This document shows positions 1 through 64,000 of a stretch of 64,000 nucleotides of DNA, in pieces; position 1 is the stretch's first letter, and every line of letters begins with the position of its first letter. Origin of the DNA: Branchiostoma floridae. Taxonomy: Eukaryota; Chordata; Leptocardii; Amphioxiformes; Branchiostomatidae. The notes under the pieces are model-generated. The model saw nothing but the letters and a program-made list of their open reading frames with translations, made no database searches and was not told the origin of the DNA. A program made the position numbers and the translations under genes. The stretch is from NCBI RefSeq assembly GCF_000003815.2, contig NC_049997.1:16540139-16604138 (forward strand), given 5' to 3'.

Positions 1-1419
1 TCTTTTGCGCTTTAATTGGAAGGCCACCGACACACTTTCTCTGATTTCTATACTTGTATTCGAATCTATTGTGAGTTTATATATGACAAATACAGTATCA
101 TGTGAGATTGGCAGATAATGGGTAAATTGTCATGAGTTTCCGCATACGATATCGTGTATCATCTACAGCGGTCATGAGGAAAAGGTATGTAACAGCCAAA
201 GACTATTCCATGTATTTCAGACCACACAATCGAATTACCGGGAAGTTTGCATGTGTTTTCGAGGACATTATTTCTTATATAACATCCTTGGTGTTTCAAA
301 CTGTTTTTTCCCGCTCCAATGACACAATGTGCCTTGGGGGTGGCAACTACAGATGTAAATTCTCTTCGTCAAAAAATTGCAGTTAAATCTTGATTTGCAT
401 TACAGGCTAAGACTGGTCATGAGACTGAGAAGGGGAGTCCCATCCATGAAGCCACGCCAGAGCCATAAGCACTCTATCCTGCACAATAACGGCTGCTGAA
501 AATGTCTTCTACGCAGTGTATTCTACAATGCAGAGACGTCATCTAGCGGAATAGATTTAAACTGCAGCTAGGCCATTGCAGCAAGCCGCAGCAATTATTT
601 TCGTCAATGGCGACAATTTGCTTTATTCCCTTGGGTAATTATCTACTTAGGACTTGATACCCAGATACATGTATAGGGACGAACTGCTAATAATATTACT
701 GTACAATTAATGGACTGACACATTTGTTGGACAGTTCAATATATCTTGATTGTGACGGCTTTATTGCAAATTTTGCCCTTGGGCGTAAATACATATATGG
801 GGCTGATATAAGCGTGAATACAATGATACAATCAATCAACAGTTCCTATTTTACATTAGAATAAAGCTAGCTTTGTTTTTGTTATGTTTGACCTCTTTGT
901 AACCATTAAGGATGCATCTATATATTGCTACACACTTCTTTTTGATAGCTTGAAAGTTCGTCCGTGTTGGTAGAATACAATATGAAACAGGATTAAACTG
1001 TAGTTTCTAAAGCAAGGGAATAAAAAAAATGGGACTTGCACAAGTATATTCGGCTGTAAAGCATGAGTCTCTGTTATAGAATGGACAACCCGTCATGAGT
1101 GTGACGTCACGTTAGGCAGATAGGACACGTGACTCAAGGGCAGTGGATCATAAATTGCAGAAACTAATGGCGTCCTCCGTCTCGGTATCTTATTTTGATC
1201 CACTTTCAGCAAGCTATTCTTCCAGTGGTCGAGACAACATATTATACACTGTAGTAGTACAATACATACGCACTGCATAACACGTAGATACGCAAACGCA
1301 CAACAACTCAAACCGTAGGATTTTTTTAGACTATGAATTTAAACCTGCCTTCTATCTGAACGTGTGGGTTTCTAGACATTTTTTATGATGTTGAAACAAT
1401 AAAAGGCAAAAAAAGACAA
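1..1419. other. No gene recognised
   Basis: AT-rich sequence with no supported gene. The open frames here are short, show no splice-linked partners and match no family I recognise. It could hold distal flanking sequence of the plus-strand gene to the right. Confidence 0.5.
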
Positions 1420-1690
1420 TTTTGAGCGACATGCAAAATTGCAAGTTGGCAAAAATTTACATGCCAAGGCCATCAAGTTGAGATATGGATGACATCCATG
1501 TGAACCCCAAAATTTGTGCGAGCGTAAGAACAAAAAAGTTTCGTGATAAAATTCGCCTTCATTAAAAAATCTAAGAGGTCAGGAAGGATGAACAAATGAC
1601 TAGTCACACCAAGGAGATTGGTCACACAGAGTATGGAAAATGGAACAACAGTTTCTTCACATTTTTTCACATCTTCTTTGCACAAATCTT
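1420..1690. repeat. Dispersed repeat, copy 1
   Basis: This stretch is repeated, diverged, at about 5985-6660. Shared landmarks in order are a 'gatgacatcc' block, 'gccttcatta', 'gaacaaatgac' and 'cacatcttcttt'. The second copy is split by a 453-bp inserted element, so this one shows roughly what the uninterrupted repeat looks like. No coding capacity is evident. Confidence 0.55.
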
Positions 1691-1828
1691 TGGCTGAATG
1701 TCTTCCGATTTTTTTTTCAAATTATGGCATATATTTGTAGGTGATTTGCAGTATGGTTTACAGTATGATCGAAAACTTATCTTATTTGGGTGACAAATGA
1801 TGTGCACGAGGATGACATACATAAGTTC

Positions 1829-1966
1829 GCTGGGATTTAATTTCGCGGTAGCTGCCTTACTGGCAAGGAAAAATGCAGAAATATTCCCGGTGATTTTAAA
1901 TTCGCGTTTTGGCGCCGCGAAAACCGCGAACATAAAACCACCGCGAACATTTATGCATTTCCAGTG
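1829..1966. repeat. Dispersed 'TTTAATTTCG(C)GG' repeat, copy 1
   Basis: It starts with 'gggatttaatttcgcgg' and ends with 'accgcgaacataaaaccacc' followed by a short tail. A second copy with the same ends lies at about 43940-44163 inside a GRIN1 intron. The two ends are partly inverted (cgcgg versus ccgcg), which suggests a non-autonomous DNA element. Family not identified. Confidence 0.5.
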
Positions 1967-1999
1967 TATAATCAAATCAATACCTGAAAGAAAATCTCC

Positions 2000-2094
2000 C
2001 TGTAAAAAAGTGCGTAATGGACTCGACCTGCGCAGTAGACGTGCGCAGACGGCGGGTTTAGTTCAGCTGATAAATTTTGCCGGTTTGCCAGCAG
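2000..2094 (+). promoter_or_regulatory. Candidate SINHCAF promoter and noncoding first exon
   Basis: A GC-richer island holds two TGCGCAG half-sites (2029-2035 and 2042-2048), like the paired half-sites of NRF-1 promoters. It is followed by a strong splice donor, GCAG|GTGAGT, with the exon ending at 2094. The SINHCAF start codon sits only nine bases after a splice acceptor (8753|8754), so the gene needs an upstream noncoding exon; this is the best candidate seen. Assigning it to SINHCAF is inference; RNA-seq or CAGE would decide. Confidence 0.4.
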
Positions 2095-5000
2095 GTGAGT
2101 ACCACCCAAATTCTCTCCGCTTTTTCTCGAGACAACCCTCAAATTCACCCAAACTTCCCGTTTTTTCATCCCCACATCCAAGACAGGTTTGTGTCCTACC
2201 TTTCTAGATGTTTTAGTTGTTGTCTTGTGTTGATTTTTCCGTCTGTCAAGCGAAAAAATTGCCCTACGGGATTCGAAGCCACCAAGATCACACCCAACCG
2301 GCGTCCATTCATTTTTCACTGTCAGTTCGTAATTTTTCTCTTCCCGGTTCCATCTTTTTGTAAAACCTACCTTTCTAGTGGTTTAAACTGGTGTTAAATG
2401 TTGAAATCTTCTCTAGAAGGCTGTACAGACATTTTTCTAGACACTTGTGGCTGCGTATGAGTCGTCAGCGAAGGCCGGAAATGCGTTGGCGGCGTTTCTA
2501 GTCTTTGTCCCCGACTCTAGGCCACAAAATCCACGCTGTAATTTCTCATTTCCATAAACATGCCTTTAAAAGGACATCTGAATCATCATTTCTTTTTCCC
2601 TTTAAAAAAATTAATCTTCCTTTCATAATCATAACGTGTTGAAGAACCCATGATGCTTGCTTGGTTTATTTTAATTTTATAGCAAGGGAGAAATCATGTT
2701 TTAGGTAATTTTTTGTGTCTTATCCGTATGAATTTTTATTAAATCCTTGTGGGTGGTTCCCGATTTTTGTGTAGTGGCATGAAAAATTATTATTATATGA
2801 TAAATATTCAATACCTGGCACTACTTGTAGGTCATAATCATATTCTCTTTAATACATATTCATTTGAACCCTCTCTCGGGTCAAGGTGAAATATACACAT
2901 CCAGTCACGTTCCAAAAATCATTTACAAATTTACCGTTATTTTTGCACGATTTCTTGCAAAATTATGACGGATTGTACGGTTATTGGTATGATTTTTATT
3001 GGGAAAATGTTAGAAGTGGTTGACATTCGCTTAGAAGGGGGAAATTTGTGATTCAAATTGGGTACTACTACTACAACAACTGACCCTGAGTTACCTTAGA
3101 ATAACCTTCCTATGTGCCCTAAAAAACGGGACTCTTGCAGTAGACATAAATTTTAGGGGTACTGCAGAGGTGGCTTTTTTGTGGTGAGGGTTTATCGGAG
3201 CATTTAACGGCCATGTTTCGTCCGTACGGTAAGGTTTTTTTATGGTCGTTCGTCGCTAATGTGTATGCGGTATGGATTTACTCAAGCATGGGTTTTCCAT
3301 GTAAGGTTAGGTGTGCTTGCAACACGTGCTTGCAAACACCCACACATACCTGGTCCGTCTACGCCACTTCCGGGGCACTTCCTGTTTTTTACTCACCGCA
3401 TTTACACTTCTAACCATATCTGGTAGTAAACGAGCAACCGTCCAAGCCATTTAGAAATGATGCCGGGTTTATTTTTCGCTTGCATCGGCAAAGATTTTTG
3501 CTGTGTTTTGAAACGTGAGGCCGTGTTCGGTTAAGTGGAAGGGTATCAAATTACGCAGGTGATTTGGGCTTGTGTTTGTGTGCTTGTCATTGAAATTTTA
3601 GCATTGCTAATAGTACTGCATGCATAATTTGGGGCACTCGTCACATAATTAGTACCAGGGACAAGTGGAATAAAATGTTATTACCTTGGATGAATCATTG
3701 AATGACAGCCAAAAAAAGCTCAACAACAATTGTCAATTGTAAGCCGTTCAAAATAATGCTTGAGGGTACACAAACAAATGACTTATATAAGTAAAAAAGG
3801 TACACTACAACTCAGTCGATATATTTGCTGGTTTTCGTAGATGCACAATGGTTTCTTTGTGCCACAATTTGGCTGCAGCTGGTTTACAATCTAAAATTTT
3901 CCTTTTTTAAACTAAAGTCATTGGTTACCTAGATGTAATGTAGTAAGAAAAGCTGAAAAATGAAATATTTAGAGTGCTACTTCATGATATCTGTGAGGTC
4001 TCAAAATTTCAACAAAGAAAAAGAATTGTCATCAACTAAATTCACAAAACTTAGCCATATTTTTCTATTAATCAGTACTTATGTTCTTGTCCTGATTTCG
4101 TAAAGAAAAATTACAAATCATTTCTAAACTTGGGTATTTTTTTTTTGTATTTGTTGTCTGGACTCTAAAAGGCAAGAAAGTGTCCATTTTTTTAAATTTT
4201 GGTCTCATTTTCTTATGAATTTTTCATGAATGATTCTTGTGACCTCAGCTGCCATTGAAACATGATACCCCATCAGACATGTTTTTGTTTTTCCAGTGCA
4301 GAAAATGTAAACAGTCTGTTTCTTTGCCTAAAAGATTTTCTCCCATTCCCAGAGACAATTTTCCCATAGATAAACATGTCAACAATAGCGGGAAACACAA
4401 CCGTTGAACATAGCCTTAATTTTTTTGAAAGAAAAAAAAGATATCTGCACCATGAAATAACTAATTCAGTGATTCTAATTAACCCCTTGGTTGTCCCTTG
4501 AATAAGAAAAAATTATGCATGTTAAATCTGTATACACATGCAAGTCAGGGGGAAGAATTTGCTAAACGCCAGGCATTGTTCTTTGTCAGCAAGGAATGTA
4601 AACATTGTTTGGCCTTTTGATGTAACTCGATGCTTTGTCGGAGGTCTCGGTCCCTTCTCCTGGCTTGTTGTGGTCTCTGGCTTGTTGTGTCTGCAGCTTT
4701 GCTGCGATGAGACAGTGTTTTTGGTGCCTGATTTTGAAAAGTTAGGCCCTTAATGAATTTAATGGTGCAGATTGTGGCTGTTAAAAGACTGTTGGTTAAA
4801 ACAGGTTTTCTCACCCCCCAATATTTTATCTGTCCCATTGTTTGGGAGCTAGCCTATGTTGTTTTGATTTTTGTTGTTAAATGTCTCAGTTAAAGCTTAA
4901 TAAAAATAAAATACATTCTCATCAATTTCATGTCAGAAAGTTTGTGTTGGGAGGACATGGTGAAATTTGTTTCTATTGCCTGATTAAATCTCGCTTACTG

Positions 5001-5984
5001 TATAGCAGCCCAGCAAATATCCGCCGGCCTCCTCTGCAGGGAGGGGCCAGTTACAGCCTCGGACAGCAGGGTTTCTGTCCCAACAAGCAAATTTCTGTCA
5101 CAGGACAGAGGGACAGGTCCTGTAGACAGTACTGCTTCTCTGAAAAAAACGCAAGAAAATATTGGGAGGGAAAAGTCTGTACATTAATTCATGCCTTTAG
5201 GGGGAGTCCGATACAGTTAGTTTCAGATTTTCTTCCCTGTCATCTTCTTTTCTGTCTACTGTTAATTGTGATTTCAAACCCATGTAGCACTAACCTGTGT
5301 ACCATCCGGAAAGAAGTTTGCTCTGGCGTTCATTTGTATATCATATACATGTGTACAGTCGCTTCTAGCTCTGACGTTCATTGTACACTATATACAGTCG
5401 CTTTTCTGTGTTTCCGTCTGGGAACACAGACCATGTTAATGTCTGGAATCATCCAAATTTTGAACGCAGGCGCTGATTGGTCCCCACATATGAGCGAATC
5501 ATGAAATGGATTCAAGCGCTCATTGGAACCAGTCAATTGCGGGAGGGCCTGTGGTCATCGAACCAGTGCTCCAGAACCCATTCCTCGATTCGCTCATTTA
5601 CTGATTTTACCACCAAACGGTTTGGAAGCGCAAGTCTCAAGACGGATAACAGAAGCAAACATAGGACTAGGGGCGAACCACTATCCGGATGGTCCTCAGG
5701 CTAATGTAGCACAGTACGCAACCTGAAATATTGCCGTTAAACACTGCTTTTCCCCCATCTACTTGTATGTACATAAGCTTTTTTATTTAATTTTTGATAA
5801 GATAAAACCAATCTACTTCATAAAACATACATGTAAGTAGTTACATGACTAGCTGATTTGAAGAAAGTAATACTTTGATAGTGCCCGGGCAAACAGAAGT
5901 GTTGATGTTGTAACCTGGCATTTTGACTTTGCATTTGTTAAATCCATTTTACAAGTCAGCACTAAACTAAAGCCGTGTTAATGT

Positions 5985-6660
5985 GATTATACGGATGACA
6001 TCCTCTGGAAACCCCAAAACTGATGCGAGTGTGCAAAGAAAAAGAATTGTAAAGAAAATGTTGCCTTCATTATGAGACCTACCAGGGTTCGCAATTTGCA
6101 TGTGATTTTTGAGATTTGCACGTAAAAATTTTCTGAACTTGCAATCTTGCATGTTGAAAATACTTGGCCTATACTATAGTAAAAATACTGAGGCCACGAT
6201 GCCTTTGTTTGTCTGACGGGGATCTTCACCGGTCGCCAGTAGGTGCTAGAAATCATCAAATTCGGCTTTGCTGCAAACTTACATGCTGATTATGTGGATA
6301 TCTTTCCAAAATTTCAAGTTCTATTAACTTCTATCTATATTTTCATGTGCCAATTTCTGTCCGCCAAAGGTAACAGAATGGGTAAAATGCTTATCAGTCA
6401 AAGGACGGAATGATGGATGCTGGCTATTGCAGTATAGACTAGTTGTATTTTGCATGTAAATTTTTCAAATTGCACGTAAAATTTTTGCCAACTTGCAATT
6501 TTGCATGTAGCAAAAAAAAAGTATTTCGATCCCTGCCTACATGTAAGTAGTTGGATTTTTTAGAAAGGTTGAACAAATGACCAAACACACACTGTATACC
6601 ATACAAAAGATTCTTCTTTTTTTGGTCTTTCACATCTTCTTTGACGTTGGCATTCTACGA
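5985..6660. repeat. Dispersed repeat, copy 2 (interrupted)
   Basis: Diverged copy of the repeat at 1420-1690. The shared blocks run to 6082 and resume after 6540, with the 6083-6535 element inserted in between. Confidence 0.5.
6083..6535. mobile_element. Non-autonomous hAT-like element, 453 bp
   Basis: Ends are CAGGGTTCGCAATTT and the inverted form of CAGGGATCGAAATAC. It is flanked by a 5-bp direct repeat CCTAC (6078-6082 and 6536-6540). It lies inside a repeat whose uninterrupted relative is at 1420-1690. CAGGG-type termini resemble hAT elements, of which some groups make 5-bp target duplications. No transposase is encoded. Two more elements with the same end type occur at 7266-7588 and 57534-57839. 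Confidence 0.6.
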
Positions 6661-7265
6661 CACCAGCATCCGTTTTCCAATATTTTTTGTTTACAACTTA
6701 TAGCATGTGTGTACTCATTGGCAACAGCTTGTATGATTCACAACATATCATATGTTTAAAAAAAAGCTTTTTTGAGAAATGGACGAAAATCGATGCGTGC
6801 ATGGATGTCATTCAAATAATCAAATCAATATGACCTTACCAGGTAGTTAAGGTTGAAAACTTGTCCCTGAAAAAAAGTTAAGTCCATTAATCTTGTCATA
6901 GCTGAAGACTCTTAGATCAATACCTTCATGCTTGACTGACTGCATTGGATGTTAACATGGCCCGACCTTGAACTAGATGTTTACTTAAAGCTTAAAAGAC
7001 ACTAAATGGTGTACAGTGAAAACTGCTCAAGAAGACCACTCGGGGGACCGATTACATATGGTACCATCTGTCATGTGGGCAGGTGGTCACTATAGACAGG
7101 TTTTTAATGCCTGTATGTGTCAATTGGGAAAATTATCTATGGGATCAGCGAAAATTATTTACATTGGTCAGGTGGCCATCACTTGTACAAGTTTGACTGT
7201 ATCAGTGTATGTCAGTCAGTGAGGGGACATTACTAATAGTAATACTAGTAATATGTATGTTGAGG

Positions 7266-7588
7266 CAGGGATAAACAAGTCCACTAGCCCTATTGTCCAG
7301 GGCAAGTGAAAGTGCTGTTCGGGCAAGTGCATGTCCTACCCCACTTAGTAAGATTTTTCCATTGATTTTAGTGCAACTTTGATATACTTGTTAGTATTAA
7401 TGTTACTTTTTACAGTCATGACATCAAGCAATTGTCTACAGAGAATTCCATTGCTGGAAGTGAAAATGCATATACTAGTAACAGTGACATTTGAATTTTG
7501 GGAAGATGAAAAATTGGTTCGGGCAAGTACATTTTTTATGTGCTTGCCCGTTAGGACAAGTGGATTTTAGAAAGCTTGTTCAACCCTG
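7266..7588. mobile_element. Non-autonomous hAT-like element, 323 bp
   Basis: Termini are CAGGGATAAACAAG and the inverted form of CAGGGTTGAACAAGC, flanked by an exact 5-bp direct repeat TGAGG. Same end type and target-duplication length as the 6083-6535 element. No transposase frame is present. Confidence 0.6.
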
Positions 7589-8024
7589 TGAGGTGGTCTT
7601 TCGTACAGGTTTGACTGTATATCAATGACCAGGTGGTTCTTAGGTAAAGGTGGTCACTGCTTGTACAACTTGTTGACTACTGTACTATGCTTGACTTGAC
7701 CTAGAGCTGTTTACAGAGAGATGCCTTGGGTGGTGATTGTTAAGAGCCATCTGCCCTTGTAGATAAGTAGGCTTTTGCAAGTCTTTGGAAGTCTCTTGAG
7801 ATGGACCATGGTGGCCTTGTTAGGATAATGTTGATGAAGGTCTGGGTTGAAACATTCAAATCCCTAACAAGATCAAATCTCCAATTGGGAAAGGTACCTT
7901 TTACTTATTTTCTCACTCGACGAAAATGCATACATCTTTGGTAACGACATCGTCTCTGGGGTGGAAAGTACAGCGTCTTTGAAAGAAGCCAGTATTGATT
8001 TGGAATTGGGTCCGACTCTTCTAA

Positions 8025-8753
8025 AATTCTGCAGGCACCTTTTCCATCGGTCACCGTAAATGCCAACCTACTGGCATCTTTTCTTGTTTTACAGCTGCTA
8101 GTGCTACCACGTTTTGTTTCAATAAGCCCAAGATATGAATGAAAAGAAACCCAGTTTGATTTAGAAATCCAGTGTTACGTTGAATTCCGCAGGCAGCTTT
8201 TCCATTGGCCACCAGAATGCCTTTCTAACAGGCACCATTCTTGTTTACAGCTGCCACCATGTTTAGTCTTCATATGCCAAATATATATTAAAGTTTGATA
8301 GAAATTGTAGTTCAATACCGCAGGCACCTTTTTCATCGGCCACCTGAATGTCATTTCTAACAGACACCTTTGTTGTTTCACAGCTGCCACCATGTTTAGT
8401 TTCCATAAGCCCAAGATATATTAAGAAGCTGAGTTTGATATAAAAAATTCTGCAGGCGCCTTTTCCATTGGCCACCTTAATGTCATTCTAACAGGCACCT
8501 TTCTCATTCCACAGCTGCCACCATGATGAGTTTCCACATGCCAAAGATATAAAAATTGTAGTTCAATACCGTAGGCGTCTTTTCCATTGGCCACCTGAAT
8601 GTCATTTCTCACAGGCACCTTTCTTGTTCCACAGCTGCCACCATGATGAGTTTCCACATGCCAAAGATATAGAAATTGTAGTTCAGTACCGCAGGCAGCT
8701 TTTCCATTGGCCACCTGACTGAAACTATAACAGGCACCTTTCTTGTCCCACAG
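8025..8753 (+). repeat. Tandem array of SINHCAF exon-start copies (decoy acceptors)
   Basis: About five diverged units of 119-149 bp lie directly upstream of the first coding exon. Each carries a polypyrimidine-CAG splice acceptor, then 'ctgccacc' and the beginning of the exon. Four units keep an ATG (8259, 8392, 8523, 8643); the leftmost, near 8110, has lost it. Read from these ATGs the units give mini-frames MFSLHMPNIY-stop, MFSFHKPKIY-stop and MMSFHMPKI-stop (twice), all imitating the true start MFSFHKPKVY at 8762. The array therefore copies an intron-exon junction together with a Kozak context and start codon. Confidence 0.85.
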
Positions 8754-11263
8754 CTGCCACCATGTTTAGTTTCCACAAGCCCAAGGTGTACCGTAGCATC
8801 AGCGGCTGCTGCATATGTGGTGCCAAGTCGTCCAGCTCGCGATTCACGGACAGTGCCAAATACGAGGTGGAGTTCCAGAAGTGCTTCAAGCTGCACGAGG
8901 AGCGCAGCGGAGAGATCTGCAACGCCTGCGTCTTGCTGGTCAAGCGCTGGAAAAAACTGCCCAAGGGGACAGACAGAAACTGGCACCACGTTCGTATACT
9001 TCTTTAAACTATATGTTTTAAGTTCAACCACTAGAAAAATATGCCCAAGGGGACAGACGAAAACTGGTACATTTCTTTCTGTTTCCTTATACTAGATGTT
9101 TCAATTACGTTTCAAAATCTGGAAAAAATTGCCCAAAGGGGACAGACAGAAACTGGCACAACGTTCGTTTACTCTTTCTGCTCCTTTACACTACGTTTTA
9201 AATGCTGGGGAAAATGCCCAAGGGGACAGACAGAAACTGGCATCACGTTCGTATATTCTTTCTCCTTTAAACGCTGGGAAAAAATTTCGAAGACCTTCCA
9301 TTCTGGGTTTGATTATATCTTTAATTATGTGTTTTAAAGTCTTGTATAGGTTGACACTTACACGCCAATCCTTAACCAGTTTCTAGCATAAGAGAGCCAA
9401 GCCAGAAGTTAAGCCAATTTTTACAGTGATGAAGTGTCCTGTTGCATTTGACTTTTGTGTATGCCTACATTTCTACAGTGCAATTTCTACATATTCTGCC
9501 AGAGGTAGCTGCTACACTGTGTTGTCTAGCTAACCATGTTGAATTTTGATCATTTCTTGACATTTCTTTGTGTTAACTGTACATGTAGGTTGTGGATGCC
9601 AGGGCTGGACCCGGGACCAAGACCATCCTCAAAGCCAAGTTCAAGTCCAAGCTGAGCAAACGTCCAAACAAGCGGCGCCACCTGCTGGCCAAGAAGAAGA
9701 TGGGCCTGCTGCGGAAGAGCAGAAGTGGGGAGGGTTCCGATGATGTCAGTGGTAAGGAAATCAATCTTCACTTTATGAAAGTTTATTATTATTATTATCA
9801 TTTACTATTTGGTGGGCTGACTGCTAAGGTAAGGTAAGGTAAGAGCTGACTGCTCTTTCTTTGCAGTCAAGGGATAAATTTTTAGTTTTTGGAGCGGCTG
9901 CCATTCAGTGCTAACTCAGGTGACCTCAATACAATAGTTATTTACCAAGGTACGGCCACGAGACTGTAGGCTTGAACTACTCACGTTGGGAAGAACTCCT
10001 TTCCATACTGTTTTCGGTTCTAAACAAGTTCTTCAACATGCTCGAGGTGTGGTTCTCCTCAAACACAGACCCCATTTAACGTCCTATCCAAGGGACAGTG
10101 CTAGCCGAAGCTAGGTACTAATTTTACATGAGTGAAGTGAGGAAAGTCAGGTAACCTGCCTTTCCTAAGGGCACAAGATAGGTGACATGGCAGGATTCGA
10201 AACCAGGACCAATTCCGCCATGCTCATTCAATAATAAGTGAATTTGTTTTTCAGTCAGTTACCAGTACCAACCTGATGAACTTATTGATGCATGCAAATT
10301 GTGCTATTTTCCATATACCCCATTATAGTGTTATTGTTTGCTACATGGTTGTATGTCAGAAATGTATATGAATAATGTTTTCATAATATTTTCATGTTTT
10401 CTCAGGCGAGGAACACATGAGTGACAAGTCGCCATGGTCCAGTGCCACGCCCTCCCCGGCCCTCAGCGACCAATCAGATGAGTCGATGTCGGCCTGCGAC
10501 GTTGACATCAAGCCGTCAAAATGCAAAGACATTCCATACCCTGTCTCGTCATTCCTGAACACAAGCTATTGGAGAAGGTGGGCAAATTTTGGCTTTCTCC
10601 GCCATTGTATTTGTTTGTCCAGTAGGGGTGGGTAATGGTATGTTATACCAGTACAAAACGTTTTTTCCTATTGGACTAGTCCTAATAAAGCAAACTGGAG
10701 AAAAATTATTGGACTGGATTTTGGACCGATTAGAAAATGTACACGCCTATTTTGGCAGGCGTCCAAACATTTTGTGCTTAACCGATCCAAGAAAACAGCA
10801 AAATTTATAGTCTTTTCTACAAAGTTTCTTCCGTCAAGCATATAGAGGCAGTTATGCCTTGTTTACATTAAGATGGTATTTTAACTTGTCAGTGGGAGTC
10901 AGATACTCCAAACAGATTTCTTTGTAACGAAATGGATCACTGTTTTGAGTACCCCCCATTCACAAGTTTCCACAGATCCTCTGGACCTGGGCCATACAGT
11001 TGCTGTACCTGACATTTTGCTTTAGACATTGACATTTTTCATACATCACTTTGTTTCCTTACAGAGAGGACATTTGCTGTGGTATAATCTTCAAGGGCTC
11101 TCGAGGGGAAGTTGTGATCGACCCTCGCTTGCTACGGCCCTGCCAGGCATGCAGAGGCTCCGCATCCCCCGGCACACCCTCCAAGAGCACCAGCAACCCC
11201 CTTAACAGCCACGGAGCTTCCGACCAAACCCTTCCCTCTCATACAATACCCCCATTTGGAACC
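8754..11263 (+). CDS. SINHCAF: SIN3-HDAC complex-associated factor (FAM60A), 3' end in gap
   Basis: SINHCAF is a subunit of the nuclear SIN3-HDAC corepressor. Coding exons: 8762-8989 (start ATG in ccaccATG), 9589-9751, 10406-10577 and 11065 to the gap at 11264; all have GT-AG borders and matching phases. Exon 1 encodes MFSFHKPKVY and a GATA-like zinc finger (C16/C19 and C53/C56, 'CNAC' block), ending at NWHH. Exon 2 begins VVDARAG, exactly continuing the family sequence, followed by a basic stretch. Exon 3 is Ser/Pro-rich and ends SYWRR. Exon 4 holds the conserved ICCGII-KG--GEV-ID block. The tail after that is Ser/Pro-rich, longer than I recall for the human protein, and runs into the gap, so the stop codon is not seen. 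The identity is secure; only the C-terminus is unknown. Confidence 0.93.
9030..9290 (+). repeat. Tandem copies of the SINHCAF exon-1 donor edge
   Basis: Just downstream of the true donor (8990) three diverged units of about 85 bp repeat the last ~35 coding bases plus the start of the intron. The core 'gcccaaggggacagac' recurs at about 9043, 9132 and 9212. The second and third copies keep the donor context AC|GTTCGT; the first has lost it. Confidence 0.8.
10030..10220. repeat. SINE-like dispersed repeat
   Basis: Contains 'gcctttcctaagggcacaa' followed by 'ggcaggattcgaaaccagg'. Related blocks occur at about 49165-49330, 50215-50300 and 59780-59885. The 'ggattcgaa' part resembles a tRNA B-box on the opposite strand, so a tRNA-derived SINE is plausible but not proven. 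Confidence 0.4.
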
Positions 11264-12036
11264 NNNNNNNNNNNNNNNNNNNNNNNNNNNNNNNNNNNNN
11301 NNNNNNNNNNNNNNNNNNNNNNNNNNNNNNNNNNNNNNNNNNNNNNNNNNNNNNNNNNNNNNNNNNNNNNNNNNNNNNNNNNNNNNNNNNNNNNNNNNNN
11401 NNNNNNNNNNNNNNNNNNNNNNNNNNNNNNNNNNNNNNNNNNNNNNNNNNNNNNNNNNNNNNNNNNNNNNNNNNNNNNNNNNNNNNNNNNNNNNNNNNNN
11501 NNNNNNNNNNNNNNNNNNNNNNNNNNNNNNNNNNNNNNNNNNNNNNNNNNNNNNNNNNNNNNNNNNNNNNNNNNNNNNNNNNNNNNNNNNNNNNNNNNNN
11601 NNNNNNNNNNNNNNNNNNNNNNNNNNNNNNNNNNNNNNNNNNNNNNNNNNNNNNNNNNNNNNNNNNNNNNNNNNNNNNNNNNNNNNNNNNNNNNNNNNNN
11701 NNNNNNNNNNNNNNNNNNNNNNNNNNNNNNNNNNNNNNNNNNNNNNNNNNNNNNNNNNNNNNNNNNNNNNNNNNNNNNNNNNNNNNNNNNNNNNNNNNNN
11801 NNNNNNNNNNNNNNNNNNNNNNNNNNNNNNNNNNNNNNNNNNNNNNNNNNNNNNNNNNNNNNNNNNNNNNNNNNNNNNNNNNNNNNNNNNNNNNNNNNNN
11901 NNNNNNNNNNNNNNNNNNNNNNNNNNNNNNNNNNNNNNNNNNNNNNNNNNNNNNNNNNNNNNNNNNNNNNNNNNNNNNNNNNNNNNNNNNNNNNNNNNNN
12001 NNNNNNNNNNNNNNNNNNNNNNNNNNNNNNNNNNNN
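11264..12036. other. Assembly gap (773 N)
   Basis: Run of N that removes the end of the SINHCAF coding sequence. Confidence 0.99.
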
Positions 12037-12309
12037 TCGCAGCGACAATTTAGCTAGATAGACGCAAGATTTGGATACCTTATATGGTCATTTTACATCA
12101 TTTGTTGGTCCAAAATGACCAAATATGGAACAGGGTACATACCACAAGTTTGCACAAAACTTATGTGTTTTTTCATAAGATTTCGTAAATGTTTCCCTCA
12201 GTTTTACAGTAGGAAGAGGCAAGATCAAACGACATAACTGTCTTTAAAACACGGCAAAGTTTTTTGATGGGCATAAACAATAGCAACCAGCATATGCTGG
12301 CTAAAGATG

Positions 12310-12560
12310 TCTCTTAACTCCCCTCTTCTCATAATGGACCTGTCTAAAAGCTGTCAGATCTGACTGAAATGCGGACCATTCCATTTCAGTTTAGGTAGGA
12401 TGCAAAAGACCAACAGTACATAACTTCTCAGTGAGAGTGCAATCTGTGATTTTAGAATAACAACAGGATGATGTTTGTAGCAACCCCCCGTTTCACATTG
12501 GACCAGTCCCAAAGCAGTCAGATCTGACAGAAACATGGGCTGTTCCATTGCAGAATGGGT
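12310..12560. repeat. Two-copy direct repeat
   Basis: Blocks reading 'gtcagatctgac' followed by 'gttccattgcag' / 'attccatttcag' and 'ggtagg' recur about 165 bp apart (near 12353 and 12518). Local tandem duplication. Confidence 0.45.
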
Positions 12561-15321
12561 AGGTTTTATGGAAGATCAGATCTCTTAACTGTCATGCAAT
12601 AAGACAAGAATGCCAGACAATCTGTGCCTTGAGAAGATCACAGAGTGCCACTTCCATACATAGCCAGGCTTTAAAATTTTCTGCAAAGTTATTGTAGTAC
12701 TTAACTATTGTACAGTGAATGGCAAATTTTGAACATAGCATAACGACTTTAAAACCCTTTTGGTTGACGAAAAATACTAAAAAGGCAAAGTGGCACAAGT
12801 AGTCGGCAATCATATCCTTGTACATCATCCGACAGTGCCTTTTTAAAGGACATTAACTGTGCTATCCTTGCCCATAAGATTTTCCAGTGTTGCAAGGGAT
12901 CATGGGTAAGGTCAAAGGTTAAGGCTGCTCCATATGAACAGGGAGGGGCCTTGTTCTTTGACCTTAGACAACAATGCATCACTACTGTACTTGGGATTGT
13001 GGGGAAAACGATATCTTGCATAGGGCTGTTGCTAGAAATTCCTGCCAAAGTTTTTGTACCCAGGAGTTAAAACCCTGACTTTTGTTGCAACCAAATTTGT
13101 GCTAAAGACCCCGTTTCTTACATTTTCGGCAGAAAAGTTTGACAAGAATTTTAATTGGAAGTTAACTTTACATCACTGAAGTCCGGAGTATGTTGCTTAG
13201 ATGAGATTTTTGTGAAAAATTTAGATTTTGAAAAAAAGAAGAAGATATCTCACGAACTTAATGAGACAAAGGCACTAATTTCACTCAAGCTATTGTCAAA
13301 AAGCTTAATGCAGTTGCTGCCATTCAGTATTCACTTTTAAGTTAGGATAGTGAAAATAGTGCAAGAAATTTTTCCGCATAACTATATTTTTCAGCATTTA
13401 TTTTGTTACTTTAAATATATTTTCTACCCCATGAATTTGGAAAGAGAAGCCACTTTTTTATGGCAGCTTTTTTATAAACGTTCCCCAACTGATCTTCAAG
13501 CAATAGAATTTTGTATTTATTCCTTAGCGAACTTTTCTCGTATTTATTTGACAATTAGCAAAAACACTGTCAGTACGTTGAATCATGTGGAGATATGAAA
13601 GTCTTCGGGATTTCGTGCAATTTTAGACTACATAAATACGCCCGAGGGAAACAGTTCTTTTGTTAGTGTAAGAGCTAAACTAGCTAAACTACTTTTTCTT
13701 AGCACTGATGTTCAAAGCTGTGAATACTTCAAGACTGTGCTTTGCTTACAAATGCCGAGTAAGATTACCTTCCTACTGTCATCCTTTATTTAGGCCACAC
13801 CAATTGAATTTCATGGTTCTCAGATTTAAGGCCATTTTATCAGTGCAAACCCAAGGCATATATCATGTGTGCTAGAAGTACTTTTTTCTTTAGAATGGTT
13901 ATATGTAAAATTTCATGTTGGCATACATTTGACATGCAATTTGAGAAACATGTACATGCAATATTACACATTACAATAAGAAGCAAGCACAAAACCTCAG
14001 TAATAGACTTGGAAAACAGCAACATTTTCTTCTTTTTGCAGAGGAAATTTTACGACCTTTTGAAGGTTTTAGACAGTTAAAAACCAAAAAGGTCAGAGAT
14101 ATTTTTCTGCATATCCGAAACTTATTTTCTCAATGTTAAGGGATTTTTTTCAAACTGAACGTAAAGATTTTACAATTAAGCCAATTCCGGTCTGATGTAC
14201 ATGTACTACCCAACATTGTCTTGTCTTCTTGCTAAAACTTTCGATGAAAATTTCCGAGTACCAAGTAATTCTATTGATGTGGCCTGACTTAAACGAATTT
14301 TAGATTTTAAATATGACAGTTTTTACAGAGGACTTGGACATTTTCCCCAAAAAAACCTACTACATCATTGTGGAACTAATGAACATTCAGTGCATCCTAA
14401 AAATGCACTTCTTGCAGAACACTTAGTTTTGGAATAGTTTCTATTGAAATATACCTGCCAAATATTAAAGACACAATATTATGTATAACAGACTACAAAT
14501 ATACTTACGCATAATACTCTACCTCAACACAACTGCTATACAAAAACAAATCACAGAACTCATTATTATGATATACCGCAAAAAACTATAATATACTGCC
14601 AGGCCAAATGTTGTATTATATACTTACAAGACCATTGTTATATACTGGTATAATAATAGAAGCAGATACAGTTGTATCATCAACATATGTTGCATCTTAA
14701 GTTCCAATACTGTGTCTACCGTCTTCTATCAAATTTTTGTGCCACTCTGAAAGAGATACACTGTCTACTGCGAAACTTCTAATGTCTGACTACTGTTGCT
14801 AAATGCCAGGTATAAGAAAATAAAATGGAGCTAAACTTACTCTGTTTATAGTTTTACAATGTTTCTCTATGTGCATAAATTGGACAAAGTATGTTATTAC
14901 TTTGGCAGCTCGTTATTAATAATGTGGGAGGGGAAAACTTGAAATGGGGAAGTTTTTCAACAGTATTTTTTAATGAATCCAAGTAGGATAATCATGTCAA
15001 AATTCCAACTCTTCATACGGAAGAATACAATGAAGTACAGCGTTGGTCTCGATTTTTAGAACTGGCCTTTTTTTAACAACAATTTGTACAATAGCTTCTG
15101 CCAGTAACTTATTTATATGGTGCTTTTTTGCCTGAGAAATTCCACACAGAATGAAACAATGTATATATGAAATTCCGATGATTTATACACGTATAGGTTC
15201 CCTCTCATTTGTAGTCAATCGTAGTTGACTAACTTTGTATATGATATGTAATGTAAATGTTACTAGTTATCGTGTAGATCGTATGATATGAAATGTGTAT
15301 TGGGACCAAACATATCAAACA

Positions 15322-15639
15322 GGCCACACCATTGCGTATGGTACCGTAAAACAAAACAAAAATTTGCTGTTTATTTTTGCTCTTATTCCGTCATTTACAC
15401 TGCATTGCTACCATTGTATCAACAACAAAGTTGCAATTTTCTCTTTGCTTCAAAATTCATATGTTGCAAACAAACATATACAAATCCACATTGCATGAAT
15501 TTCTACCAAATTTCACAAATTTGCAAATTCACAATTATTTGTAATTTCAATAATTCCAATTTCAAAGCAACCTTTTATAAGTTGTAACCACTAACCACCA
15601 TACTTTTGACGGAACCATATTTAATGCAATGGTGTGGCC
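15322..15639. mobile_element. Inverted-repeat element (MITE), 318 bp
   Basis: Both ends carry GGCCACACCATTGC in inverted orientation, continuing imperfectly for about 30 bp. A single-ended relative with 'ggccacaccaatt' is seen near 13793 and again near 31521. No transposase. Target duplication not clear. Confidence 0.5.
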
Positions 15640-17045
15640 AAAATAGTAAACTTCAATGATTCTAATATATTTTGTGACATTTCTGCTTCTGTTGCATAAA
15701 TGTCTCTTCAAAGGTGAATACTTGTAAAACTGCCAAACTTATTGATATCACCATTGTTCATTCAAAGAGGCTACAATCACATGTAACACCAAATGTCCTA
15801 TTAATTATCAAATGAAGCTCTGTATATGATATTACAAGATTGATACGATAGAACTAGAACTAGCAGAACGTATGATAGAATGTAGCTATGTGTGACGACT
15901 AGGTAGTATTTTATACACATTTCTTTGTTGCCTTGTTACGGTGTCTTGGTCAAAGTCGTGCGTGTTGTATGTTACGTCGATGTGTAGTAAGTGTAGTAGG
16001 CTCTAGCAATAACTTTTGTGACAATAGAAGTAAGATTGTAGATGTCAAAAAAAGTCAAGAAATGAAAATTTGCAGACATTTATCTAGCACAATCTTAGTG
16101 TTACTTGTCCGAAATTGCCTGTTTTTGTCAAAATGTGTCCTCACAAAGAATTGATCAATTCATTCTAAGGTTAAGGTCCTTAACACAACCAAAAATGTGA
16201 ACAAGGGGGAGGGGGGCAAATTCAAATCATGTTTGGGACAGCATTTTTTTGCTGCAGTGCCACCATGTGGTTAGGAGTAGTACTGCAGTGTTCATTTTGA
16301 ATGTTAAAAGAACTTTACCTTCACTTGATTCATAGTTGAAAGTCTTCCTATAGTATTTCAAATTCACTGCAATAATTTATTTGCATGCTACAGGTAAATG
16401 CCCTCCCCCATCCAGAAGTTAGCAGTATATTCGTCTCGAATTTTGGCTTTTGCCAAACTCACGAATTTTTCACCTTAGATTGTATTGTGAGTAAGTGAGT
16501 TTTAGCCTTTGCATTGTCGGGGACATGTAATGCTCGAGTAAAGTAAAAGATTTATGTCTTAGTACTTTGGGGTATAGCATATCGGCCATTTTGTTTTACC
16601 AAGGGCAGCTTTTTTCAGTCATTTTTGGTAAACATATCTGTATTTTCATGTATTTATATATATATACCTTACACCATGTTTTGTACAGGATTCATTCGGA
16701 AATGTTTATTTTGATACTTCTATGTAGCATTGTTTCAAGGAAAATGTTACCGCTTTTCTAAAGAAAATGGGCCATATTTCTAGGAGATGCATTTTCAAAC
16801 AGTTAAGGCCCTATAGATATTCGATTTCCCCCCTAACCGACCATATTTAGTAATGACTGAGTCATAGTTGTACTTTCAGGCATATAGTATACAATATAAA
16901 TTTTTGAGGACACAGTAAATAACACATATAATGTACTTTCTTGTCAACTTTTATATCATGCCTGGATAAAAGTATTTGTTGACCATTTCTTTGTGCCAAG
17001 TGCTAGCCACTGACGTTCATAACATTGTGATCATTGTTTTGTATC

Positions 17046-17051
17046 AATAAA
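17046..17051 (+). terminator. Poly(A) signal AATAAA, likely SINHCAF 3' end
   Basis: AATAAA followed within 30 bases by a GT-rich stretch ('tggtgttgtgggtc'). The surrounding ~60 bases are duplicated at about 24255-24320, at the left edge of the second channel-gene unit, so the downstream duplication starts within or just before this 3' end. Confidence 0.5.
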
Positions 17052-17593
17052 TTTGTACTGCATTTTACTTCACATGGTGTTGTGGGTCTTCATATCTTTG
17101 CCATGTGTTCGTCGTACATACAAAGCAGGGTATACTGTATCACCCGAGGTAGGATCTGAAACATTGGAGGGCCAGAACTGAGGGCGATACAAATACGTAC
17201 CCTGCGTTGTATCTTATTTAAAACAAACAAAAAGTTGTGACATTAATGCTCATTGCATCAACAACTTTATTCACCAGTGGAAGCAAAAGAACCAACAGTC
17301 TGCCCGTTTGATTCAAGAACAGTTGTTGGAATTTTGGACAGCAATGAACGAAGGTGTTCGAATTGAACTATAGATCTCTGCGCTTAATTACCGTAAAATA
17401 TAACGTAAGTTCCGGTGAGAACACCAGTATCAAATGAAAATACAGCCCGGGTAATGCTAAATATGTTAGACTAAACTATGTGGTGATTAATGTTATTAAT
17501 AGGTGGTTATCCTGATTACATACTGTGATAATATTAAGTATTATTCCACACGTACGTTTGCACAAAATACACAGTCACTCTTCTTTGTACCCT

Positions 17594-17597
<4 letters not shown>

Positions 17598-17632
<35 letters not shown>
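17598..17632. repeat. (GT)n microsatellite
   Basis: Pure GT repeat downstream of channel gene A. A shorter interrupted counterpart lies near 25090 in unit B. Confidence 0.9.
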
Positions 17633-17639
<7 letters not shown>

Positions 17640-17987
17640 ATGTCAGTAATAATTTATTTTCCTACTATTCATCATGCACAAAAATATAAACCTCCACCTT
17701 ACTTATACATTACATAGTACATATTCTTACTCTATTTAGAGTTGAAGCATACATGTACACAAAGTTTTTCTTCCAGTATTCACTATTATTATCTAATATA
17801 TGTCATTCCTATGCCAAATACCACCAGTTAACAGTACCAACTTTCGGGTTGTCTAAAACATGCGTTTTGGAATGAACTTTAAAGCAAGAAAAAGTGTAAG
17901 CAAATATACAGATCTAGTACATTTCATCCAGCAGAGCACATTCAAGTCGTCACTGCCCTATCCTCCATCATGGTTGTTTTGAAGGTC

Positions 17988-20900
17988 TTAAACATTGTTC
18001 AGAGGAACCTCTTCAGAATTTGACTCGGTGTTTTGCTCAAACTTTTGTGGGAAAGAAAGAAAAAAACAGCAAATTACTTCTTAGGACAGCTAAGATGAGC
18101 AGAGATCGATTTATTGCTAGAAGACTATATTAGAGGGTTTTAAACTTTTAGGTTATTTGGCTGAAAACTGACATTGCTTCTTAAAATTAAAATTAAACAT
18201 ATAATTCTATTTTTAAGATTAAAAAAAAATGCTTTGGGAGGCGTGCGTATATGTATGGCTTTGTGTGTGTGTCTGTATTTGCACGTGTGTCATGTGCATG
18301 CATTGAGTGTGAGAGTGCGTGTGTCTGTTTTGTGTGTATGTGTGTGTGCATATATGTATATATGTGTGCATGTGTGTGTGTTTGGGGTATGTGTACATGC
18401 GCACATACATGCATGTTCGGTTTACGTGTGTGTGTATGTACAAATGTGTCTATGCAAATCTGTGTGGATTTACGGACATGTATATATGTGTGTACATGTT
18501 CTGGGTGTATCCACACTACAGTTTCAAAGGAGAACAGTCATTACCTCTTGAACCTCATCATCAGTAAACCCCTTAATGATCAAGTTGGACTTGGTGTCTC
18601 CTGGCTGCCCCTTGTACTTTTCCCGCTCCTTATAAGCTTCCTCAATTTTTCCCTTCAGACGCTGTTTGTACGTAAGAAACAATAATCAATGTCGATTAAA
18701 TCTGAGACAGTCATATAATTTTCAAATGTTTACAAAGAAGCATTATATTAATGACGACGTTGTCCTTCAACCATTTTTAACCTTTCAGTGTTTAACCGTG
18801 TCATAATGTTAACACTATCAAAGACAAGTATTTACCTTGAACTTGTATTCTATCTCCAACAGTTCACTGTCGTTCTTGATCCTCTAGTAGAGTAAAGGAA
18901 AAAGTAGTATATGAGTACAGGAACATTGAGTCATTTCATATGACATTCACCCACCTCCGCCAAATCCTAATTGAAACCCTAGGAGAAAGCATAGGATGTA
19001 ATATTTCTGGAACCAAGGTAAAATACATATGAAGTATTAGATTGAAGGAATCAGAAAAGGTAACCAATTTGCAACAAATCAATTTTATCATTTTTACCCC
19101 TCCTTAAATGTTACAGTCAAGCATTGCTAGCACCACCATGTAACTCTTTCTATTTGGAAATGTAAATTGATTTTCGTCTGTCTGTGAACATACCTTCAAC
19201 CGAATCATTTTCCCAAAGATCAAGTGTGCCAAGACGAACACAACCGCCAATATGGAGCCACAGACCCTGTCAAACATCCTTGCACTCTTCTTGTCCCAGA
19301 AGACCGAGGCCAAAGTGTTCTCCACTGCCACGCAGCACTGGAAGATAATACATCCCAGCACATACTTGTCCTGAGAAAATGAACACTGTTTTAAGTGTAT
19401 CTTATTAGTTAAAGATAATTTGGAACAAGTATGTACATAGAAGATATCATAGTCTAATCATATTGTGGTTGGCTATCTGATCAATTTGACTGTGTACATC
19501 CGATTAATTAGTGCTGTCCAAACCTTATCTGCTAATTACCTTCCCGAAGATGGTTATATTTTGGGTGTATTTGTCATTGTGTCTGTCCGTATGTAACATT
19601 TGGGCTAGTAGGGATCAGAAAATGAAAGTCAAGTTCAATAATAGGCCCCTTAGCGACTTTCTAAGGTACTGCACTGAAAGTTTTTTTTTTGATATCTCGT
19701 ATTCTTGACATGTTGTAGTCGTATTTTTAAGAAGTGGTGGATAGAGAGAGTGCTATAAATTTGGTCCCCTAGCGACTTTTTTTTTTTTGGAACTGGAGGG
19801 ACCGCGATTTTGCATCATGAAATATTAGAGGAGACTAATTCGAGAATTCGAACAAGCTGATGGATCGTTATGAATTTTGTTATGTTTACTTTTTACTTCA
19901 GTACTCTTTTAGGGTAACCACTCGGAGTAATACGTGAATGAGACTTTTTTACTCACCAGCAGAGTTAGGTAGGAGACGGTGGGTAGATACTGGGATACAA
20001 CCAACTTGAAGGCCACTGTTGTAAGCAGGAGGGTAAAGGTGATGCCGAGGCGGTCTTTGTGCTCTTCTGGCGGGATGGAGAACACGGTGAAAGAGAGGCC
20101 CATGATGACGAACTGTGAAGTAAAAACAAAAATGATGAAGAACTGTGAAGAAAGAAACAAACATGCATTCATAGGTGGCAGACGATATCCCAAGATTATA
20201 AAGACACACTGCTTTATGACACTTGCATACAGCCCCACAATTTGATAGGGGATATGAGTAGTACATGGTGCAAATGGAAGCTGATGCTGTCTGACAATCA
20301 ACCCCCCACCACCAACACCCTCCTACTGTTGTTGGGAAAGTTACCAGCCAATCAGTCTGCCTCTTGACCGTAGGAAGCAACGTCATTGGCTGGTAAATAA
20401 TGACATCAAGCACTGTTCAAAGCAGATGGGTACTGGAAGTTATCATGGTCCTCAAACGTGACAATGGGACAGGGTAAACGGTACTGTACTTACCAACACG
20501 AGTACGGTGTTCCACATGTAAAAAGTCGTCTTCCTCTGCACATGCGCCGTGATGTTGTACAATGGGTACTTGCCGAACGTTTTTGACTGCTTGTTACCCT
20601 TTTCGCCAGGATTGCACTCAAGGTACTTAATCACCTTCCACTGATCGTCATCTGAAGTAAAGATCATGTAAATATGATGACGTTCCCTCTTCTGGTAATG
20701 ACGCAGAAGAGACCATTAGCATTCCCCACAACTAGTACAGGTCTGTATATGTAACCTAACTAACGTCCAAATGGGGACATGGCTTCGAATATTAATCCCA
20801 CTTCTGACACCATGTTGTATCGTGTTGTGGGATCAGAGACAGTACTAGAGGCTGCTAATCCTTGTATTCTAGGATTGTGTTCTACCTGCAAAGTCGTCAT

Positions 20901-23820
20901 CACTGATGTTGTCGATGGACCCATAGTTCTTTCTCAGCTCCACCCTCTTGGTTGACCAGCCTGACATCAGTTGGATAGTCAGTTTCTGAAAGAATAAATC
21001 ATAACATGAAAGATTTTTTCATCGGACATTCTACCATATAAGTGAGCTGCAAACATCATCCGAACCCTAAAAGTCACGAGGAAGAACATTGGGTGTATCA
21101 CTGCCCGCTTATCGATTTTGCTGCCGCGAGAGGGGCAATAGATGTGACGTTATAGCGTGGTTCACTGCACTGCGACTACACACACTTGGAACTGTACGTG
21201 GAATAGTATGTTGAACTATATACCTGGTGGTCTACAGGGAAGTCGGCGAGGTTCATGTCAGCCTTGAAGGTTGCCCGAACCTTCCTGAACTCGTGCACTA
21301 TGGGTACGTCCTCACCGACAACCTCGATCAGGTTTTGTTGTGTCACGTTCTTCTCAACGGTCACCGTGTTTCTTATTTCAATCCGTGGGTCCCACTGATT
21401 GTCCCAGTCTACTTCCTGAAAAGTAGAATACAGTTGTATCAATGAGGTTCAAGCACTGCTCTAAGCCTTTTGGCGTAATCTGTTGCGTGCTGGGTTTGTG
21501 GTCTGACGGCCCGGGATCGGGCGGGTTTTGATCCCGGGAGTAAGGATATTGTTAAAAGGTGAGGCTTTTCGTCTCCCTCTGCTTCCAAAAAAGAAATCAA
21601 ACCCGACCTGTTTAGAAATAGGCAACACTAATATTAGAGTAGAATATTTTTTATAACTGTTCATTGTCACTTGTATATCTATGTTTATACCATGCATTTG
21701 CAATTAGCCCTCGGGCACGAACTTGCAAATAAACTTCTTTAATTAAATTAGCTACCATATAACAAACTTCACTGGGTCAGGGGGCGATATCGACTTTCAA
21801 TAACCTTTGACCCATTGCTGACGTCACGTGTACAAAATCTTGTTTATTTTACTTATCTCCCTTACATCTCTATTTTTGATCCCTTTGAGATTTGGATCCT
21901 TGTAGAAGATCTCAAACCAGAGTTCTGCGGAGAACTCCTGTTTAACGGTGTCCACATCCCTCAGTGAGAACAGGGTGGGAGTAATCAGCACACGGACCTG
22001 GAGGGGTAGGGAACATTAGTATCTTTCTTTGTAAATAACGTTATGTGGAAAGAATGCACAAAGTTCTTCGACACAATCAGTTTTAAGAATTACCCAGCCA
22101 ATATTCCAGCACCCTCCCACACAGGGTTGACTATCGCGGCAACGCCTTACGATATCACCCCTGCCTTTTCAGCCTCAGAAAGTCGGTACTAGTTGCTCCT
22201 TGCTTATGAATATTACTGAGTTTGCCTGATTTGTCGCGGACCAATCAGCGCCCGGACTGCAAGTTTCGAATGAACAGCGTACGGCGCGGCGTGCACAAAA
22301 AATTGTTAATTCTTGCGTGCGTGTGCGTTCCAGTGACGGCCTGTCACCTTCCTGAGGACAATGCTAACTGCAGCTACTTCGCACTGCAGCTAGGTGTCGC
22401 TGCTGCAATGATAAGTCGGCTCAGAGTCAACTTCGAAACGCTTATGTAAACCAAGCCATTACCTTTCCTGGTGATCTCCTGCTACACCATTTCTGGCCGC
22501 TGCTGCGCTCCAGAGAATTGCTGATATCCTTTGCCTGAGAAAATATATTATCCTGAAACGTCGTCCGAAAAAACACGAATTCTTATTAGTAAGAAATATC
22601 AAACAGTATTCAGCTATATCTGTATTCTCCTGCTCGCAGATTGACTTTGTACTGAAAGTGAAGGGATATGAAAGTAGAGTTATGGGACCTCATATCTTCG
22701 CCATATGACATTAATACTTTCGAGTGAAGTACTATAAATATTTCTAAAAAAATCATTATGCAAACAAGGTCCTCATTTGCATAATTTTCTCAGTTGATTA
22801 TCATCTCTACCCATATTACACACAAGTTGATCACAGCATGAAAGAAGGCATTTTCTTATCAACATCAATTATGCAAATAAGGTCTTCGTTTGCATATTTG
22901 ATATCTATCAACATTCCTCTTTTTTCTCAGTTACATGTGTGTTATCATAGCATGCAGTGTATTCATTAACTTTCCTCATGAAATATGCCAATTATGTGTT
23001 GATTTACATAATCAACACTTAAAAATGTATGTCATCATATAGACTACCTACATACCAAGAATTAGTACTATTATGTAAACACAAAGTTTACGTATTCTCG
23101 CCCAAACTTTGAAACAAAATCGGCCCCTGCAATCTAAAAAAAGTAGTCTCCATTGGCCCAAACTCACAGTACTCACTCTCTGCCCCAAGAGCTCATTATC
23201 TATAATTGAGACATCACGACATCAAAACTTCCAGAACACGAGATACTAAAACCGAAAGTTCGGCTACAGTACTTTAAAAAGCCGCGAGGGAGCCCATTAT
23301 CAAACTTGACCTTCCCTTTCAAGGACCTAACCCACCTACTAAATATCATGAGTATCCCTCCACGGCTTTTCGAGTTGTGCTGTTGACAGAAACACAGATA
23401 AACGCACCAAAACCACAACCCTCTTGGCAAAGGTTATTCCTAAACAACATGGCTACAGAGCCTAGGGGCCACACTTGGCTAATACATGCATGGATCACTC
23501 AGTTCTAGGGTCTGAATATCTACTGCTCAGTTCCAATGTTTCCTTCCATTCTTGTATCTATCTTGTCCTGTTGAAACATTTACCTTAAAGCATCCGTGAG
23601 CCCCGGAAATAAATCGACGTGTTTGTATCCTCAACGGCAACATAGACTTTCCCTAGGACTTATTTTAACTCTAGGCCTGTCTTCTGGTTTTCTTCCATTA
23701 AAACGTTTCTGGAAGAAGTTCTTCCAACACTGAAAACCCATATAATGATTTTTTGTGGCATTATGTCGGTCAGAAGAGCCCACAAACAATGGTACTAACC
23801 TCATTGTCAGAGTCCGCCAT
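17988..23820 (-). CDS. Cys-less pentameric ligand-gated ion channel, copy A
   Basis: Eleven exons, all GT-AG and in phase: 23820-23800, 22552-22463, 21997-21866, 21415-21224, 20985-20886, 20651-20494, 20112-19957, 19370-19194, 18883-18836, 18661-18545, 18041-17988 (stop TAA); 414 residues. The extracellular ligand-binding domain (about 40-200) has the WDP block and FPVDHQ of the Cys-loop region, but no cysteine at either Cys-loop position. M1 spans exons 6/7, M2 follows EEHKDRLGIT, M3 is YLTLLDKYVLG and onward, M4 is near VCGSILAVVFVLAH. The M3-M4 loop is only about a dozen residues and a ~72-residue charged, helix-prone tail follows M4. The start (MADSDNE) gives no visible signal peptide. 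Superfamily membership is clear; ligand and ion selectivity are unknown. Confidence 0.85.
18240..18520. repeat. TG-rich cryptic microsatellite in an intron of channel A
   Basis: Long TG/CA-rich stretch between the last two exons of copy A. The frames it opens on both strands are composition artefacts. The counterpart in copy B is at 25690-25990. Confidence 0.8.
21438..22213. repeat. Near-identical block shared with 28993-29763
   Basis: About 770 bp covering intron, all of exon 3 and more intron is almost base-for-base the same in both channel copies, whereas flanking exons and introns differ by substitutions and indels. It includes 'ggttttgatcccggg', which resembles a tRNA B-box, so part of the intron may be a SINE. 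Recent gene conversion or an assembly collapse explains the block better than age. Confidence 0.7.
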
Positions 23821-23969
23821 GTTGTGTTGTGCATGTTATGACTTGATCATCGTCTCTAGCTCTGAAAGTAGTTCAACCAGTGCCATGGGTGTGTCGTCAG
23901 TACGTCAAAATTGTTTCACGTTGTGCCCTCAGGTTTTAGGTAGCTTGCGGCACGCATTGGCTGGGTTTA

Positions 23970-24200
23970 AGGTGGTATCTCACTGCACTTGGGTCACCGA
24001 TACAGCACTGCGGGGTTCGAAAAAATACTCAACGAATTTCAGAGATAAAGAACAAAATTCTGTGTATTTTGCTGTCTTCTCAGTCGTACTTTTACGTATA
24101 ACGCAATATCTAAATTACAAAAAAATCGTCGAGAAAGACACAACAGTGACGAAGTGAACGAACACCGCTAGGGTTCCCCAAGTGCAGTGAGATACCACCT
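23970..24200. mobile_element. Harbinger-like MITE, 231 bp, only in unit A
   Basis: Perfect 24-bp terminal inverted repeats start AGGTGGTATCTC. A TTA direct repeat flanks it (23967-23969, 24201-24203), the usual PIF/Harbinger target. The same place in unit B (about 31988) reads 'ggtttacacggg' with no element, giving a ready empty site. The insertion therefore followed the duplication, or was lost precisely from B. Confidence 0.75.
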
Positions 24201-24281
24201 TTACATGTGCGTCCCCGGAGCTCGAAGTTTATATACACAACTACACTCGAGCTCATAACATTGTGATCATTGTTTTGTATC

Positions 24282-24287
24282 AATAAA
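24282..24287 (+). terminator. Orphan duplicate of the SINHCAF poly(A) region
   Basis: AATAAA in a ~60-bp block nearly identical to the one around 17046. It marks the left edge of unit B and is no longer attached to a plus-strand gene. Confidence 0.45.
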
Positions 24288-25443
24288 ATTGTACTGCATT
24301 TTACTTCACACAGTGTTGGGTCTTTTTGTATTTGCACTGTGTTGGTCATACATGTAGTAAACAACATATCACCCGAGGCGTGGCCCAACTACCGGTCGGA
24401 TCCGACTCGTCAGAGGGCCGGGACCGAAAGAGATACAATTACCCCCACGTTGTATTTCATTTATATCAGCCTAAGGAAACTCAAGTTTGTTGCAAAAAAA
24501 AGAGAGAAAAAAGACCTGATGTTAATGCACATCCCGTCAAAAACTTTATTCACCAATTCAAGTAAAAGAACCGGCAGTCTGCCAGTTTGATTCAAGAACA
24601 GTTGTTCGAATTTTGAATGGCAATGAATGAATGAATGAATTGGAATTGTACTATAGAGCTCTATACAGAACACCTGTATCAAACGAAAATACTAAACCGA
24701 TATAGAAAAATGCTAACACTTTACTTCCAACACTACAGCATAGGGACTAAAGCCCTCTAAATTTTTGGTCAGTCTTCCCTTGTTCACAGAATGACCCTTC
24801 TATCCCAGCAGTGACGTCAGGAACACACCACTTTTGCTGGAGGGGGGTATAAGTATCAGAAAGTCTATGTCGCCCCCCGTCTCTGTTGAGGGTGGGCTCT
24901 AATGTACACTGCCTCCTTCACTCCCATGACTAAACTAAACTAAAAATGTGCATTGATTGATGTTAAGTGGAAATGGCACCAAAATTCAACATTTCCTGAT
25001 CACATAATATGATGATATTAAGTATTACTTATCTAATAAGCATACACGTGTGCACAAATATACACTCTTCTCTGTACCCTTATATATATGTGTGTGTGTT
25101 TGTGTATACATTTATGATATAATCATTCATTTTTCTATTATTCATGTACAAAAATGTAAACCACCACCTCACTTATACATTACATAGTATTCTTAATTAT
25201 CTATTCAAGAGTTGCATACACAAAGTTTTGCTTCAAACATTCACTATCACGTTACCTTATTCACATGCCAATTACCACCAGTTGACAGTACCAACATTTA
25301 TGGGTTTTCTAAAACATGCATTTTAGAATCAACTTTAAAGGAAGAAAAAGTGTAGGCAAATATACAGGTCTAGTACGTTTCACCCAACAGAGCACATTCA
25401 AGTTGTTGCCTCCCTATCCTCCATCATGGTTGTCGTGAAGGTC

Positions 25444-28400
25444 TTAAACGTTCTTCAGGGGAGCTGCTTCAGAATTTGATTCGTTGTTTTGCTCAAACTT
25501 TTGTGGGAAAGAAAGGAAAAAACAACAACAGCAATTATTTCCTATGACACTTGAAATGAGCAATTTAAGACTAGAATTGTATATAAAAAGTTGTCAACTT
25601 ATAGGTTATTTGGTTAAAAAAATGAAATTGCTTTTTCAAAAGATACAATTCTAATTGATCCAAATGCTAGGAGGAGAAGTCTGTGTGTTTCTGGTCTGCG
25701 TGTGTTAGATGATGTGTCTGTGAGTGTGCTTGTATGTGTATTATCTGTAAGTATCTATGTAATATGGGTATGTGTATGTTTAGTGCATGTGCATGTACAT
25801 GCACTTGTGGTGTGTGTGCGTGTGTGTGTGCGCGTGTGTCGTGTTGATGTGTGTTAATGTGTGCAAGTGCATACATGTATACGAGTGTGTGTGTGTGTGT
25901 GTGCTTGTTTGTGTGTCTTGTTGATGTGTGTGTATTTGTGCTCATGTATGAGTGTGTCTGTGTGCGTGTGCGTGTGCGTCTGCATGTATGTTTGTGGCAA
26001 AGGAGACTTACCTCTTGAACCTCATCATCAGCGAATCCCTTGATGATCAGGTTGGACCTGGTGGTCCCTGGTTTCTTACTGTTCTTGTCATGCTCCTTAT
26101 AGGCTTTGTCGATTTTTTCCTTCAGGCCCTGTTGGTACGTAAGAAACGAGAATCACTGTGGACTCTAAGTTGGAGCTTTAACGCCTTAGGTTCGAGTGAG
26201 GCTTAGACATTCACATAATTTTCAAGAGTTATAAAGAAATAATATAATGAAACTTTTTTGTTCCTAAACTTTTTAAAACTTTTCATTATTTAACGATGTG
26301 AAAATAGCATTATTTAAGTTTTTACCTTGAACTTCTCTTCTATCTTTTGCAACTCGCTGTCGTTCTTGTTCCTCTAGTAGAGTAAGGGAAGTGTACACGT
26401 ACATGAGTCAACAGTCCTTTCATATGACATTCACTTCCCCCTCCGCCAAATCATTATTAAATTCTTCACGTTAGGAGAAAGCATAGGACGTAACATTTGA
26501 TAGACAGAGGGAAATTACATGTGAAATATTAGAGGGAATCAGGAAAGGTAACCATTTTGCAACAAATCAATTTTTTATCATCAACCAAAGTTTGCACCCA
26601 TCTTTACGTCAAGCATTGATAGGACCGCCACCATCCAATTCTTTTTATTTGCAAATGTAACGTTTTTCATCTGTCTCTGAACATACCTTCAACCAAATCA
26701 TTCTCCCAAAGATCAAGTGTGCCAAGACAAACACAACCCCCAAAATGGAGCCACAGACCCTGTCAAAGAGCAAGGCCCCGAAGACTGAGGCCAAAGTGTT
26801 TTCCACTGCCACGCTGCACTGGAAGATAATACACCCCAGCACATACTTGTCCTGAAAAAATGAACACTGTTTTAAGTATATCTTAATAGTTAAAGATAAT
26901 TTGGAAACAAAAATTATATACATAAAAGATGTCATAGTCTAATTAAATTGCGGTTGGCTATCTGATAAATTTGACTGTGTGCGTCCGATTAATTAATTAG
27001 TGCTGTCCAAACCTTATCTGCTAATTACCTGGAAGATGGTTTGGTTTTGGGTGTGTTTGTCATTTTGTGTGTCCGTATCTAACATTTGGGCTAGAAGGGG
27101 TCAGAAAATGAAAGTCAAGTTCAATAATAGCGACTTTCTAAGGTACTGCACTGAAAGTTCTGTTTTGATATGTCGTGTTTTGGACATGTTGTCGTATTTT
27201 TTAAGAAGTGGTTTGTAGAGAGAGTGCTATACATTTGGCCCCCTAGCGACTTTTTGGAACTGCAGGGACCGATTTTGCATCATGAAAGTTTAGAGGAGAA
27301 TAACTTCAGAATTCGAACAAGCTGATGGATCGTTATGAATTTTGGGATGTTTACTTTTTACTTCGGTACTCTTTTAGGGTAACCACTCGGGGTAATACAT
27401 CAATGAGACTTAGAAGAGTTTTACTCTTTTACTCACCAGTAGAGTCAAGTAGGAGACGGTAGGTAGATACTGAGATACAACCAACTTGAAGGCCACTGTC
27501 GTGACCAGGAGAGTAAAGGTGATGCCGAGACGGTCTTTGTGCTCTTCTGCTGGGATGGAGAACACAGTGAAGGAGAGGCCCATGATGACGAACTGTGAAG
27601 TAAAAACAAAAATTATGAAAAACAAAAATGCATTCAGAGGTGGCAGACGCTGTCCTCTTACCATACAGACATACTGCTTTGTGATATGCAAATGGAAGCT
27701 GGTGCTGTCTGACAATGAACCCCCACCACCAACCCCCTCCTGCTGTTGTTGAGAAAGTTACCAGCCAATCACGCTGTCTCTTGACCGTAGGAAGCAACGT
27801 CATTGGCTGGTAATTAATGATATCAAGCACTGACGCAAGCACAGAGGCAGGCCGTCTCTCACAACGGGCGAACCTGTCAAAAGCAAATGGGTACTGGAAG
27901 CTATCTTGGTCCTCAAACATGACAATGGGACAGCGTAGACGGTACTACACTTACCAAGATGAGTACGGTGTTCCACATGTAAAATATCGTCTTCCTCTGC
28001 ACATGCGCCGTGATGTTGTACAACGGGTACTCGCCGAAGGTTTTGGATTGCCCGTTACGTTTGGTGTCGTGCGTGCACTCAAGGTACTCATTCACCTTCC
28101 ACTGATCGGCATCTGAGGTAAAGATTATGTAATTATGATCACGTTTCCTTTTCTTGTAATGACGTAGAAGAGATCAATAACATTCTGTATATGTTACCTA
28201 ACTAACGCCCGAATGGAGGCGTGGCTTCGAATCCTACTTCTGACACCATGTTGTATCGTGTTGTGGGATCAGAGACAGTACAAGCTGCTAATCCTTGTAT
28301 TCTAGCATTGTGTTCTACGACTGTTACCTGCAAAGTCGTCATCACTAATGTTGTCGATGGACCCGTAGTTCTTTCTCAGCTCCACCTTCCTGAGTGGCCA

Positions 28401-31400
28401 GCCTGACATCAGTTGGATAGTCAGTTTCTGGACGAATAAATCATAACATGAAAGATTGAAGTGTATCGTGCTTAGTCCAGTCAAGGAGGTTAAAACTTGG
28501 TCCAGTGTTCAGCGACCTTTCTTAGGACCAAGAGGTCGAAAAGATTTCAGAATAGACAGAGAGTTGGGCGTATTTTTCATCGGACATTCTACCATATGAG
28601 TCGATGCACAGGGCTCGTCCGATCCCTAAAAATCACGCGGAAGAATATCGGTCCGCCGATCGATTTTGCTGCCGTGTGAGAAGACATTGGGATATGGGGT
28701 TACGCCGTGGTTCACTGTATTGTGACTGCACACACTCGGAACTGTGAAATAAATAGTATATTGGAATACATACTTGGTGGTCGACAGGGAAGTCGGTGAG
28801 TTTCATGTCAGCCTTGAAGGTTGCCTTAACCTTCCTGAACTCGTGCACGATGGAAACTTCGACAAAACAACCTCAATCAGGTTCCGTAGTGTCACGTTCT
28901 TCTCAACGGTCACTGTGTTCCTCAGCTCGATCCGTGGGTCCCACTGATTGTCCCAGTCTACTTCCTGAAAACGTAGAATACAGTTGTATAAATGAGGTTC
29001 AAGCACTGCTCTAAGCCTTTTGGCGTAATCTGTTGCGTGCTGGGTTTGTGGTCTGACGGCCCGAGGTCGGGCGGGTTTTGATCCCGGGAGTAAGGATATT
29101 GTTAAAAGGTGAGGCTTTTCGTCTCCCTCTGCTTCCAAAAAAGAAATCAAACCCGACCTGTTTAGAAATAGGCAACACTAATATTAGAGTAGAATATTGT
29201 TTATAACTGTTCATTGTCACTTGTATATCTATGTTTATACCATGCATTTGCAATTAGCCCTCGGGCACGAACTTGCAAATAAACTTCTTTAATTAAATTA
29301 GCTACCATATAACAAACTTCACTGGGTCAGGGGGCGATATCGACTTTCAATAACCTTTGACCCATTGCTGACGTCACGTGTACAAAATCTTGTTTATTTT
29401 ACTTATCTCCCTTACATCTCTATTTTTGATCCCTTTGAGATTTGGATCCTTGTAGAAGATCTCAAACCAGAGTTCTGCGGAGAACTCCTGTTTAACGGTG
29501 TCCACATCCCTCAGTGAGAACAGGGTGGGAGTAATCAGCACACGGACCTGGAGGGGTAGGGAACATTAGTATCTTTCTTTGTAAATAACGTTATGTGGAA
29601 AGAATGCACAAAGTTCTTCGACACAATCAGTTTTAAGAATTACCCAGCCAATGTTCCAGCACCCTCCCACACAGGGTTGACTATCGCGGCAACGCCTTAC
29701 GATATCACCCCTGCCTTTTCAGCCTCAGAAAGTCGGTACTAGTTGCTCCTTGCTTATGAATATTAATGAGCTTGCCTGATTTGTCGCGGACCAATCAGCG
29801 CCCGAACTGCAAGTTTCGAATAAACAGCGTACGGTGCGGCGTGCACAAAAATTGTTAATTCTTGCGTACGTGTGCGTTCCAGCAAGGACGTCCTTGGTTC
29901 CAGTGACGGTCTGTCACCTTCCTGAGGGCAATGCTAACTGCAGCTACTTCACACTGCAGCTAGGAGTCGTTGTTGCAGTACTTAGTCGGCTCAGGGTCAA
30001 CTTAGAAGCGCTTATATAAATCAAGCTACTATTTCACCTTTTCTGGTTTCCTGCTAAACCATTTCTGGCCGCTGCTGCTCTCCAGATAACTGTTGATATG
30101 CTTCACCTCCGCAACTATAACATCCAGTTTGACTTCAAGACCCTGGAACATCATAGGAAAAAAAATCTTTATTATTCGGAAGAAATATCAATAGTATTTC
30201 CCTTTATATTCGGCATTGTAATCTCCTGACTGACTTTGTATTGAAAGTTAAAGTATATGGAACTCGAGTTATGGGACCTTGCATCTTCGCCATAAGATAT
30301 TAATCCTTTCGAATGAAGTACTATACATATTTCTGACAAATTATCATGCAAACAAGTCCTTATTTGCATAATTTTCTCAGTTGATTATCATCTCTGCCCA
30401 TATAACACAAGTTGATCACAGTATGAAAGTCTTGGCAAAGAAGGCATTTTCTTATCAACATCAATTATGCAAATGAGGTCTTCGTTTGCATATTTGATAT
30501 CTATCAACATTCCTCTTTTTTTCTCAGCTACGTGACATTGTATGTTTATACCCCCGTCACATGTAGCGAAAATCGATCGGACTGCGAGCTCTAAATTACC
30601 AGCAGGAGGATGACCCTGATGGCGACGAAGAAATGGCAGACTTCCCCCCTTCCCGTCAGTGTCATGCCTCCTAATTTAGAGCTCGCAGACTCATCGTCCG
30701 TTCGATTTTCGCTACATGTGACGGGGGGATAAAGAGTCCTATCATAGCATCCAGTGTATTTATTAACTTTCCTCATGAATTATGCCAATTAGGTATTGAT
30801 TTACATAAACAACCCCTAAAAAATGTTTGTCATCATATAGACTACCTACATATCAAGAATTATTAAAATATGTTAACACAAAGTTTACGTATTCTCGCCC
30901 AGAGTTTGAAACAAAATCGGCCCCTGCAAACTAAAAAAAAAGTCTCCATGGTCCCAAACTCACAGAACTCACTCTCTGTCCCAAGAGCTTATTATCTATC
31001 ATCAAAACACAAAATTTCCAGAACACGAGATACTAAAACCGAAAGAAATGCTACAGTACTTTAGGTCGCTAGGGAGCCCATTATCAAACTTGACCTTCTT
31101 TTTTCCAAACCCGTACCCACCTACCAAATATGACGAGGATCCCTCCATGGTTTTTCGAGTTATGCTGTTGACAGACACACAGATAAACTCACCGAAACCA
31201 TCACCCTCTTGACAAAGTTTATTATTAAAAAAACATGGCTACAGAGCCTGAGGGCAATATTTGACTAATATATGCATGGAGCACTCAGTTCTGGGGCCAA
31301 CATATCCACTTCTCAGTGTCAATGTTTCCTTCCATTCTTGTATCTATCTTGACCTGTTGAAACATTTACCTTAAAGCATCTGTGAGCCTAGCAAATAAAA

Positions 31401-31857
31401 CTACGTAGCCATGCCTTCTATGGATATGCCCCCCACCCCCCGCAATATCAAAGAGAATAATTCAATTTGCCCCTCTTGAACAGAACACTCCAGTCTTGAA
31501 CCTTAGTTCTAATTTGTTAAGGCCACACCAATTCGGTTTCTTGGTTCTCAGGCACCAAACGAAATTTCGTAAACAGATGAAAACGAAAGCTTGTGAGGAA
31601 AACCTGAATCTTAGACTATATTCAGTCCCCACTACTTTAACTTATTACTTATATGTTTATGTATAAAGTTAACTTTCTCTAAGACTTTTTTCTCGTTAGT
31701 CTTCCTGTACTCAGGAATCTTCGGGTTTTCTTCCATTAAAAAGTTTCTGGAGGACGTCCTTTTCACACTAAAAACCTATTCAATGATTTTTTGTAACCTT
31801 ATGTCAATGAGAGGAGCCTAAAACAATTGTACTAACCTGATTGTCAGAGTCCGCCAT
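25444..31857 (-). CDS. Cys-less pentameric ligand-gated ion channel, copy B (frameshifted)
   Basis: Exons mirror copy A: 31857-31837, 30142-30038, 29547-29416, 28964-28774, 28427-28328, 28112-27955, 27592-27437, 26851-26687, 26373-26326, 26128-26012, 25497-25444. Exon 2 is 15 nt longer than in A. Exon 8 is 12 nt shorter, so the already tiny M3-M4 loop reads SVFGALLFDR. Exon 4 is 191 nt instead of 192: one base is missing between 'LIEVV' and 'VHEFRK' (near 28855-28870), which breaks the frame before the FPVDHQ loop. Every other exon, splice site and the stop are intact. It may be a very young pseudogene, a polymorphic null allele, or a sequencing error; I cannot tell which. Confidence 0.75.
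25690..25990. repeat. TG-rich cryptic microsatellite in copy B
   Basis: Counterpart of 18240-18520, expanded differently. No coding content. Confidence 0.8.
30551..30728. mobile_element. Foldback element, 178 bp, only in unit B
   Basis: Ends CCCCCGTCACATGTAGCG and the inverted equivalent pair for roughly 50 bp with few mismatches. 'ata' flanks both sides. The matching intron of copy A (around 22930-22950) lacks it. Non-autonomous; family not assigned. Confidence 0.65.
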
Positions 31858-32030
31858 GTTATGACTCTAGCTCTGAAAGTAGTTCAACCAGTGCCATGGG
31901 TGTGTCGTAAATACGTTAAAATTGTTTCACGCACGTTGTGCCCTGAGGTCTTAGATAGCTTGCGATACGCATGGCCATGGGCTAGGTTTACACGGGTGTT
32001 TTTGGAGCTCGACTTGGAGTACACTCCGCC

Positions 32031-33331
32031 GAAGTCTGACTGAGCGGAGTCTTTGTTAGGTCGTGCGACGTTCGCCCGACTTCCATTTGTTTACAAATAT
32101 TTAATTTCAGGGAATGTGAGGGTAATTCTAACATTGTGGCTTCTGTGGTAGTATGTAGGCTGGTTTTGTGACACACTTTCCTTCCTTGAGTGATTTCTAT
32201 TATGCCCGCGCATTCCATTAATTGGTTAAAAAGATTCCGACAACAAAATAAGCAACATTTATTGATCTCTTGCCTTTTTTGAGGAACGTTTTGTGTGACC
32301 TTGTTCGCGTGCAAGAGGTCATGGGAGGTTCATTATCATAGATTTATTCACCGTCGATCGCACGAGCCTCGCTTATATGTGAGGGGGCAGTTTTTAGGCG
32401 AAAAATACGCAAGACCATCGTAAGATATTAAAATCAGCCGACCTTCTCGCGATCGCGAAGTACGTCCGAAGATCGTATATAATGTGATGGGCCCCGGGGG
32501 TATTAGGAAACTTGCATGCTGTCCCCCCCAAATACCTAAAGTTAGCAATCGTACGACGACCGTACGACCTTTATGACCGTGCCCTGAACAGAAATTTTAG
32601 ACACTCAAGTACAATTCTCCCGGACTCCACTTGTGGAATGAGTAACCTTGAAACCATGTCCAAATCGGTGTTCGGAAGAGAGAGTGGTTGGCAAGTCGCG
32701 TTTTCTGGTGTGTAAATCCATGACGTGTGTGAACATATTGCTCTTGGATCGGAGTCCGGACGGGTCCACTCGAAAACGGGTGTCAGCCACAGCCATTGTT
32801 TTGAAGTTTTTGAGGGCGTGCTTGGCCCTATTGCCCAGGATGCCAAACATTTCGGTTTAAAGGTCACAGTGCATAGTCTGCTAAACCAGTTTTCCTGTTT
32901 GTTTGGTGGCAAGCCGCCACAGTGCCTGCCATGTTGTGTTGTAGGTTCGTTCCGTCTCTTACACTGGAGCAGTGTGAACAAACTACACAACTTGAGCTTT
33001 TCTGAATTACTGAGACTGCAGGTACGTTGTTACATGCATGTGTTTTAGCTATTGTGCTCAAAATAAGTTCTTATGACTCGGTAGTATCTTGTTTAGCAAA
33101 ATCACATAGAGCAGACATTATTGGTGGGTGATACTACAGTGTGTGATATTGAAACAAATGAGATACGGCAATCGCAAAAACTATGCAAGTTCTACAAAAC
33201 CGGTATGCATATCCGACAACGAGTATGGCAACAACTAGACATGTTGTTTATAGAACGCAATGTTTTGCTAAGGTCTCTGGGTATAATCGAATTCTAAGAC
33301 ATGTCTTCTAAAATCGTTAGGTATTTTCAAA
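32031..33331 (+). promoter_or_regulatory. 5' flank and probable noncoding exon of the NTase-TPR gene
   Basis: No coding exon recognised. A good donor CTGCAG|GTACGT ends a putative exon at 33021, and an acceptor ATCGTTAG lies just before the start codon (exon from about 33321). Joining them keeps no upstream frame open into the ATG, so this looks like an untranslated leader. Promoter position not determined. Confidence 0.35.
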
Positions 33332-36300
33332 ATGTTGACGGTTTGTGAGACACTTCGCGAGGTGGACGCTAAAGCCACGCGACTCGGACTAGTGCGTACC
33401 GAGACAGACTACATCCGTGCTCTATTGGACGCCATGGCGGACATGGACAGGTATGTGGAAGTGGAGGTGCTCAAAAGCCTGGGAGATGTGAACTTGGAAA
33501 AGGGAAGACTCTACAAGGACCTAGAGAAGTTTGACAGAGCCATGATGCTGTATAGAACTGCACTGATACGATGTGAGGACGCCTATGTTGGAGATAGAAT
33601 CACATATCGTTACCGGTATGCCGAGAAGTTGATAGGGAAGGTACCAAGAGCTTCCATAAGCTCCAGCAACAAGAAAATACCATCACTTCCGAAGGTCGTG
33701 GAGAAGTTCTTGAATCTTGACCGTAGCTTGTCTTTATCTAACAAAGACTCTGTACTGTTTGAATTCACAAAGTTAATGATAGAAGGCATCGTTAACAGGG
33801 ACAGCATGTTGGAGGTGGAAGCGGTCAAGAGTATCGGAGACGTGTATTTGAACACAGGAAGAAAGACAGGAGACACTATGTATTTGACCAAAGCTACCGC
33901 CATGTACAACACAGCGCTATCACGGTGTGAAGGGGTACAGGGCAAGTGACACTCATTCATCGCTTGCTGTACACGGCAAAAATCAGGCAATCTACCAGAA
34001 GGACTGGAAATAAGGTATTCAACTTTTCTTGTCATGTCATTTGAAAAGCATAAACGATGTGAATCGCATGTTAAAGAAAACGAAAAGTTGGATTGTTGCA
34101 AAAGCTTTCGTAAAATCTATGTTGAATCTTTGTAAATTGATATTGTCAATTGCCAAGAATGCATGTTTATATACCCCCTGTTTATCATGTGTGATTTATA
34201 TTGTTGACGGATATAAAGTACAGAGGTCGTCTGTCATATGACACCCCGGCGACCACGGACGTTGACGTCATCGATGACGTAACGGGTTCAAGGTTCATGT
34301 GAGTACAAATGTGAATAGCGACTAACAGTAGTCTACAAGCAGATCCTACGGTGCCCTAGGATAGTTTTAAAGCTGGCCAAGGAGTATAGCCGACTACCCG
34401 CATGAATCGCTTTGGCCGGCTATACTCCTTGGCCTGCTTTGATACTGTCTTATGCCATTGTAGGATCTGCTTGGAGATTGATCAACAGTGGAGTATTTGC
34501 TTAGTGGGAATGTCAATCACACAGCATGAAAATCAGTTGGACGAAGTGTTTGCAAGCTCTAAATGGTGTACTACTATATGGTGTATAGTCTCTCAATCAT
34601 CGCACGATGCTTAGAGATCAACTGATGTTCGCAGGTCACCGGGGCTCTGTCCAATTTGGTAGTCCAATTTTGTGTGCAGATTCTCATGGGAACAATACAC
34701 ACGAGTCTCTGGCGACTTTTAAATTCGGCTGCCTCCTGGCAATCAACAAATAAAGGGGTTTAAGACCAGTCAGATCTTACTGGTGGAAAATGAAAACTTG
34801 CGTTGTTGTGCTGTTGCTGAAATGCTACTAGAATGAATACGAAGTTTTCCGTTCCTATTACCCTTGTAACTGCTATTGTACATACCTTTGTAGCGACAGC
34901 CATACTTTGACCTTGGCAAATAAGAGTTTGAGTCTATTTGTTTGTTTGTTTGTTAACAGCATGACTCTTGAAGTCTTGGATGATTAGTATTTATTTACAA
35001 TTTACGCCATTCAGGATTTATGTATGGATGAGTACTTGAGTGGTGAAATTACCAGCTAGTTGTATCTTTAACCATTATACAGGTCGCCCAGTGCGTACAT
35101 AGAAAGCCAAACAACAGGACATGTGGCACCGGATTACAGGTATGCGAATTGTACAATGCAGCATATTGAATATCAAATATGTGATTAAAAAAAATTATGT
35201 TCAAAGAAAAGAAAAAAGGAACGTGTAAACACATATGATTGCCTTTTAGACAATTTTTTTAATGCACAGCCACAGAAGGAATGCGGTCCATACGTATTAT
35301 ATGTGAAATATCAAGTGGTACAGTAGCATTCAAAGACTGAAAGTATGTCGAAAAAGAGAAGACAAAATTTAATAACCCTACAATTTCAAACAGACCCCAG
35401 ATATCTCTGGAGTTTAATTCCGGAAAATATCCGGAGACATGTAACTTAAACCTATATATTCATTATCATTTGATATATTGATGTCGATTCATTTATATAT
35501 CTACTTTCAAATGAATTAATCCACTGCAGGACTTGCGACAAGGACCTGACTGAAGGCGATCATGCACTGACAGAAGGGAACCTGGACTTGGCAGAACAGA
35601 AGTTTGCGTCCGCTCTGAAACTCATTCACGGTATGCTTTAAAAAAAAAACAAATGTAGATTCTCCAAGCAAACTATACCCATTGCCGTGCAGTATCTAAC
35701 CCTATTTAGGAAAATAAACTGCTCTCCAACTCAAGATATTCTACTCACCGGAAACTTCGATCGAATCTCTTGGTCTTCTTCAGCTATCTGACCCGGCTGC
35801 TGTAGACACGTGATCTTTTGCATTCGTGACGTCAGTACTAGGTCAAAGTTCGTCGGAAGTCGGTACCGCGCCCATGTCTAACTTTACATCAGTTACATAT
35901 TCTATGTAATAGTAACTTATAAAGAATAAATCAGCTACGTTCGTAACTAATTTTATAATTGTAATAAAATCTATTTAATTTATCCATATTTCATTGACGT
36001 TCGTCACGTTCATTTTTTTATATGCCTTTTGCAGATTTTAACATACCTGATCGACCAAAAGAGGCAGAGTGCCTTTATAGAATAGGCAACGTATACGTCA
36101 AGCGAGGTAAAAGGACAAAAGAAGGTAGGAACTTCACACAGGCAGCTGCCCTGTACAACGCAGCCATGGCCAGAACAGACGAAAATAGAGACAAAATGAT
36201 GAGATGCCTGCAGGAAACAGAGCAATTGTTTCTCATGCACATAGCAAATGTGGACAGCAAGCTGGTATCATCTGATGGGGACCTACGTCATAAAGAGCGA

Positions 36301-39300
36301 TTTGAGAGCATGCGTACTCGCGTCAAGTCCCAGTTAGAAGCAATTGATCAGAAACACAATCCGTACCAATATAACGAGGACGACCCAAAGATGCGAACAG
36401 TCGAGGCCGAGCGAGCTGAAGCAGTTAAAGCTCTATTCAAGAGCATCGCCAAGGACAGACAAATGTTTATCCAGGACCTTGTCAGAGAAAGCGTAGAGGT
36501 TCTTGGCCCTCCTCCATGTAAGTATGCTTTCATCGGATTGGGCTCACAGGCAACAGAACTGGTTACACCCTACTCTGACCTGGAGTTCGCCATTCTGATT
36601 GAAGATGGAAGAGACAACGATGACACGCGGGAGTACTTCATCAACCTCACACACTACCTACACCTGAAAGTCATCAACCTGGGAGAGACCATCCTTCCAG
36701 CCATGGCTATCCCGTCACTGAATGATTTCCAATCAGAAGACCCAGAGAAAGACTGGTTCTTCGACTCCGTCACGCCTCGTGGATTCGCCTTCGATGGATT
36801 TATGCCATGGGCCAGTAAGACTCCGTTTGGAAGAGACAAGACTAAAACGAAGCCCCCCGTAAGCCTTATCCAGACACCAGTCAATCTGGCAAAGTTTCAG
36901 CGGCATAACATTAGCATGTCAGAAGGTTACCATCTGTCAGACATCCTCAGGCGGGTTTCTTTCCTAGCAGGAGAAGAAACCCTGATAAGTGAGTACATGG
37001 AGAAACTGGGCGAAATCATCACAGATTCGCCTATTTCTCGTTTAATGTCCCGTTTGTCCGCTATTGTTACCTTGTGGGACGACAAGGACCATCTTTCAAA
37101 CCTTGAACCCACTGGGCAACTGCTCAATGTGAAGAAAGACATCTATCGTTTCCCAGGAATAGCCATAGAACTACTAGCCCTCTGCTGTCAATTTGCCACT
37201 GCCAGCACATGGGATGTAATCGACAAATTTAAGGAAACGGACTTGGTCGAAGAACAGAACGCTACCCATCTTACAATACTGACCAGCATCTCGGCAGAGC
37301 TTCGACTGAGAACATACATTGTCAATGGAGGGCAAAACGACACTCTGTCACCTCTCACCGAAATTGAATATCAACCAAAAGTGCGAATGATATCTTACAA
37401 CACCTTGAGGTCTGTATTCCACATTCCGGACAATAAAGTCCTCTTCAGGTACTACTGCAGGGCTATACCCCTGAAAAGGTGTATGCCAGATATCATCAAC
37501 AAGACTTTGCCGCTGGAACCAATAAAGATATTCAAAACAGCCATCTATGATGACTCAAATGAATGTATGGGACGGATAGCTGGAAACCTACTCTTGTCAG
37601 ATAAAAGCTTGCAATACTGGGAGGCAGCATTAAGAGAAGCAGAAAGTGAGGTCAAACGGTCAGAAATACTTGAAGAATTAGGGACATATTGGGCATCTCA
37701 TGATGATATTGCAAAGGGAAGAACCTATTTTGAACAATCACTGATGATCCGTAGGAATATCTATGGAGAGAAGACAGCACATCCGGATATTGTATTGTCA
37801 CTACTCAACATAGGAACCTCTTTCAGTAGACTCGGCGATCAGAAGAAAGCCATTGGTTACTTCCAACAATCGCTAACTATGACTGAAATGTTGTATGGGG
37901 ACTGCGCAGCACATCCAAACATTACAAAGACACTTTGTTTCCTTGGATATTCCTGGAGCAAACTCGGTGACCAGAATAAAGCAATAAACTTCTACGAAAA
38001 AGCAGTAACAATAATGAGAAACATCTATGGAGACAACACCGCACATCCGGACATTGCCGCTTCACTGCTTGGTTTGGGAGAGTGTTGGGGAGAACTTGGT
38101 GATCAGACGAAAGCAATTAGCTACTGCGAACAGTCAATCACAATGAGGAAAACTATCTACGGAGACAACACCGCACATCCGGGCATTATCGGGGCGCTTT
38201 GTAGCCTTGGCCTGTCTTGGAGTAAACTCGGCGACCAAAACAAGGCAATACGCTTCCACCAACAGGCACTAACGGTAGGGAAAACCATCTATGGAGACAA
38301 GACGACACATCCGTATATTTTTGTGACACTTGGTGGCCTTGGATTGTGTTGGCATGAACTCGGCGATGACAAGAAAGCAATCAGTTACTACGAGCAGTCC
38401 CTTGCGATGGAGAAGACCATCTACGGTGACAACAAGGTACATCCAAGCATTGCAGTGTCGCTTATCAACTTGGGATATTCTTGGAGTAGTCTTGGTGATG
38501 AAAAGAAAGCAATCAACTACTTCGAACAGTCGGTTGCGATGGTGAAATCTATCTATGGCGAAATCACCGTACATCCAAACATTGCCAGGTCACTTCACGG
38601 ACTGGGCTCATGTTGGAGTAAACTCGGTGAAGAAAGAAAAGCAATTGAGTACTATCATCAGTCATTAACAATGGAAAAATCTATCTACAGCGACGAAACT
38701 GCACATCCAAGTATTGCCGCATCACTTCGAAATCTGGGAGCATCTTACAGTAGACTCGGTGATCAAAACAAAGCTATCAAATGCTTTGAGCAGTCATTAA
38801 AGATGACAAAGATTATCTATGGAGACAACACGGCACATCCTGATGTTGCCGCGTTACTTACCAACTTAGGATTATGCTGTCGTCAACTTGGAGACCAGAG
38901 GAAAGCAATATACTATCACGAACGTGCGTTAACTATGTTAAGAATTATCCACGAAGACCACGCGGCACATCCTAACATTGCCGGCGCGCTCAACAATATA
39001 GGTATGTCTTGGAGTGAACTTGGCGACGACAAGAAGGCAGTTAGCTACTACGAACAATCACTTACGATGAGGAAGTTTGCCTACGGGGACATGCATCCTG
39101 ATACTGCTGAGTCTTTGAACAATTTGGGAGCATCTTGGAAGAAACTAGGTGATCAGAAAAAAGCAATTAGGCACCACGAACAGTCACTACAAATAGGAAA
39201 AGCTATTTATGGAGACAACACAGCGCATCCTAAGATTGCCAGATCACTCAACAACCTTGGATCATGTTGGAATAAACTCGGTGATCACCAAAAAGCAATT

Positions 39301-39876
39301 ATCTATTTCGAACAATCACTTAAGATGCAGAGAGCTATCCACGGAGAAAACATAGCCCATCCAGACATTGCCACATTACTTTATAACACCGGATCATCTT
39401 GGCGGATACTTGGCCATCCTAAGAAAGCAATAAGCTACTTGGAACAGTCACTAATGATGTTACGAACTATCTATGGAGACAACACCGCACATCTGGACAT
39501 TGCGTCGTCACTTAGGAATTTGGGAGTCTGTTGGTGGAAATGCAATGATCAGAGGAAAGCCGTTAGCTACTACGAACAGTCACTAGAGATGAGAAAAACT
39601 ATGTATGGTCACAACACGGCACATCCAGACATTGCCACGTCACTCAACAACTTAGGGTTATCTTATAGTAAACTCGGGGATGAGACGAAAGCAATAAGCT
39701 TCTACGAACAGTCACTGAGGATGCTAAAAACTGTCCATGGTGAAAACAAGGCACATCCAGACATTATTAAAGCCTTACGTTGTCTTGCATCGTGTTGGAG
39801 TAAACTTGGTGATCAAAGGAAAGCAAGTAGATATTACGAGGAGCTGTTGATACTTCTGGGAACTGTTAATATATAG
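33332..39876 (+). CDS. GlnD-like nucleotidyltransferase / TPR protein
   Basis: Exons: 33332 to about 33924 (start MLTVCETLREVD), possibly 35083-35139, then 35530-35630 and 36035-39876. The large last exon enters in phase from 35630 (G|AT). The N-terminal exons are helical with two SIGDVYLNTGR-like TPR motifs. The last exon has GLGSQATELVTPYSDLEFAI (near 36532), the hGS...SDLE signature of the DUF294/GlnD nucleotidyltransferase fold with both acidic residues. After a helical linker come 17 TPRs of 44 residues (37670-39870), consensus SLxNLGxSWSKLGDQKKAI and YYEQSL, then HPDIA. I see no HD, kinase or membrane segment. Substrate and role are unknown. The ATG at 36022 lies in the intron and is not the start. 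The first exon's donor (CG|GTGTGA at 33925) is inferred from phase only; unspliced, that exon stops at 33949. Confidence 0.8.
34261..34283. promoter_or_regulatory. Palindrome with two CRE-like half-sites
   Basis: A 23-bp near-perfect palindrome contains TGACGTCA and, in inverted order, TGACGTAA around a central ATCGAT. It could bind CREB/ATF-type factors, but it lies in an intron near a foldback element and may be chance or transposon sequence. Confidence 0.2.
34336..34473. repeat. Foldback element, 138 bp
   Basis: Arms of about 56 bp begin CAAGCAGATCCTAC and pair imperfectly; the inner part GGCCAAGGAGTATAGCCG is exactly inverted apart from single mismatches. Lies in an intron of the NTase-TPR gene. 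Probably a MITE. Confidence 0.6.
35083..35139 (+). CDS. Candidate 57-nt cassette exon of the NTase-TPR gene
   Basis: Flanked by TTATACAG and GTATGC. Read with entry phase 2 it gives SPSAYIESQTTGHVAPDY and exits in the phase required by the next exon (35530). As 57 is divisible by three it could be included or skipped without changing the frame. Support is splice sites and phase only. Confidence 0.35.
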
Positions 39877-39951
39877 GAAAAGACACACGCAGAGATTCAA
39901 TTGCCAGGTTACCAAATTGTATCAATATAGAGTGAACTGGACGGTTTCATC

Positions 39952-40220
39952 CTCCTACGCAGGAACATCCAACAGCGAAACCGCCTGTCTGCATGAACCC
40001 TGCTTTCTCAACCGTCACTCTTAGCTCCTGTGGACGTCCCCTCAAACCGACTGTCAGCCAATAAGAGGCCTTTCAGTTTTCAAAAGGGGTCTCGAATATA
40101 TAAGAGTAAGCTCATTGATATTGCGTTAATATCTATAAGCAGGGCGGTCAGGAACTAAGAGTGACGGTTGAGAAAGCAGGGTGAAAGGCGGTTTCGCTGT
40201 TGGATGTCCCTGCGTAGGAG
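39952..40220. mobile_element. Foldback element, 269 bp
   Basis: Ends CTCCTACGCAGG and the inverted form; arms pair over about 75 bp (CATCCAACAGCGAAACCGCC, then CCTGCTTTCTCAACCGTCAC). It lies 75 bp after the stop codon of the NTase-TPR gene and may be within its 3' UTR. No transposase. Confidence 0.65.
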
Positions 40221-40662
40221 ACCGTTTGAATAAGTATAGAGCAAAGTTATGGATTAACAATGGAAAACTGGTCAGTTAAGCTATCTTGAAAAGAGAGTTA
40301 ATTCATTTATAGCAATTGGTATCAGATAATGCTATTTAGATATCCGTAAATAAACAGACACAGAAAAAACAGGTACATTTTACACCAGCATTTGAAATAT
40401 TTACTATCTTCTAGTAAAGTTTTATGACAATTGTGTTCAGGGAGTTGCAATATAAGTACAGATATTAAGATACAACACAACAGTCATAACACATCTGTTA
40501 TTGTCCATATTTCACGTTACGTACAATTGTAACAGATATATCTAGATCTTAAGAATGCTACTGAATGTACGTTAGACTACTTGTACTTCTTACATTTCTA
40601 ACTCCAGTAGCGTTTACATGTTATGACATTCCTAGGCTTTGACGTCATCCTGTCTTACTCTA

Positions 40663-40841
40663 ATAAGCCACCTCAAAGCTTCAAGTGCGCATGAGTAGTT
40701 TAATGCGTTGAGGTCTAAGGTCAAAGTTTAATGACCTTGCTTGTAAAAAGTCCTTTGGCTAGATTTGCAGATATTGTTTTCGTCTCAGGGGCATCCACCT
40801 ATGACCTTACCCTCAATCCCCTAAACTGTGAGGTGGCTTAT
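40663..40841. repeat. Short inverted-repeat element
   Basis: ATAAGCCACCTCA at the left is matched inverted by TGAGGTGGCTTAT at the right, about 180 bp apart. Possible MITE; target duplication not clear. Confidence 0.4.
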
Positions 40842-41510
40842 GTATTGGTACCTATTTGTTGGAGTTCATTTTTTTTATATCACATGTTATGTAGATGTAC
40901 CAATTGCTGTCTTGTTAGTCTAATACATAGTGACTGACAATTCTACAAGGCATGATTACAGTTACACTTTTGGTCACTTTTCATTACTAAGTTGAATCAT
41001 TTCAGTCTCTTTGTCATTTGTTGCTATCCACGATGATAATATATGTTGCTATACAGTTAACAATTCAACAGGGCCATATATTCAAATCATCAGTAACATT
41101 TTCATCATATGCCATTTTTCATCTTATTAACATTGATTTAATTTCTATTCTCTTACACTGTCCTACCGCAAGTACATGTTACACTAAAACATTTCTTACA
41201 AAACAAACTTACAAAAACATCATATTGCACTTCATATATGTCGTCTAAGACTATTACAATATCTTTCCAACATCTTATAGAATACTGTGGCATATCTTAC
41301 ATTTTATACAGTTGCGTAACAGTAATATATAGTATGACATTGACTTGTGAAAGCACAGTGTCTTGGCATCTTTAAGTACAACAATGGTGATCACTTCTTA
41401 GAATACTGTTATCTTTTATCTTTGTCTGTTCGGATGTACAGGGGTGTACTGTGAACTACACAGCAGTTACATTACTTTATGAAAAAACATATGGTCTATA
41501 CGGACTCGTT

Positions 41511-41780
41511 CCTCAGCTAACTGACATCTATTGCACTGCAGTCATCCTTTAGTAAGACATCTGGACCCTTATGCTTAGAACTTTTGCCAAACTGGTTTCG
41601 TTGTGTACAACTTATTCAGTGACTAGAGGCTTAAGGGCAATAATACACAAAGTGTGCATACCGCCCTGGTATCTTTACAGTGATTACCGGACTGGTACCT
41701 ACTAATGCTGTAGCAAATATGTGACTTCAGATGTCTTACTAAAGGATGACTGTGGTACAATAGATGTTGGCTAGCTGAGG
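41511..41780. mobile_element. Foldback element, 270 bp
   Basis: Arms of about 55 bp start CCTCAGCTAAC and share CAGTCATCCTTTAGTAAGAC in inverted orientation. Non-coding, not linked to a known family. Confidence 0.6.
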
Positions 41781-42454
41781 AATGAATCAACTCTACTATA
41801 TGAACATACAGTCTATATATAGACAATGCTGTCCTGTGTTACACAGTATCTGGCTACCAGGGGCTAACGGTCTTTGGCTCCCTTCTAGAGAGGGGGCGGT
41901 CAGTCGGGCGATTTGGTCAGACTACAACCATGTTATGTGACCGTGGAGCCAACACTACACTTTTTCACTGATTTAAGATAGAAATTGCTGCGACAATACT
42001 CCTATCCTATTATCTACACTTGGGGATGGGCACTGGGTTAGTAAGTATGAGGAAAAAGAGTCCAATGCTCTTTGACCTTTTTTATGAATGGGGAATAGAA
42101 AATAAGAACAACAAAGTAGTATTGCACTATGATTATCTAACATGTTTCTTATTTGGATGAATCTGAATGAAGCTCTGCGTTGACATGCACCCTAATATGC
42201 CTTTGACTAATTTGCCTGAATTTGGAATAAAGCTCTGTTTTGACATGTGCCATAGTTTGCCTTTAATTTTGCTCCTATTCTAATTTACTTGAGGGAGCCT
42301 CAACCTTAAAGTTTATACCATAACTTTAACTTAAAGTTCATACATCAGGACTTTTTAAAAACAGGGACAGGGGACACCATAAACTGTCTTTATTATACAG
42401 TTTACTAGTCACTTGACTCGATTCACTGATCATATATAGGCAGCTAGGTAACCG

Positions 42455-43150
42455 TTTTACCTACATGTATGTAGGAGTTGTGGTAGATGACATTTCCATG
42501 TCCACTTTGTTAGGACACTTGACTTTCAAATGACTTATCAACCTACATACATCAGGGTTTTACAACTGTCCATCAATATTTATCTCTACCGGACTGACTA
42601 TACTGGATATTACAAGGAGAATAATTTGCTATGGGAGTTTTGCTACCAACGGATTTGATTGGCGGCAGAATGCTAACCTTAGTGTGAACTGATCACGACT
42701 CATCTTGCAAATTTACAGATTTTTGGGGCCAAATTCTACGGTTCCCATACCCCTGTAGAAAGGTCTGGTGGAGGTTACATCAACAGAGACAGGAGATGTG
42801 ATAAACTTTTGGCTCCCGTCCCATCTACATAACATGATTTACTCCTTGACAAAGACTAACTAGTAGTAAGGTTCAGTCTAAAATTTGGGTAAGTCCAATT
42901 TCTCACATTTACAGTTTCTGAAGAGGGGATATAAGTAGAGACTTGACCGATGTAGGCTGTGCTAGATGACATTTTTGTCCATGTCGGAGTTATGGTAGAT
43001 GGGGTTCAACGATTCTCCTGTCCCATCTACATAACATAATTTGACTCCTTAACAAAGACTAACCAATGCAGTTCAGTCTAAAATTTGGATAAGTCCAATT
43101 TCTCACATTTACAGTTCATGATAATCCTGAAGAGGGGATATAAGTAGAGA
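42455..43150 (-). repeat. Partial duplications of the GRIN1 terminal exon and 3' UTR
   Basis: The last ~45 coding bases of GRIN1 plus the following ~170 bases recur downstream of the stop. Blocks 'gaggggatataagtagagac', 'gtcggagtt.tggtagat' and 'cccatctacataaca' appear at 42780-43010 and again at 43020-43215 (which includes the true exon), with a shorter fragment near 42470. The copies carry diverged codons and no open reading of their own. Confidence 0.7.
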
Positions 43151-43175
43151 CTTGATTGCACCGATGCAGTGCGCG

Positions 43176-46100
43176 CTAGACGACGTTTTCGTCCACGTCG
43201 GAGTTGTGGTAGATGGGGTTCTTCCTGACCACACTAGACTGGCGGAAGCTACTGGTGCTGAGGTCAGTCATCATGGAGGGCGGTCCGCTCTGCTGGGACA
43301 TCATCTCAGCAGCCTGAACCTCGATGCCGATGTTGTCTGCCTTCACGGTCTTGTGTGCTTTGTTGTCATTGGCCTTGCTCTTCTTACTCTTCCTGAGGCT
43401 GAAGCCTCTGCTTGGCTTCTGGAAGAAACAAACAAAATTATGATATCTGTCAACATCTTTTTGAATCTTTTTCTCGTCAAAATTCTAAAACAAAATCTGC
43501 CCATTAAGCTTAAAAAAAGACATCAGGGGAGCAAAACGAACAGTGCATATTTTCTGCTCCAAGAGCTATGTATAAATTCAAAATTACAGCCACAGTATGT
43601 CCAGAACACAAGACATCAAAACTTAAATTCTGCTGCAGTTTCTCAGAAAGCTGCTATTAGGCACATTATCAAACTTGACCTTCGTTTTCCAGACCCCTAC
43701 CAAATATCATTGGAATCCATTCAAGGCATCTTGGATTATGCTGTTAACAAACACATGCACAGAGGAAAACACTGAAGACATACTTTATTCGTGAAGGTAC
43801 AAGCATTCTTGGTGAGGGTTATTAGAAAGGATTGTTGTCAAAAACGCGTCAGTAATGGCGAGAGTATGACAGTATGTGCCCCAAATGCAGCCATGATAGG
43901 ACTTACAATGCACACACTAGGACGGACCCCTTCTCTTTCAATACCTGTAAATGTATTTAAGTTTACAGGGATTTAATTTCGTGGTATCGGGAAAAGGACT
44001 GTTTGTAGTGGTTTTAAGCTCAGGATAGTACCATGCACTGCACAGTAGTCTCTTACTGCCATGGGAAAATGTTTGCAGTGGTTTTAAGTTGAACTTACCA
44101 GTATATTTGTAACGCAAAAACCGCGAACACAAAACCATCACGAAAATTTCTGCATCTACAGTAAGTGTGAGGTGGGACTCTCCTCGAACATTCCACTGTT
44201 AGAAAAAAGGATATGTCTAGCATTATGAAATTATTACATGTTCTGAAAAGGATATGTCATGCATACCTTCATGTTCTTGTCGGCAGCACATTTCTTCCAC
44301 TTGCCGACAGCGGCCTTAGCTAGCTGTGTCTCCTTCTCCTTCCTGGTGCGATGGCGTTTGTAGGCAATCTCAATAAAGATCAGGAACACTCCTGCCACTA
44401 TGCCTCCAGCAACAAGCATGAAAACACCTGGGAGGAAAATGAAGACAAGATAAAATGCAGCCACAACCCTAGACAGGGACATCCAATAGAATCTCAGAGA
44501 TACTTCTGCAGCTACATATTGGTCTCATCATGTTTTCAACCAAGCACACTGGGTCAACACACTACTTTTTTTTTCTATAGATGTTTTGGGTTGTTATGCC
44601 CAGGCATTTAACACAAGAAGATTATGCCCTAAGCTTCCTAGTAGTAGTACACAGAGCAATCAAAAAGGAAAAATGCAATCCCTTTTCACATGTTCGAGCT
44701 GAGCTGATCCTTGGATCGAATTCAGGCCTATGAAATTCGATCTAGAGGGACAAGCAGTGAAGCTGCATTATTACTTGCGCCACAGAGACTGACTAAATGT
44801 GTTCCTTAGGACAAATAACAAAACTTTTGTATTTTAGCATTTCAACAAAAAATCATGATTACTGTACAGGTGATTCATTGCTTTCCACTGACTTCACTTC
44901 TAAGATGCAGAATTATTCAGATATCAGTACCATGGACAGCATCATTTCACATATTTAGAAAAAAGTTTCATTTCAATACAGGAATCTAGTCAGACAAACA
45001 GAGGTCAAACACAACATAAACTGTACACCTTATGTCATACTTGTACCATGATGATGATGATGTAACACGATAATGCTAGAGATGGGTGATTTGGACATGG
45101 TGACAACTTTATCATCACACAGGGTTGTACTGTTATCAAACAAGATTCCATACAGTCATTGGAACAAACTTCAAGTATGTGGTTGTTGACATTTGAAATG
45201 GAAATTTTGCAATTTTTCATATCTAGGACACAGGACTTTCTCTTCTTCTGACGTATTTTTTGCGGGGTATCCAAAGAATGCCCTTATTTTGCAAGATCTT
45301 GTGTCTTAACAGCCTTACTGCCCCTACGGCCACCGTCTATGGGACTGAGTGTGAACAATGATTGCACAATGAATGTGACTAGGCCTTTACCTGCCATGTT
45401 TTCAAACGTCAGTGTTGCTGGTGAGTTCTTGCTGGTCTGGCAGTCCTCGTACCGGACCCACTCCCGGTCCAGCTCCTCCATGAAGCCGCTCTCATGGAAG
45501 CTGAGGATCTGTAGGGAGATCTCCTGTCCCCACGGACTGTCCTTCCGCATCCCAATCCCAAAACCTGAACAATACGTCATAAAATCACATCTTAATAAAC
45601 ATTTCTGTACATAGGGAGATCTCCTGTCCCCACGGGCTGTCCTTCCGCATCCCAATCCCAAAACCTGAACAATACATCATAAAATCACATCTTAATAAAC
45701 ATTTCTGTACATAGGGAGATCTCCTGTCCCCACGGACTGTCCTTCTGCATCCCGATCCCAAAACCTGAACAATACGTCATAAAATCACATCTTAATAAAC
45801 ATTTCTGTACATAGGGAGATCTCCTGTCCCCACGGACTGTCCTTCTGCATCCCGATCCCAAAACCTGAACAATACGTCATAAAATCACATCTTAATAAAC
45901 ATTTCTGTACATAGGGAGATCTCCTGTCCCCACGGACTGTCCTTCTGCATCCCGATCCCAAAACCTGAACAATACGTCATAAAATCACATCTTAATAAAC
46001 ATTTCTGTACATAGGGAGATCTCCTGTCCCCACGGACTGTCCTTCCGCATCCCTATCCCAAAACCTGAACAGTACATCATAAAATCACATCTTAATAAAC

Positions 46101-49100
46101 ATTTCTGTACATAGGGAGATCTCCTGGCCCCACGGGCTGTCCTTCCGCATCCCTATCCCAAAACCTGAACAGTAGACCATAAAATCACATCTTAATAAAC
46201 ATTTCTGTACATCATAAGGGAGATCTCCTGTCCCCACGGGCTGTCCTTCCGCATCCCTATCCCAAAACCTGAACAGTACATCATAAAATCACATCTTAAT
46301 AAACATGTCTGTACATAGGGAGATCTCCTGTCCTTCCGCATCCCGATCCCAAAACCTGAACAATACATCATAAAATAACATCTTAATAAACATTTCTGTA
46401 CATCATAAGGGAGATCTCCTGTCCCCACGGGCTGTCCTTCCGCATCCCTATCCCAAAACCTGAACAGTACGTCATAAAATCACATCTTAATAAACATGTC
46501 TGTACATAGGGAGATCTCCTGTCCTTCCGCATCCCTATCCCAAAACCTGAACAATACGTCATAAAATCACATCTTAATAAACATTTCTGTACATAGGGAG
46601 ATCTCCTGTCCCCACGGGCTGTCCTTCCGCATCCCAATCCCAAAACCTGAACCATACATCATAAAATCACATCTTAATAAACATTTCTGTACATAGGGAG
46701 ATCTCCTGTCCCCACGGGCTGTCCTTCCGCATCCCTATCCCAAAACCTGAACAGTACATCATAAAATCACATCTTAATAAACATTTCTGTACATAGGGAG
46801 ATCTCCTGTCCTTCCGCATCCCTACCCCAAAACCTGAACAGTAGACCATAAAATCACATCTTAATAAACATTTCTGTACATAGGGAGATCTCCTGTCCCC
46901 ACGGGCTGTCCTTCCGCATCCCTATCCCAAAACCTGAACAATAGACCATAAAATCACATCTTAACCCTCAAACCACCGTATGGGGTCAAAACTGACCCCA
47001 GACGTATATCGATGTGTGCCATTATGACATTTCTGGTCGAAAACANNNNNNNNNNNNNNNNNNNNNNNNNNNNNNNNNNNNNNNNNNNNNNNNNNNNNNN
47101 NNNNNNNNNNNNNNNNNNNNNNNNNNNNNNNNNNNNNNNNNNNNNNNNNNNNNNNNNNNNNNNNNNNNNNNNNNNNNNNNNNNNNNNNNNNNNNNNTTTG
47201 CGACTAAGACTTTCTATTCTGTCGTAGGATCACGAAATTTTCAGAGAATGATGTAATTGTAAGCCAAAATTACTGCAACAACTTTTGTGCCATTATCATT
47301 TTATATGACGATATGATGACGTCATCTAGTTAATCTCGGCCGCCATCTTGGATTTTGGCTGATGACGTCTTGAAATTAGCATAAATTATGAATATTGAGT
47401 CATGAAATTTACGTTGAATTTCATAAGATGTGATTAACAACTGTTATTTGCTAGGAAAACCTTAAGACTTAAATGTTTAATACAAAATTGGAAAATTTCG
47501 TAATAAATATGTCTGTCAGAATTCCGTTGCCATGGCAACATGAGAAATGATAAACATACTTTGTTCACTGAAAATGTTTGCTTTCAACATTTTCTAAAAA
47601 GTTACCAAGTTTGGTGGCCCTAGCGTAAGCCATTCAGGCACTACACGACATAGAAGTTTGTACAGGCATCAAAAACCTCCTTCCCGGTCTGAATAGCATT
47701 GGTGCAAAATGTGGTCCTCATGATCTTTTGCATAAATTATGATAATGAGCTAGAAGTATTCTCACCGAATCATGTCAGACTGTCCCACATAGATTAATGA
47801 AACTATACATATATACAAATCACAAAAAGAGTCACACAAAAAACTGTATTTGTACAAAACGTTTTGGGGTCAGTTTTGACCCCATACGGTAATCTACGTC
47901 ACAAAAAAGCTACGGTGGTTTGAGGGTTAATAAACATTTCTGTACATAGGGAGATCTCCTGTCCCCACGGGCTGTCCTTCCGCATCCCTATCCCAAAACC
48001 TGAACAGTACGTCATAAAATCACATCTTAATAAACATTTCTGTACATAGGGAGATCTCCTGTCCCCACGGGCTGTCCTTCTGCATCCCTACCCCAAAACC
48101 TGAACAGTAGACCATAAAATCACATCTTAATAAACATTTCTGTACATAGGGAGATCTCCTGTCCCCACGGGCTGTCCTTCCGCATCCCTATCCCAAAACC
48201 TGAACAGTAGACCATAAGTAATCTAAGAATGTAAATTCATCTGAGTAGGTAAATGTCATTAAGAAAAAAACAAACAATTCTGATGATGATAATGAACTAC
48301 ATGTAATGTTTATTTGTGTGTAACCAGCACTAAAGATAGTCGGAACCTAAATTTTCGACTGACTGCGAATGGACCTGTCCAGTAGCTTCTGGGATGTGAC
48401 CTTGGAGACATGTGACTGCAGAGACGGGGGGCGACACAGGTTATCTGGCACCTAGGATCTGTTGTCGTAGTCACATGTCTCCAACGTCTCATCCTGGAAG
48501 CTGCTGTGGACAGGTTTTTTCTGTGAACAAGGCTGAGGGAGTCAGCCAACGATTTGTCCCAACTATTTTTTTTTGTTAGTTAGGTTCAGTTGTTTCATAT
48601 TAACAAATGAAGTAATGAAATCACATCTTTATATTTATAGTCATTTAAGATATGTTATTTCTGTACATACTTTAGGGAGATCCCTTGTCCCCATGGACTG
48701 TCCTTTTTCATCACTATCCTAAAAACGAATAATTATATCATTTCATAGTTCACGATTAGACTACAGATATACTGACGCAAGGTACTGGATGCTACCTGAA
48801 ACATCTGACCATTTCCAAAATCATATCCTGGCAGTTATCTGTTCTTGATAAATAAACTGTTATCTTGAGTAGGGTAAAGGTCCAATAGCCAGAGTTCATT
48901 ACTTTAATATTTTTGTGCCGATAAATGAACCAAGAAATAGAAACTGNNNNNNNNNNNNNNNNNNNNNNNNNNNNNNNNNNNNNNNNNNNNNNNNNNNNNN
49001 NNNNNNNNNNNNNNNNNNNNNNNNNNNNNNNNNNNNNNNNNNNNNNNNNNNNNNNNNNNNNNNNNNNNNNNNNNNNNNNNNNNNNNNNNNNNNNNNNNNN

Positions 49101-50692
49101 NNNNNNNNNNNNNNNCTTCAATTGCAATGTCATAGTTTTCCTATTATCAACGTTGTCTAGGCCACAGTATGGGATAGCGGAGCCCATCCCTCTCCTTCTC
49201 CAACCCTTTACCTCCCTAACCAAAGTTTGGTACAACTGGGTTTAGTGAGGAAAGTCATGATGTAAAGTGCCTTTTCCAAGGACACGACATCTTGCTAGGT
49301 ATGCCAGGAATCAAACTTCTTGATATCGTTTTTTCTTGACTAGCCACTCAAACTTTTGATGCCTCTTGTAAGGTAAAAAGGTAGTCCTTTTTGAGGCCGT
49401 AGGAGCAGTGGGTTGTCATATCCTGTGTCTAGGGTATGGTATTTGAAAGAGGACTCCCACCCTCTTCTTAATTTTAGGCTAGCGTCACATTTCCACAAAG
49501 GGACCTGGCATGGCATGCGCAGTTATGCGGAATGAAAAGTACAAAAAACACAAAACGGACCAAAAAAAATTCAACCACATGCCTTGTGCATACTTATTGG
49601 CATAAATTAATTTATTGTCTCCGCAAAAAGCCTGGCCGGCCCCCGGTAGGAAATGTGATGTTGACCTTACTATGCTGAGGTAGAGTTTTACCCTCTTTTC
49701 ACAGCAGCGATGGCGTCTGCAGAGTTGTCGTAGTTGTGCTTCTCCATGGCTCTGTACATGGTGCTGAACTCCACCTGGCGCCGGAAGTACATGTCCACCG
49801 AGCTGCCCTTCACTGTCGCATAGATGAACTTGTCGGAGGGGTTCCTCAGCTGTACAACAGTAGTAGAAATATTTACTGTCAATCAATGGTTTATCAATCA
49901 ACCAATCAATTGTTTACTCATCAAATACAATTTATGGTATTTCATATTCTATTAATCAACTTGCAATCAGAGAATTTTCAGTCAGGAACCTCACTTTTCA
50001 ATACAATGTTACTCTACAAGTGCACAAGAAATATTCAGAGATGGCAAAATGTGTTTGAACTAGATGTATGTCCAGTAACTTCCAAATTGAATGTAGAATC
50101 AATGTTTATACATGTTGTTACCATCACATTCACATCGATCTATTTTTCCTTTTAGTGAACTGTGAAAATATGGACACATGAGTCATTTGTCTACTCAGTG
50201 AAGAATGTAAAATGGTGTCAGAAGTGGGGTTAGGTATGTGTAAAGTTTCCTTTTCAATGGTACAGCATTAGAGCTTGGGATTTGAACTCTGATCTTTTAC
50301 ATAGTCTAAGTCAATACTTACATGTATAACCACAACCACAATCTTGCCAATAAGTAAACCTTTCCAACATATGTAGACTTGCACTTCAAACCACCCAGAT
50401 GGAGGCCTAGCATACCTCCATACTGTATCAGCCACTTAGTGATTTACATCATTCAAGGGGGGGGGGTCGACCTGGCCCATCCCCGTCTTATATTCAGCTA
50501 GAAGAAAGGGTATGTCACCCCGTAAGGGGCGGTATAACCCCAACGGTGCTGTAATACACCGTATGACTCTACAACTACTACATCACCCCAACAATGCAGT
50601 AATACACCGTATGACTCTACAACTACTTACAACTACTACATAACCCCAACAATTCAGTAATATACACCGTATGACTCTACTAACTACTACAG

Positions 50693-50735
<43 letters not shown>

Positions 50736-53700
50736 AGTGACTACTACTACTACAGACTTACCCTTGCATCGTTGATACCCGAGATGCTGGCCTCTGGTCT
50801 GTCCAGCACCAGGAAGGCAGCCAGGTTGGCAGTGTAGGAGGCCACAATGATCATGGCAAACCCTGCCCACACCATGCCTAACACACGTGCACTGAAGCTG
50901 CGTGGAGTTCCTGTTGTAGAACAAACAAGAAATCTTTTTAAAAAAGCTGTGCCTTGCCGCGTATTTTATGTTATTTTGGTAAGTTAGACTAGATTCTACG
51001 CTTAAAAATCCCGAGTTCCACATGTCGCCCCCCTCCCCCCTCATTATCATAATTTATGTCAGATGAATTATTGGCACATTAAACAGGTTTTGTAAAACTT
51101 TTTGACCCACAATGAATATGCATTATTTTTTATTACAAACTAAGTTCCTTCTGATGCAATTTGTGATATATATTTATATAAACATGGTGAGTTAAAGCGT
51201 ACTACTAGATTTATTACGCTGGACCACATACAAAAACATGCGTCTAGAAGAACTAGCATCCTTCTCCTGCTTCAGGANNNNNNNNNNNNNNNNNNNNNNN
51301 NNNNNNNNNNNNNNNNNNNNNNNNNNNNNNNNNNNNNNNNNNNNNNNNNNNNNNNNNNNNNNNNNNNNNNNNNNNNNNNNNNNNNNNNNNNNNNNNNNNN
51401 NNNNNNNNNNNNNNNNNNNNNNNNNNNNNNNNNNNNNNNNNNNNNNNNNNNNNNNNNNNNNNNNNNNNNNNNNNNNNNNNNNNNNNNNNNNNNNNNNNNN
51501 NNNNNNNNNNNNNNNNNNNNNNNNNNNNNNNNNNNNNNNNNNNNNNNNNNNNNNNNNNNNNNNNNNNNNNNNNNNNNNNNNNNNNNNNNNNNNNNNNNNN
51601 NNNNNNNNNNNNNNNNNNNNNNNNNNNNNNNNNNNNNNNNNNNNNNNNNNNNNNNNNNNNNNNNNNNNNNNNNNNNNNNNNNNNNNNNNNNNNNNNNNNN
51701 NNNNNNNNNNNNNNNNNNNNNNNNNNNNNNNNNNNNNNNNNNNNNNNNNNNNNNNNNNCAAAACATAAGCAATGTAAGTACCCACTGGTTGTGTAACAAG
51801 AATTCTCCTTCATCCTATATAGTACCAACCTGATGAAACTATTTTCGGAAAAAACAACTGTTACAACAACTGATTAGAACTCATGGTAGAGAGCAAGAAA
51901 CCACCAGCAAGACATCCGAAAATAATTTCATCACGTTGGTAGATCATAGGACATAGGAGTTTTCTTTTACACAGTCAACCAGTTTTTCTCACCTGCTGAC
52001 AGACATAGAAACGTCAACAGGTGAGAAAAACTGGTTGTGTAAAAGAAAAATCCTATGTCCCACCAGGAAGACAGATTTCAGTCTTCAAAATTTTCTTTTC
52101 TCTACACTATGCCAGCTTCATGGCTACCCTTTCCTCCAATGACCAGGATGTCAAGGGACTAGATAGATAGGTAGGTAGGTAGCCATATTGATTCAATTAT
52201 ATGGATTAAATGTACTGAGCACGCACCAAGTTTTGTCTATTTAAAAAAAGAAGTTTTTACCAATCATGTAAATCATATAAACCTGCTGCAAAATTCCTGA
52301 TACAAAAAAGAGTACAAAGTTTAAAAAAATCTGCAAATGGATACTATTGTCGTAGAAGCTAATTTCAAAGTCAAGGAAGGAAGATGTGAAAGAACAAGAA
52401 TGAATTTCCTTTTGAAAACACATATTAATTTGATAGATTGTACACTCACATTCTGTTGGGGCTTTGCAATGGCCTTATTGGTGGCATACCTTCTCCACAT
52501 CTATTAGTTTCTATGTACATGTAGTTAGAATAATGCTATTGATTGTTACACTATTCGTGTCAAATTCCATTTGTATTGTCTTTATGTCTATCAGCAGGGC
52601 TTAAGCCCTTTGTAATTTCTACAGGCTTAGGCGAGTCTAAGGTAAACGCAGTGAATGTTAAAAAGCCAAACCAATAAATAAATCAATGACTTTGTCAAAT
52701 ACCTTCTCCAATACCACTGTTGAGCAGCACACCCCAGGAGAACCACATGGCGCTGGACAGGTTCAGGGCGTCCTCTTCTTCTTCATCGTTACTGAGTTTA
52801 AAACGTCCAAAGGGACTGAAGCGGTCCAGTAGGTACAGCATGAGTGCCACCACATGGACGGACAGGCCAACCAGAAGCCACAGTGTGCTCTGGAACGGTT
52901 GGAGGAACGAATCCAGACTGCTCTTCTGGGTTTCCTGAGGGATACAAAACGTTTGAAATATTGAAAACGTCCAAAGGGACTGAAACGGTCCAGAAGATAC
53001 AGCATGAGTGCAACCACATGGACGGACAGGCCAACCAGAAGCCACAGGGTGCTCTGGAACGGTTGGAGGAACGAATCCAGACTGCTCTTCTGGGTTTCCT
53101 GAGGCATGAAAAAGGTCCGAAAATAGTATTAAAATGCTTGTCACACAAGTGATTGAACATAGAACCTTATAAATCACACTTTCCTTCTCTGATTCCTGCT
53201 TACAGGTACATGTACTCAAGTTAAACTCTGCCATACGTGACATCACAGTGTCAGCAAAGCAGAGGGTTTAGAACCTGCCTACCAGCTTGGACCACTTCCT
53301 GCTGATGAAAAACATTCTTTTAAGAAGCATATATCTGGAGACAAGTCTCTAGTATCTTCATGGCTACCTTGTCCCACTAACGATCTGGATGTTTAGGTAT
53401 AATGTATTTAGTAATGTATACCAGGTAAAAAGAACAAAAATGTCACCACCTTTTTCACCAGAATGGTAAGGCCCTGGTACTTGAAGGGCTTGGAGAACTC
53501 TATGTACTGGGCACGCTCATTGTTGATGGTGAGGGGCGCCACAATCAGATCTGCCTCTCCTCTTAGCAGCTCCCCAATCATGCCGTTCCACTCTTTCTTG
53601 TTGCTGTTATTTGCCTGGGTAAAGACGATACATATATCACAAATTGATATCAAAAACATCCAATTGCAGATTGAACAAAGGATAGCAGGGGTTTGGTACA

Positions 53701-56700
53701 ACTACTCTGGGAAGATATATCGAGAGTTCGAACATCTAGGGTGTGGAATAATAGCAGTACTGGTGTTGAAACATGGGGCTTTTGAAACATAGGGCTGTTG
53801 TAACATATAGGGCTGTCGGAACATAGAGCTGTGGGATCAGAAGTGTGTTGAAACATAGGGGTATTGGAACATCATAGGGGTGTCGGAACAAAGGGTGTAA
53901 GAACCTACTTGTAGGTGTGTCGGAACATAGGGTGTCAGAACATAAGCCATGGCGGTGTTGTAACATAGGGGTGTTGTAATATAGGGGTGTCAGAACATAG
54001 GGATGTTGTAACATAGGGGTGTCAGAACATAGGGGTGTTGAAACATAGGTGTGTCAGAACATAGGGGTGTTGAAACATAGGGGTGTGGGAACATTATATA
54101 GAGGTGCCAGAATATAGGAATGTCAAAACATAGGGGTGTGGGAACATATATAGGGGTGTTGGAACACAGGGGTGGTGGATTATAGTGGAGTTAGAAATGT
54201 ACATGTTGGGATAGTGGAACATAGGGGGATTGTAACAAACAAACATAGTCAGAAAATATTGGTAGTGTTTTTAAGGGGTGTCGAAACATAAATAGAGGTG
54301 TTGGAACATGGGATATTGTAACAAAGGGGTGTTGGAACATAGGGGTGTTGAAACACAGGGGTAGGAACCTAGGGGTACAGGAGCAAAAGGTTGTCCATAC
54401 ATTGGCAATGGTAACCATAACAGATACTATATAACTCATAGAAGAACGTGCTTTACCCTCTCTTGTGTTCCAAACTTGCCATCCTTGACCAGGTGGACGT
54501 CGTAGGTGAAGTTGAGCTTCTGGGCAAGTTGCTTCAGCAAGTTGATACAGAACCCCTCACAACACTGCATCTCCCCAGCATTACTACCTGCACAGAGAAC
54601 CTCATTGTTGCATGGTCTATGTCACTGTAAAAAGCCTAAATGGGAGAGCAGGGTTCTCACAAGCACAGTTGAGCAAAGGGAGCCCCTACGCTGTGATTTG
54701 TATCCCCTATGCCTTGACTGTGGCCTCTGGGCTGTGTTTCAATGAGCGTAGGGGTATTTCTGTTGTTTTGTAACAATGTTGGATTTATTTCATGAAATTT
54801 GGCCCTCAAAATGTAAAAAGATTGTGTCTCTGAGGTTTAAAAAATTTCAGAAGATGCTGCTAGACCCTCTCCCCCAACAAAATTTACACCTACATGTATG
54901 GGGCTTGACATACCCTTTACGCCGTGAAAAAATTGGGGTGAGAACTCTGGAAAGGATTTATCTAAATTCACCCTTAATTGTTACTTGTAAATGGATGGTT
55001 GGTATTACATAAGGACCAGAATAAATTGTTATGTTTTTTTTTTCCATAAAGATTTTTGGCAATGCTTCAGGGGTGGAGCCTAGCCTGCATTTACACAATC
55101 TTTTGCTGTCTGGGCTGATTGGGCCTCCTACCTGAGAGCTTGTGGCCATACAACTCTAATTTCAGAGAGCCATTTCTTTCCAATAGGAACTTTTTTGTCA
55201 CCATGTAAACAAGTCATTATAGCCACCAATTATTCATTATCATTTATTGTAGTTCTGACAATATTTCATCCAAAGACAGATCCATTTCTCCCAATTTAGA
55301 GATGTTGGCCATCAAGCTTCTAGGGGCCTGACCGGTGCGAGGGTGCAACTGCAGCTAGAAGCATGATTTATCAGGCTGGGGTGAAGCCTTAGTTTATCTG
55401 AGAATGGAAGAAGTCCATACCATAATTGGTGCCCTATTCTCCTTAAACTTAGAGGCTTTCAATAGCCATCAAGCTTGTTTTGCGGTAAGTAAATAAAAAA
55501 AGCTTCCAGGAACCTGACGAGTCAAAGGGCTGCTATAAGCATGATTTATCAGGCTAGGGTGAAGCCTAATAGTTTATCTGAGTATGGAAGAAGTCCATAC
55601 CATAAGTGTCCAATTCTCCAAACTTAGAGGTTTTCAATAGCCATCAAGCTTGTTTTGCGATGAACCCCAGTAAGTAAATAAGAAAATAGCTTCCAGGAAC
55701 CTGACAAGTCAAAGGGCTGCTATAAGCATGATTTATCAGGCTAGGGTGAAGCCATTTAGCTTATCTGAGAATGGAAGAAGTCCATACCATAATTGGTGTC
55801 ATTGGGGACCAGGCAGGGAACCTGCTTCTCCCGGCAGGACCCATCACGCTGGGCGTCCAACACGTAGATGAACGGGTGCATTTCTATAGTCACTGTCTAC
55901 GTAAAGAGCACCAGACATAGAGTCATGAGTAGACCTACGCAGGCAAACACTACTCATGGCAGGGACTAAAGATTGACCCCTTCTTTTAACCATCGGCTTC
56001 GTGAAGTAGTCGTTTGGCAACAAACTTGATTTGGTTAAAAGTTGAAATAGATTAAATTCTTGTGTTTCAGCCATCATTCAGCCACAAAAATGACTTGGAT
56101 TGGTTATGGGGTTCAGCAGCAAGAGAAGTTTAAACATTTCGTGTTTTTCAAATTTTCAACCCTGACATGTGATGGGGGACGCCATAGGCTATCTTTCACA
56201 TTTGATCCATTTTTTAATTTAATTTGCCACTTTTCACCAATGAAATTTAATGAGAAGGCTATCTGGCACATTTCTTTCATTATTGCTTTTCTGTTTACCA
56301 GAAGTTACAAATGGGCCATTTCTACCATTTCTGTGTAGGCTGAGCCACTGTTTTGGAACTGCAGGACATTTTTGTGTAAATTGTTCAGAATGGATAAGGA
56401 ATGTCAGATTGTCATAAATTGGGGCATGTAGGTAAGTTAGACAAAAATGTACTTGCACAGCCAAAACTTTGGTCTAATGCTTTGAAGTGTTTTGTCTGTT
56501 TAATATCTGTTTTATGATTTTTATTAGGGTCAACCTTGAGTCTCTACCATGAGCAGTGTTTGTAAAAATCTGTGAAGATTACCCTTACCATAGACGGTAT
56601 TGTTAGGAGCATAACATGGCACGGCACGGTCCACACACAAGCCATCCGACTGCACTGGTTTTATATAGACGAAGGGGTGCGACTCTATAACTACAATCTA

Positions 56701-59700
56701 CAGGGAAGAGACACACACTTGAAATGAAAGCAGAACAACCAGCAATCAAAGTCACATCAATGCAGTGAATGTAGAGTAGCTTGCACAGAGCACGTCAGTA
56801 GAACATTATGTGAATACTTGAGACTTGATTTTTTTGTTATTAATATGTGATTTTGTGTACCCCTCAATGTTTTCAAAAGTAGGTTACAGTGTCTTTATGT
56901 TGCTGGGTCCCTGTTTGATTTTTATTGCAAGTTCAAAAATCTGGGGATCCAGCTGTGCCCCAAAATAGTATGGTGTTGCAGGGTTTCTTAGGGCTTACAT
57001 CTTAAAGTGATAATGAATTCAAAACAGCCCTTAAACTTTCTATTGGGGTCCCTTTTTTCAATTGTTTAACCGTTGCAGTATCAGTCATATCAAGGAGTTG
57101 TCTTGAAGCTACAAACTAGATCACGGTTACTGTATATGTTGGATATTAGGTCCATGTTTCATCAGACTTTTGTCCATTTCATGCATTTTATCTTTTTCAA
57201 GACAACATTTTGGAAAACGCCCTCATAAGATACATTCTACTGAAGTGCTCTAGTACAGTTGCATAAAGTAGCATACACACTGAAATGTATAGGTAGGCAC
57301 AAATGAAGGGATTTGAAGCACAACAAAGCCTTTGACAGCTCAGTCATTCAAGTATACTCTTGAATAATGGCTTTGAAGATGACCATTTTGTTATGACTCC
57401 TGATCATTATGAATATAGTACTTGTCAGATATGGCTATAAATGCACAGTAATTGATATTTCGTAACAAAATGGAAAAAAAGGCTATTTATGTGTGTGTGT
57501 GTGTGCATTTGTATATTTGCTTGCAGGGCTCAAAATATCACCTGTATATGCAGGTTAGTGCAGGTAAAATTGGAGCTGTGCAGGTATTTCCGATGTCTAC
57601 CTTCACCTAACCTGCACTCTGGTCATAATATACATAAATGTCCTATGATGTAGTTATATGTGGATTGTTGCAGCTGTCAGCTGCATTGACTGTTACCACC
57701 TTAAGTAAAAAAAGGAAAATAACAATGCTTCCTCAACAATTTTAGTATGATTTATACATCCTAAATTCAGAGAGGTGCAGGTAATTTTCAATGTTACCTG
57801 CACCAATGCAGGAATGAAAAAAAGGGATTTCGAGCCTTGGTTTGTATGTGTTGAAGTACATATATTCAGCTGAATGTACAACAGTTACTGTGTTTTACCC
57901 TGATATGTCTTACTTTCCTGTACCAAAAGAAACAAGTTTACTTTGAGTCTGGTGGAGATGTTGAAGCCCTCAGGTCTCTTGGTCTCCCCTCCTGGCCAGA
58001 TGATCTGATCTCCGTTAATCTTGATCTAAAGGCAGATGAAAGACATACTGTACATGACATTGTGGAACCAACTCACCTTCCAGTCAAACAAAGTCGGTAC
58101 CAAACATGACCAACAACTATAAACTCCATCAAACTGCCTGAACCTAAAATTAAAACCGATGCAGAAAGGAAATGCTTCCTCTACTTTATGTCTCATCAGT
58201 GGAATACAACACAGGACAGTTTATGACTGATCCAGTTTTGCTCATTGAAGAGCTTACTCTTTTACTGGTTGCAACAGAGAAGACATACATTGTGTATTTA
58301 CAGGTTCGTTGTACTGAAAACATTCCCCTAGCTCTTTTAGACAAGTACAATGAACAATGGACCACGGTTCAACGTCCGGTCCCTAGAATTGCAACCCTTT
58401 CCGGTAGCATACATGACAGGCAAGCAGCACAGCCAGAATTGATTGACAGCATCAGTGGCAGTGTCGCCAATGACTGGACTAAACAATTGATTGCACTAAT
58501 ACTTAATATTTAGTAAACAAATGAAAATTTTGAGGTTGGTTTCACTACATGATATTGTTATCATTCATTTACTAATTCATCTTTATGTACTCAACATGAA
58601 CATTTCTAACCTCATAAAGTGACAAAATGGTGATAAAAATTTTACTTTTGCTGAGACACTAGCTAAAGGTCAGTGGGAAAAGTAGGAAGCTCACTGCTTG
58701 GGACTGGGAGCTTGAGAAACGTTAAGATTTTTACTTTCTTCAACTGCTTGGAGATTGGAACAATTCTATTCTGTGATACCTATTAGTAATGCCAGACAGC
58801 AGTAAGTCAAGCAACTGGATATGACTTTGGAAATGGTCACTTTTGTCAGTGACACTGAGCAGATCTTTTGAAGAGCAGGATCTATTACCTACCTGTGTTT
58901 CTCCAATGTTGGACCAGTTGCCAACAGGGCGCAGGCCTTTAGCTCTCTGCACATTCACAATGGTGTACTCTGCTGAGTCTCTGTCTCCAACGTTGTCAAA
59001 TCTCACCACCCCTGTCTGTCCTGACAACAGGCGGGTGTTAATCAGATACCTGAAGAAATATCACAACAAAAAGAAGCATATGATGACGATATTGTCATAT
59101 CTGAAAGTGTGCATTTTTCGCCAATATTAATTGTATAGCTTTCTTTTTCATTAACCAGGGCTTATGACAAAATGAAAGTGATATCGATCCAGTTTAGCTC
59201 AATGAAGAGCAACTCTTCCACTGATTATGACAGAGAAGACAGCTGATATGTACAGTCTTCACAGGTTCACTGAACTGGGAAAATTCCCCTCTTAGCATGT
59301 CTTTTTGACAAGCACAATGGACAGTAGACTGTGGACCAAAGTCCTGTCTAAGGGGTATGACCCTATCAAGTAGCAACAAAGCTTGAATTTGTAGCATATG
59401 GCTTCCTGGTCCAGAGGCAGAGCTGCTAACCACTGGACTTTTCATGCTATTTTGGGGGATCATTGCTGTACAATCAATAGGAATGACTGCTTGTGGTTGT
59501 TCCACACAACCTGAATGTATGATCTCTCTCTTTGTCTGTCAGTCTAAGATTTGGTAATGTGCACAGTGAACACAAAACACCATACCACAGAATAGCAGAA
59601 ATTTCAGCACCCCGGACAGATACACAATAGTCAGGTATTTAGTATTATAAGTAGACATATTGGATGAAAAAAAAAGACTTTTAGACTCTTGATGTTTACA

Positions 59701-62700
59701 TTTATTGTGCACCAAATCCGTTATACCATGCATTTTTTGGCACACTTTTGACAGATTAACCGAAAGGCTTAGTGGGCTTCACTCCAATGTTATGGTGGGT
59801 ATATTGTATTTCAATACTTAAAAGTGCCTTTCCCAAGGGCACAACATTGAGGCATGGCAAGTAATAAAATCAAGACCTTTTGGTGCAACACTCTAACCCT
59901 TGCATCACACCAATGCTACATTGGATATAGCTAAGCAATAGAATATGCTAGGTGATAATGATAAATTTAGATAAAAAGTAGATGTACCCAATGAAAGGCT
60001 ACAAATATTTAGAAAAGCTAATGAAGCAAAAATCAAGAAAAATAACTACTCGTAGAATGCTCGTCCGTTCTTCCAGTATCCCGTTTCGTTGCGGCAGCCC
60101 CGCGGCGGTTCTGTGACGTTCTCCTTCCCGAACATAGTGGTCAGGCCGGCCTTCACCACGGCAACGGCATCGTGGATATGGGCGTCCTCGTTTGAACCAT
60201 TCACCAGCTGTAACCCAAGCACACCTGGAAACAAGAGTTGTCATTTTTACTTGGGGCTGTCATTTTTACATCACCATCCAAAATGAGTAATACAATCCTT
60301 ATAACATGTACAAGCAGGAACAGGCGCTAGGATTTAACTCACCACAGATCAAACAAATTTGATACAGATACATGTAGCTGAGCAAAGGTTGCATTAACTG
60401 CTTGATTACTGGAGCTCTACTGTCAGTAGCATTTTCACTTTATGCAGGCTTTTGTCAACAGAAACTAGAAATTTTTTCTACAGAAACAGGAAGGAGTATA
60501 TCTTCTATCCTTGAACCAAAGTATTCTTAATTGAGGTGTGATTTAACGAAACTTCATAGAATTTTAAAATGATCCACCTCAAGCACTGTTAAAGAGCAGG
60601 GGTCCCAACTTAGTATGCGTGGACAAACCTTTCAGTTCGGTCTCATGCAGCTTATAGTATAAGTTATACATGCTGTAGAAACTGGTGTGTTTCACCTTAG
60701 AGTAGTTTTCCAGTTAAGCAAGACAAAGAAACCCGTTTTTACCCTCAGGTGCAACTTTCAAAGCCTTCCCGGTGACAGCCTGCTCAGACACAATCCACAC
60801 AAACCCGTATCTGGTCATGTTCAGAGCCTTGGCATCTCTGTAGAACACCACACCATCCTCCTCACTGGAACAAACACAAAAACATCTTAGGTTTAAAGCA
60901 GCATGCACGACTTGGTTGGGGATCAAGCTCATGATCTACTAAATGAAAGGTGAATAATCTACCCTCTTGGCCATTGGTTGGGTCTTAATTTTTTACTTTC
61001 CAACTCCAGCCTTTTGCAAGGGATGAGCTTCTGAGATGCCACATGCATGTTATATTGGCACAAAGTATTGTCACAGATTTAATGGATTGCTCATTCCTTT
61101 ACAAAGACTAGAGTTGGTTGGTTGAAAGTTTGAGAAAGCACAATATTTTATGTATAAAATCACGGATCAAATTTGTTTAGAAGCACACAGATCAAGGCAT
61201 CATATTGTCAATGTGAAGTATCTATACACTTCACACTACTATCAAGAACAGACACTTGGGACATAGTAATAATAACTACACACACTTGACAAATTACAAG
61301 TGTCATCTCATCACAACAGCTTTTTAGTGCCACTGATAAGGGTGCAGGCTTCTTACTTTTTTGCCACAAGAGTATGCACAAAGACTTTACACAACTACAG
61401 TAAACCATAGCACATATTTCAGGACCAAGGACAGGCACACAACAGTCATGAACTACAAACAAAAGCACACATTTCAGGACCAAGGACAGGCACACAGCAC
61501 TCATGAAGTACAAACCATATCACACATTGCAGGACCAAGGACAGGCACACAACAGTCAAGAACTACAAACCATAGCACACATTTCAGGACCAAGGACAGG
61601 CACACAGCACTCATGAAGTACAAACCATATCACACATTGCAGGACCAAGGACAGGCACACAACAGTCAAGAACTACAAACCATAGCACACATTTCAGTAC
61701 CAAGGGCAGGCATACAACAGTCATGAACTACAAACCATGACATATAATTCAGCACCAAGGACAGGCACATAACTGTCATGAACTACAAACCATAGCACAC
61801 ATTTCAGGCACACATTTCAGGACAAAGGACAGGCACATCACAGTCATGAACTAAAAACTATAGCACACATTTCAGGACCAAGGACAGGCACATAACAGTC
61901 ATGAACTACAAACCATGGCACACATTTCAGGCACACACTTCAGGACCAAGGACAGGCACACAACAGTCATGAACTACAAACCATGGCACACATTTCAGGC
62001 ACACACTTCAGGACCAAGGACAGGCACACAACTGTCGTTGAACAATAATGCCATACCTGCAGTATAGCAGCAGCACTCTGGACTCCACATCCTCTGTCTG
62101 AGCCAACAGACTAGTGACATTGTTGGTACCGGGCTGGTAGGGTAAGTACTTCTCTATCTGTAGTGCAGTTAAAGACATGGTTGTATGTTTTATATGATGA
62201 TATTGTACTTGTTGTTGTTGTTTACTACTTTCTTTCCTCTCAAATTTTATACAACAAAATCTGGGAAAAAGCAAAGATTGCCATTTGTTGTCTAGCAGCC
62301 CAAGTACAATAGTGAAAATCAGACACAAGTCCTCTTCTTGATTCTCCAACATCTTAAAGTCAAACTACAAAAGATGTAAATATCAACTCCCTCATACTGT
62401 GTACAAAGAAAAAAAATTACCCATCATGCTCCACTTTTATCTTAAATGTTATCTTTTGTGAACTCTTGCTGGTAAAATCTGTTCATTTTCTAATTTGTTC
62501 AATATCTGGTCCTATGACTTTTTTCAGGTCTGTTTTTTCTGGACCGGTCCAACAAGAAAATACAGTCTTGTACTGGTACAGCCTACTGTATGTGGACTAA
62601 ACAGATGCTAAACAAAATGCACAAGACCTTGACATCGGAGTCTTCCACGAGGGTCTCAAACTTGTTGAGCATGGCTCTCCCATCCCGGTCACTACTGGTG

Positions 62701-63563
62701 ATGAGGATGACATGTTTCCACTTGAAGTAGTTGAGGATGGAGAACCACACGTCCGCCTGCTGGGAGTATGGAGGGACTGTCCGCAGGAAGGACTGGTGGA
62801 TGTTCTGGAGAAATAAACTTGTTGTATTACATAACAATTGGTAAACAAATAAATAATCCTATTATGATATCAGCCCTACAGCTTTGACTATGACTTAACA
62901 GTCCTATACAAGAATGACAGTCTCTGACACATAGGGTACATCTGAAAGCTGCCTCTGGTCTATTGCAAAGTTCTTTTCTTAGGATCCGCTTTTCTTCTGC
63001 CATGCACATCAATCTGGTTTCTCCTGATTTTAGTTGCCTGAACATTTTGCATCTCCAACTTGATCTGTCCTCTGCAAGGTCCTCCCGGTGCTCTGTGTCA
63101 ATGTTAGAGCCTTTAAGTCCCTCTTACAAACATATACCCTACTTCACCTTTATCCATGGGTTAACATATATTTAACAGTGTTGACTTTAAAACATGATAT
63201 TTATTGGGAAATAAACTTGATGGATATTTTGCAAATATTGCAGTTTGAAACCACTGTCTGCTGGCTTGATATTCCTAAACATCCTATAAAATACAACGAA
63301 TGTTTACCCTATGGATGAGCAGATAAACTGTTATAATCTGGTCACAGCTATTATATACTTAGTGTGTTACTATACTGGATGTGTGTTATGTTTGAAGGCA
63401 GGTTATTGGTTATCCAAAGCAAAGATATCCTGACCTTGTCCGAGAAGATGGATTCTCTGTTGCTGATCCCGATGACTGGGATCCGATAGAACCCGGACGT
63501 GTAGGACACAGACACAGGGGCAAGGTCTGAGTCCGTGGGGTGACTGGCAATCACAGCATACAC
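43176..63563 (-). CDS. GRIN1: NMDA receptor subunit GluN1, 5' end beyond window
   Basis: Obligate glycine-binding subunit of NMDA receptor channels in the postsynaptic membrane. Exons: 63563-63435, 62804-62628, 62157-62057, 60864-60743, 60224-60050, 59049-58893, 58025-57942, then 56697-56589 or 55896-55788, 54587-54457, 53614-53450, 52934-52703, 50910-50762, 49849-49692, one missing, 45564-45391, 44427-44267, 43418-43176; phases agree. In order: amino-terminal domain ([15 protein letters not shown]), S1 with APLTINNER (glycine-contact P, T, R), M1, pore loop [11 protein letters not shown] with the N-site Asn, M3 [13 protein letters not shown]2 [11 protein letters not shown]4 [15 protein letters not shown]. 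The C-tail ends NVV, resembling the STVV PDZ end of the vertebrate C2' form. The S2 exon expected to carry FIWDSAVLE is not seen and probably lies in the 48947-49115 gap. Confidence 0.95.
43940..44163. repeat. Dispersed 'TTTAATTTCG(C)GG' repeat, copy 2
   Basis: Starts 'gggatttaatttcgtgg' and ends 'aaccgcgaacacaaaacc' then 'tctgcatctacagta'. Same ends as the 1829-1966 copy, longer interior. In a GRIN1 intron. Confidence 0.5.
46965..47926. mobile_element. Non-autonomous piggyBac-like element
   Basis: Termini are CCCTCAAACCACCGTA and its exact inverse, flanked by TTAA on both sides (46961-46964, 47927-47930). TTAA targets and CCCT ends are typical of piggyBac. Subterminal blocks TATGGGGTCAAAACTGACCC recur at both ends and are themselves palindromic. 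The host minisatellite unit supplies the empty site ('catcttaataaac'). The centre has a 151-N gap (47046-47196); no transposase frame is visible outside it. Confidence 0.8.
47046..47196. other. Assembly gap (151 N)
   Basis: Gap inside the piggyBac-like element. Confidence 0.99.
48372..48514. repeat. Foldback element, about 143 bp
   Basis: Left arm CCTGTCCAGTAGCTTCTGGG and GGAGACATGTGAC; right arm carries the inverse GTCACATGTCTCC and AGCTGCTGTGGACAGG. Partial pairing continues outward. In a GRIN1 intron. Confidence 0.6.
48947..49115. other. Assembly gap (169 N), probably hides a GRIN1 exon
   Basis: The exon before it (49849-49692) ends in phase 2 and the exon after it (45564) enters in phase 1, so an exon of length 3k+2 is needed. 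Family comparison expects about 33-35 codons (FIWDSAVLE to the FFRSG junction), which fits this gap. No such exon is readable elsewhere in 45570-49690. Confidence 0.7.
49165..49330. repeat. SINE-like dispersed repeat
   Basis: Contains 'gtgccttttccaaggacacgaca' in two blocks and 'gccaggaatcaaac'. Related to 10030-10220 and 59780-59885. Confidence 0.4.
50215..50300. repeat. SINE-like dispersed repeat fragment
   Basis: Shares a pyrimidine-rich 'tttccttttcaa' block followed by 'cttgggatttgaactctg' with the other members. Shorter and more diverged. Confidence 0.3.
50530..50755. repeat. Tandem 45-50 bp repeat and (ACT)n microsatellite
   Basis: Three units of 'aatacaccgtatgactctac' type followed by an ACT triplet run that reaches to within six bases of the GRIN1 donor at 50761. 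The (ACT)n therefore forms the start of that intron. Confidence 0.8.
51278..51758. other. Assembly gap (481 N)
   Basis: Gap within the GRIN1 intron between exons 52934-52703 and 50910-50762. The flanking exons join in phase, so no coding exon need be missing here. Confidence 0.99.
51826..52061. repeat. Two adjacent foldback elements
   Basis: First hairpin: ACCAACCTGATGAAACTATT (51826) pairs with the inverse near 51916-51941, two mismatches in 26. Second hairpin: GGACATAGGAGTTTTCTTTT (51949) pairs with the inverse ending at 52060, with ACCAGTTTTTCTCACCTG in the arms. They abut and may be one composite element. Confidence 0.6.
52965..53105 (-). repeat. Partial tandem copy of the GRIN1 M1 exon
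   Basis: A 140-bp copy of the acceptor and first ~43 codons of exon 52934-52703 lies immediately upstream. It begins at its own acceptor GCCTCAG (coding from 53098) and encodes the same residues from [10 protein letters not shown] through RFSPFGRF, with five base differences that are all synonymous. It has no donor: reading on reaches the true acceptor in the wrong frame. Use of this acceptor would give a frameshifted mRNA. Confidence 0.85.
53755..54370. repeat. Minisatellite of ~15-18 bp units
   Basis: About 30 degenerate units of 'aacataggggtgttg' type in a GRIN1 intron. The open frames across it are repeat artefacts. Confidence 0.85.
55361..55800 (-). repeat. Three-unit tandem repeat carrying a GRIN1 splice donor
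   Basis: Units of about 180-187 bp begin with 'gcatgatttatcaggct' at 55361, 55538 and 55726. Each ends with the donor edge of the exon 55896-55788: the real junction AATTATG|GTATGG at 55788|55787, with copies at 55421|55420 and 55601|55600. The repeats thus duplicate a 5' splice site into the downstream intron. Confidence 0.85.
55788..55896 (-). CDS. GRIN1: GRIN1 alternative S1 exon, version b
   Basis: A 109-nt exon, entry phase 0 and exit phase 1, bounded by TACGTAG and GTATGG. It encodes [18 protein letters not shown] and PNDTNYG. The two cysteines match C420 and C436 of rat GluN1 (numbering from memory). It is the downstream member of a diverged pair with 56697-56589 and lies beside a repeat that copies its donor. 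Confidence 0.85.
56589..56697 (-). CDS. GRIN1: GRIN1 alternative S1 exon, version a
   Basis: A 109-nt exon, entry phase 0 and exit phase 1, bounded by CCTGTAG and GTAAGG. It encodes [21 protein letters not shown] and PNNTVYG, closer to vertebrate GluN1 (PFVYVKP) than version b is. Both cysteines are kept. Either version joins correctly to the exons before (57942) and after (54587); both together shift the frame. Confidence 0.88.
57534..57839. mobile_element. Non-autonomous hAT-like element, 306 bp
   Basis: Ends CAGGGCTCAAAATATC and the inverse of CAAGGCTCGAAATCCC, flanked by GCTTG and GTTTG (one mismatch), a 5-bp target duplication as in the 6083 and 7266 elements. Confidence 0.5.
59780..59885. 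repeat. SINE-like dispersed repeat
   Basis: Contains 'agtgcctttcccaagggcac' followed by 'aacattgaggcatggcaag' and a degenerate B-box-like tail. Clearest core of the family in this window. Confidence 0.45.
61400..62035. repeat. Minisatellite of ~55-70 bp units
   Basis: Eleven units built on 'cacacatttcaggaccaagg' and 'acaggcacac', some with an extra 'cacacatttcagg' block. It reaches to within about 20 bp of the donor of GRIN1 exon 62157-62057 but does not include exon sequence. Confidence 0.85.
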
Positions 63564-64000
63564 CTGTATAGATGTGAAGTCACAGTGGATTTAAAAGACT
63601 ACACTGTGCAAATTTCAAGACTCAAAATTCATTCTTTGGTATCAGAACACTAGTGCAGCACCTAAAAGTATTTAATAGTAACCTTACAATTTGGGTGCAC
63701 AAAAATATGAAGCAGTCAACATGAAATAGATAGACCTAACTTCTAACAAAAGTACAACAAATGTTTTTAGTATCTCGTAATACTTAAAAATCTACTTTAC
63801 CCTACAGAATTGCATATGGATGCACAAGTGCAGAGCACCAATTTTTGGTGCAAAAAAAGTGCACAATCATGCACCGGGCAGCATTGAAAACCTTAGTAGT
63901 GATTAAAAAATAATACAATGTGTGGTTAGTATTGTAATTATAACTATCTAGTAGCTAAGGGAAATAAAGTTACTTTTAACTCCTGATAAGGTGCTAAAAC
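63564..64000 (-). other. GRIN1 intron, cut by window edge
   Basis: No exon recognised. The signal peptide and first part of the amino-terminal domain must lie to the right of the window. Confidence 0.7.

Follow-up and report, generated by a model that had tools for sequence, protein, structure and literature searches.

The flip and flop exons of the AMPA receptor genes (GRIA1-4) are 115 nt long, encode 38 residues at the end of S2 and carry 8-10 differences (PMC8257547; here and below, the papers cited are represented by excerpts). In the excerpted text of that paper, no mechanism besides decay is described that would ensure exclusive use of the two. Among human mutually exclusive clusters, 60% contain exons whose length is not divisible by three (PMC5740500). 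Alternative exons have also been reported in the channel gene NALCN, whose pore exons 15 and 31 have duplicate versions, with mutually exclusive variants confirmed in snail (PMC3557258).

GluN1 is part of every NMDA receptor. In vertebrates, the known splicing of GluN1 alters the ATD and the C-tail and leaves the core of the ligand-binding domain unchanged, and a survey of human RNA-seq data found only three other GluN1 events, all at low level (PMC8257547). No S1 switch in GluN1 is named in the excerpts of that paper. The chordates studied in PMC5225553 have 3-8 Grin1 splice variants and Aplysia has a single Grin1 variant, with the exons concerned left unspecified in the part available. That paper and PMC6307864, both on lancelet ionotropic glutamate receptors, make no mention in their excerpted text of an exon pair like the one considered here, and the excerpts of PMC6292497 mention neither NMDA nor glutamate. 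Across the open-licence literature searched, as represented by such excerpts, we found no description of an S1 exon switch in a lancelet GluN1.

Two versions of one segment in the amphioxus GluN1 gene

The minus strand of the window, by which we mean the whole stretch of 64,000 nt that was analysed, carries most of a GluN1 (NMDA1) gene; the N-terminal end of the gene has its match outside the window, in L009. A first-pass annotation of this DNA had proposed that two adjacent exons of 109 nt, each entered in phase 0 and left in phase 1, encode alternative versions of the same GluN1 segment. Their coordinates, lengths and phases hold, as do the AG/GT borders of both exons. We refer to them as A and B, and to their neighbors as g and h:

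57942..58025, minus strand: exon g, the upstream neighbor, read to its end as 21 residues, phase 0 at the end
56589..56697, minus strand: exon A, 109 nt, phase 0 in and 1 out, 36 residues followed by (G)
55788..55896, minus strand: exon B, 109 nt, phase 0 in and 1 out, 36 residues followed by (G)
54457..54587, minus strand: exon h, the downstream neighbor, read from its start as 18 residues, with the partner cysteines CC and F484 (rat numbering)

The intron between A and B is 692 nt long, and positions 54453-58030 contain no Ns. When the isoform segments with A and with B were compared with solved structures, they matched GluN1 chains with 236.8 and 235.3 bits, respectively, scores that are mostly due to the exons common to both isoforms. 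For each isoform, the best 60 of 365 structure matches are all GluN1 chains, one of them a GFP fusion. Searches with the exons alone provide a fairer test. Exon A by itself reaches an E value of 0.0016 (21.6 bits), and the best 60 of its 66 matches are all NMDA-receptor chains. Exon B reaches 0.015 (18.6 bits), with the best 60 of 63 matches again all NMDA-receptor chains, the last of these 60 being GluN3B. The proposed assignment of both exons to one GluN1 segment is thus upheld. Confusion with the AMPA flip/flop exons themselves can be set aside, as the gene is GluN1 and the exons lie at the start of S1.

Downstream, exons h and i read DGKFGTQER and a stretch of 11 residues, and the GluN1 glycine-site residues F484, P516, T518 and R523 are present. 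The exon that carries W731 and D732 (the WDS motif of GluN1) was not found in the window; it may lie in an assembly gap, either of the N runs at 49115-48947 or 47196-47046. Our search for a homologue of the GluN1 N1 cassette gave nothing convincing. In Pfam, the bare 36-residue exons have no match, and in the joined segments the Lig_chan-Glu_bd match starts downstream of the A/B part, so the exons themselves are not covered. Genome-wide, PF00060 (Lig_chan) is found at 87 places at an E value of 0.001 or better, representing many glutamate-receptor genes or pieces of them.

The region is single-copy in a genome search, apart from tandem copies of the exon B donor and two weak matches to the interior of the A-B intron. 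No second haplotype or paralogue of the region appeared in that search, which scores best candidates only. A single copy argues against the exon pair being an assembly artefact. Neither the window nor L001-L009 contains a third version of the exon that scores 24 bits or more.

Divergence and constraint of the two copies

Exon A finds exon B by tblastn with 46.2 bits (E 9e-11); 200 shuffled versions of B, run against the window, reach 23.9 bits at most. The two are identical at 56 of 108 bases (52%) and at 18 of 36 residues. Identity is unevenly spread over the codon positions, with 23/36, 22/36 and 11/36 at positions 1, 2 and 3 (positions 1 and 2 vs 3, one-sided Fisher p 0.0016), and the third positions look saturated. 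Of the 18 residues common to A and B, 11 are written with different codons.

We examined constraint on each copy with a two-branch codon model on 36 codons, with kappa set to 2 and omega on a coarse grid. Allowing one copy to be neutral since the duplication is worse by 2ΔlnL 10.2 than the best point on the grid, and holding one copy at omega 0.5 is worse by 4.65; such a test cannot exclude a recent loss of B. Comparison with rat GluN1 places 13 positions as kept in rat, A and B, while five match A only and five match B only; at another five A and B agree with each other against rat, and at the remaining eight all three differ. The symmetry of these matches is the pattern expected of two working descendants of one exon. 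Judged from the sequence, both exons bear the mark of coding selection since their duplication.

Reading frame and predicted exclusive use

The frame is open, with no stops, in both g+A+h+i and g+B+h+i. When both exons are included (g+A+B+h+i), the first stop falls at codon 82 of the segment, inside B; when both are skipped (g+h+i), it falls at codon 46, inside h. The claim that using both or neither breaks the frame is therefore borne out. By coordinate, the next junction follows these stops after 56 and 77 nt, respectively, distances at which nonsense-mediated decay would be expected to clear mRNAs with both exons or with neither. Reading on past the donor of B gives a stop after ten extra residues. 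Adjacent homologous exons, alike in length and identical in phase, whose joint inclusion or skipping is non-productive, are characteristic of a mutually exclusive cluster, and A and B have each of these properties.

Constraint on both copies, the behavior of the frame and the single copy of the region all support the reading of A and B as a mutually exclusive pair in S1. We consider it highly probable that the pair is real, coding, apparently old and arranged for exclusive use; the exclusive use itself we infer from this arrangement. A tandem exon duplication in the GluN1 gene would have produced two alternative exons for S1 residues 400-444 (rat numbering), with each mature mRNA carrying exactly one of them.

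A predicted hairpin across the A-B intron

While comparing the sequences on either side of A and B for remnants of the duplication, we spotted an inverted repeat within the intron that separates them; the tests of this stem came after. Its arms, and the splice-site segments predicted to pair with each other, are as follows:

56526..56562, minus strand: stem arm 1, 26 nt past the end of exon A
55944..55980, minus strand: stem arm 2, 47 nt ahead of exon B
56580..56595, minus strand: 3' edge and 5' splice site of exon A, with 14 predicted pairs to the 3' splice site of B
55895..55910, minus strand: pyrimidine tract, AG and first exon bases of B, the predicted partner of the A 5' splice site

The arms align over 37 columns with 35 pairs (15 GC, 16 AU and 4 GU) and two mismatches. 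On folding, 13 of the 14 pairs between the A donor and the B acceptor have probabilities of 0.96-0.99 and one has 0.54, with the GU in an internal loop. In three further sequence contexts, the mean pairing probability of the nine A donor bases with the B acceptor region is 0.77. The duplex between the A 5' and B 3' splice sites, at -19.3 kcal/mol, ranks second of the 256 donor-acceptor combinations in the gene and first among the 14 adjacent pairs.

Shuffles, the other introns of the gene, random stretches of the window and a genome-wide pattern search served as controls. The first and last 100 nt of the A-B intron form a duplex of -68.9 kcal/mol, compared to a shuffle mean of -31.5 (sd 4.5), and none of 3000 shuffles is as low. 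The same end-to-end test on 13 other introns of the gene, drawn from those with both ends placed, gives z values from -1.95 to +1.33. Folded whole, the A-B intron has a z of -3.61, with 0 of 20 shuffles as stable. Of 1500 random 692-nt stretches of the window, one is as low, and it overlaps the A-B stem itself. The general repeat search did not list this stem. The window also holds four further inverted repeats that score at least 40 bits and have their arms less than 2 kb apart, at 41503-41788, 51790-51973, 23969-24201 and 46975-47890.

Searching the 513-Mb assembly for the arm pattern (28 places, up to three mismatches) returned two occurrences, both of them here. The arms are thus not a common dispersed element, and a TIR transposon as their source is not supported. 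The interior of the intron (56352-56450) has two other genomic matches, 72% alike over about 100 bp, and is perhaps an old dispersed repeat. The arms are 86% alike over 36 nt, compared to 52% for the exons. Such a difference suggests that the stem arose after the duplication or has been kept by selection, two histories that one genome cannot separate.

In Dscam-type docker/selector systems, intronic pairing is tied to mutually exclusive splicing. RNA structures of this type are mentioned in the excerpts of PMC5740500. At this locus the two arms pair with each other at -55.6/-56.9 kcal/mol, and the best other partner in the f-g, g-A or B-h introns reaches -26.2, so that no second comparable partner of the docker/selector kind was found in these neighboring introns. 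Against the hairpin stands a coarse duplex test of whole introns, which found no excess in any of three intron pairs (24/30, 27/30 and 20/25 shuffles at least as low). A weaker inverted pair does run across introns, joining 56363-56392 to 57615-57644 (30 nt, 73%).

Exclusion can also be steric. In mutually exclusive exons of the alpha-tropomyosin type, the branch point lies within about 50 nt of the upstream donor. The 692 nt of the A-B intron speak against steric hindrance when the intron is taken in line; the two sites would come close only with the predicted stem folded. Incompatibility of U2 and U12 sites is rejected as a mechanism of exclusion, as the donors (GTAAGG and GTATGG) and AG acceptors are of the U2 type and neither exon has U12-type sites, judged by the U12 consensus.

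These predictions suggest, tentatively, a splice-site zipper in which an intron-long hairpin enforces the choice between A and B by pairing the 5' site of A to the 3' site of B. The hairpin would stop A from being spliced to B by making the forbidden A-B junction physically unavailable. By itself, a closed hairpin would favor skipping of both exons, as the A donor region and the B acceptor are hidden together; the structure must therefore open, and be dynamic, for either exon to be used. We regard the zipper as possible, with doubt outweighing belief. As a double strand of about 35 pairs close to the exons, the stem may in addition be subject to RNA editing.

The rival that survives best has both exons in use, with exclusivity arising from the frameshift, decay and ordinary splicing factors, and takes the stem to be accidental or an inverted duplication without a role. 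It is in keeping with the 60% of human exclusive clusters whose exons are not multiples of three (PMC5740500) and with flip/flop, for which the excerpts describe no mechanism beyond decay (PMC8257547); that the window holds four other strong inverted repeats also fits. Yet the arm pattern was found nowhere else in the genome, which argues against a dispersed element; none of the other 13 introns tested has end-to-end pairing of comparable strength, and this stem leads to precisely the two splice sites that must be kept from joining. We think this rival a serious contender, if somewhat short of probable.

Splice sites and exon-edge repeats

The first-pass annotation had credited both exons with good splice sites. 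By an approximate weight matrix, the description suits A (acceptor 5.6, donor 5.3) but not B. The B donor, at 2.3, is of middle rank (eighth best of the 16 donors scored), and the B acceptor, at 0.38, is weak, with only one of the 17 acceptors scored below it. Weak splice sites are a common feature of regulated exons. The difference in site strength suggests that A is the likely default and that B would be the regulated form. A single Rbfox motif (TGCATG) is present in the g-A intron, at 57185.

Three repeats in the gene involve exon edges:

55354..55793, minus strand: tandem repeat of 187 bp in 2.4 copies that begins within the final bases of exon B, with the donor copied at 55601 and 55421
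52800-53104, minus strand: tandem duplication of the 5' part of the M1 exon, 164 bp, 96% alike
45512-46964 and 47927-48217, minus strand: array at the S2 exon, with a 100-bp unit that contains the acceptor and the first ~50 nt of the exon (19 residues)

At the M1 exon, the first acceptor (53098) leads to a frameshift and a stop, and the second (52934) keeps the frame. The S2 array, which is of the mirage type and interrupted by an N run, holds 18 near-identical acceptors including the true one, with the repeats upstream of the true exon at 45564.

The weakness of B raises a second rival, in which one exon (B or A) is a once-functional duplicate lately out of use, so that a single exon is spliced today. 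Along with its acceptor, among the lowest scored, B has a tandem array at its donor that gives two decoy donors, and the hairpin could have arisen by chance and now silence the exon. However, the frame, AG/GT borders, cysteines, glycosylation sequon and GluN1-specific residues are all intact, long-term neutrality is rejected for either copy, and weak sites are no mark of disuse when they are common in regulated exons. We judge recent disuse improbable.

Mirage minisatellites, tandem repeats across an exon-intron border, have been described for the globin and Adh3 genes of amphioxus (PMC3087553). The three repeats here (55793-55354, 53104-52800 and 48217-45512) cross such borders, and the A/B pair does not. 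That A and B are themselves a non-functional product of tandem mirage duplications is highly improbable: despite the three exon-edge repeats in this gene and the known globin and Adh3 cases, the repeats are partial and 87-96% alike in the main TRF rows, whereas A and B are complete, with 52% nucleotide identity, and their flanks have no same-orientation match better than E 0.37. A mirage is a plausible origin of the A/B duplication.

Predicted consequences for the receptor

If A and B are used exclusively, the choice would fall on a segment equivalent to rat GluN1 400-444, which covers strand 1, residue 405 and a large part of loop 1, including C420 and C436. The position of rat Q405 is Ser in A and Met in B. 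Both exons keep the two loop-1 cysteines and the PNxTxY end, as annotated, along with the glycosylation sequon at N440.

In rat GluN1, the glycine domain is closed by a contact between its lobes made by Q405, W731 and D732, and surface expression is reduced in the Q405A mutant (PMC12199545). The glycine EC50 is 1.75 μM in Q405A compared to 2.40 μM, and the Hill slope is 1.04 compared to 1.41 (PMC12199545; excerpts that do not include significance). Given this small change in EC50, the effect of the A/B switch on the receptor may be small. The cysteine pairs C420-C454 and C436-C455 matter for surface delivery (PMC13064811). We infer that the switch, which involves strand 1, loop 1 and a Ser or Met in place of Q405, would tune the co-agonist response and surface delivery in a graded way, with no new ligand and without making a different receptor.

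If the pair is used in this way, a non-vertebrate animal would have diversified the co-agonist site by splicing, a parallel to flip/flop in AMPA receptors, which affects the opposite end of the domain. If the zipper also holds, a chordate outside the vertebrates would have an NMDA receptor with two versions of the glycine site. The hairpin would then be a testable mechanism for a question left open for flip/flop, namely what besides decay blocks joint inclusion.

Comparison with known systems

Vertebrate GRIN1 also undergoes alternative splicing, at the N1 cassette, C1 and C2/C2'. These events comprise a cassette in the ATD and a cassette with an alternative acceptor in the C-tail, whereas the amphioxus pair lies in S1. 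NALCN likewise has duplicated alternative exons that alter the functional core of a channel gene. It is a different channel, however, and in the excerpts of PMC3557258 amphioxus is reported with one pore version only.

The hairpin differs from the docker/selector arrangement of Dscam in that its predicted stem joins both ends of one intron and reaches the splice sites. The repeats at the B donor, M1 exon and S2 exon resemble the mirages of Adh3 and globin as tandem repeats at exon edges, whereas A and B are a complete, diverged exon duplication.

The pair most resembles AMPA flip/flop. Both are tandem exons in the ligand-binding domain of an ionotropic glutamate receptor, known to be mutually exclusive in one case and very probably arranged so in the other. 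At 115 nt for flip/flop and 109 nt for A and B, each length is a multiple of three plus one, encoding 38 and 36 residues, respectively. Flip and flop form the last part of S2, at the dimer interface, and differ at 8-10 residues; the amphioxus exons belong instead to GluN1, lie at the start of S1 and differ at 18 of 36 residues.
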